NCBI GenBank assembly: GCA_937921595.1
Contig: CAKZTD010000079.1
Span: forward strand, 1 to 39,898
Direction of reading: 5' to 3'
DNA from: an uncultured Saprospiraceae bacterium
GTDB taxonomy: Bacteria; Bacteroidota; Bacteroidia; Chitinophagales; Saprospiraceae
DNA length: 39,898 nt
The notes under the pieces are model-generated. The model was not told the origin of the DNA, did not search any database, and worked only from the letters and a program-made list of their open reading frames with translations. Below are positions 1 through 39,898 of the stretch, one piece after another. A program made the translations under genes and the position numbers. Position 1 is the first letter of the stretch. The number at the start of each line of letters is the position of its first letter.

Positions 1-90
1 CCATTGAGTTTTGATCCAGGATCAAGGATTGTCGCATTTTTAATTAACAGCATGCTCGGAAAGGATATTTATGATAGGTTATTTAACTAA
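1..90 (+). CDS. 3' end of an unidentified gene (partial)
   Basis: Frame 1 is open from the first base to a TAA at 88-90 and encodes a 29-residue C-terminus, with a run reading PGSRIVAFLINSMLGKDIYDR. It looks like a genuine protein tail: an amphipathic helix rich in I/L/F with K/D/R. The ending is reminiscent of short-chain dehydrogenases, but that is only a guess. The start and any catalytic motifs lie outside the window. It is on the same strand as the VWA gene, from which it is separated by about 400 bp carrying repeat copy A, so co-transcription is uncertain. Confidence 0.5.
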   Translation, partial: PLSFDPGSRIVAFLINSMLGKDIYDRLFN

Positions 91-221
91 GATCATGTTG
101 AAATTTACTGCCTGCAAAATAAATACTTTTTATTGGGAAAAACTAAAGATTGTTCAATAATGAATTAGTAATGCCGAACAGGACTTACAATTTTGTTAGT
201 TATGTCAATTAAGAGGTGAAT

Positions 222-382
222 AATATTAGTTTTGAATTAGCTCTAAGCTATGAAAAAGGGTATTAGGTGTTCTGTGTTCGGGCTCTACGAATGCCAAACA
301 CCGAATACCCTTTACCGTTTACAATCAGATTAAAATTATGCTATTGGGAGTTATGATAATACCTTTCAAACCTGATTCGCAT
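222..382 (+). repeat. Dispersed intergenic hairpin element, copy A
   Basis: This is one of three related intergenic sequences in the window (the others are 18887-19083 minus and 21501-21658 plus). Shared blocks in order are AATATTAGTTTT, a CTAAGCTA box, a central hairpin, a TTTACA-type block followed by TTAAAAT.ATG, and a closing GATTCG(C/A)AT. In this copy the hairpin arms are 258-271 and 297-310, fourteen pairs with one mismatch. It ends about 110 bp before the VWA start and has the same orientation as that gene. It contains no credible ORF. It could be a structured leader, a REP-like repeat or a small RNA; the sequence alone does not decide. Confidence 0.7.
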
Positions 383-493
383 TTGTAATTTAAAAATCGC
401 CAATATCTAATAATCCCAAACATTGAGTTCATTTTTTATTTAAATTGCATTCATATCCATTATTTTCTAATTTCAAAATCTAAACTAAATCCT

Positions 494-1714
494 TTGTTTC
501 TAACTTTCTTTCATAGCCTTCGTCAAAATGGTATTCCAGTATCCTTGCATGAATATCTTAATCTGCTTCATGCTTTAAAGTCTGAAGTGATTGGGCACAG
601 TATCGAAGAGTTCTATGCTTTGTCAAAATCGATTATGGTAAAAAAAGAAGCTCAGCTTGACCGTTTCGACAAAGTTTTTGGTGCTCATTTTCAGGGAATC
701 GAAATGATCAGCGATGATTTATTAGAAACACAGATTCCGAAAAGTTGGTTAGAAAATATGATGAATAAGTTCTTGAGTGAAGAAGAGAAAGAAAAGTTAG
801 AAAAACTTGGTGGTCTCGATGCGCTGATGGAAAGATTCAAAGAGTTGATGGAAGAACAAAAAGAAAGGCATCAAGGAGGAAATAAATGGATTGGTACTGG
901 AGGCACCTCTCCTTTTGGTTCAGGGGGTTATCATCCAGAAGGTTTTAGAATGGGACCTCAATCCGCTGGCAATCGTACCGCAATCAAAGTCTGGCAAAAA
1001 AGAGCTTTTAAAAACCTGGATGGAGATGTAGAATTGAACACGCGAAACATGAAGCTTATTTTGAAGCGGCTTCGGCATCTGACTCGCGAAGGTATTCCCA
1101 ATGAATTCGATCTAGATGATACCATAAAAAAAACTTCCGAAAATGCGGGAATGCTCGATATATCGATGGTACCGACCAAGAAAAACCGGATCAAGGTCTT
1201 GCTACTAATGGATATAGGTGGTTCTATGGATGACCATATTGAACTTTGTGCTCAGCTTTTTTCGGCAGCAAAGCATGAATTCAAACATCTCGAATATTTC
1301 TATTTCCATAACTGTCTCTATGAAACAGTATGGAAAGATAACAACCGAAGGTTTCAACAACGGATTCCTACCTTAGAACTTATCCATAAATACAATAGAG
1401 ATTACAAGCTCATCTTTATTGGAGATGCAGCAATGTCACCCTATGAGATATTCTACAAGGGTGGAAGTGTCGAACATTATAATGACGAACCAGGCATAAC
1501 ATGGTTGCGTCGAATGAAGGATCACTTCTCCGATATGATTTGGATAAACCCGAACCCAGAATATTCATGGTCCTATTACGAGACTACTGCTATTCTTAGA
1601 GAATATACAGAAAACCGAATGTTTCCAATGACAGTAAATGGGTTAAGAACGGGTATAAAATGTCTGAAAAATAAGAATCTAAAGTACAACAACGAGGCTT
1701 GGGGAAGGGGTTAA
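494..1714 (+). CDS. CoxE-like VWA domain protein
   Basis: This 406-residue soluble protein matches the bacterial CoxE-like von Willebrand A family. A helical N-terminus (1-125) and a Gly-rich linker (128-150) precede a VWA domain from about 233. Its metal-ion site reads DIGGSMDDH at 240-248, so the usual DxSxS is DxGxS, the form I recall for this subfamily. A later FIGDAAMS segment fits the third MIDAS loop. The start is TTG at 494, because the family N-terminus (FF.LR..G.PVSL.EYL) begins right there and no ATG lies upstream in frame. Relatives usually work with a MoxR-type AAA ATPase in assembling or activating metalloproteins; no such ATPase is in this window. There is no signal peptide, so it is probably cytoplasmic. 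Confidence 0.85.
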   Translation: MFLTFFHSLRQNGIPVSLHEYLNLLHALKSEVIGHSIEEFYALSKSIMVKKEAQLDRFDKVFGAHFQGIEMISDDLLETQIPKSWLENMMNKFLSEEEKEKLEKLGGLDALMERFKELMEEQKERHQGGNKWIGTGGTSPFGSGGYHPEGFRMGPQSAGNRTAIKVWQKRAFKNLDGDVELNTRNMKLILKRLRHLTREGIPNEFDLDDTIKKTSENAGMLDISMVPTKKNRIKVLLLMDIGGSMDDHIELCAQLFSAAKHEFKHLEYFYFHNCLYETVWKDNNRRFQQRIPTLELIHKYNRDYKLIFIGDAAMSPYEIFYKGGSVEHYNDEPGITWLRRMKDHFSDMIWINPNPEYSWSYYETTAILREYTENRMFPMTVNGLRTGIKCLKNKNLKYNNEAWGRG

Positions 1715-1741
1715 GACAATCAGTTTAAAAATTGATTGTCT
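1714..1741 (+). terminator. Putative rho-independent terminator after the VWA gene
   Basis: A perfect 9-bp stem (AGACAATCA at 1714-1722 with TGATTGTCT at 1733-1741) with a 10-nt loop starts at the last base of the VWA stop codon and is followed by the T-rich run ATTGTTTTCT. It overlaps the stop codon of the small minus-strand ORF, so it may serve both directions. Confidence 0.6.
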
Positions 1742-1835
1742 ATTGTTTTCTACCTCTCTGTGCTAGTAAATTAGATCCAACGATTAGTGACGCTCCGATT
1801 AAGAGCGCTCCAGTTGCAATGTAAACAATAAGCAT
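1740..1835 (-). CDS. Possible 31-residue single-pass membrane microprotein
   Basis: An ATG at 1835 (minus strand) opens a 31-codon ORF ending in TAG at 1740-1742; an in-frame TTG at 1844 would add three residues, and a TAA closes the frame just upstream. The product has one continuous hydrophobic segment (LIVYIATGALLIGASLIVG) and then the basic tail LLAQRGRKQ, as expected for a small inner-membrane peptide with a cytoplasmic C-terminus. No family is recognised. The evidence is composition and the absence of any other gene in the 500-bp gap; a chance ORF of this length cannot be excluded. Confidence 0.35.
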   Translation of the reverse strand: MLIVYIATGALLIGASLIVGSNLLAQRGRKQ

Positions 1836-2220
1836 AATTCCCAAAATGTTTTATAATAAAATAATCTCTCTCTAAATCTAAGTTCGATGGGAGCAATAAT
1901 AATTAACGCTAATATGACAATTAATATTCAAAACGCCAATTATTCACCGGTTTTTTTGACTATAACAATAATAACTTTTTTTATTATTGAAATTCTTTCC
2001 TTTTTTCAATAAAAAGTGACACTATTATGGTAGCTCAAAAGTAGTTTCATCTCAATAAACGATTCAATTCATTATCATATATAAGAAAGCAGTTTTGAGA
2101 CTGGTGACATATTGAGATACTAATAATTTCAAGCAACAGTTTAAATCACTTCATTATCTTGTTTATTTTCATCCATTAAACTAACTTGTGAGGGAAGGGA
2201 AAGTATACCCAGGAAATCAT
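1743..2220. other. Noncoding gap between VWA and HD genes
   Basis: Apart from the microprotein candidate, this gap is AT-rich and shows no convincing gene. One AT-rich dyad is visible: CAATAATAA at 1966-1974 pairs with TTATTATTG at 1981-1989 across six bases. The promoter of the HD gene is presumably in 2040-2200, but I see no clear TAnnTTTG box. Confidence 0.4.
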
Positions 2221-2859
2221 ATGCAGCGTCAAATTGTTCAAAAGTCGGAAAACTTTATTCAACAACTCTTTAAGGAGAAGTTGTCTGATGATTATTGGTT
2301 CCATGACCTCGCTCATACTGAATCTGTAAGGGAGTTTGCCGTTCAAATAGGAGAAGAGCAGGAGTTACCTGAAGATGAGTTGGAAATACTTGCCATTGCC
2401 GCTTGGTTTCATGATGCGGGTTATACGATGCTTTATACTGGACATGAAACGGCAAGTAATCAGATTGCAAAGTCCTTTTTAGAAAAGGAAAACTATCCGG
2501 AAGAGAAAATTGAACTGATTCTTGAATGCATTGACGCTACTCGAACGATCAATGAGCCAAATACCCATCTCCAAAAAATCCTTAAAGATGCAGATCTCAG
2601 CAACCTTGGAATGTCTACCTGTTATCCATTAAGCATCAAACTACGGCATGAGTGGGATGTCATATGTGGTAATCAATACACTGATATTGAGTGGCTGGAA
2701 AATAACCTGGAATTTTTAGGAAAACATCAATTTTACACCAAAGAAGCTCAACGAATGTGGAATGAGGGCAAGAAAAGAAATGTAAAACTTATGAGAGACT
2801 TGCTAAAAATAGCCAAAGAAAAGGAAGAAAAAGATCAAAATAGGTCAAAAATCAAGTAA
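2221..2859 (+). CDS. HD-domain phosphohydrolase, Pycsar-effector-like N-terminal type, standalone
   Basis: This 212-residue soluble HD-superfamily metal phosphohydrolase carries the ligand pattern H32 (HDLAHTESV), H64-D65 (WFHDAGY) and an Asp in KILKDADL near 123-125. It also has the downstream signature of a Bacteroidota subfamily: the YPEEKI helix, the DLSNLG turn and the EWLENNLEFL..H.F.T segment. In proteins annotated as Pycsar-system effectors this module is, to my knowledge, N-terminal to a membrane domain. Here the chain ends in a charged helix (KIAKEKEEKDQNRSK) with no membrane segment. ATG 2221 is preferred over the in-frame GTG at 2188 because homology starts at about this Met. Substrate is unknown; nucleotide hydrolysis is family-level inference. 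It is a single gene with no defence genes beside it. Confidence 0.8.
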   Translation: MQRQIVQKSENFIQQLFKEKLSDDYWFHDLAHTESVREFAVQIGEEQELPEDELEILAIAAWFHDAGYTMLYTGHETASNQIAKSFLEKENYPEEKIELILECIDATRTINEPNTHLQKILKDADLSNLGMSTCYPLSIKLRHEWDVICGNQYTDIEWLENNLEFLGKHQFYTKEAQRMWNEGKKRNVKLMRDLLKIAKEKEEKDQNRSKIK

Positions 2860-2928
2860 GTGCATTGTTAGAAATCTACTTTAATGCCATCCTTAAACTC
2901 AAAATGAATCTATTTAGAGCCAAATTCT

Positions 2929-3948
2929 TTATTTCATACCTTTAATTGCTCCTTTCGGAGGAGATAAAAATATTCCAAATTTAAAGTAAGGTCCATTTGA
3001 AGGATCAACTCTTACAATTTCTGGATCGAGGCCATTTTCAAGATCTTCAAATCGAGTAGTGAAGTTTCTTACATAACCCGTTGTCATTTCCATCCACAAC
3101 CAACTCTTGATATTATAATCGTATCGTACTGAGAACCGAAGTTCTGATCTTCTCATTATAAAAGGATCCAGTTGATTGGTATTTGAATTTCGTACATCGA
3201 TAGAATAGGATCGACTATCAAACTGAGGGCCAAAGAGAATGATGTTTTTTTCATTAAAATTATAACGTCCCATAAAGCTAGTCGGAATCGTCATTTCTAC
3301 TCCCCATTTAGAATTGAAAGTATGATTATAAATTCCAAAAGGAACAATTGGAAAGCTGCCATTAAAATTTTTACGGAATAAAAGACCAACACCCCATTCT
3401 ACATTCGATCGTTTTTTCACCCCAAATATAGTAGCTACATCAAATCGGCTATATCGTTTATCAAAATTTATCCCTCCATCATAATCACCATTGGAAGAAA
3501 CAACTCCTTTTAAAGCAAAATAATATTTATGATTGATTGGACGAATCATATAAAGCGAAAGTCTGGAGCTTTTCAACTGCTTATCATCAATCGTATTGAA
3601 AAGCAAAGTATTGATATCTCCTATTTGATCAAAACTATATTTTTCACCATAGTAATTCCATCCCACCAACATTTTGATTTTTTCTTTATTCAAAATTGGT
3701 GCTTTAATCTTAAACGAGTAACGGTGAATGACGCCTACTTTGGTGGGTTCTGATATTGAAGTCGCATTTTCGGATCGAAGATTAATGTTAGGATTGATTC
3801 CGTAATCCAATACAAACCCTTTCCCTGGAGCCTTATTGATGACTCCCGGTCTACAAAATGTTTCTCCGATTGGTGTCAATAACAAATCCTGAGCACATAA
3901 TACTGTACAAAATGAAAGGAATAAACACAGACTTAAAGTAGCTCTCAT
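2929..3948 (-). CDS. Outer-membrane beta-barrel protein (DUF6268-like), paralog 1
   Basis: This is a 339-residue protein with a cleavable signal peptide (hydrophobic 3-19, ending CAQ-D). The rest is alternating aromatic/hydrophobic strands typical of an outer-membrane barrel (for example SLYMIRPINHKYYFALKG, WGVGLLFRKN, PFGIYNHTFNSKWGVEMTIP). It aligns end to end with the next minus-strand gene (4280-5287), sharing FKIKAPIL/FKLKAPIL, ATIFGVKKR.NVEWGVGLLFR and FGP.F.SRSY, so the two are tandem duplicates. The pattern fits the family called DUF6268; that name is from memory. Function unknown, probably a structural barrel or narrow pore. Its own promoter must lie in the 331-bp gap, since a hairpin separates the two genes. 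Confidence 0.75.
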   Translation of the reverse strand: MRATLSLCLFLSFCTVLCAQDLLLTPIGETFCRPGVINKAPGKGFVLDYGINPNINLRSENATSISEPTKVGVIHRYSFKIKAPILNKEKIKMLVGWNYYGEKYSFDQIGDINTLLFNTIDDKQLKSSRLSLYMIRPINHKYYFALKGVVSSNGDYDGGINFDKRYSRFDVATIFGVKKRSNVEWGVGLLFRKNFNGSFPIVPFGIYNHTFNSKWGVEMTIPTSFMGRYNFNEKNIILFGPQFDSRSYSIDVRNSNTNQLDPFIMRRSELRFSVRYDYNIKSWLWMEMTTGYVRNFTTRFEDLENGLDPEIVRVDPSNGPYFKFGIFLSPPKGAIKGMK

Positions 3949-4219
3949 GAGATTTTATTCAATAAAAACTTTAATTTTTAAAACTGAAAGGGCTACTAAT
4001 AATTAATTGCCTTACCAGTCTGTATTCTCAAATTGATGGTGTAGAAAACGCTCTCTATTCTTTAAAAATATGGATTTAAAAGATAATAAGCTATTGTTTT
4101 TCCTTAAAGTTCAATTTTATTGCCAAAAAAAGACTGGTTGTGTAAACAAAACGAGTTTTTGGATGTTCGTGAGTCCCCCGAATGGAGGTTTAGAAATGTA
4201 TTCTGAGCTTATATAAGAA
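3949..4219. other. Leader/promoter gap between tandem barrel genes
   Basis: An AT-rich, noncoding stretch upstream of paralog 1. No open frame of note, no clear -7/-33 boxes and no repeat copy were found. It presumably holds the promoter for 2929-3948. Confidence 0.4.
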
Positions 4220-4269
4220 TAGAATTTGGGATTTAAGATTACTAGATCACTCCTAAATCCCAAATTCTA
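4220..4269 (-). terminator. Terminator-like hairpin after barrel paralog 2
   Basis: A perfect 16-bp dyad (arms 4220-4235 and 4254-4269, core GAATTTGGGATTTA) with an 18-nt loop lies 10 bp downstream of the stop of the minus-strand gene at 4280. On the minus strand it is followed by TTCTTATATAA, without a strong U-run, so it may also be a transcript-end stabiliser. Confidence 0.6.
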
Positions 4270-4279
4270 GTATAACTCT

Positions 4280-5287
4280 TTATCTTCCTTTTTTCTTCAT
4301 AGAACTAGGGCTGATAAAAACACCAACCTTAAAGAAAGGACTGCTAGAAGTATTAAAATTCGCTGGAGCATTTAAGCCTGACATATTATCAATTTCTAAG
4401 CTTGTTGTAAAATTATGAGTGTACCCTGTAGATAACTCTAACCAAAACCAACTCCCTAAGTGACGCTGGTAATTCACAGCAAATCTCAATTCTGATCGTC
4501 TTAAAAAGTAAGGCTCACTTTCTTTTCCAAGGTTATCAACGGCATAACTTCTACTTTCGAATTCAGGCCCAAATAAAAGAATATTCTTTTTATTGATATT
4601 ATATCGTCCTTTTATGCTAGAAGGAATAGTTGCTTCGATTCCCCATTTGTCATTGAAGGTATGGTTGTAAATTCCAAAAGGCAATACTGGTAAGTTTGTA
4701 TTCGGTCCATGTCGGAATAATAAACCTACCCCCCACTCTACATTCGCTCGCTTTTTCACTCCAAAAATAGTCGCCAAATTATAGCTAGCATATCTTTGAT
4801 CAAAATTAAACATCCCATCATAATCCCCATTGAAAGATGCTTGTGCTTTTGCAGCAAAGTAATATTTATGATTGATTGATTTGATAAGATATAAAGAAAG
4901 TGATGAGCTCTTAAGGTGAATATCATCTACACTATTAAATAATCCTCCATTTTCAGTTCCGAGATAGTCAAAGCTATATTCTTCACCAGCATAATTCCAG
5001 CCAGCAAGTAACTTGAGGTTATCCTTTAAAAGGATTGGAGCTTTGAGTTTAAACTTAAATTGCTTACTCACTCCAATTTTCGTAGGATTCGAAATATCAA
5101 AGGTGTTCTGATTCCTCAGTTGAAGATTAGGTATCAAGCCGTATTCAAAAGAAATCCCTTTAGAAGGAGATTTATTGATTACTCCAGGTTGACAATTGAC
5201 ACTTGGCATCGGTGACAAAACCAGGTCCTGAGCGAGCGTAAATGAAAGAAAGATAATTGAGAATAGTAAACTTAAAGTGGCCTTCAT
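4280..5287 (-). CDS. Outer-membrane beta-barrel protein (DUF6268-like), paralog 2
   Basis: This is a 335-residue paralog of the protein at 2929-3948, with the same plan: a signal peptide (residues 1-19, ending LAQ-D), a conserved mature N-terminus (QPGVINK.P.KG..F.YG), and barrel-like strands to the end. The C-terminus SSPFFKVGVFISP matches paralog 1 (GPYFKFGIFLSP) and is followed by a short basic tail (SMKKKGR). By eye about half the residues are shared, so the duplication is not recent. Each gene appears to form its own transcription unit: a strong hairpin follows this one and a 424-bp gap precedes it. Location in the outer membrane is inferred from composition; function is unknown. Confidence 0.75.
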   Translation of the reverse strand: MKATLSLLFSIIFLSFTLAQDLVLSPMPSVNCQPGVINKSPSKGISFEYGLIPNLQLRNQNTFDISNPTKIGVSKQFKFKLKAPILLKDNLKLLAGWNYAGEEYSFDYLGTENGGLFNSVDDIHLKSSSLSLYLIKSINHKYYFAAKAQASFNGDYDGMFNFDQRYASYNLATIFGVKKRANVEWGVGLLFRHGPNTNLPVLPFGIYNHTFNDKWGIEATIPSSIKGRYNINKKNILLFGPEFESRSYAVDNLGKESEPYFLRRSELRFAVNYQRHLGSWFWLELSTGYTHNFTTSLEIDNMSGLNAPANFNTSSSPFFKVGVFISPSSMKKKGR

Positions 5288-5711
5288 CGCATTATTGTTT
5301 TAATGGTTGAAAATTTATCCGTACAATGCAAAAAAGTAGATATTGACCTTATAAGTTTATTTTTTGATTTTGACTAATGATTTATTTCTGTGGAGGAGAA
5401 GCATTCGTAGGAATGCTAACGAACTCTATAACAGGCTTATTTTAAATATAGTTCCTTGTTTTAACGGAAACATATATTCTTGTGCTTTTTTAACAATTCT
5501 TTAGCATTTGATCCAAATAAATGCTCTTTAAAGCCGATTTTTCTAAGTAAAACTTCAAGTTTTTATGCACTTTTCTCGTAAAACTTTGATTTGAGTGCTT
5601 TACTCAATATTTCTTGTCCAGATGAATAATTGTGTAAATATTTGGGAAATCTAAGTACATAGCTCATGTGTTTTTACATTTAGGAGGATTCACTCATTTA
5701 TAAAATGTAAA
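5288..5711. other. 424-bp noncoding gap
   Basis: No supported gene. Small dyads are present: AGCATTC/GAATGCT (5400-5406 and 5411-5417) and the odd palindrome AAAACTTCAAGTTTT (5549-5563). The region must contain the promoter of barrel paralog 2 near 5290-5400 and the 3' end of the GAF gene transcript, but neither signal is distinct. Confidence 0.45.
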
Positions 5712-8096
5712 CTACTTTACCGTCACTCTTAAAGCTTTCAGCCCCTGAACGCCTTGCATCATCCCAAGAGAAACTTGCTCAATGTCTTCGGTGATCATCT
5801 CTTTTTGAAGAAGATACTCAAGGTACTTCATGTATTCAATACGGTCTTTTTCTTGAGCATATACAATAGCAACCTTTCCTTTTTGAGTCAACCGCTGTCC
5901 AGTTCCTTCTATCAATGCTTTATCAATACGCTTTTTCAGAATTGGGTATTGAATATTGAAAGTACCATCAACATCAAATTGCTTTTCGTCCATTCGAAAT
6001 CGTATGGTTAAAGGAGTACTATGAACGAGAATTAATTGTGCCGTGGTTAGAGAAATAGGCAAACTTGCTTGAAGTGCATCAATTTTCCTTGTGATTTCGC
6101 ACATAGAAATCAATTGCCAGAGGCGAAGATTTTGAAGATGGATCAGGTCAAATCTTTTCCCTTTTAACAAAGATTGTCCAATGTATAAATTGTACTCTAC
6201 TCCATCCGTTTTACTTTGTTCAAAATAATGAGGGAGCATTTGCTGATTACCCTTATCCTCTCTATTTAAATAATCTCCGATCGTTTTATTGATAAGACGA
6301 ACACTCTCTTCATAATCCTTTCTTTTATTATAAATGATTTTCAAGTCATGATCCAGATCATTAAAATAATCATCTAACTCTTGATATTTTTTACCTTTTC
6401 GGTTTTTAAGTTGTTCAAAAACAGGATAGACTTCTTTTTTCAAAAACTCAGAAGTTCTAAATTCATGCTCTGAAATAATACCACTTTCCAAGTATTCAAT
6501 TTCTTCTTCGACTCTGCCTTTTAAACGTTCTATAATTGGAAAATCATTTTTAACATCTAGAACTTCCAAAACCTTTTTTACTCGATCCAGATTATCTACA
6601 AAATCTTCATGAATGGTATTGTTCCGCATATTGGTAGATCCCACAATATCAGCTTGCCCATAAAGTGGATATACATTTTTAAAAACAATAGGATCAATCA
6701 TTGCCTTATCTCCTTCTTTCTTTCTTCGAGCAATTAATTTAAATGCTGCATCCACAAACTTCCATTCTACACTCGGGTGCAGAGCCGTGTATCGATCCCT
6801 GATAATGGCTTCAACTTCATTATCAATTTCCTGCCGACTACGTCGAAGCACCGTTCTGAAAAGCGGTCGCACTTCTCGGAGTTTTCTTTCAATAAAACTA
6901 TTTAGGGCAAAGGCCTTAGGAGATCCTAACTCCAGAATTCCAATGACAGAATTATCAGACCTCATCAAAGGTACAATGACCACCGACTGAAGTCCTCTTT
7001 TCATCAATTGCTTTTCAAGGCCAGTTGGTTCTGCAACTTTTCTAAGATCTTCAACGATTAGGGTTTCCCTTGCTATACAAGCTTGCTCATAAATAGACCC
7101 GACATGTTTTTTGCTAAACAATCGTTTCATTTTTTTATTGAGCAAAGAGTGGTTGATTTTATACTTATGCGGCAGCTTTCGACCAACAGGAAAATCGACT
7201 GCAATAAGTCCCATCACCAAATCTCTGATTCCAAAATAATTCCTCAATTGTTTTTCCAATTCGAGAATACTTTCAGGATCTACTACAGCGTCCTTATTTA
7301 ATAAAGTTTTTTTCAACCGAGACATTGCTTCGCCTTCGGTTACATCAATTAAAGTTACGCTTACCATTCCTTGAAACTCAAAATGCGAAGGCGGTATGTA
7401 CTCCAACCATAAGTCAATATCTTCAATATCACACAGTAACATATTTATCTCTTCCTGAGAAATTGACTTTAGTGGTTTTAGTTTTTTGATCTCTACATAA
7501 TTGGTATTATACTCCAACTTGAAATGCTTTTCATAAGGATTATCTGAGGTCTTCATGGAAAGCACTTTCTCTTCTCTATATTCAATACGCTGGCCATAGA
7601 ATCGATTTAGAATCATCCTACATGCTCTTAATATAGTCGCATCTCTTACTCCTTCCTGATTGTTGATATAAAATGAAATACCTTCTTTTGAAAAGAGATT
7701 TAAAAATGGTCGGGTATAATAGAATCCAGATGGATCAAATGGTTTTCTGGCGAAAGCCAAATCCTGATCTCTTAAAGCAGAAGGAAAAATCCCAGTGAGC
7801 AGAAGCTCAACAAAATCTCGTTTGTCTTCAATCTCATCAAGGCTATCGAATGGGGTCAAAAACTCTAAACCAGCATCCAGTCGCTTGGTGATCTCCTTAG
7901 CTATAATAACTTCTCCAGCATCTCCTGAACTTACCTTTTTTTTCCAATGATTGATCAAGGGTACAAAGCTCAACTTACAAGAAAACGGGAAAGCATTATA
8001 CCCTAGTTTCTTCTTGGTATCATCCAAACGAAGTATATCGATCCCTGCTGGACTGAATTGCTGCTTCCTAGTCTGTTTTTTTGGACGTAATGGCAT
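5712..8096 (-). CDS. GAF-domain protein, large cytoplasmic, function unknown
   Basis: This 794-residue protein has no signal peptide or membrane segment. Residues about 285-415 form a GAF domain (IYEQACIARETLIVEDL, then GLQSVVIVPLMRSDNSVIGILEL), preceded by a 280-residue N-terminal region and followed by a mostly helical C-terminal half. The run NVYPLYGQADIVGST at about 474-488 appears to be a family hallmark of similar Bacteroidota proteins. There is no histidine kinase, GGDEF, PAS or HTH module, so an output domain is not evident. A very basic N-terminus (RPKKQTRKQQ) could bind nucleic acid or membrane. It is flanked by long gaps and is probably transcribed alone. The GAF ligand is unknown. 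Confidence 0.7.
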   Translation of the reverse strand: MPLRPKKQTRKQQFSPAGIDILRLDDTKKKLGYNAFPFSCKLSFVPLINHWKKKVSSGDAGEVIIAKEITKRLDAGLEFLTPFDSLDEIEDKRDFVELLLTGIFPSALRDQDLAFARKPFDPSGFYYTRPFLNLFSKEGISFYINNQEGVRDATILRACRMILNRFYGQRIEYREEKVLSMKTSDNPYEKHFKLEYNTNYVEIKKLKPLKSISQEEINMLLCDIEDIDLWLEYIPPSHFEFQGMVSVTLIDVTEGEAMSRLKKTLLNKDAVVDPESILELEKQLRNYFGIRDLVMGLIAVDFPVGRKLPHKYKINHSLLNKKMKRLFSKKHVGSIYEQACIARETLIVEDLRKVAEPTGLEKQLMKRGLQSVVIVPLMRSDNSVIGILELGSPKAFALNSFIERKLREVRPLFRTVLRRSRQEIDNEVEAIIRDRYTALHPSVEWKFVDAAFKLIARRKKEGDKAMIDPIVFKNVYPLYGQADIVGSTNMRNNTIHEDFVDNLDRVKKVLEVLDVKNDFPIIERLKGRVEEEIEYLESGIISEHEFRTSEFLKKEVYPVFEQLKNRKGKKYQELDDYFNDLDHDLKIIYNKRKDYEESVRLINKTIGDYLNREDKGNQQMLPHYFEQSKTDGVEYNLYIGQSLLKGKRFDLIHLQNLRLWQLISMCEITRKIDALQASLPISLTTAQLILVHSTPLTIRFRMDEKQFDVDGTFNIQYPILKKRIDKALIEGTGQRLTQKGKVAIVYAQEKDRIEYMKYLEYLLQKEMITEDIEQVSLGMMQGVQGLKALRVTVK

Positions 8097-8235
8097 TTGT
8101 ACTTAAAAATTATTCAATAGATTGAATGTAAAAGTACATATTAATGGAGTGAATAATGGAGAATTGATAATGAAAATATGAAAGGTTGTTAGGAAAAATA
8201 AATTTGTGAATATTCGTATTCAAATTGATTCAATT

Positions 8236-8282
8236 TTAGAATGATAGATATCTCTCCTATAGAGCTACATCTATCATTCTAA
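8236..8282 (-). terminator. Terminator-like hairpin after the phosphoesterase-Omp85 gene
   Basis: A perfect 14-bp dyad (TTAGAATGATAGAT at 8236-8249 with ATCTATCATTCTAA at 8269-8282) with a 19-nt loop that can itself pair CTC/GAG. It sits 27 bp past the stop codon of the minus-strand gene. There is no poly-T after it, so classical termination is not certain. Confidence 0.5.
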
Positions 8283-8309
8283 TAATTTTATTAGGTTCAA
8301 TTTACTCCT

Positions 8310-11300
8310 CTAAAAAAAGTATCCAATATTCACGATAACTTGAGCAAACTCCTTAGATTTAAAAACCTGACCTGAAATGATAATAAAATCAATCGGTGCA
8401 ACCCAAACACCACCACCATAAGCAGAGTGCCATTTATTTGAATCTTCGCCATCTAACCAAACCCTTCCATAATCAAACCCAGCGCTGACACCAAATGAAA
8501 AAGGAAGTATAGAATTCTCAGATCCGAAGAGACGAGCTCGAAATTCACTATTATGATAAAAAGACTTATCACCAGTAAAACGCTCTCCACGATATCCTCT
8601 TAGATTCGTATTTCCACCAATAAAAGGAGCTTGAAAAAATTCATAATCTCCAAACGCAAACGCTGCTCCAATCCGAGAAGCAAAAACAATCGATTCTGAT
8701 TCCGTCAAACTTTCATAAATTGTTAATTCCGTTTTAAAAGGAACGAAAGTTTTATCTTGATCTTTAAGATTAAACTTTAAGCTAGAGCCCATTTGGAAAA
8801 CAATTCCACGAGTAGGTTTTGCTAGGCTATTCACATTCGTAAAATTCAATTCAAGATCAAGTCCGGTATAATATTTAGATTCAAAAATATCATCTGGCAG
8901 GCCACTGTCGTCACTGGTCACAAATCGATTTAAAGTTTCTTCCACATCCACTCGTTCTACAAAAGGCCCCACAGAAAAGAAACCACCTCCGCCACCAATC
9001 GGCTGCTTGACAGCTGTCTTTATACGGGTCAAACTTGTACGAATCCTATTGAAATCTAAATCGTCTTCTGTGGCCTCAGGATTCAGTGAATTATTTCCAA
9101 GACCAAAATAATTTTGCACCCATTTAGGTGTCCTCAGTATACCTTCCAAATAAAAATCGGCCTTCCCAATCGCATCAACAAAGTTGCCTTCGTAAGTAAG
9201 GTCTACCCCTTTCGTCGCAAACGCAAGAAGTCCAATCACTCTATGCGTTGAAGCATAAGGACTCTTTTTAAATTTATATTTTGTAAATAATAAATTCGCT
9301 CCTAAGGATAAGCCCCGATCAGGATTATAACCAACCAAAGGCAAGGGTACCATATAATCATACTCATAATGATAATCGCTTTTGTTGTAAATATTTTTCT
9401 CCCGATCATTAGAAGTCATATCTTTTCCTTCCTTCCCTAGCTTGATAATATTCCCAGTAGTGGTATCATAAATTTTTGTTTTAGCACCACCTCTTTTTAC
9501 ATGAGAATCTTCGAAAAAATGATCTTCGTCTAAGCCACCAATTGCTCGTATCAAAATTCCTTTTTTAGTCTCTCCGGTAAAATGAAAACGATCATCTCCA
9601 TTCTCTCCGAACAAGCGAATCTCCTTGGTTTCGTGTGTAAAAAATATGCGGTCATAAACTAAAACGGAGTCCCTTCCTTTGTCTTTCAATTGATACATTC
9701 TGACTCTAGTTTCCCGATCAGTCAATCGTTCTACTTTGAATAATTCCTTTTTCTCTGTTCCGAAAACATCTACATTTTTTGCAACGACTAGATAATGACG
9801 TTTCGCCAATTCCATCAGACCGTCTCTTCGTTTTTTAGTAATGTCTGCAATCTTTTTACCGGTCGTTTCATAAGCATATTTTGGCCAGCTTTGAAACCCT
9901 TCATCAATCACTTCATCGGTAAGATTCTTTTGGATATGCTTTACTTCTTTTTCCCAATCTTCCCAGGAGAGTTCATTCATGAAAGCACGATCAAAAGTTC
10001 GGGCACCATAAGTCAACCATTTAATATTCTTGGTTTCTGGACCATAGACATACAGCTGTTTTAAAAAAGGAACCAAGGCTGTAATTCCTCTCGTCACCAA
10101 TCCATCATATTTTGCAAATGGCTGATCCCGATCCCTTGGAATAGGTCGGTAAGTTGTAACTCCTTTTTCTTTATCTTTAAAAGACGCCCAACGCCATTGA
10201 TCATTGTGTCGATCGAAATCATTAATTACTAAATCAAATAACCTAGAACGTACGACAAAATCTTGATCTACTTTATGTTTATGGTTTTTTAAAATCTTAT
10301 GAACAACATCACCGGAAGAAATTATTTTTTTAGAATTTCCAAAACTATCCAACTCTCGCCAATCTTTTGCCGGACGTTCTTCTAACAGATATGCGCCGCC
10401 TCCAAATTCATCATTATAAATCCCCAAAGCAGGTTGCTTAGGTACGTAAACCAGTTTTGGATTGGTATGATAAATCCCAGAAGCTTCTGCCATTGAAGTA
10501 ATTGAAAAAGCAGCAAATGGGTGAGTTGACATAAAGTTATCTGTAACAATTGGCTTTGCAAAAGACAGTTTATTAAATGGATAAGGCAATACCCTGGAAG
10601 CATCTTTTTCCATAGACCGGAGCACAAATTGCTTTCCATTAGGGTCAATCAATCTCAAGGAATTGGTTTGATTCCCTCCTCCCCTTTTTATCGGTTTCAT
10701 CCCTCCTCTAAACTCAGCAAGATCCAAGACTTCCATCTTATAATTTTGCCGATACAAATCTCGGTAATGAGAACCTAAGAAAGCTTTATGAATTGCTCCT
10801 TTCTTTTTTACTTTATAAGAAAACAGGCTCGTTTCAATCGAATCTTTTTGCTCTTCATACTCTGGAAAGTCAGTCATCAAAGACTCTTCAGTAACATCAA
10901 TTTTATCTTTTACTTTCCTACGAAAAACCACTTCCCCTTCAGGATTATCTTTATCGACTACCCAGTATTTAATCCAAACAGATCCATCTTTATAAAAATC
11001 TAATTGAGCAAAACCATAATTACCTCCATAAGCAAAATCGGAACCTTTTCCGACTTTAGCAGGACTCTTATTTGATCCACTACCGCTAACTATTTGATAT
11101 TGATTATCCTGTTCGATATACTGAAGAGTATGCTCATGACCAGAGGCGATAATAAACCGCCCATTCTTTTTTGCACCAAATAAAACATCGTCTTTAAGCG
11201 CTTTATACTTATGGTGAGCAAGATCGGTTCGGGTACCGACGGCACCTCTTAAAAATGCGGCAAGAGAACCAATTATTGGCAATGGTACATAGGCACCTTC

Positions 11301-12089
11301 GTTAAGATCTGTCAATGGAAAGATGTGTTGTTTGATGGTAAAATATCCACCATGTGGGCCATGAGAATACAAAGGATGATGCATCGCCAAAACAACATTT
11401 TTCCGCTTGTATTTTCGCAGCATTTCTTCTAATTCAAAACGAAATACTTTTCGACTTTTCACATCACAACCATCATTAATTTCTGGCTCAGTATCCCAGT
11501 CGCTAACATACCATTGGCTATCAATAATAATCACCACAACATTTTCACTAAGCTCTACTAATTCTGGTCCACTACATCCATTATCTGGTAAAAAATAATT
11601 CCCCCAATCGTCTTCATTCACTATCCCTGCATTCAATCTTTTCTCAATATATTTCTCTTGCCTCCTAATTCCTTTCAAGCCATAATATCTCCAATCATGG
11701 TTTCCAGGAATAAACATTGGCTTACCTTTAAAATTTTTGAGTGTAGCTAGTTGCGCATCTAATCTTTCTTCAGCGAGTTTACGATCGAGATCCTCTGATT
11801 TTGTAGCCAGACCACCAGGGTAAATATTATCTCCAAGAAAAACCACACTACTATTCTCCGATGCCGCATCTAATTTTCTTTTTAACAAAGGAAGAGCAGG
11901 AGATTGCTTTTTATCATCAAAATCACCAGCATCACCAATCAAGAACATGGTATGTTCGATCTCTCTATCTTCAGGTTTATTTTCTTTCCAGTTTTCCTGA
12001 GCTTTACTATAGTTAATTTTATAATTGGCACAAGAAGATGCAATAAGGGCAATCAGTGTTAATATTGAAAATGACTTTAAGTATTTCAT
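8310..12089 (-). CDS. Lipoprotein fusion: calcineurin-like phosphoesterase, kinase-like segment, Omp85/BamA-like barrel
   Basis: The protein has 1259 residues from ATG 12089; an upstream in-frame start at 12122 would spoil the signal peptide. The signal MKYLKSFSILTLIALIASSC makes Cys20 the likely lipidation site. Residues about 45-380 hold all metallophosphoesterase motifs: IGDAGD, LGDNIYPGG, PGNHDW, MHHPLYSHGPHGG and SGHEHT. Residues about 465-680 carry GGGNQTNSLRL, VLRSMEKD, NDFDRHNDQWRW (near 622-633) and PIPRDRDQPF, which resemble the nucleotide-binding and catalytic loops of HipA/FAM20-type atypical kinases (my inference). The last about 350 residues are an Omp85-type barrel with GGNTNLRGYRGERF and a terminal aromatic (GYFF). 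It probably sits in the outer membrane. There are no POTRA repeats, so a BamA-like insertase role is unlikely. It is flanked by gaps and appears monocistronic. Confidence 0.85.
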   Translation of the reverse strand: MKYLKSFSILTLIALIASSCANYKINYSKAQENWKENKPEDREIEHTMFLIGDAGDFDDKKQSPALPLLKRKLDAASENSSVVFLGDNIYPGGLATKSEDLDRKLAEERLDAQLATLKNFKGKPMFIPGNHDWRYYGLKGIRRQEKYIEKRLNAGIVNEDDWGNYFLPDNGCSGPELVELSENVVVIIIDSQWYVSDWDTEPEINDGCDVKSRKVFRFELEEMLRKYKRKNVVLAMHHPLYSHGPHGGYFTIKQHIFPLTDLNEGAYVPLPIIGSLAAFLRGAVGTRTDLAHHKYKALKDDVLFGAKKNGRFIIASGHEHTLQYIEQDNQYQIVSGSGSNKSPAKVGKGSDFAYGGNYGFAQLDFYKDGSVWIKYWVVDKDNPEGEVVFRRKVKDKIDVTEESLMTDFPEYEEQKDSIETSLFSYKVKKKGAIHKAFLGSHYRDLYRQNYKMEVLDLAEFRGGMKPIKRGGGNQTNSLRLIDPNGKQFVLRSMEKDASRVLPYPFNKLSFAKPIVTDNFMSTHPFAAFSITSMAEASGIYHTNPKLVYVPKQPALGIYNDEFGGGAYLLEERPAKDWRELDSFGNSKKIISSGDVVHKILKNHKHKVDQDFVVRSRLFDLVINDFDRHNDQWRWASFKDKEKGVTTYRPIPRDRDQPFAKYDGLVTRGITALVPFLKQLYVYGPETKNIKWLTYGARTFDRAFMNELSWEDWEKEVKHIQKNLTDEVIDEGFQSWPKYAYETTGKKIADITKKRRDGLMELAKRHYLVVAKNVDVFGTEKKELFKVERLTDRETRVRMYQLKDKGRDSVLVYDRIFFTHETKEIRLFGENGDDRFHFTGETKKGILIRAIGGLDEDHFFEDSHVKRGGAKTKIYDTTTGNIIKLGKEGKDMTSNDREKNIYNKSDYHYEYDYMVPLPLVGYNPDRGLSLGANLLFTKYKFKKSPYASTHRVIGLLAFATKGVDLTYEGNFVDAIGKADFYLEGILRTPKWVQNYFGLGNNSLNPEATEDDLDFNRIRTSLTRIKTAVKQPIGGGGGFFSVGPFVERVDVEETLNRFVTSDDSGLPDDIFESKYYTGLDLELNFTNVNSLAKPTRGIVFQMGSSLKFNLKDQDKTFVPFKTELTIYESLTESESIVFASRIGAAFAFGDYEFFQAPFIGGNTNLRGYRGERFTGDKSFYHNSEFRARLFGSENSILPFSFGVSAGFDYGRVWLDGEDSNKWHSAYGGGVWVAPIDFIIISGQVFKSKEFAQVIVNIGYFF

Positions 12090-12332
12090 TTTTTCAGGGG
12101 TATTTTCATTTAGTAAAATCAAGAAAACTCATTAACAGTAAAGCTACGTTTAAGGTTTTATGAGTTATTGCTAGCAAGTTATAATAGTTTTTAGATTTTG
12201 AGGTGGATTTATAAATATGTTTTTTTAGTCCCGAAACCTCTCTCTATAAACAAAAGATAAATCGATATGGCTTAAAAATATCATCTTTTTTTTATAATTT
12301 AATGTTTGAGTTAAAAAACAAAACTGCTTGTA

Positions 12333-13241
12333 TTGAAAATTTATAGAGAAATAACGCCCCTAAATAATAAAGATGCCTTTGTTTTGTCTAATTACGACAA
12401 CCCAACCTTTGATTATCCTTTGCATAATCATAAAGAATATGAGCTTTGTTTGACCTTAAATTGTAAAGGAAATCGAATAGTTGGAGATTCTGTTACAAAA
12501 TATTCAAGAAAAGATTTAGTACTGATTGGTCCATATGTTTATCACCGATGGGACAACTCAGATATGCCTGAGGGCCTTGGCAAGAATTCCAGAACGATCG
12601 TAGTTCAGTTTGACAATGAGCTATTTGAATCTTCGCTTTTACAAAAAGAAGCTTTCTATCCGATAAAAAAAATGTTGCTTCGTTCTACCAGAGGCATTCA
12701 TTTTGATGAAGAAATCGTTGATCATGTAGCAGATCGATTATTGAAACTGGAACATATGGATGGCTTCCAAGCTATTATAGAATTTCTTTCTCTTCTCAAC
12801 TTTCTGGCAACCAATTCTAATCAACAATTATTGACTTCGACTTCTTTTAATGCGAAACCTGAGGAATTGGGAAACAAACGTATTAGCGATGTCTACGAGT
12901 TTATCATGAATAATTATACACAGCGAATCAAAGTTACTCAAGCTTCTGAGATTGCTAATATGAGTGAATCCGCTTTCAGCCATTTTTTTAAAAAATGTAC
13001 AAAGAAAAGTTTTACTCAATTCGTGGTTGAACTTAGAATAGGACTTGCTTGCAAATTACTAATGGAAACCCAAGACACCATTAGTCAAATCTGTTTTAAT
13101 TGCGGTTTTAATAATATCTCCAATTTTAATCGCTTGTTTAAAAAATACAAAAAAACGACTCCTCTTCAATATCGTCAAAAAGTAGAAATGGTTTTACAAA
13201 AACCTCATAGCACCAATTTTCGATATTTACATGAAAGTTGA
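12333..13241 (+). CDS. AraC-family transcriptional regulator
   Basis: This 302-residue protein has an N-terminal cupin-like sensor (DYPLHNHKEYELCLTL, then VLIGPYVYHRW) and a C-terminal double HTH (about 185-290: ITQASEIANMSESAFSHFFKK-type helix and SQICFNCGFNNISNFNRLFKK). That is the usual layout of sugar-responsive AraC/XylS regulators. The start is TTG at 12333, giving MKIYREITPL, a normal N-terminus for this group; the next ATG would remove part of the cupin. It lies 244 bp upstream of the GH3-NagX-MurQ genes on the same strand and is separated from them by a strong terminator, so it probably has its own transcript and may regulate those genes. The inducing sugar is unknown. Confidence 0.88.
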   Translation: MKIYREITPLNNKDAFVLSNYDNPTFDYPLHNHKEYELCLTLNCKGNRIVGDSVTKYSRKDLVLIGPYVYHRWDNSDMPEGLGKNSRTIVVQFDNELFESSLLQKEAFYPIKKMLLRSTRGIHFDEEIVDHVADRLLKLEHMDGFQAIIEFLSLLNFLATNSNQQLLTSTSFNAKPEELGNKRISDVYEFIMNNYTQRIKVTQASEIANMSESAFSHFFKKCTKKSFTQFVVELRIGLACKLLMETQDTISQICFNCGFNNISNFNRLFKKYKKTTPLQYRQKVEMVLQKPHSTNFRYLHES

Positions 13242-13329
13242 TCAGCTTATATCTTTCTGCTGAATTGCAATACTTTTATGCAGATGCAAGAAAATCTTGT
13301 TATTAATCATTATTTTACGTTAAAAAATA

Positions 13330-13358
13330 GACGGAATTATCAATAATTTTGATCCGTC
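13330..13358 (+). other. Hairpin upstream of the terminator in the GH3 leader
   Basis: GACGGA at 13330-13335 pairs with TCCGTC at 13353-13358 across a 17-nt AT-rich loop. It lies 40 bp before the terminator at 13398. Whether it is an alternative RNA fold, a regulator site or chance is open. Confidence 0.3.
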
Positions 13359-13397
13359 ACTAACAGAAAATTACGTTTCATACTCTAACTATCACCT

Positions 13398-13438
13398 GTG
13401 AACCTACTTGAAATCAAATCAGGTAGGTTCACTTTTTT
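13398..13438 (+). terminator. Strong rho-independent terminator between araC-type gene and GH3 gene
   Basis: A perfect 10-bp stem (GTGAACCTAC at 13398-13407 with GTAGGTTCAC at 13423-13432) with a 15-nt loop is followed directly by six T (13433-13438). This is the most canonical terminator in the window. It should end the AraC transcript, but it lies only 48 bp before the first ATG of the GH3 gene, so it may instead act as an attenuator. Confidence 0.85.
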
Positions 13439-13485
13439 AAATAAAACCAAACATCATCGAAGATATCAATTCCCTAGTCTCCAAA

Positions 13486-15627
13486 ATGAGCCTTAAAGAA
13501 AAAGTAGGCCAGATGACTCAACTAACTTTAGATGTCATCCTCGAAGGAGAAATCTACCATGCAAAATTACCTCACCGTTTAGAGCAAGTTTCTTTAAAAA
13601 AAGCGATCATTGAATATGGCGTAGGCTCGATTTTAAATACGCCTGGAATTCCATTGACCAGAACGGAATGGATTGAATTAATTGGAACGATTCAGCAAAC
13701 TGCTATTAAAGAAACCCGTTTGGGCATTCCTGTTTTATATGGTATCGACGCAATTCATGGTGTTAATTATACAGTCGATGCTACTTTGTTTCCTCAACAG
13801 ATAAACATGGCTGCCAGCTTTAATCCAGATTTAGTAAAAGCTGCCGCTTCCATCACTGCTTATGAAACTAGGGCCTCTGGTATCCCATGGAATTTTTCTC
13901 CAGTTCTAGATGTTTGCCGACATCCACTTTGGCCAAGGCTTTGGGAAACTTTCGGTGAAGATGTTTATCTGGTGAATGAAATGGGTTTAGCAATGCTTGA
14001 AGGTTTTCAAGATAATCAGATCGATAATCCATACAAAGTCGGTGCATGTTTAAAACATTTTCTTGGTTATGGAATGCCATTGAATGGAAAGGATCGAACA
14101 CCGGCTTGGATTCCAGAGCGATTTTTAAGAGAATATTTTTTACCACCTTTCGAAGCAGCGATCAAAGCTGGGGCGGCATCAATCATGATTAATTCTGGAG
14201 AGATAAATGGAATACCAGTTCATGCAAGCAAACAAATATTGACGGATCTCCTGAGGGACGAATTGGGCTTTAAAGGGCTCGTTGTAACCGATTGGGAAGA
14301 CATTAAATATTTGCATAGTAGACATCGAATTGCCAGCTCCGACAAGGAAGCAATTCGACTAGCAATCGAAGCAGGAATTGATATGAGCATGGTTCCTGAT
14401 GATTTTACATTTTCCGATTTATTACTGGAACTGATCGAAGAAGGAAGTATTTCGGAATCTCGGATTAATGAATCTGTAAAAAGGATTTTAGCTTTAAAGC
14501 AAAAGCTTGGTCTTTTTGAAAATCCTGGCCTTTCACCGACAGCGGATTACCAATTATTTGGATCGGAAACGCATGCTAAATTTGCTTTGCAATTGGCTCA
14601 AGAGTCTATTGTTTTATTAAAAAATAAAAATCAGCAACTTCCTCTTTCTAAGGATGCTAAAGTTTTGGTCACAGGCTTCGCAGCAAATAACATCAAGCAT
14701 TTGAATGGCGGTTGGACAGAAACCTGGCAAGGTGATCGAGCAGATGAATTTATAAAAAACAAGCCCACGCTTTTACAAGCGATCAAAGATAAAATTGGAA
14801 CGGAGCAAGTCCATTTTGTAGAAGGAACAACCTTTGACGAAATGACTTCGCTTAGAGAAGCAATAAACGCGGCTAAAGATTCTGATCACATTGTGCTTTG
14901 CCTTGGTGAAAATACTTACTGTGAATTTCATGGAAACATCGATGATCTAAATTTGCCAGATGCTCAGATCGAATTTGCAAAAGTAATGATTGCTACCGGC
15001 AAACCTGTTACCCTTGTTTTGTTGCAAGGTCGACCGAGGTTAATCACTCCCATCGCTGAAGACATTGACAATATCATTTGTGGATTCTATCCGGGAAATG
15101 AAGGTGGACGGGCTTTAGCTGATATTATTTTTGGAGATCAAAACCCTTCAGGAAAGCTCCCAATTACTTATCCCAAGCATGCTCATGGCTTGGTAACTTA
15201 TGATCGAAAAAATTCAGAAATCTCCTCTATTCAAGGCTCTAAAATTTGCTATGATCCATTGTTCGAATTTGGTGATGGTTTATCTTACACCACTTTTGAA
15301 TATTCAAATTTAATCCTCAGCAAAACTAAAATGACTAAAAAGGATACTCTGGATATTATAGTCAATGTCAAAAATACTGGAGACCGAATTGGAAAAGAAA
15401 CGGTGCTTTTATTTGTCCGTGATGAGTATGCATCGATTACCCCTTCCGTAAAACGACTGCGAGGATTTAATAAAATAGAATTGGAAGCAGGCGAACAAAC
15501 GATGGTTCGTTTTCAATTAAAAAAAGAGGATTTATCATTTGTTGGTATAGAGAACGAATGGCTTTGTGAAGCTGGAGATTTCACGGTGATGGTTGGAGGT
15601 TTGTCAACGATGTTTGAGTTGGTTTAG
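13486..15627 (+). CDS. GH3 family beta-glycosidase (BglX-like)
   Basis: The protein has 713 residues from ATG 13486. The N-terminal GH3 barrel carries the family opening KMSLKEKVGQMTQ, the KHFLGYG loop and the nucleophile D269 in GLVVTDWED. The C-terminal alpha/beta sandwich follows (ESIVLLKNKNQQLPL; LGENTYCEF, where the acid/base Glu is expected), then a fibronectin-III-like domain from about 630. It lacks the NagZ-type His-Asp motif (KHFPGHGDT), so the beta-glucosidase/xylosidase branch fits better than NagZ. No signal peptide is seen. Family-like sequence (PNIIEDINSLVSKM) continues in frame upstream of 13486 to a TAA at 13438 without ATG, GTG or TTG, so the true start is doubtful. First gene of a run with nagX- and murQ-like genes, 97 bp before the next. 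Confidence 0.88.
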   Translation: MSLKEKVGQMTQLTLDVILEGEIYHAKLPHRLEQVSLKKAIIEYGVGSILNTPGIPLTRTEWIELIGTIQQTAIKETRLGIPVLYGIDAIHGVNYTVDATLFPQQINMAASFNPDLVKAAASITAYETRASGIPWNFSPVLDVCRHPLWPRLWETFGEDVYLVNEMGLAMLEGFQDNQIDNPYKVGACLKHFLGYGMPLNGKDRTPAWIPERFLREYFLPPFEAAIKAGAASIMINSGEINGIPVHASKQILTDLLRDELGFKGLVVTDWEDIKYLHSRHRIASSDKEAIRLAIEAGIDMSMVPDDFTFSDLLLELIEEGSISESRINESVKRILALKQKLGLFENPGLSPTADYQLFGSETHAKFALQLAQESIVLLKNKNQQLPLSKDAKVLVTGFAANNIKHLNGGWTETWQGDRADEFIKNKPTLLQAIKDKIGTEQVHFVEGTTFDEMTSLREAINAAKDSDHIVLCLGENTYCEFHGNIDDLNLPDAQIEFAKVMIATGKPVTLVLLQGRPRLITPIAEDIDNIICGFYPGNEGGRALADIIFGDQNPSGKLPITYPKHAHGLVTYDRKNSEISSIQGSKICYDPLFEFGDGLSYTTFEYSNLILSKTKMTKKDTLDIIVNVKNTGDRIGKETVLLFVRDEYASITPSVKRLRGFNKIELEAGEQTMVRFQLKKEDLSFVGIENEWLCEAGDFTVMVGGLSTMFELV

Positions 15628-15724
15628 ATTTTTAAATTTCACTAAACATATTTTTACTCAAAATATTTTCGATTCCTTTCTAAAACTTAGTACCTTTCTA
15701 AAGATCATTTTATAATTGAATAAT

Positions 15725-16945
15725 ATGATCCAAAACAAAACGACTATGAAAGGGAATAATCGTCTTCTCTCTCTCGACATCTTTCGAGGGATGACCATCG
15801 CATTTATGATTCTCGTCAATAATCCTGGTGACTGGGGGAATGTTTACAAACCTTTATTACATGCCAACTGGCATGGCTGCACACCGACTGATTGGGTCTT
15901 TCCTTTCTTTCTTTTTATCGTTGGTGTTTCTATTGCTTTAGCCATTTCAAAACGGAAAGCCAGAGGGGATGATAAGTCAGCTATCGTTAAAAAAATTATA
16001 TGGAGGACCTTTGCTATTTTGGCAATTGGCCTTTTTTTAAATGGCTTTCCTTATTTTAAATTCCCTTGGAGGATTGCAGGTGTATTACCTCGGATTGCGA
16101 TTGTTTACGGAATAACCGCTTTGATCTTTTTATACGCCGATTGGAAACGAGTGCTTTGGATTGCTACCGCTTGTTTAATTGGTTATTGGTTGATGATGGC
16201 ATTGATTCCCGTACCTATTGACGAAGTAATGCAACAAGCTTTAGATACTGGAAAGGTGATGACCCAAGGTGGACTTTTCGAATTAGAACCTTTACAAAAG
16301 ATCTCAGATAATTTTGTTTCTGCAAACTACCAAAGAGGCGTCAATTTACAAGCTTATGTTGATCGACATTTTATGCCAGGAAGGCTTTGGCAAAAGACCT
16401 GGGATCCAGAAGGTTTGCTGAGTACCATCCCTGCTGTGGCCTCTTGTTTATCTGGAGTTTTGACGGGGCTTTGGATCAAAAAAGACATGGAAGTCTATAA
16501 AAAACTAACCGGACTTTTAGGAATGGGAACTATTTTAATAGGTGCGGCATTCGTATGGTCGCTGGCCTTTCCGATTAATAAAAATCTATGGACGAGTTCT
16601 TACGTTTTGTATATGAGTGGCGTCTCGCTTTTATTTCTTGGAGTAATTTACTGGGTCGTGGATGTTTTAGGTTATAAGAAAGGAACCAAGCCTTTTATTG
16701 TTTTTGGAATGAATGCTTTGATCATATATGCCTTGTCAGGCTTGATTGCTAGGATGTTTAGTTTGATCAAATGGACCACTGCTGCTGGAGAAACGATCTC
16801 TTTAAAAGGTTGGATTTACAACACTTTCTTTACTTCTGTGTTTTCTGATATAAATGCCTCTTTTGGCTATGCGATTTTTAATGTATTGCTTTTGTTAGGG
16901 ATAGCATGGATTTTGTATGCTAGGAAGATATTCATTAAGGTTTAA
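15725..16945 (+). CDS. nagX: NagX-like heparan-alpha-glucosaminide N-acetyltransferase family membrane protein
   Basis: This 406-residue multi-pass inner-membrane protein (about 10 hydrophobic segments) opens with the hallmark RLLSLDIFRGMTIAFMILVN. The conserved loop LLHANWHGCTPTDWVFPFF follows; its His corresponds to the acetyl-accepting residue of the human HGSNAT family. These proteins use cytoplasmic acetyl-CoA to acetylate amino sugars across the membrane. ATG 15725 is chosen; TTG 15716 and ATG 15746 are in-frame alternatives, and the homology only begins after residue 11. It lies 97 bp after GH3 and 60 bp before MurQ, both on the same strand, with no terminator between, so an operon is likely. 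Its substrate here, glucosamine or a muropeptide sugar, is inferred from the neighbour MurQ. Confidence 0.85.
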   Translation: MIQNKTTMKGNNRLLSLDIFRGMTIAFMILVNNPGDWGNVYKPLLHANWHGCTPTDWVFPFFLFIVGVSIALAISKRKARGDDKSAIVKKIIWRTFAILAIGLFLNGFPYFKFPWRIAGVLPRIAIVYGITALIFLYADWKRVLWIATACLIGYWLMMALIPVPIDEVMQQALDTGKVMTQGGLFELEPLQKISDNFVSANYQRGVNLQAYVDRHFMPGRLWQKTWDPEGLLSTIPAVASCLSGVLTGLWIKKDMEVYKKLTGLLGMGTILIGAAFVWSLAFPINKNLWTSSYVLYMSGVSLLFLGVIYWVVDVLGYKKGTKPFIVFGMNALIIYALSGLIARMFSLIKWTTAAGETISLKGWIYNTFFTSVFSDINASFGYAIFNVLLLLGIAWILYARKIFIKV

Positions 16946-17005
16946 TTCAGGAGTGAGGAGCGAGAGGTAAAAAGCGAGGTGAGTTAACTATAAAACCCAA
17001 AAGCT

Positions 17006-17809
17006 TTGAAGAAGATTACAGAAGAAAGTTCGAACTATCGGCATCTGGATAAAATGTCCGTTTCAGACTTATTGGCTTCCATGAACCAAGAAGACCAGAC
17101 GGTTCCCTTGGCAGTGGAAAAAGTTATTCCAGCGATCTGCAAGTTAGTGGAAGATATCGTTCCTAAAATGCGGAATGGCGGACGGCTTTTTTATATCGGC
17201 GCTGGTACCAGTGGTCGCTTAGGTATCCTTGATGCTTCAGAATGTCCGCCTACTTTTGGTGTTCCAAAAGAATGGGTGATTGGTATTATTGCTGGCGGTG
17301 AAAAAGCCATTCAAAATGCAGTTGAAAATGCGGAAGATTCTGTCACCCAAGCCTGGGAAGATTTAAATAAATATTTTATTACCAATCAAGATGTCGTTGT
17401 TGGCATTGCTGCTTCAGGAACGACGCCTTATGTTGTTCAAGGTTTAAAAACTTGTCGAGAAAATAATATTGCTACTGCTTGTATCACTTGCAATCCTGGA
17501 TCTCCTCTTGCGGAGCATTCGGACTTTCCTATTGAAGTGATTGTCGGTCCTGAGTTTGTAACTGGAAGCTCTCGTATGAAAGCGGGTACTGCGCAAAAAT
17601 TAATCCTCAATATGATTAGTACTTCCGTTATGATTCAATTAGGAAGAGTGAAGGATAATAAGATGGTGGACATGCAATTGAGTAATGATAAACTGATTGA
17701 TCGAGGAACGCGAATGGTGATGGCCGCATTAGATATTCCTTATGATAAGGCGCAGGCTTTGTTGATTGCTCATGGTAGTGTGAGGAAGGCGGTAGAGGCG
17801 AAAGGTTAA
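17006..17809 (+). CDS. murQ: N-acetylmuramic acid 6-phosphate etherase MurQ
   Basis: This 267-residue SIS-domain enzyme closely resembles MurQ, which cleaves the lactyl ether of MurNAc-6-phosphate to give GlcNAc-6-phosphate and D-lactate during cell-wall recycling. Visible motifs are the SIS signature GAGTSGRLGILDASECPPT, the catalytic region AGGEKAIQNAVENAEDS, VVGIAASGTTPYV, and TGSSRMKAGTAQKLILNM. The start is TTG at 17006 (MKKITEESSNYRHLDKMS), which matches the family N-terminus; no ATG fits. It is somewhat shorter than E. coli MurQ (298), ending after the helix that follows LLIAHGSVRKAVE, which seems normal for this phylum. It is cytoplasmic and last in the GH3-nagX-murQ run. No MurNAc kinase or PTS gene is in the window, so the source of the phosphorylated substrate is unseen. 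Confidence 0.93.
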   Translation: MKKITEESSNYRHLDKMSVSDLLASMNQEDQTVPLAVEKVIPAICKLVEDIVPKMRNGGRLFYIGAGTSGRLGILDASECPPTFGVPKEWVIGIIAGGEKAIQNAVENAEDSVTQAWEDLNKYFITNQDVVVGIAASGTTPYVVQGLKTCRENNIATACITCNPGSPLAEHSDFPIEVIVGPEFVTGSSRMKAGTAQKLILNMISTSVMIQLGRVKDNKMVDMQLSNDKLIDRGTRMVMAALDIPYDKAQALLIAHGSVRKAVEAKG

Positions 17810-17858
17810 TAAGTTTTTCTATTCTAATAATAATTAAAATGAAAGTGATGCTGCTGTA

Positions 17859-17877
17859 GACAAGTTGCAAACTTGTC
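17859..17877. terminator. Small hairpin between convergent murQ and aldo/keto reductase
   Basis: A perfect 8-bp stem (GACAAGTT/AACTTGTC) with the three-base loop GCA lies in the gap between convergent genes and could stop transcription from either side. T-runs are weak, and it may equally be a small dispersed repeat. Confidence 0.4.
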
Positions 17878-17965
17878 ATTATTCTCGACTTCCAAGTTAC
17901 AGCTTCCTAAAGTCAGCTTATACTTTAAAGAGTACATTGCTAAATGACCACATAACTGCATCTTA

Positions 17966-18784
17966 TCAATCCCATTCCGGCTCTATTGATGATCGAACAA
18001 ATCGCTGGCTTGGTTTAGCCAATTCATTGATCACATTTATTTGTTCTGTAGAAAGTTTAAAATCGAAAATTTCTAGATTAGCTTTGAGTCGATCGATGTT
18101 TGAACTCTTAGGGATTGCGAGTGTATTTTCTTGTTCCATAAACCATCGAAGAACAATCTGAGCAGTAGTCTTTCCATGTTCCTCAGCAATTTTCTGAATG
18201 CTCCGATCCTGAATGACGCGCCCCTGAGCAAGTGGGCAATAAGCAGTCATCAAAATATTATTATGATCCATCCAGCTTTTCAAAAGCGACTGATCAATAT
18301 ATGGATGATATTCAACTTGATTGCAAACGATATTTGCTCCTGCTCCAATAGACCTAGCCAATTCATTAATCGGAAAATTACTAACCCCGATGTGCTTCGC
18401 TTTTCCTTGCTCTTGCGCTTTGATTAACTCCTTGATAGATTCTCTTAATGGAATATCTTTATTTGGCCAATGGATCAAAAGCAAATCGACATAATCCGTT
18501 TTTAGTTTACGAAGACTATCTTCCACCGAAGGAATAAAATCTTCTTCTGAGATTCGTGTTGGCCAAACTTTAGTGGTTAGAAAAATATCTGAACGATCAA
18601 CAGAAGATTGTTGAATAGCCGTTCCTACTTCTGCTTCATTTTCATATAGCTGAGCAGTATCAATATGTCGATACCCAATATCAATAGCTTGTTCAATTGT
18701 TTTTACCGCTTCTTCTCCTTTGATCAGATAAGTTCCAAGTCCAATTGCAGGAACATCCTGACCCCCCACTTTAAAGTATTTCAT
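17966..18784 (-). CDS. Aldo/keto reductase (2,5-diketo-D-gluconate reductase-like)
   Basis: This 272-residue TIM-barrel NADPH-dependent oxidoreductase has a complete catalytic tetrad: D42 and Y47 in HIDTAQLYENE, K72 in LTTKVW, H105 in LLLIHWP. The cofactor-binding tail reads AIPKSSNIDRLKANLEIFDF. The size and the ending match the DkgA/DkgB and YtbE-like branch, which reduces small aldehydes and keto sugars. It is cytoplasmic and convergent with murQ. Repeat copy B lies upstream in the same orientation and ends about 100 bp before the start. The physiological substrate cannot be told from sequence. Confidence 0.9.
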   Translation of the reverse strand: MKYFKVGGQDVPAIGLGTYLIKGEEAVKTIEQAIDIGYRHIDTAQLYENEAEVGTAIQQSSVDRSDIFLTTKVWPTRISEEDFIPSVEDSLRKLKTDYVDLLLIHWPNKDIPLRESIKELIKAQEQGKAKHIGVSNFPINELARSIGAGANIVCNQVEYHPYIDQSLLKSWMDHNNILMTAYCPLAQGRVIQDRSIQKIAEEHGKTTAQIVLRWFMEQENTLAIPKSSNIDRLKANLEIFDFKLSTEQINVINELAKPSQRFVRSSIEPEWD

Positions 18785-18886
18785 AAAAAATTTTGTTTTC
18801 GTTTGCTTTTCGTTAATCGATGGAAATTAACTTTAATCGTAATATAACAATTTATTTAGGTTCTTGTCCAGTAATTATAATTATTA

Positions 18887-19083
18887 ATTCGAATCGAGTT
18901 TTGAATTTACTATAGAAGCAAAGCACATGATTTTTAAGGAAGTGTAAACGGTATTAGGTATCCCGCACCTGCCCGTATGACGCAGTCGGGTTGGTTAGAA
19001 TAGTCCGAAAACCGAATACCTAATGCCATTCCTTATTAGCTAAGGACAAATTAAAAACTAAAAATATTTTAACCCCTGATCGG
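18887..19083 (-). repeat. Dispersed intergenic hairpin element, copy B
   Basis: Read on the minus strand this matches copies A and C: CCGATC and AATATT...TTAGTTTTTAA, then the TTAGCTAA box, a long hairpin, TTTACACT.CCTTAAAAATCATG, GCTTTGCTTCTATAGTAAATTCAAAA in pieces, and GATTCGAAT. The hairpin arms are 19014-19027 and 18950-18962, about twelve pairs. Its interior is longer than in the other copies and has its own GC-rich inner fold (CCCG...CGGG, CTGC...GCAG around 18962-18990). It begins 18 bp after the HtrA stop codon and lies upstream of the aldo/keto reductase on the same strand. No coding potential. Confidence 0.7.
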
Positions 19084-19101
19084 CATAGCTTATTAAAACA
19101 C

Positions 19102-20262
19102 TTATCTTGCAGCATCCAAAACCAATGGAATAATTAATCCTTGCTCTCCTCTAAAAATCCTAATGGTAACAGTATCTCCTGGCTTATACTTCTCCAAAGC
19201 AAGCGATAAATCACCATGCGTTTTTATATCATCATTATCGATTCCGGTAATAATATCTCCTATTTCTATCTCTCCTTTTCTGTTTCTAACTGTTGGAACA
19301 ATCCCTGCTTTTGCTGCGGCTGAACCTTCAAAAACATTTAAAACCAAAACCCCTTCTATCCCTAATCTCCGAGTAATATTATTTCTTGCCAGTTCGACAC
19401 CAAGCGTTGGTCTCATGATTCGACCATGTTCAATCAATTGCGGAACTGCCCATTTTACTACATCGACTGGTATTGAAAATCCAATTCCTGCATAGGCTCC
19501 TGATGGAGAATAAATTGCAGTATTGACACCAATTAATTGACCCGAAGAATTCAAAAGTGGCCCTCCGGAATTTCCTGGATTAATGGCAGCATCTGTTTGT
19601 ATTACATCACGAATTGGAGCACCTGATACGGAAGCTATTTCTCGTCCCAGTGCACTGATTACTCCTGTCGTTAAAGTTTGATCTAATCCAAAAGGGTTTC
19701 CAATTGCAAAAACAAATTGCCCTACTTTTAGGTTTTCTGATTCGCCTAATGGTATAGGTTTTAATTGATCGGAAGGTGTTTCTAATTTTAAGACAGCCAG
19801 ATCTTTCCCAGGTTCAAAACCTACCATTTTAGCATCCCATGTGGTCTGATCTGACAGTGTTACTTTCGCTCGATCAGCACCTTGAACGACATGATAATTG
19901 GTAATAATATGCCCTTCTTTGTCCCAGATAAAACCAGTTCCTGATCCTCGTGGAATTTCAGTTACATCTCTTGTCCAGTAGTCTCGTTCATAGGTAGATG
20001 TATTGATAAAAACCGTTGAGGGGGCTCTTTTTTCAAATAATTTAATGACGGATTTTTCATCTTTCGTCAATTTAAAACCTCCGACTGCGTCTATATCATC
20101 CTCTGATGATTCACTAGTTTCAATAGAAGTTTTTACTTGAAGAGCTTTAACCTCTTTTAAGTTTTCATCTTCATTATTCCCTTTAGTCGTTTTCCAAGCG
20201 GTTCCTAAAAAAAATCCTCCGACCAAAAGCGCTATAGCTAATAAATATTTTAGAATCTTCAT
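19102..20262 (-). CDS. HtrA/DegS-type serine protease with one PDZ domain
   Basis: This 386-residue S1C trypsin-like protease has an N-terminal membrane anchor or signal (residues 5-22) and an acidic linker (about 28-58). The protease domain has the complete triad H124 (TNYHVV), D154 (KDLAVLKL) and S232 (NPGNSGGPL). It is followed by one PDZ domain (about 285-380: TLGVELARN, GSAAAKAGI, IGDIITGIDND). A single PDZ and an uncleaved-looking anchor make it DegS-like rather than DegP-like, although Bacteroidota proteins of this layout also act in general periplasmic quality control. It should act in the periplasm on misfolded envelope proteins, including barrels such as those encoded here. It is flanked by gaps and looks like its own transcription unit. 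Confidence 0.93.
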   Translation of the reverse strand: MKILKYLLAIALLVGGFFLGTAWKTTKGNNEDENLKEVKALQVKTSIETSESSEDDIDAVGGFKLTKDEKSVIKLFEKRAPSTVFINTSTYERDYWTRDVTEIPRGSGTGFIWDKEGHIITNYHVVQGADRAKVTLSDQTTWDAKMVGFEPGKDLAVLKLETPSDQLKPIPLGESENLKVGQFVFAIGNPFGLDQTLTTGVISALGREIASVSGAPIRDVIQTDAAINPGNSGGPLLNSSGQLIGVNTAIYSPSGAYAGIGFSIPVDVVKWAVPQLIEHGRIMRPTLGVELARNNITRRLGIEGVLVLNVFEGSAAAKAGIVPTVRNRKGEIEIGDIITGIDNDDIKTHGDLSLALEKYKPGDTVTIRIFRGEQGLIIPLVLDAAR

Positions 20263-20539
20263 GGATGTATTTTGTATGGTTTTGAATTATAAATAGTCTT
20301 TTTTGTATCGAAAGAAATGTCAACATCATTAAGATTGCGCTAAAATAACGAAAGATCAATTCGCTTTTTTGGCTTTAACGAAATTTTAATAATTTGAAAA
20401 TAAGAATTAGGTTTTAGAGATCGAAGAAGCAAATTTAAATAAGAGTTTTAAACAATAAGCTTTTTTCTTTTACAATTAGAAGAGTATTCACTCATTTCCA
20501 AATTAGCATTCAAAAGTATACCTCAGTTTAATCTTTCCA

Positions 20540-21484
20540 TCACCAGGATTTCAAACCCAACAACTTTTCTCCCAATTCCGACAAGTCAGCTTGCTCATAT
20601 TTTGTCTGTTCCCAATTACGAGGATCACCAGGAAAAGGATAACCTTCTGGAGCAACACGATCTCGCCAAGAGCGAATTCGCCATTCTCGAAGGTCCTTAT
20701 TATTTTCATCAGCTGGAACCATACTAATGTATTGGGCAAGTCGAACTTGATCAGAATGATTTGGTCGAATACCATGTGCCAGCATACTATCCCATATTAA
20801 TAAATCACCTGCTTCCAAACCAACTTTTTCAATCTCAAAACCTGAAGTATCTGGTTTAAAAGGGTTACGATCTTTAGGCTGTTTTTTTGCCCAATCTTTG
20901 AACGTTCGATATAATTCTGGAATACATTGAAAGCCTCCCATCTCTGGTTCCATTTGATCATTAATAGCCAACACACCTTGTACATTTACTGGAGTCGGAT
21001 CTAAACTTGTATCTATATCCCAATGGATAAATCCTTTGAATTGATCTTGAGGGCGAAGTGGCGGATTTAGATTTGCTCGATCAATAGAAACCCAAAGCTT
21101 TTCAGTTCCCCAAATATCCACAAAAGCATTATAGACTTTTGGATCTTGTCGGTTATTCCATAAAACCTGATTATTATATACTTCGACCATTCCAGTACCA
21201 ACCAATTCTGTCATCTGCATTTTATTTGCAGGATTGACATACCAAGAGGCTGGGTCATTTTTATCCATATCCTGAAACTCCCAAAGGAAATTTTCCACCG
21301 CATTTATATTTTCTTTCGAAACGATCTGCTTGAGCACCACATAGCCATTGTTTTTCCAAAAAGTCCATTGCTCGTCTGAAAGCATTCTTAACCCTTCATT
21401 ATTGGGTCGCTCATTAAACTTTCCACTAAAACGTGCAACACTAGCATTCCCTGGTTGGTCTTTTGATCTGGTATCTAATTCCAT
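20540..21484 (-). CDS. Phytanoyl-CoA dioxygenase (PhyH) family protein
   Basis: This 314-residue protein has a double-stranded beta-helix fold typical of Fe(II)/2-oxoglutarate oxygenases. The metal triad is visible: H154 and D156 in FIHWDID and H237 in DSMLAHGIRPN. R248 (QVRLAQY) is positioned to bind 2-oxoglutarate, and GGFQCIPELYRTF follows the family CxPGSH region. It is soluble, with no signal peptide. Substrates of bacterial PhyH proteins vary widely (lipids, halogenation or hydroxylation of metabolites), and nothing beside it points to one. The ATG at 21484 is the only sensible start. It is divergent from the S9 peptidase, with repeat copy C in between. Confidence 0.88.
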   Translation of the reverse strand: MELDTRSKDQPGNASVARFSGKFNERPNNEGLRMLSDEQWTFWKNNGYVVLKQIVSKENINAVENFLWEFQDMDKNDPASWYVNPANKMQMTELVGTGMVEVYNNQVLWNNRQDPKVYNAFVDIWGTEKLWVSIDRANLNPPLRPQDQFKGFIHWDIDTSLDPTPVNVQGVLAINDQMEPEMGGFQCIPELYRTFKDWAKKQPKDRNPFKPDTSGFEIEKVGLEAGDLLIWDSMLAHGIRPNHSDQVRLAQYISMVPADENNKDLREWRIRSWRDRVAPEGYPFPGDPRNWEQTKYEQADLSELGEKLLGLKSW

Positions 21485-21500
21485 TTTTATATATTTTATT

Positions 21501-21658
21501 CCGATCTGGTTTTAATTAATATTAGTTTTTAACTTGTTCTAAGCTAAAAAGACGGTGTTAGGTATTAGATTCTCGGGCTTTCCTAACACCTTCCCCCTTT
21601 ACACTCCATTTAAAATCATGCGCTTAGCTTCCATCGTAAGTTCAAAATTGATTCGCAT
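21501..21658 (+). repeat. Dispersed intergenic hairpin element, copy C
   Basis: This is the shortest and cleanest copy: CCGATCTGG, AATATTAGTTTTTAA, TTCTAAGCTA, a hairpin with a perfect 9-bp stem (GGTGTTAGG at 21554-21562 with CCTAACACC at 21582-21590), TTTACACTCCATTTAAAATC, GCTTCCATCGTAAGTTCAAAA, GATTCGCAT. It shares these blocks with copies A (222) and B (18887, reversed), whereas the stem bases differ between copies yet still pair. It lies 170 bp before the S9 peptidase in the same orientation, 16 bp beyond the divergent PhyH start. Confidence 0.72.
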
Positions 21659-21828
21659 ATTTTATCTAAAAGTTACAGATTAAAAAAGTGATTTCCAAAA
21701 TTGAATCCGGAAAATGATATTTCCATTCAGGGGTTATTTCAAGTAATGTAACCACTAACTAAATACCGCAATCTAATTCCGACCTTTGTTAATCGATTTT
21801 TCCTTATTTTCAGGCAAAATTTTAAACA

Positions 21829-24609
21829 ATGCAAAAACTCTTTACGCTACTCTTTTTATTTAGCTCTTTTGTGCTGAATGCCCAGAATCCTAATAAAACG
21901 AAATTAGATCATGCTGATTTTGATATTTGGAAAACCATTAGCCAATCACGTATTTCAAATGATGGAAATTGGGTAACTTATTCTTTAACAGTCGAACGTG
22001 GAGATCCTATCTTTTTTATTAATCATGTTGACTCTGGAAAAGAATTCTATTTTGAAAGAGGAACCAATGGTCGCATTACCGAAGATAATCAGTTTGTGAT
22101 TTTCGAAATCAAAAATGCGGTAGATACGATCAGAACTAAGAAAAGAGAAAAGGTCAAGAAGAAAGATATGCCAGCTGATTCCTTGGGTATTTTTAATTTA
22201 AAAACAGAAGTACTCACTAAACTACCAAATGTCAAGTCCTATAAAATTCCATCGAAATGGTCAGGCTGGATGGTTTACAAATCTAAGGGAATTCAAATAG
22301 AATCGGAGAAAAAAGATTCTACAAAAAAGAAATCAAAGAAAAAACCAGATGATTTTTTAGTTATAAAAAATTTGAATAATGATTTTGAACTAAATATCCC
22401 ATCAGGAAAGGATTATACTTTTGCAGAAAAAGGAGAAAAGATTTTAATCGCTAGTGAAAGTAAAGATTCATCTTTTGAAAAGGGGGTTTATCTTTTTGAT
22501 TGTAAAAAATCAGAATTAAAACCTGTGTTTCAAAGCAAGGGTGTTTTTAAATCGCTCACGATGAATGAGGATGGTACCAATGCTGCTTTCCTCGGTGATC
22601 TCGATACCACCGAAACTAAAATTCGCCCTTTCCATTTATATTATTGGAATGGTAAAAAAAGCCAAGCAAAAAGATTAGTCGATAATGATCATAAATTCCT
22701 TCCACAAAAATGGATGGTCAGTGAATTCGGTAATGTTCGTTTTTCAAAAAATGGGAAACGATTATTTTTCGGAATCGCTCCCGCTCCCATTGAAGAAGAT
22801 ACAATGCTACTAGAGGAAGACATTGTCAATGTAGAAGTTTGGTCCTGGAATGATTCACGTCTTTATACTCAACAAGAATCTCAACTAACTGATGACAAAG
22901 AAAAAAGCTACACCTGTGTTTGGAATATTTCAAAAAATAAATTCATACAACTCACTTCTACTGAAGTTCCAGAAATTTCTTTTGACAGAGATCGAAACAA
23001 TCAATTTGCTATAGGAACAGCTACAGATTCTTATCGAAAATCTGCAAGTTGGGAAGGCTTTCCAGAAGCCAGAGATATGTACCTCATCGATATTGAATCA
23101 GGGAACAAGAAGAAATTTGCAGATAGAGTAAAAGGCTTTCCAAGAATATCTCCTGCTGGAAAATTTGTTTACTGGTTTAATGCGCTCGATACCGTTTGGC
23201 AAACGTATAACACTGCTAACCATCAAACTTCAACCATCACCGATAATCGTACCGCAAAATTCTATGACGAATTAAATGATCGCCCCATGTTACCTAGTTC
23301 TTATAGAACGGCTGGCTGGACTAAAAACGATGATCGTGTTTTGATTTATGATCGCTATGATATTTGGGTTTACGACCCAAGCAATAATGCGAACCCAAAG
23401 CGTCTTACCAGAGGTCGAGAAACCAAAACCCAATTTAGATACATTCGAACGGATCCCGAGGAACGTTTTATTGATCCTAAAAAAGAAATGCTTTTATCGC
23501 TTTTTGATGAACACAACAAACAAAGCGGCTATGCAAAAGCTATGATAAATGGCAGTAGTCAAACCGAGATCATCAGAGAAGACAGTCGATTTTCTACTCG
23601 ACCAACCAAGGCCAGAGACAAGGATCGTTTTCTATATACCAAGGAAGATTTTCAAACCTTTCCAGATATACTCGTCGCTGATCGTTCTTTTAGAAATGCC
23701 AAACAAATCAGTGATGCCAATCCTCAGCAATCTCAATACTCTTGGGGATCATCGGAACTCTACGAATGGACTTCTTCTGATGGACAAAAACTTCAAGGTT
23801 TATTAATAAAACCAGAGAATTTTGATCCCAAGAAAAAATATCCAATGATCGTAAATTTTTACGAACGTAGTTCCAATAGATTGCATCAACATAGAGCACC
23901 TTATCCACATCGATCTACCATCAACTATGCTTTTTATGCCAGTCGTGGTTATGTGATTTTCAATCCTGATGTAGTTTATAAAGTTGGTTATCCTGGTGAA
24001 AGTGCAGAAAATTCAGTGATCTCTGGAACGACCGCTTTGATCCGTGAAGGTTTTATTGATGAAGATAAAATTGGTTTACAAGGTCATAGTTGGGGTGGTT
24101 ATCAGATTGCTCATTTGATTACTCGAACCAATCTTTTTGCTTGTGCAGAATCTGGTGCACCAGTCGTAAATATGTTTAGTGCTTATGGTGGAATTCGGTG
24201 GGGATCTGGCCTAAGTCGAATGTTTCAATATGAAAACACACAGAGTCGAATCGGTGGAACAATCTGGGATCAGCATATTCGTTATGTTGAAAACTCTCCT
24301 ATTTTTTATGCAGATAAAATTGAAACACCTGTACTGATTTTACATAATGATAAAGACGGAGCGGTGCCTTGGTATCAGGGGATTGAGTTTTTTGTAGCGA
24401 TGCGGAGATTGGGAAAACCTGCTTGGTTGTTGAATTATAATGATGAACCACATTGGCCATTAAAAAGACAGAATCGCTTGGATTTTAATATTCGGATGCA
24501 GCAGTTTTTTGATCATTATTTAATGGCAGAAAAGATGCCGGTTTGGATGGAGCGCGGAGTGCCTGCTGTGGAAAAAGGGATTGAACAAGGCTTGGAGTTA
24601 CGGGAGTAA
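21829..24609 (+). CDS. S9 prolyl-oligopeptidase family serine peptidase, secreted
   Basis: This 926-residue protein has a signal peptide (1-18, ending LNAQ), a long beta-propeller-like region (about 25-640) containing a Lys-rich insert around 155-180, and a C-terminal alpha/beta hydrolase domain. The catalytic residues are S754 in GLQGHSWGGYQ, D843 in NDKDGAVPW and H875 in DEPHWP. The fold cleaves short peptides, and the periplasm or outer membrane is the expected place of action. The length is typical of the Bacteroidota S9 group that assists growth on peptides. The ATG at 21829 follows an intergenic region containing GACCTTTG at 21781-21788, one base off the phylum's TAnnTTTG promoter box. 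The MATE gene follows after 138 bp. Confidence 0.92.
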   Translation: MQKLFTLLFLFSSFVLNAQNPNKTKLDHADFDIWKTISQSRISNDGNWVTYSLTVERGDPIFFINHVDSGKEFYFERGTNGRITEDNQFVIFEIKNAVDTIRTKKREKVKKKDMPADSLGIFNLKTEVLTKLPNVKSYKIPSKWSGWMVYKSKGIQIESEKKDSTKKKSKKKPDDFLVIKNLNNDFELNIPSGKDYTFAEKGEKILIASESKDSSFEKGVYLFDCKKSELKPVFQSKGVFKSLTMNEDGTNAAFLGDLDTTETKIRPFHLYYWNGKKSQAKRLVDNDHKFLPQKWMVSEFGNVRFSKNGKRLFFGIAPAPIEEDTMLLEEDIVNVEVWSWNDSRLYTQQESQLTDDKEKSYTCVWNISKNKFIQLTSTEVPEISFDRDRNNQFAIGTATDSYRKSASWEGFPEARDMYLIDIESGNKKKFADRVKGFPRISPAGKFVYWFNALDTVWQTYNTANHQTSTITDNRTAKFYDELNDRPMLPSSYRTAGWTKNDDRVLIYDRYDIWVYDPSNNANPKRLTRGRETKTQFRYIRTDPEERFIDPKKEMLLSLFDEHNKQSGYAKAMINGSSQTEIIREDSRFSTRPTKARDKDRFLYTKEDFQTFPDILVADRSFRNAKQISDANPQQSQYSWGSSELYEWTSSDGQKLQGLLIKPENFDPKKKYPMIVNFYERSSNRLHQHRAPYPHRSTINYAFYASRGYVIFNPDVVYKVGYPGESAENSVISGTTALIREGFIDEDKIGLQGHSWGGYQIAHLITRTNLFACAESGAPVVNMFSAYGGIRWGSGLSRMFQYENTQSRIGGTIWDQHIRYVENSPIFYADKIETPVLILHNDKDGAVPWYQGIEFFVAMRRLGKPAWLLNYNDEPHWPLKRQNRLDFNIRMQQFFDHYLMAEKMPVWMERGVPAVEKGIEQGLELRE

Positions 24610-24747
24610 TTCTACGACTCGTAAACTCACTCAGTATGACACCTTACGGTGAATAAGAAAAAGGATAGATCTTCTGCGACGATAGTGGGCGCTGAACTAT
24701 TTTTATAGAAACTTTGTATTCCCCATGTAACACACGAAACCAACACC

Positions 24748-26127
24748 ATGAGTGAAGTATTTGACCTGATTAAAAAGGCGATAAAAGGTAGTGATGAGGA
24801 TTTGACAAAGATCGGCATCAATCGGGCAATTATCCTCTTAGCGATTCCGATGATATTGGAAATGGTGATGGAATCATTATTTGCAGTAGTCGATATTTAT
24901 TTTGTTGGAAAAATCAGCGAGGAAGCGATCGGAGTGGTTGGCTTAACCGAATCGGTGATGATGATTGTCTACTCTTTGGCCATTGGATTGATGACCGCAG
25001 CGATGGCAATGGTCGCTAGACGAATTGGAGAGAAAAATCCAGAAGGAGGTTCAATCGTAACCGTTCAAGCCATAATCTTGGCAGTTGTAATTTCTCTAAT
25101 TATTGGAATCACTGGAGTCGTCTTCGCAGAAGATATTTTGAGACTGATGGGTGGATCTGAGAAACTGATTAGTGAAGGAGTTGGTTTTACAAAAATCATG
25201 TTCGCTACTAATATTGTAATCATACTCATATTCATGCTCAACGGTGTTTTTCGAGGATCAGGAAATGCAGCAATTGCCATGCGCGTTTTGTGGTTATCAA
25301 ACGGATTGAATATTATACTCGATCCGCTTTTTATTTTTGGGATTGGCCCTTTTCCGGAAATGGGCGTCCAAGGTGCAGCAGTCGCAACGACTATCGGTCG
25401 AGGAACTGGTGTTTTATTACAACTCTATATTTTGTTTAATGGGAAGTCAATTATAAAAATTGCTGCTCGTCATTTGCGAGTAGCTTTTGATATTATTTGG
25501 AACATTATAAAACTAAGTTCTGGGAGTGCGATTCAATTTTTAATCGCCTCTGCAAGTTGGCTTTTTATTATGTGGATTATTTCGAATAACTTTTCAGAAG
25601 AAGTATTAGCAGGTTATGTGATTTCAATTCGGGTGATAATTTTCACCATTCTTCCATCCTGGGGTTTAGCGAATGCAGCAGCAACACTAGTTGGCCAAAA
25701 TCTCGGAGCGAATCAACCTGAACGAGCCGAAAAGTCAGTTTGGACTTCTGCTTTTTACAATATGCTTTTCTTACTTTTCATCTCTATTATCTTTTCCATT
25801 TTTGCCAATCCTATTATCGGCATCTTTAGTGAAAATCCAAACGTAATTGATGCTGGGACAACCAGCTTACGAATTATCTGCGCAGGTTATGTTTTCTTTG
25901 CTTACGGCATGGTGATCAGTCAGGCTTTTAATGGTGCCGGAGATACGTTTACTCCGACAGTGATTAATATTATTGCATTTTGGATGATACAGATTCCATT
26001 GGCTTATTACCTTGCGAAATATGGAACAGAAGGCGTTTATATAGCCGTTGCTTTTGCGGAAAGTATTTTAGCGGTAATCAGTATTTTGGTATTCCGAAAA
26101 GGACATTGGAAGAAGGTTAAAATTTAG
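24748..26127 (+). CDS. MATE family multidrug/cation efflux transporter
   Basis: This 459-residue integral membrane protein has about 12 hydrophobic helices in two related halves. It shows MATE landmarks: PMILEMVMESLFAVVDIYFVG in the first helix pair, GIGPFPEMGVQGAAVAT before the mid-loop, and NAAATLVGQNLGAN in the second half with FNGAGDTFTPT near the end. The family exports drugs, dyes or metabolites in exchange for Na+ or H+. It is probably NorM/DinF-like; the substrate is not predictable. It lies 138 bp after the S9 gene on the same strand, so co-transcription is possible, and is convergent with the next gene, 19 bp away. Confidence 0.92.
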   Translation: MSEVFDLIKKAIKGSDEDLTKIGINRAIILLAIPMILEMVMESLFAVVDIYFVGKISEEAIGVVGLTESVMMIVYSLAIGLMTAAMAMVARRIGEKNPEGGSIVTVQAIILAVVISLIIGITGVVFAEDILRLMGGSEKLISEGVGFTKIMFATNIVIILIFMLNGVFRGSGNAAIAMRVLWLSNGLNIILDPLFIFGIGPFPEMGVQGAAVATTIGRGTGVLLQLYILFNGKSIIKIAARHLRVAFDIIWNIIKLSSGSAIQFLIASASWLFIMWIISNNFSEEVLAGYVISIRVIIFTILPSWGLANAAATLVGQNLGANQPERAEKSVWTSAFYNMLFLLFISIIFSIFANPIIGIFSENPNVIDAGTTSLRIICAGYVFFAYGMVISQAFNGAGDTFTPTVINIIAFWMIQIPLAYYLAKYGTEGVYIAVAFAESILAVISILVFRKGHWKKVKI

Positions 26128-26146
26128 AAAAATTGTTGCTTCCTCC

Positions 26147-26665
26147 TCAAAACCTCTCCGGATGAAATAACTCATCGATATATTGCTTCCGAGTCAAGGT
26201 GTTATAATTATCCCGGCAATCCTCTACCCCACTTCTCATCAAACTGACACAAACACCTTGAGCATTCGCATCTTCTCGATGGCCACGATGTAGGTGACAA
26301 TGTCCAAGTTCGTGAAAGATGATAAACTCTTGAAAATTTCCGTTGCTGTTTATAAAAAAATCTTTATCGATGGTTACTTTCCCTGGCGTGTTTTGACTGT
26401 ATGAACATTGCCCTGCGACATGAGTTTCGGGGATGGCTTTAATTTCTCCAACAATACCTTCTTTCACAAGGTCTACCTCGAATCCACGTTTGGCTGCTTC
26501 TATTTCAAAGGCCTCAAATAAATGCCATAATCGTTCATCGACTTTTGGAAAAACGCGTTCCTCTGGTTCGAGGACAATAGGTTCATCTTTTTTACAATTG
26601 GAAAAAATGGTAATTAGAAGGATTCCTAAAATAGCAATCCGAAGGTTTTCGAAAGACCTTAACAT
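26147..26665 (-). CDS. Putative zinc-metallopeptidase lipoprotein
   Basis: This 172-residue lipoprotein has signal residues 8-23 with the acylation Cys24 (ITIFSNC) followed by KKDEP. The mature part contains a clear gluzincin-type motif, HELGH (H118, E119, H122), in a His-rich run (HELGHCHLHRGH) with extra candidates H124, H126 and H129. A third ligand could be H129 or a later Asp/Glu. Three cysteines (C87, C123, C139) may form disulfides, suggesting a periplasmic or surface location. I do not recognise the family; small Bacteroidota lipoproteins with HExxH are usually annotated as putative metallopeptidases. The real substrate is unknown. It ends 19 bp from the MATE stop (convergent). Confidence 0.65.
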   Translation of the reverse strand: MLRSFENLRIAILGILLITIFSNCKKDEPIVLEPEERVFPKVDERLWHLFEAFEIEAAKRGFEVDLVKEGIVGEIKAIPETHVAGQCSYSQNTPGKVTIDKDFFINSNGNFQEFIIFHELGHCHLHRGHREDANAQGVCVSLMRSGVEDCRDNYNTLTRKQYIDELFHPERF

Positions 26666-26745
26666 AATACTTGATTTATAATGTGAGTAAATCTTTATTA
26701 AGTAAGGTTTTCAAACTTATATGGATGGTTTTTTAATTAGAATTA

Positions 26746-26773
26746 GAACGTGAGCCTTTTACTGCTCACGTTC
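26746..26773 (-). terminator. Terminator-like hairpin downstream of the T9SS cargo gene
   Basis: A perfect 10-bp GC-containing stem (GAACGTGAGC/GCTCACGTTC), an 8-nt loop, and flanking AATT/AATT that also pair after one mismatch. It lies about 100 bp past the stop of the large minus-strand gene and about 80 bp upstream of the lipoprotein gene. A 14-bp perfect palindrome (GTATTCTAGAATAC, 26857-26870) lies between it and the stop codon. Confidence 0.6.
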
Positions 26774-26877
26774 CAATTTTGAACTTTATTAAACGGACTC
26801 TTGTAACGTCAATGAATACAAAATTTATTGTGATAAAATAGAATTTCCTTTCAATTGTATTCTAGAATACCATTATT

Positions 26878-29800
26878 TTATTGAACTATAAAATGGCTAC
26901 TTCGAACTTTGACATTGGAAACTACTTGAATAATATAAGCTCCAGGTGTAAAATGACTAAGATTAAATCTACCCTGTGTCAATATGCCTTTGGCAACAGA
27001 TTGATTTTCTTTGTACATTAATTTTCCAGTAATGTCAATAATTCTAATTTGCACTTTTCCTGAAATATTATTACTAAACTCAAAATTCAATAGATCATCA
27101 ACAGGATTTGGAAATACATTAAATTTATCTTTTATAGTTGTTGCATCTGTAGTAATTACAATTACATCGCTGTACTTAAAAGATCCATCTTCATTTACTA
27201 TTTTAAGGCGATAATAATTATCAATATTATCACGAGGTTGTTCATCCACAAACCTATAGGTTATATTTTCTAAACTATTTCCAAGCGCATTCACTGGATC
27301 GCTTAAAGCATGGAATTGATTTTCTACTCCCTTTCGCTCTACAATAAAATGGCTTGTTTCATTCTCTGATTCAGTTTTCCAGACCAAACGATTTACCGGT
27401 CCATCACTATAACCGGAGAAACTAAGTAACTCCACCGGCAGTACTGGATTAAGACCAACTCTTACCGCCGCAGTTCCTCCAGAGAAGCTTGTCAAACCAT
27501 CAAATTGAACATATTTCACTCCATTGAGATATCCATATTCTGCAGGAGTAAGTACTTGTTTATCAACATTCAAACCACTAGCTATAATTTGCGAATTAGG
27601 TGTGTAAGATTCTCCTATAGTTTTAAACCATATCAATCCACTTGTTGTATAAAGATTTGGTGTTGCTCCATTGGACTCTTTCCAACCTTCAGCCAAATTT
27701 TCAATTCTTGCTGATTCTCTTTCATCATAGAAAAACCGAATATTAACGACTCCATCTAAAACTCCTCCAATAAGATCAATATTCCAATACCTTCCCATTA
27801 CATAAATCGCTTCTTCAACTGAAAGATCTTCTTTAAAAAACACACTGTCAGCATAAGCCGTTGTTCCGTCCAAACTTTCGCTTGTATTGATAGTAACTTC
27901 AGCATCAAAAGCATTCGTATTTCCGCCACTTGGATAATGTTCAATTCCAAACAATAATTGGCTTGGATTTGTGGGGTCATAATAGTACGACCAGACTCCG
28001 CTACTACAAGTATCTGTTGCGACTTTCACCGAATTTGATCCTTGCAAATAAACAGATCCTGATCCACAATCACAATCAATATTCTTAGTCACATAGGACA
28101 ATGGTTCCTGCCAAACAGTACAACCAGTCTCTCTAACTTTTCTTCGATAAAAAGTTGTAGCAGATATAGTTGTCGGATCATAAGTCAAGTTCGTCGCTCC
28201 AACTATTTCAGTCCAGGAACCTGAAAGATCAGTTGTAAATTCCCATTGATAATCTGTATCTGATTCCGGAGATTCTTCGTCAGTTATTTCATTAGGATCA
28301 AAACTTCCACAATTAAATTCATCGCCAGATATTTCATTTTCTTCAACACCTGAACTAAAAACTTCTTTAGAAATTGGATCCGTATAAGTATATTCTGTAC
28401 AAGAAGGACCTACACTTCTTACGCCCATTCTATAATAGTTTGAAACCGTAATCGATCCAGGATCATAACTATCTGCAGTTGCTCCTCCAACCGTTATCCA
28501 TGTATTACCTGGGGCATCCGTTGACTCCCAAATGTACTCATAAGAAGGACCTCCTCCAATTGGTCCAGAGCTTGTAATTATAGCTGGATCAAAAGTTCCA
28601 CATTCTGATTCATCAGAAGAAAGTGTTCCACCATTAGTGACTTCCGTCTTTACAAATTTCACCACCGTATTTGATAAATTATATACCGTACATCCTGATT
28701 CCGAGATTAATCTTCGGTAGTGAGTAGTCGTTAAAAGGTTGTTACTAAAACTTAAATCAGATCCAGTTTCACCAGACATATCAGAAAAGCTAGTCCCATC
28801 CGTACTTGATTGCCATTGATAAATAAAATTATAAGATCCAGAAGGATCTGTCCCTATAATTGTTGTTGGTGTATATGCTGGGCATCCTGCCTCTTCTCCA
28901 CTAATACTTCCACTTTCAAAAAAAGTAGAAGCAATATTTTTTTTCTCAATTACATTCGAACTAAATGTTTCTGAACACCCGCTTTCAGATACTATACGTT
29001 TAAAATAGGTCGTCGTATTTATAGCTCCGGGATCATATGAAATGGAAGTTGCTCCTCCAATATCTGACCATGGTCCATCCTCACTTGAAGAACTTTGCCA
29101 TTGATAGGTTTTAGTCGGCTCTGTATTTGTTGAGTAAGCCGGAGCGGTTAATTCTGTCATCTCTGCTGAATCAAATCCACTACAAGCTTCTTCATTACTT
29201 CCAATTGTTCCTCCATCGTCTAAACCTGTAGCAATTCTTTTTTCAACAATATTAGTATAAGAATTAGCACAGGTATTTTCATTAATAATACCTCTTCTAT
29301 AAAAAGTAGTTGTCGAGATTGTTGTAGGATTATACGTTACCAAATCAGAACTTCCAATGGTAGTCCAAGGACCGGATTCATTCGTTGCAAATTCCCATTC
29401 GTAAGATACGGTTCCTGAGTTGGGCAATCCTCCTCCCGGGGTTGTTCTGCTTGGGGCCGTTCCCCCAAAAGACAAGTCAGCATTTCCAACTAAATCTATG
29501 GCATCATTCGTTCCCGTATTCACATCGAAATTCCAATGGTGAATTAAAGAACCACTTTTGGAATATTTACAATTATTCATTGCCTCATTGACTTCTGATA
29601 AGGTTAGTGCTGAATCATAAATTTTAAAATTATCCAATTCTCCAATTTCTTTTTTTCCTATTTGCACAGCAATGCTGTTGCCAGCGTTTGCAGATTCAGT
29701 AGCAGTAAAATTGCGATCAAGAACTCCATCAATATAGAAATTGATTGTATTCGACGAATAAGTAGCTACGATATGATGCCAATCCCCAATAGTAAGAGCA

Positions 29801-32178
29801 GTATTGCAAATATAGTTTACCGAATTAATACGTAAGCGAAACTTTTCCGCATTTGTTAATTGGAATCTCACATCAATATTGGGAGCATCATCTAAAATAA
29901 TATAAGTAGCAGTACTTGTTGCATCTATAGGTCTTGTCCAAACTTCAAAAGAGAAAGCAGGATCTGTTCCGTTCAAACCAGAAAGGCCTGAACTATAATT
30001 TAAACGATCAGCGTTATTAGTTCCTGAATTTGAATACACACTTCCAGAAGCACAAACATCTCCTCCGTCATTAATACTTACTATTTCAGCAGGATCAAAA
30101 GAAGAACAATTTTGTTCAAAATCTTCGATTTCTCCAGCATTCGAAATACCACAACATCCAGTTGGAGCATTATCTGTATTATTGGTATAATCACATTCAG
30201 GAATTGGCCCTGCTGGAAAATCTGTACTATAAGAAAATGGTGTACTGGTTAGTGTTGAATTTACGACTGCATAAAGGTTAAACTCATTAGGTTGATTCGA
30301 AACGTTTAAGCTAACCGTTATCTCCTCCGACTCACTATTATCTAAATCAATCGTTGTATATCCAGTTCCAATATATCCACTTAAGCCTGTGGGATCTTCT
30401 TCATAAAAAGAAATTGGTGTATTAGAGTTTGCTATCGCACTTCCTTGGTTACTTACCTTCACCGTTACATCTATTTGACTAGAACCACAATTTGAAACAT
30501 CTGCACCAATGATTTCTACAACTAAATCCGCAGCATCAATTACATAATCTCCAAACTCATCTAAAATCGGAGCTTGACTTAGATAATTGTTAAACTTAGT
30601 ACCTAAGTAAAATCCTTTTTGAGGATTAGCGGGTATGGAGAGATCATCATTAATATTAGTAATGTTATATTGAAATTGATTCCAAACTTGTCTTGCATGA
30701 ACCCAAGGTCGATCAGTCGCTTCAAAAGCAATTAGATATCCAGAATTTGCCCCCTTTGGTCCCGAAACATCAGAACAAGAGCAAACAATTTCTGTTGCTC
30801 CATCTGCATCAACATCAACTACAAGAGGATAGTCTGTTCTTGTTCCACTACCACAAGAGATTTGAGCTTTAATTGCCCCCGTTGTACCATCCAATACCCA
30901 TAAATATTCCTGAGCTTTATAAATAACTTCAGAAGCACCATCTCCTTCAAAATCAAAAACAGTACTTCCTGTTCTACCTGATCCATCTTTGACATAGAGA
31001 GACCAAAGTTCTTCAAAAGTATTCGTTCCTGAATTATAGTCAATAACGACATAAACATTCTTACCTGCTAAGCCAACTTCAATTGTTCCATCGCCATTAA
31101 AATCTGCAATGTTTGCTAGACCTCCGGCAGGCGAATTACTAGTAGCCGCACTCGCATCAGAGATAGTAAAAGTATTTCCTATCTGAGTAGACGTTTGTAA
31201 ATCCCAGGCATAAACTTTTCCTCCTGATGTTACAACAGCATCATAGTCATTATCCAAATCAATATCTGCTACAGCAGTAAAACCATCTGGTATTCCTACT
31301 GGAGCAGTAACCTCAAGGTTTAAAGATCCTCCAGAGACATCTACAGAGTACACTTCATTTCCAGCAACTAACTCAAGACCTCCACAATTAGCACAAGCTC
31401 CCGATGATAATACATCTACTGCTGAAGAAAAAGCTTCTCCTGAAGTTGCAGAATTCACACCTGTACTGGAACTACCCGAAGCAATAAAAGCTCCTGTCAA
31501 GGCATTATAAACTTCATTGCCTATAAAAACCTCTGGCGTTCCATCGCCATTAAAATCTGCAATCCCAGGGACTAGTTTTCCATCAGCAGTAACATTCCCA
31601 GTCTGCTTATCAGAAATCCATTTTTGAGTTCCATTATGTTCATAGCAGACCAAGCGTCGTTTATAATCAAAAGAATTTATCTTATCTGAAGTATTCATGA
31701 TAATCTCCCCAAATCCATCTCCATCAATATCAGCAATAGCAATTCCAATATTAAACAATTGGGCAGCAGGAGCATTGATGGTTAATTTATGGCTTCCATC
31801 TCTTCCATCAAAAACATACATGGTGTTGACTAATCCATCATTTTTTACGACTACATCTGGATAGCCATCTGCATCAATATCTGCAACCATGGCCACTTGA
31901 CGATTATCAAAAGGATAGTTTATATTATCGCTTCGCCATTGTTCAGCTACACTAAATTGAGTCGAAGGAAAGGTGGTCGCACTGCAAGCAGAAGCGCAGG
32001 TACCAAAAAAGTTTTCACCTTCACATGGACAATCATCATCATAATAATCAATGAGATTATCACCATCATTATCTATTCCATCGGAACAATCTCCAGGAGA
32101 GGATTCTTGCGCAAAAGTAAAGGATACAAGAAAAAAGGTAATACAGGTCAGATAGACCTTTGGGTTGCAAAGGAACAT
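26878..32178 (-). CDS. Giant secreted T9SS cargo protein with FG-GAP repeats, LamG domain and Ig-like repeats
   Basis: This 1766-residue protein has a signal peptide (about 8-23, FFLVSFTFAQ). An acidic Ca-binding-like segment follows (CSDGIDNDGDNLIDYYDDDC). Then come at least six FG-GAP/VCBS-type blades up to about 500 (ADIDGDGFGE, IADFNGDGTPE, VDVDADGATE) and a CARDB-like region (about 550-680). A LamG/concanavalin-like domain lies at about 720-870 (FSFEVWTRP, GDWHHIVATYSSNTINFYIDG), within five related units of about 90 residues (E..C..FDPAEI..., then Y.WE...GPW..IG...YDP..I..TT.YRR.V.E.GC). The C-terminal about 75 residues are a type A Por sorting domain (FNVFPNPVDDLLNFEF, ending GAYIIQVVSN...FIVQ). 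It is expected on the surface or released. Role unknown; adhesion or polysaccharide binding is inference. Confidence 0.9.
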   Translation of the reverse strand: MFLCNPKVYLTCITFFLVSFTFAQESSPGDCSDGIDNDGDNLIDYYDDDCPCEGENFFGTCASACSATTFPSTQFSVAEQWRSDNINYPFDNRQVAMVADIDADGYPDVVVKNDGLVNTMYVFDGRDGSHKLTINAPAAQLFNIGIAIADIDGDGFGEIIMNTSDKINSFDYKRRLVCYEHNGTQKWISDKQTGNVTADGKLVPGIADFNGDGTPEVFIGNEVYNALTGAFIASGSSSTGVNSATSGEAFSSAVDVLSSGACANCGGLELVAGNEVYSVDVSGGSLNLEVTAPVGIPDGFTAVADIDLDNDYDAVVTSGGKVYAWDLQTSTQIGNTFTISDASAATSNSPAGGLANIADFNGDGTIEVGLAGKNVYVVIDYNSGTNTFEELWSLYVKDGSGRTGSTVFDFEGDGASEVIYKAQEYLWVLDGTTGAIKAQISCGSGTRTDYPLVVDVDADGATEIVCSCSDVSGPKGANSGYLIAFEATDRPWVHARQVWNQFQYNITNINDDLSIPANPQKGFYLGTKFNNYLSQAPILDEFGDYVIDAADLVVEIIGADVSNCGSSQIDVTVKVSNQGSAIANSNTPISFYEEDPTGLSGYIGTGYTTIDLDNSESEEITVSLNVSNQPNEFNLYAVVNSTLTSTPFSYSTDFPAGPIPECDYTNNTDNAPTGCCGISNAGEIEDFEQNCSSFDPAEIVSINDGGDVCASGSVYSNSGTNNADRLNYSSGLSGLNGTDPAFSFEVWTRPIDATSTATYIILDDAPNIDVRFQLTNAEKFRLRINSVNYICNTALTIGDWHHIVATYSSNTINFYIDGVLDRNFTATESANAGNSIAVQIGKKEIGELDNFKIYDSALTLSEVNEAMNNCKYSKSGSLIHHWNFDVNTGTNDAIDLVGNADLSFGGTAPSRTTPGGGLPNSGTVSYEWEFATNESGPWTTIGSSDLVTYNPTTISTTTFYRRGIINENTCANSYTNIVEKRIATGLDDGGTIGSNEEACSGFDSAEMTELTAPAYSTNTEPTKTYQWQSSSSEDGPWSDIGGATSISYDPGAINTTTYFKRIVSESGCSETFSSNVIEKKNIASTFFESGSISGEEAGCPAYTPTTIIGTDPSGSYNFIYQWQSSTDGTSFSDMSGETGSDLSFSNNLLTTTHYRRLISESGCTVYNLSNTVVKFVKTEVTNGGTLSSDESECGTFDPAIITSSGPIGGGPSYEYIWESTDAPGNTWITVGGATADSYDPGSITVSNYYRMGVRSVGPSCTEYTYTDPISKEVFSSGVEENEISGDEFNCGSFDPNEITDEESPESDTDYQWEFTTDLSGSWTEIVGATNLTYDPTTISATTFYRRKVRETGCTVWQEPLSYVTKNIDCDCGSGSVYLQGSNSVKVATDTCSSGVWSYYYDPTNPSQLLFGIEHYPSGGNTNAFDAEVTINTSESLDGTTAYADSVFFKEDLSVEEAIYVMGRYWNIDLIGGVLDGVVNIRFFYDERESARIENLAEGWKESNGATPNLYTTSGLIWFKTIGESYTPNSQIIASGLNVDKQVLTPAEYGYLNGVKYVQFDGLTSFSGGTAAVRVGLNPVLPVELLSFSGYSDGPVNRLVWKTESENETSHFIVERKGVENQFHALSDPVNALGNSLENITYRFVDEQPRDNIDNYYRLKIVNEDGSFKYSDVIVITTDATTIKDKFNVFPNPVDDLLNFEFSNNISGKVQIRIIDITGKLMYKENQSVAKGILTQGRFNLSHFTPGAYIIQVVSNVKVRSSHFIVQ

Positions 32179-32353
32179 AATTAGAAGTTTTTTGTGTATA
32201 AATATGTTGGGTCTGTAGCAATGAGAACTACAACTAATTAAGGGTCTATGACATTAAGTTTACGCCAAACAATATGCCAGTATTATTATTTACTATAATA
32301 CTTTCATTAATTGTCGTGGTTCATCCTAATTAATATTCTTTAAAACAACAAAA

Positions 32354-32372
32354 GCTGCACCAGAGGTACAGC
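32354..32372 (-). terminator. Rho-independent terminator between PadR-M23 operon and T9SS gene
   Basis: On the minus strand GCTGTACC, a TCT loop and GGTGCAGC form an 8-bp stem with one G-U pair, followed by TTTTGTTGTTTT. On the plus strand it is followed by CTTTTTAT, so it works in both directions. It separates the M23 gene from the T9SS cargo gene. Confidence 0.75.
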
Positions 32373-32404
32373 CTTTTTATGAAAAGATGAATAAAGATAT
32401 TATT

Positions 32405-32444
32405 AGAGGTTAGGTTCTAGTAGAAAAACCTAAATCTAACCTCT
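32405..32444 (-). repeat. Inverted repeat just after the M23 gene
   Basis: A perfect 9-bp dyad (AGAGGTTAG at 32405-32413, CTAACCTCT at 32436-32444) with a nested TAGGTT/AACCTA pair in the loop, 17 bp past the M23 stop. Together with the terminator at 32354 this gives a double hairpin 3' end. No T-run follows, so on its own it is more likely a 3' stabiliser. Confidence 0.45.
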
Positions 32445-32460
32445 AACTTATATTCTTTAA

Positions 32461-33174
32461 TCAAGGTCCAAAATATTTCATCGGATCAACCCTTTTTCCA
32501 TCTTTGATCACTTCATAGTGGAGATGAGGAGCGGTGGACATGCCCGAATTTCCAGTCAATCCAATTTCATCTCCCTGTTTGACTTTTTGCCCAACTTCAA
32601 CTTTCATTTCTGATAGTTGTGCATAATGACTTTGAAAAGAATCATCATGTCGAATGATAATGTGTTTACCGTAGCCTCCTTTTTGGTATTCGACTTTTTC
32701 AACAACACCATCAGAAGAAGCATAAACAGGAGTTCCAATTGGTGCTTTAAGATCAATCCCCAAATGCATTTTTTTCTCTTTGAGAATAGGATGAAAACGC
32801 ATTCCAAAAGGGCTGGTAATTTTATAGTTAGTTCCCAAAGGATTCCGACTTGGGGGATCAATATTAATCGCCCAGATCACCGTAAAGGTTGTCAGCATAA
32901 GGCCCAAAATTAAAAAAGATACTTTTTTCATAGAAAGCTTTTTTTGATTTAGTAAATGAATAGTTTGATCTTGAAGTTCTTGTAATTCATCTTTTCTAAA
33001 AGTATCAAACACTTCTTTACTAGCCACATGAAAAGGCATTCCTTCCGCCATTCTGGTCTCGACCATACAACTTAAATGATCTAACATTTCCTCTTTCAAA
33101 GGAAGGTATTCTAATTCTTTAGAAGCTAGAAAAGCCTCAATATTTTCGACTTGCTGATTATTTAATTCTACCAT
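32461..33174 (-). CDS. M23-family cell-wall metallopeptidase with cytoplasmic N-terminal domain
   Basis: This 237-residue protein has three parts. Residues 1-80 are a soluble helical domain without a signal (NNQQVENIEAFL..LKEEMLDHL), a kind commonly found next to PadR regulators. A single membrane helix follows (84-103), then a LytM/M23 peptidase domain (about 118-235) with zinc ligands H137 and D141 (MHLGIDLKAP) and H219 (PHLHYEV), plus H183 (SHYAQL). The active domain should face the periplasm and cut peptidoglycan cross-links. The ATG at 33174 overlaps the end of the PadR gene by 17 bp, so the two are translationally coupled and share PadR control. Using the N-terminal domain as a cytoplasmic sensor is my inference. 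Confidence 0.88.
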   Translation of the reverse strand: MVELNNQQVENIEAFLASKELEYLPLKEEMLDHLSCMVETRMAEGMPFHVASKEVFDTFRKDELQELQDQTIHLLNQKKLSMKKVSFLILGLMLTTFTVIWAINIDPPSRNPLGTNYKITSPFGMRFHPILKEKKMHLGIDLKAPIGTPVYASSDGVVEKVEYQKGGYGKHIIIRHDDSFQSHYAQLSEMKVEVGQKVKQGDEIGLTGNSGMSTAPHLHYEVIKDGKRVDPMKYFGP

Positions 33175-33508
33175 CTAGATTTGCTTTTGGGAATAAAATC
33201 ATTTGCATTGCTGCTGCAAACTCCTGAAATTCCTTAATCTTAGAAATGGTTTCTTTGTTTCCTGCTGGTGTCAGACTGTAATATTTCCTAGCTCTCTTTC
33301 CAATAAATACTTTCTCTGTTTTTAGTAATCCTTCGGATTCTAATTTATGCAAAGTCGGATATAACGCTCCTTCAGTAAGTTCTAATTTTCCATCAGTCAT
33401 GTTTTTTACAAACTGAGAAATTTCATAACCATACATCTTTCCTTGCTCATCGAGCAAACGTAAAATGATGGTTTTTAAGGTTCCTTTTAAAAGTTCTTTT
33501 GAAAACAT
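33158..33508 (-). CDS. PadR-family transcriptional regulator
   Basis: This 116-residue protein has a winged-helix DNA-binding domain typical of PadR: FSKELLKGTLKTIILRLLDE, MYGYEISQ, the recognition region LTEGALYPTLHKLESEGLL, and the wing GKRARKYYSLTPAG. A short C-terminal helix serves for dimerisation. ATG 33508 is preferred to the in-frame TTG at 33514, because family proteins begin M(F/Y)SKELLKG. First gene of a two-gene operon with the M23 peptidase. Two near-identical palindromes lie 10 and 38 bp upstream of the start, so autorepression is likely. The ligand or signal is unknown. Confidence 0.92.
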   Translation of the reverse strand: MFSKELLKGTLKTIILRLLDEQGKMYGYEISQFVKNMTDGKLELTEGALYPTLHKLESEGLLKTEKVFIGKRARKYYSLTPAGNKETISKIKEFQEFAAAMQMILFPKANLDGRIK

Positions 33509-33517
33509 ATGCAATTA

Positions 33518-33536
33518 TACCTAAGAGTTTTAGGTA
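33518..33536 (-). promoter_or_regulatory. Proximal PadR operator
   Basis: TACCTAA-GAGTT-TTAGGTA is a 19-bp palindrome with 7-bp perfect arms, ending 10 bp before the PadR start codon. It shares its half-site with the distal operator; centre spacing is 29 bp. A TAATATTTG run between the two sites on the minus strand resembles the phylum's TAnnTTTG promoter box, so bound PadR would cover the transcription start. Confidence 0.75.
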
Positions 33537-33545
33537 TTCCAAATA

Positions 33546-33566
33546 TTACCTAAGATTCTTAGGTAA
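33546..33566 (-). promoter_or_regulatory. Distal PadR operator
   Basis: TTACCTAAGA-T-TCTTAGGTAA is a perfect 21-bp palindrome, extendable to 23 bp (33545-33567). It is the more symmetric of the two sites sharing ACCTAA half-sites. It sits upstream of the candidate -7 box and is 180 bp from the divergent esterase gene, so joint control of both sides is possible but unproven. Confidence 0.75.
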
Positions 33567-33621
33567 TTTAACATTTTAAAAGAATATTTTACCTTTGAGG
33601 AATACTTGGTTGATTTGTAAA

Positions 33622-33660
33622 TTAGTTATTATTCAATTCTGCGAATTGAATAATAACTAA
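33622..33660. repeat. 18-bp perfect inverted repeat between padR and esterase
   Basis: The arms at 33622-33639 and 33643-33660 are exact reverse complements (TTAGTTATTATTCAATTC as the left arm) with the three-base centre TGC. It lies in the divergent region, 100 bp before the esterase start. There is no T-run on either side, so it is not a classical terminator. An operator, a cruciform, or a stable hairpin in the 5' leader of the esterase mRNA are all possible. Confidence 0.7.
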
Positions 33661-33759
33661 ACACAAAGCAAAACCTTGAAAAAAATTTGACAAAATTTAA
33701 AAAATTAAATATTCCAAACTCAAGTGCTTGATGAGCTTTGTGTTTTCAAACATCATTCA

Positions 33760-34716
33760 ATGAATATACCCATCAAAATAAAAATGCTCCTTTGGTTTCT
33801 TAATAATAACAAAGGCATTAAAATTTATGAGATGACTCCTGAAAGAGCTCGGCAATCTGCCGGTAAGCTGAGTGAAAAAATGGAAGTCTTTTATGAGTAC
33901 CCAGCCATCAAAATGTCAAAGATCAATGATTTAAATATTAAAGGTAGAAACGGAGCTATTCCCATACGTATCTATCAACCAACTACCGAAGATAATCTTC
34001 CAGTGATTGTTTACTTTCACGGGGGAGGTTTTGTTTTTAATGATATTGAAAGTCATGATAAAGTTTGCCGTCGGATCGCAAGAGATAATAATGCGGTTGT
34101 AGTTTCAGTAGAATATCGGCTTGCCCCTGAACATAAATTTCCAAAAGGTTTGCATGATGCATATGATGCAACTTGTTGGGTTGCTGAAAATGCGAAAAAT
34201 ATTAATGCCGATTCTAAAAAACTTATCGTCATGGGCGATAGTGCAGGAGGTAACCTAGCTGCTGTCGTTTGCTCAATGGCCAGAGATTTGAAAGGTCCAA
34301 ATATTTCTTATCAGGTTCTTATTTACCCATGTACAGATGCGACTTTAAATTCTCCTTCGATAGACCAATTCGCAAAAGGTTTTTTATTAGAAAAGAAAAT
34401 GATCGAATGGTTTACTCAACATTATATTTCCAAACCAGAAGACATTTACAATCCTTTAATGTCTCCAGTTTTTGCTAAAGACTTTTCTAGTTTACCTCCA
34501 GCATTTATTCTTACAGGTGCATGCGATCCTCTAAAAGATGAAGCAGTAAAGTATGCCAAGCTACTCGGAGATGCAGGCAATCAAGTTACGCACAAAGATT
34601 ACGAAGGTTTAATTCATGGCTTTATTGGACTGCCCCGATTATCGAATAAAATTCTCCTTGCTTATCAAGATATTCAAGAACACCTTTCCAAGAATTTAGT
34701 ATTGAAAAATTCCTGA
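33760..34716 (+). CDS. Alpha/beta hydrolase, hormone-sensitive-lipase (HSL) type esterase
   Basis: This 318-residue enzyme has the HSL oxyanion motif HGGG (VYFHGGGFVFND), the nucleophile S161 in MGDSAGGN, and D256 (ACDPLKDE) and H286 (LIHGF) completing the triad. This family hydrolyses short-chain acyl or aryl esters. There is no signal peptide; the N-terminal hydrophobic patch (MLLWFL) belongs to the cap helix. ATG 33760 is taken as the start, because the GTG at 33724 would add 12 residues unlike the family. It is divergent from the PadR-M23 operon and followed after 54 bp by an M19 dipeptidase on the same strand, with which it may be co-transcribed. Natural substrate unknown. Confidence 0.9.
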   Translation: MNIPIKIKMLLWFLNNNKGIKIYEMTPERARQSAGKLSEKMEVFYEYPAIKMSKINDLNIKGRNGAIPIRIYQPTTEDNLPVIVYFHGGGFVFNDIESHDKVCRRIARDNNAVVVSVEYRLAPEHKFPKGLHDAYDATCWVAENAKNINADSKKLIVMGDSAGGNLAAVVCSMARDLKGPNISYQVLIYPCTDATLNSPSIDQFAKGFLLEKKMIEWFTQHYISKPEDIYNPLMSPVFAKDFSSLPPAFILTGACDPLKDEAVKYAKLLGDAGNQVTHKDYEGLIHGFIGLPRLSNKILLAYQDIQEHLSKNLVLKNS

Positions 34717-34770
34717 TAGGGATTTAGATTAATAGCTTTTTCTCCTTACTTTGGGAAAAATAACATAATC

Positions 34771-36081
34771 ATGAATAAATACTTCTTCTTCCTTTTTTTA
34801 TGCGCAATTACGATTAGTGCATGCGGACCAAAACCGCAAGCCAGTGTCAACATCAAAGATGATGCAGCATTGAAAAAACTGGCCGATGAACTTGCTCACA
34901 AATACATCATCACTGATGGCCATGTCGACCTCCCCTATCGACTTCGAGTTAAGAATTTCAAACTAACAAAAGAATTTACAGGAATTCCAATCAGCACAGA
35001 TGAAGGAGATTTTGATTATGAGCGTTCAAAAGAAGGAGGGCTCGATGCACCTTTTATGTCTATTTATATTCCAGCAAGCTATCAAAAAGATGGTGGAGCT
35101 AAGGAATTAGCGGATTCATTAATTGACATGGTTAATGGAATAATTACCATGCATCCTGATAAATTTGCTACAGGCAGAAGTACTCAGGAAGTAAAAAAGG
35201 CTTTTGAAGATGGTAAAATTGCTTTGCCAATGGGTATGGAAAACGGTGCTCCAATTGGAGATAAGTTACAGAATGTCTCTTATTTCCACAAACGAGGAAT
35301 CCGTTACATTACCTTAACTCATTCAAAAGATAACTTGATTTGTGATAGTAGTTATGATACAACAGGAACCTGGGGAGGGCTAAGTCCTTTTGGTAAAAAA
35401 GTAGTGGTAGAAATGAATCGTGTCGGTATCATGGTAGATATTTCTCATGTATCAGACAAAGCTTTTTATCAAGTAATGAGCATGACGAAAGTTCCTTGCA
35501 TCGCTTCACATTCTTCTGTTCGAAAATTTACTCCTGGCTTCGAAAGAAATATGAATGATGACATGATCAGAAAATTGGCTGACAATAATGGTGTGATTCA
35601 AATTAATTTTGGTTCAACTTTTCTTGATGGAAAACTTAGAACGGATCGAGACAAAACCAGAATCATGGTCAACGAAAAATTAAAAGCAGCAGGAATTAAA
35701 AAAGGATCCGACGAGGCTAAGGAATTCAATCTAAAATTCAGAAAAGAGAATCCACAATTCTTTTATGCAGATGTAGAATTGGTTGCAGATCATATTGAAC
35801 ATGTTGCTAATCTTGTAGGTGTGGAACATGTTGGTTTTGGTTCTGATTATGATGGTGTAGGCGATTCTCTTCCGACTGGATTGAAAGATGTTTCTGCTTA
35901 TCCAAATTTGATTTATGTTTTACTAAAAAGAGGATTCAGTGAAGAAGATATCGAAAAGATGTGTTATAAAAATGTCTTTCGAGTTTGGAGTGAAGTAGAA
36001 CAATTTGCAAAGGCAAGTAGAGGTAATGGTAAACCAAAAGGGAAAGCTAAACCTGGTAGGATTAAATCGGAAACTCACTAG
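34771..36081 (+). CDS. M19 membrane-dipeptidase family lipoprotein
   Basis: This 436-residue lipoprotein has a signal peptide with acylation Cys18 (ITISAC) and a TIM-barrel amidohydrolase domain of the renal-dipeptidase family. The zinc-site motifs are complete: H51 and D53 (TDGHVDLP), E157 (MGMENGAP), H226 (DISHVS), H247 (ASHSSVR) and the GSDYDG motif near 360. It hydrolyses dipeptides (in relatives also D-amino-acid dipeptides) at the cell surface or in the periplasm. The C-terminal tail after 410 is very basic and Gly/Lys-rich (GNGKPKGKAKPGRIK), which is unusual and could be a wall- or DNA-binding tail or disordered. TTACTTTG at 34746-34753 resembles a -7 box with one mismatch. Confidence 0.93.
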   Translation: MNKYFFFLFLCAITISACGPKPQASVNIKDDAALKKLADELAHKYIITDGHVDLPYRLRVKNFKLTKEFTGIPISTDEGDFDYERSKEGGLDAPFMSIYIPASYQKDGGAKELADSLIDMVNGIITMHPDKFATGRSTQEVKKAFEDGKIALPMGMENGAPIGDKLQNVSYFHKRGIRYITLTHSKDNLICDSSYDTTGTWGGLSPFGKKVVVEMNRVGIMVDISHVSDKAFYQVMSMTKVPCIASHSSVRKFTPGFERNMNDDMIRKLADNNGVIQINFGSTFLDGKLRTDRDKTRIMVNEKLKAAGIKKGSDEAKEFNLKFRKENPQFFYADVELVADHIEHVANLVGVEHVGFGSDYDGVGDSLPTGLKDVSAYPNLIYVLLKRGFSEEDIEKMCYKNVFRVWSEVEQFAKASRGNGKPKGKAKPGRIKSETH

Positions 36082-36106
36082 TTAAAAATTGCTTTGCGAT
36101 TTTTAA
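36082..36106 (+). terminator. Putative terminator after the M19 gene
   Basis: TTAAAAATTGC, loop TTT, GCGATTTTTAA: an 11-bp stem with one G-U pair, starting at the base after the stop codon. The distal arm holds five T. AT-rich, hence moderate confidence. Confidence 0.5.
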
Positions 36107-36155
36107 GTGCTAATTTACCTTCGTTGAAGGGATAGATTCTCACTACGTTCGAATA

Positions 36156-36269
36156 GGGATAGATTGCCTACGGCAATAGTGGCACTTTTGTTTGGTAAAT
36201 CGATATACTGATGATAAGTTTTTCACTTCTGATAAAGCGAGCATACTATTGCCGTAGGCAATCCATCCC
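36156..36269. repeat. Large inverted repeat (25-bp arms) in the gap before the HAD gene
   Basis: Arm 36156-36180 (GGGATAGATTGCCTACGGCA then ATAGT) and arm 36245-36269 are reverse complements with a single mismatch, separated by 64 bp. The left arm is preceded by a second copy of GGGATAGATT (36130-36139) after CCTTCGTTGAA, and the right arm continues into CCTTCACCGAAGG, so the repeat unit extends to about 40 bp with a small duplication on one side. A degenerate third remnant (CGCTGAAAGCGACCATCCC) follows near 36325. No ORF. It resembles a REP-type intergenic repeat. Confidence 0.65.
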
Positions 36270-36378
36270 TTCACCGAAGGCGACTATCTCTTAAAAAGAG
36301 TGAAACAATTTTTAACAAGTATTTCGCTGAAAGCGACCATCCCTTTTGACAAGCACAGCGAGACAAAATAAAAAAAAC

Positions 36379-36990
36379 ATGACCACAATAATAGATACCA
36401 TAATTTTCGATCTCGGCGGAGTACTCATCGACTGGAATCCAGAGCGTTTATTTAAAAAGATTTTCAAAGATCCTGAGGAGATGAAATATTTCCTAAGCGA
36501 AGTTTGCACCCCTGACTGGAACGAACAGCAAGACGGTGGTCGTTTGATTGCTGATGCTAATAAAATATTAATTGATAAATTTCCAAAGTATGAAGCAGAG
36601 ATCAATGCTTTTTATGGTCGATGGCCAGAGATGCTGGGTGGACCGATTGATGGTACCGTAGAGATTTTAAAAGAGCTGATTGAAGCAAAAACACATCGGG
36701 TATATGCTTTGACGAATTGGTCGGCAGAGACTTTTCCAGTAGCTTTGGAACGTTATGATTTTCTTCAATGGTTTGAAGGGATTTTAGTTTCAGGTACTGA
36801 AAAATTAAAAAAACCAGACCCTAAGATTTATAACCTGATTTTGGATCGTTATAAAATTCATGGCCCTAATTCCGTTTTCATTGATGACAATCTTCGGAAT
36901 ATTAAAGCATCAGTTGATTGCGGAATCCATGGAATTCATTTTAGTTCTCCAGAGCAATTAAGGAAAGATTTAAAAGAATTTGGCATTTAG
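36379..36990 (+). CDS. HAD-superfamily hydrolase (YihX-like phosphatase)
   Basis: This 203-residue haloacid-dehalogenase-type phosphatase has all four motifs: nucleophile D11 in IIFDLGGVLIDWNP, motif II Thr/Asn in ALTNWSAETFP, motif III Lys in KLKKPDPKIY, and motif IV VFIDDNLRNI. The helical cap between motifs I and II (about 18-80) places it with YihX/sugar-phosphate phosphatases. ATG 36379 is chosen over the in-frame TTG at 36346, because the fold begins at once after it. It is cytoplasmic. The next gene starts 25 bp after its stop on the same strand, so both probably form one operon. Substrate unknown; hexose phosphates are typical. Confidence 0.9.
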   Translation: MTTIIDTIIFDLGGVLIDWNPERLFKKIFKDPEEMKYFLSEVCTPDWNEQQDGGRLIADANKILIDKFPKYEAEINAFYGRWPEMLGGPIDGTVEILKELIEAKTHRVYALTNWSAETFPVALERYDFLQWFEGILVSGTEKLKKPDPKIYNLILDRYKIHGPNSVFIDDNLRNIKASVDCGIHGIHFSSPEQLRKDLKEFGI

Positions 36991-37015
36991 AAAAAGATAT
37001 TTAAAACACAACCAC

Positions 37016-38269
37016 ATGAGTCAAAATAAGAATCCGATTAGTCTAGATATTAAATACGTTCGAAAACATTTTCCAGCTTTAAAAAACAAAATGGTATTCA
37101 TGGATAATGCCGGAGGTTCTCAAACCTTGAAAGGCGTCATGAATCGAATTACAGATTACCTGACTAATTATGATGTCCAACTTGGTGCTTCTTATACAAC
37201 CTCTGCAAATGCAGGAAAGGTTTTAAAAAAGGCTCATCAGACGATTGCAGAATTCATCAATGCTCGACGACCGGAAGAAGTCGTGATTGGTCCTTCATCG
37301 ACGATGTTGTTTAGGATTCTAAGTTTGACCATTAGCTCAAAATGGAAACCTGGAGCAGAAGTGATTGTTACTAATTCAGATCATGAAGCAAATGTTTCCT
37401 GCTGGACAGATTTAAAGAAAAAAGGGATCGTGATCAAAATATGGAAAGTCAACAAAAAGACTTTACAATTCGAAATCGATGATCTAAAAAAGCTACTTAC
37501 CCGAAAGACAAAACTCGTAGCTATGGTTCACGCTTCCAATGTTCTAGGAACGATCAACCCCATTAAAAAAATTGCAAAAGTCATCCATGATGCAGGTGCT
37601 TTATTGTGTGTAGATGGTGTTGCTTTTGCTCCTCACCGATTAGTGGATGTTAGAAAACTCGATGTCGATTTTTATGTATTTAGCTGGTACAAAGTTTATG
37701 GTCCACATCAAGCCGTTTTGTATGGAAGGCATGAGTTGTTAAAAAAACTAGATAGTCTCAATCATTATTTTATTGGCAAGGACGAAGTTCCTTATAAATT
37801 ACAACCTGGCAATTTTAATTTTGAATTGACTTATAGCATTGCTGCGATTTCTGAATATTTCAAAAATCTTCACGATCATCATTTTCCAAAAAAACTTTCA
37901 GAAGATCCAAAAAAGAAATTACAAAAAGCTTTCGCTTTAGTCGCTGACCATGAAGAGAATTTAGCGGATTATTTGTTGTTCTATTTATTTAGCAATCCGG
38001 ATGTGGTCATCATCGGACAAACGAAATCTAGTCAAAAACTTAGAGTACCAACCATTTCTTTTATTCATAAAAAATTAAAGAGTTCTGATATCGTCGAGCA
38101 AGTTGATCCACATGGTATCGGAATCCGCTTCGGTGATTTTTATGCTAAAAAACTGATCACTGATCTGGGGTTAAAAAAATACGACGGCGTAGTAAGAGTG
38201 AGCTTGGTTCATTATAATACGATGAAAGAAGTAAGAAGCTTGGTTAAGATTTTTGAAAAAATATTATAA
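37016..38269 (+). CDS. Class-V PLP-dependent enzyme (cysteine-desulfurase-like, no catalytic Cys)
   Basis: This 417-residue fold-type I enzyme related to cysteine desulfurases (the VC1184-like branch, from memory) opens with VFMDNAGGSQTL. The PLP site is visible: stacking His H123 (SDHEANVSCW), D200 (LLCVDGVAFAPH) and the Schiff-base K226 in FSWYKVYGPHQ. In the C-terminal active-site loop, where SufS has its Cys, the sequence reads GIGIRFGDFYAKKL. The only two cysteines (C129, C198) are elsewhere, so desulfurase activity is unlikely; lyase, epimerase or aminotransferase activity is possible. ATG 37016 is chosen; a TTG at 36980 would overlap the HAD gene. It follows the HAD gene by 25 bp. Confidence 0.85.
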   Translation: MSQNKNPISLDIKYVRKHFPALKNKMVFMDNAGGSQTLKGVMNRITDYLTNYDVQLGASYTTSANAGKVLKKAHQTIAEFINARRPEEVVIGPSSTMLFRILSLTISSKWKPGAEVIVTNSDHEANVSCWTDLKKKGIVIKIWKVNKKTLQFEIDDLKKLLTRKTKLVAMVHASNVLGTINPIKKIAKVIHDAGALLCVDGVAFAPHRLVDVRKLDVDFYVFSWYKVYGPHQAVLYGRHELLKKLDSLNHYFIGKDEVPYKLQPGNFNFELTYSIAAISEYFKNLHDHHFPKKLSEDPKKKLQKAFALVADHEENLADYLLFYLFSNPDVVIIGQTKSSQKLRVPTISFIHKKLKSSDIVEQVDPHGIGIRFGDFYAKKLITDLGLKKYDGVVRVSLVHYNTMKEVRSLVKIFEKIL

Positions 38270-38331
38270 CCTCCTTCAGGAATAATCTTATTTAAAAAAA
38301 TACAATAGACTTATTTCCTTAGGTGATTCTC

Positions 38332-38378
38332 ATGTGACTTATGTGGTTTAAAAAATAATTCTCCCACATAAGTCACAT
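38332..38378 (+). terminator. Terminator-like hairpin after the PLP-enzyme gene
   Basis: A perfect 15-bp stem (ATGTGACTTATGTGG at 38332-38346, reverse complement at 38364-38378) with a 17-nt AT-rich loop, 62 bp past the stop codon. There is no T-run after it. It may terminate the HAD-PLP operon or be a dispersed repeat. Confidence 0.5.
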
Positions 38379-38474
38379 AAACACCAACCCTACCAACAAA
38401 TTCAATATAGATATTTCTTCCCTTCTTCTTTTTTCCCTATTTTGGATTCATCTATTCAAAAACAAAGAAACATC

Positions 38475-39898
38475 ATGGCGAAGAAAAAACTATCCAGAAG
38501 AAAATTTATTAAAAACTCTGCGGTGACAGGAGCTGGTTTTATGATTGTACCTAGAGCGGTTTTAGGGGGGAAAGGGTATGTTGCACCTAGTGACCAGATC
38601 AACGTCGCAGGAATTGGAATTGGAGGCCGAGGCGGTAGAATTATCGAGGAAGCCAGTCAGGTACCCGGAGTAAATATCATATCCCTTTGTGATGTAGATT
38701 TAAAATACGCCAGTAAAGTATTTGCTGCCTATCCGAAAGCATCGACTTATCAGGATTTTCGAAAAATGTATGATCAGGAAAAAGATATCGATGCGGTCAT
38801 GGTCGGTACTCCTGATCACACTCATGCCATATGTGCGATGCCTGCGATCCAAAGAGGTAAACATGTCTATGTTGAAAAACCATTGTCGCATAATATTCAC
38901 GAAGCTCGAATGTTGACCGAAGCTGCTAAAAAACATAAGGTAGCAACCCAGATGGGTAACCAAGGAAATTCAGGAGAGGGCGTTCGATTAATTGAGGAAT
39001 GGTTTAATGCAGGAGTTATTGGAGAAGTAAAAAAAGTCCATTGTTGGACCAATCGACCAATCTGGCCACAAGGTGTTGATACGCCAAAAGGAACACATTC
39101 TATTCCTAAAGATTTAAACTGGGATCTTTGGCTCGGACCAGCAAAAGAACGTGATTATAATCCAGCATACCTTCCATTTAAGTGGAGAGGATGGTGGGAT
39201 TTTGGAACTGGTGCCTTAGGAGATATGGGATGTCATATTGTTGATACCGCATTTAAAGTATTGAAGCTTGGATATCCAACGGCTGTCGAAGCGAGCGTGA
39301 GTCAAGTCTATGTTGGAGATTTTGTATTAGCAGATTTCCCTGATTCTTGTCCACCAGCATCGAAGGTACATTTTGAATTTCCAGGAAGAGATGGAATGCC
39401 TCCCGTCGAATTGGTTTGGTACGATGGCGGAATTATGCCACGACGTCCAGATGAATTAGGACCAAACGAAACCATGGGAGATTCTGATGGTGGTTGTTTA
39501 TTTGAAGGAACCCGAGGAAAAATTGTCAGTGGCGTTTATGGTAAAAATCCTAAGCTTTTGCCTTACAAATCAATGAAGTATTTTAATCAACCAGAGAAAA
39601 CAATTCCAAGAATTGAAGAAGGTCATGTTCCAAGTTGGATCGCCGCATGTAAAGGAGGAAAACCTGCATCTTCTAATTTCGATTATTCTGGTCCTTTGAC
39701 AGAAACCGTTTTGATGGGAAATCTCGCGATTCGATCTTATAATTACAAAGAACTAAAACCAGGGAAGACACCGACAAGTTGGGATCCTTGGAATTACCCA
39801 GGTAGAATTAAATTGAATTGGGATGGCCAAAATATGAAGATTACTAACTTTGAAAAGGCTAATCAATTTGTGAAAGGAACGTATCGCGAAGGCTGGAA
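38475..39898 (+). CDS. Gfo/Idh/MocA family oxidoreductase, Tat-exported (3' end outside the window)
   Basis: The frame stays open from ATG 38475 to the window end, 474 full codons, probably only slightly short of complete. The N-terminus is a twin-arginine signal (LSRRKFIKNSAVTGAGFMIV). The Rossmann fold follows with the NAD(P) motif VAGIGIGGRGG (about 50-60), GTPDHTHA and the family's EKP motif (VEKPLSHNI, near 138). The substrate domain contains WDLWLGPAKERDY, WDFGTGALGDMGCHIVD and GTRGKI, typical of the Bacteroidota/Planctomycetota secreted branch acting on glycans or sugar acids in the periplasm. CTATTTTGGATTC about 25 bp upstream weakly resembles a -7 box. It follows the PLP gene by 205 bp with a hairpin between, so it is probably a separate unit. 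Confidence 0.92.
   Translation, partial: MAKKKLSRRKFIKNSAVTGAGFMIVPRAVLGGKGYVAPSDQINVAGIGIGGRGGRIIEEASQVPGVNIISLCDVDLKYASKVFAAYPKASTYQDFRKMYDQEKDIDAVMVGTPDHTHAICAMPAIQRGKHVYVEKPLSHNIHEARMLTEAAKKHKVATQMGNQGNSGEGVRLIEEWFNAGVIGEVKKVHCWTNRPIWPQGVDTPKGTHSIPKDLNWDLWLGPAKERDYNPAYLPFKWRGWWDFGTGALGDMGCHIVDTAFKVLKLGYPTAVEASVSQVYVGDFVLADFPDSCPPASKVHFEFPGRDGMPPVELVWYDGGIMPRRPDELGPNETMGDSDGGCLFEGTRGKIVSGVYGKNPKLLPYKSMKYFNQPEKTIPRIEEGHVPSWIAACKGGKPASSNFDYSGPLTETVLMGNLAIRSYNYKELKPGKTPTSWDPWNYPGRIKLNWDGQNMKITNFEKANQFVKGTYREGW

Follow-up and report, generated by a model that had tools for sequence, protein, structure and literature searches.

Cardinium belongs to the Bacteroidota. The closest described system is found there in MITECca01, considered together with ISCca4 of the IS982 family: it is a MITE of about 240 bp, described as likely derived from an IS982-family element (PMC9769881). 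It resembles the repeat family reported here in being short, gene-free, lineage-specific and flanked by inverted repeats, and its ends are described there as closely resembling the ends of an IS982-family insertion sequence. Since an IS982-derived MITE has thus already been published, the kind of element is known. According to the same account, however, intact copies of the parent insertion sequence are present in the Cardinium genome, whereas the parent of our family was not found in its genome, and MITECca01 keeps a short subterminal stretch of the insertion sequence, whereas an unsystematic look at the interior of our family revealed no such remnant (PMC9769881). Within the terms used, a duplication length for MITECca01 was not found there. 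The repeats CIR, RUP and YPAL are likewise small, non-coding, often intergenic and equipped with inverted repeats, but are described with other ends or duplications (PMC2229807). Within the terms used, a description of the present family was not found in the open-access library searched. What is new here is the ATGCSAATCAGG-like type of end together with the differing hairpin interiors, whose variety between the same ends is unusual; the mechanism itself is ordinary.

The window, by which we mean the whole analysed stretch of 39,898 nucleotides from an uncultured Saprospiraceae bacterium, contains three copies of this repeat (Table 1). The ordered blocks and the central hairpin that the initial annotation had named were present in all three, and the copies scored 105 to 121 bits against the family profile, whose seed had taken in the three window copies themselves. 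The right ends given earlier, at 382, 18887 and 21658, were exact; the true starts lie further out than the left ends given there, at 202, 19086 and 21498. The statement that terminal inverted repeats were missing had to be revised as well. Alignment of the copies showed that the conserved sequence of the family starts with ATGCCAATCAGG and finishes with CCTGATTCGCAT, forming an imperfect terminal inverted repeat. In the alignments the left repeat reads ATGCCAATCAGGGTTTAAA and the right end, read backwards, ATGCGAATCAGGTTTGAA, so that the family ends can be described as ATGCSAATCAGG-like and about 18 bp long. The sequence between them comprises AT-rich arms and, in the centre, a hairpin made of GGTATTAG-like units; in copy 2 its loop is longer and includes a CCCGACTGCGTCATACGGG stretch. 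The window copies are too short to hold a transposase gene, and the open reading frame listing of the window has no frame of 80 or more amino acids within any of them. By eye, the copy at 18887-19086 of the window and those at L008 and L151 form a subfamily, recognisable by additional sequence around GACTGCGTCAT in the loop of the hairpin.

Table 1. Positions of the three repeat copies and their parts in the window.
Feature	Position	Strand	Remarks
MITE copy 1	202..382	+	181 bp; flanking pentamers TAGTT/TTGTA, 3/5 match
Central hairpin, copy 1	255..313	+	GGTATTAG-type arms
MITE copy 2	18887..19086	-	200 bp; flanking pentamers 1/5 match
Central hairpin, copy 2	18947..19029	-	approximate limits
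Left target-site duplication, copy 3	21493..21497	+	ATTTT
MITE copy 3	21498..21658	+	161 bp
Central hairpin, copy 3	21554..21590	+	
Right target-site duplication, copy 3	21659..21663	+	ATTTT

Many copies per genome had been anticipated from the three in the window, and the genome scan indeed found further ones. With copy 3 alone as the query, the genome of the window (G000; 8.04 Mb in 465 contigs) was matched 41 times at E <= 10, and 34 of the matches were below 0.001. A 176-base consensus raised 193 candidates, and with 40 of these scored it matched at least 40 distinct places at E <= 2.6e-31; six further rows were the opposite strand of places already counted. A profile was then run on the sequence read, which comprised the window, large contigs totalling about 780 kb and the loci around matches. 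It gave 70 distinct places with E < 1e-4; of these, 61 scored at least 40 bits, and both ends were present in 42. As the 780 kb of contigs had been picked for size or for containing matches, densities derived from them are biased. Merging by shared 30-mers gave 64 and 55 places instead of 70 and 61, the lower counts arising from the merging of separate copies with common conserved core sequence. An equal amount of Markov-shuffled sequence (820,883 bases) returned three matches, the best with E = 1.1. When two mismatches were allowed, the end pattern ATGCSAATCAGGNTTNAA occurred 57+59 times in the genome versus 6+5 times for the control read backwards.

Two deviating forms were seen among the loci read. 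By eye, the hairpin core occurred without the element ends at L070:6179-6241, L080:1352-1420, L088:18457-18528, L090:19270-19334 and L098:12573-12638, in some cases just behind an apparent stop codon; the end-less core is perhaps a separate palindromic repeat in a terminator-like place. Conversely, the minimal elements L100:1451-1518 and L206:2872-2943, of 68 and 72 bp, have no hairpin and carry an exact 5-bp duplication. They may be the product either of a deletion after insertion or of a transposition without the hairpin.

Exact 5-bp duplications flanked 11 of 34 full copies, versus 0.21 expected by re-pairing the flanks, and the mean identity of the 5-bp flanks was 0.665 versus an expected 0.378. 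Another six copies matched at four of the five positions, and 7/34 at none or one. This set left out copies with E > 1e-6, with incomplete ends or no more than 40 bp from the end of a stretch, as well as duplicates, and all 34 retained copies lie at different contig positions. At flank lengths of 2, 3, 6 and 10 bp there was no excess (permutation p of the mean at least 0.50), and for lengths of 4 and 7 to 9 bp any excess of the mean was weak (p 0.04 to 0.09), with one exact match in all. The pentamers in this genome leaned to WANTW, a tendency to which the AT-rich background may contribute. In the window, copy 3 has the same pentamer on both sides; copies 1 and 2 are without an intact duplication, and any duplication at copy 1, with agreement at just three of five positions, has decayed. 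Copy 2 could be compared with an empty site, as it is absent from the orthologous place in the congeners G001 and G002: its two flanking genes are 317 bp apart in the window, compared with 24 bp in G002 and about 160 bp in G001. In 39 relatives, four of them of the same genus, a full-length copy was not found among the best candidates (up to 20) scored per genome; G002 gave two matches, to the hairpin core only.

We attribute the three repeats to a MITE family and give this reading as a whole a probability of roughly 0.9. The initial annotation had offered a non-autonomous repeat as one of two possibilities, and this one is supported by the inverted-repeat ends, the duplications, the dispersal, the empty site in two congeners and the sharing of its ends with a transposase-bearing element elsewhere. 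As for the mechanism, an IS982-like insertion sequence would provide its DDE transposase in trans; this enzyme would recognise the ATGCSAATCAGG-type ends of about 18 bp, move the 160-200 bp between them and insert at a 5-bp staggered cut, which would leave the 5-bp duplication. Selection would presumably have removed copies inserted into genes, which would explain why the remaining ones are intergenic. The central hairpin of GGTATTAG units would travel as passenger DNA, since in other genera the same ends enclose other palindromes.

A likely source of such a transposase emerged from G340 and G148, two genomes of other families of the order. Their ends lay at contig edges in all ten loci fetched, a place where multicopy elements are often found. 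In G340, a transposase tail of 38 residues is followed directly by an 18-bp end that departs from the searched consensus at one position. The tail has four matches within that genome and is 63.2% identical to the transposases annotated on the plasmids pAT1 and pAT3 of Aureibacter tunicatorum. The insertion sequences on these plasmids measure 978 and 979 bp, have ATGCGAATCAACAGT/ATGCGGATCAATAGT ends and are flanked by GTATA on both sides; in pAT1 a boundary placed one base inwards would give a 7-bp duplication, and in pAT3 the duplication is 5 bp. The Aureibacter ends agree with those of the family over about the first ten bases only. A broken relative in Salinibacter ruber pSR76, of 34.9% identity, ends at its stop codon in ...TCAACCCCTGATTCGCAT, the complement of ATGCGAATCAGGGGTTGA, and shows no clear left end. 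The Aureibacter transposase matched Pfam DDE_Tnp_1 (E = 5.3e-9) and is thus a DDE enzyme; its best family was IS982 (E = 2.1e-30, the best of three models listed), with a score of 106.1 bits that lies under the NCBIfam curated cut-off of 130. The 38-residue tail itself had one unrelated Pfam match, below cut-off, and PDB yielded a single match at chance level. The corresponding tail in G148 (GKLAAAFVSLIF, stop) is a weak reading from 54 bases, where protein searches matched nothing.

An IS982-like source of the family appears quite likely from these data, and we infer that a transposase of this type mobilised the window copies. Another DDE transposase may instead have moved them, its ends resembling those of the IS982-like one by coincidence. 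We consider this unlikely in view of the end directly behind the G340 tail and of the similar ends and GTATA duplications around the Aureibacter insertion sequence. In its favour are the differences from two IS982 comparators, a copy on a Bacteroides faecis plasmid and ISGsp1 on a Geobacillus plasmid. Both have a related DDE transposase (26-29% identity) and, like the Aureibacter insertion sequence, about 1 kb of length, one gene and short inverted repeats. Their ends are of the ACC type with 7-bp duplications in the simplest reading, versus ATGC ends and GTATA in Aureibacter, although with two comparators the contrast is a weak one. ISGsp1 has ACCC ends and a 7-bp duplication, compared with ATGC ends and 5 bp in the present group; the Bacteroides faecis copy has ATC/ACC ends and 7 bp in that reading, other boundaries being possible. 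The same alternative draws on the failure of a search of the window's own genome to find the IS982-like transposase. When 14 genomes were searched with the Aureibacter transposase (E <= 1e-5), two gave matches, namely the tail in G340 and a distant one in G428, and the type was not found in G000, G148, G073, G071, G041, G053, G076 or G079. Multicopy insertion sequences often drop out of draft assemblies, so the absence from G000 is unproven. With the transposase not found in the assembly, the family looks orphaned and is probably immobile today.

Several candidates for an autonomous element were rejected. Among the loci read in the window's genome, a 1401-bp end pair (L152) encloses ordinary-looking genes and is without a duplication. 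No transposase was recognised by eye among the open reading frames beside the lone ends of G053 (L217, L220). The distant transposase of G428 (L268) is without ATGC ends, and a weak match in G073 (L261, E = 0.23) falls inside other genes and was put down to chance. One end-pattern scan matched a single contig of Desulfobacterales. In viral contigs there was one end-pattern match, with no transposase recognised by eye in its first 2 kb, and the protein scan of these contigs confirmed no relative.

The position of the copies relative to genes was classified for 59 of them. Copies below 40 bits were left out, four at stretch edges were set aside and no doubles were included; one member of this set, L070:6179, matches the hairpin core only. 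None lay inside an open reading frame, although only 11% of the sequence is intergenic under the crude gene-calling rule applied throughout, by which an insertion that breaks a gene would count as intergenic. The neighbouring genes were divergent for 18 copies, codirectional for 37 and convergent for four, which did not differ from what intergenic length predicts (p = 0.19). Each copy had been said to lie upstream of a gene on its own strand. This is so for the three in the window. In the family, a same-strand gene follows 37/59 copies (binomial p = 0.07), a gene reads away from the other end in 36/59, and the orientations between codirectional genes are balanced at 19:18. The last two figures leave the rule that the copies point toward the following gene unsupported for the family.

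These observations bear directly on the other possibility raised at the outset, a structured RNA family, as a 5' leader or a small RNA, that regulates the downstream gene. Its appeal lies in the placement of the window copies, in the same-strand gene behind 37/59 copies of the family, in the absence of copies from open reading frames and in the folding of single copies, for which z was below -2 in 16/34 (mean -2.4, median -1.7); copy 3 as a whole folded no better than its own shuffles (z = -0.47). Against it, the 19:18 orientation shows no preference and the arrangement classes fit intergenic length. RNAalifold returned no consensus pair on 32 aligned copies, a weak result as the alignment has many indels; two long-loop copies of the 34 had been excluded and some rows were short by a few end bases. 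Within the window no Rfam family reached its gathering score. Inverted-repeat ends and 5-bp duplications also speak against an RNA family, as do relatives that carry different interiors between the same ends. The data lend no support to a conserved RNA, and we hold this explanation to be very improbable. The 5-bp duplications, the lack of copies in open reading frames and the balanced orientation together favour a MITE over a leader RNA. A spread of REP-type palindromes by a tyrosine (Y1/RAYT) transposase, suggested by the hairpin cores without ends and by two tyrosine transposase genes in the genome (L035, L036), is less credible still, as such transposition is not known to leave a duplication, in conflict with the clear 5-bp duplications here, and as consensus matches around both genes were at chance level, with other palindromes seen there by eye.

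For the MITE family, the search for its ends was extended to 100 genomes of the family Saprospiraceae, the window's own included, and 396 of the order. At the level of the order, 11/396 genomes had a match and every control had none. Relative to the reversed control, end matches numbered 17+26 versus 0+1 in G073 and 5+7 versus 0 in G053; for G071 (29+20), G148 (6+3) and G340 (3+3) the control was 0 in each case, and G076 and G041 had fewer matches. Loci were read in some of these relatives, selected for showing the ends. Their elements measure about 70 to 410 bp and have the same ends with differing interiors: G073 and G041 carry a CGTGCCGTAGGTACGC palindrome, G053 has AAATAGC arrays, G076 has several GC-rich palindromes, and other hairpins occur in G071 and G079. 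Exact 5-bp duplications were present in 21 of 45 of these elements versus 0.98 expected, with no exact matches at 4, 7, 8 or 9 bp and one at 6 bp. The set of 45 left out pairs with more than four end mismatches in total or near a stretch edge, and is without the single-end loci L233, L236, L237, L239, L242 and L245, the ten loci of G148 and G340, and L189-L192. The flanks in G073 suggest ATGANTCAT as a palindromic target, of which GANTC is duplicated. At L252 in G071 one element is nested within another, and both have exact duplications of their own.

It is conceivable, though we would not favour it, that the ATGCGAATCAGGRGTTAA-like ends with their 5-bp duplication act as an exchangeable hairpin carrier, which in different genera has taken up and amplified different units, either palindromic or of the short-tandem-repeat kind, some of them similar to arrays adjacent to PF05635 genes. 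If so, such ends would provide every genome with intergenic hairpins of its own. The G073 hairpin was not seen outside these elements in about 60 kb of that genome, unlike that of G000, which also stands alone; this argues against a general rule that the interiors are repeats found independently in the same genome. By eye, the GGTATTAG arrays look like those beside PF05635 genes, which are of the 23S rRNA intervening-sequence type; as to the source of the interiors, this resemblance is a lead and not a demonstration. An element carrying a PF05635 gene inside was considered and rejected, as the genome has four such genes and no consensus copy around them. Many of the PF05635 genes read (L158-L187, L031-L034) are flanked by tandem units of about 7-9 bp, with the reverse complement on the opposite side and a unit specific to the locus. 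By shared 8-mers, 12/34 of these loci were above the 99th percentile of mismatched flank pairs in inverted orientation and 9/34 in direct orientation. In L032 the gene lies between two direct repeats of about 150 bp, at about 1298-1445 and 1843-1990, that start with ATGCGAATCA; a 5-bp duplication was not seen there by eye.

The assignment to a MITE family explains a conspicuous repeat as mobile DNA, which might otherwise be filed as regulatory RNA. Its signature of ends and duplication lets similar mini-elements and IS982-like relatives be found, and the same ends around different hairpin interiors make the acquisition of palindromic cargo by MITEs testable by comparison. Outside the MITE family, the window also contains a distinct 26-bp inverted repeat at 36155-36180 and 36245-36270, whose arms are 96% complementary and 64 bp apart.
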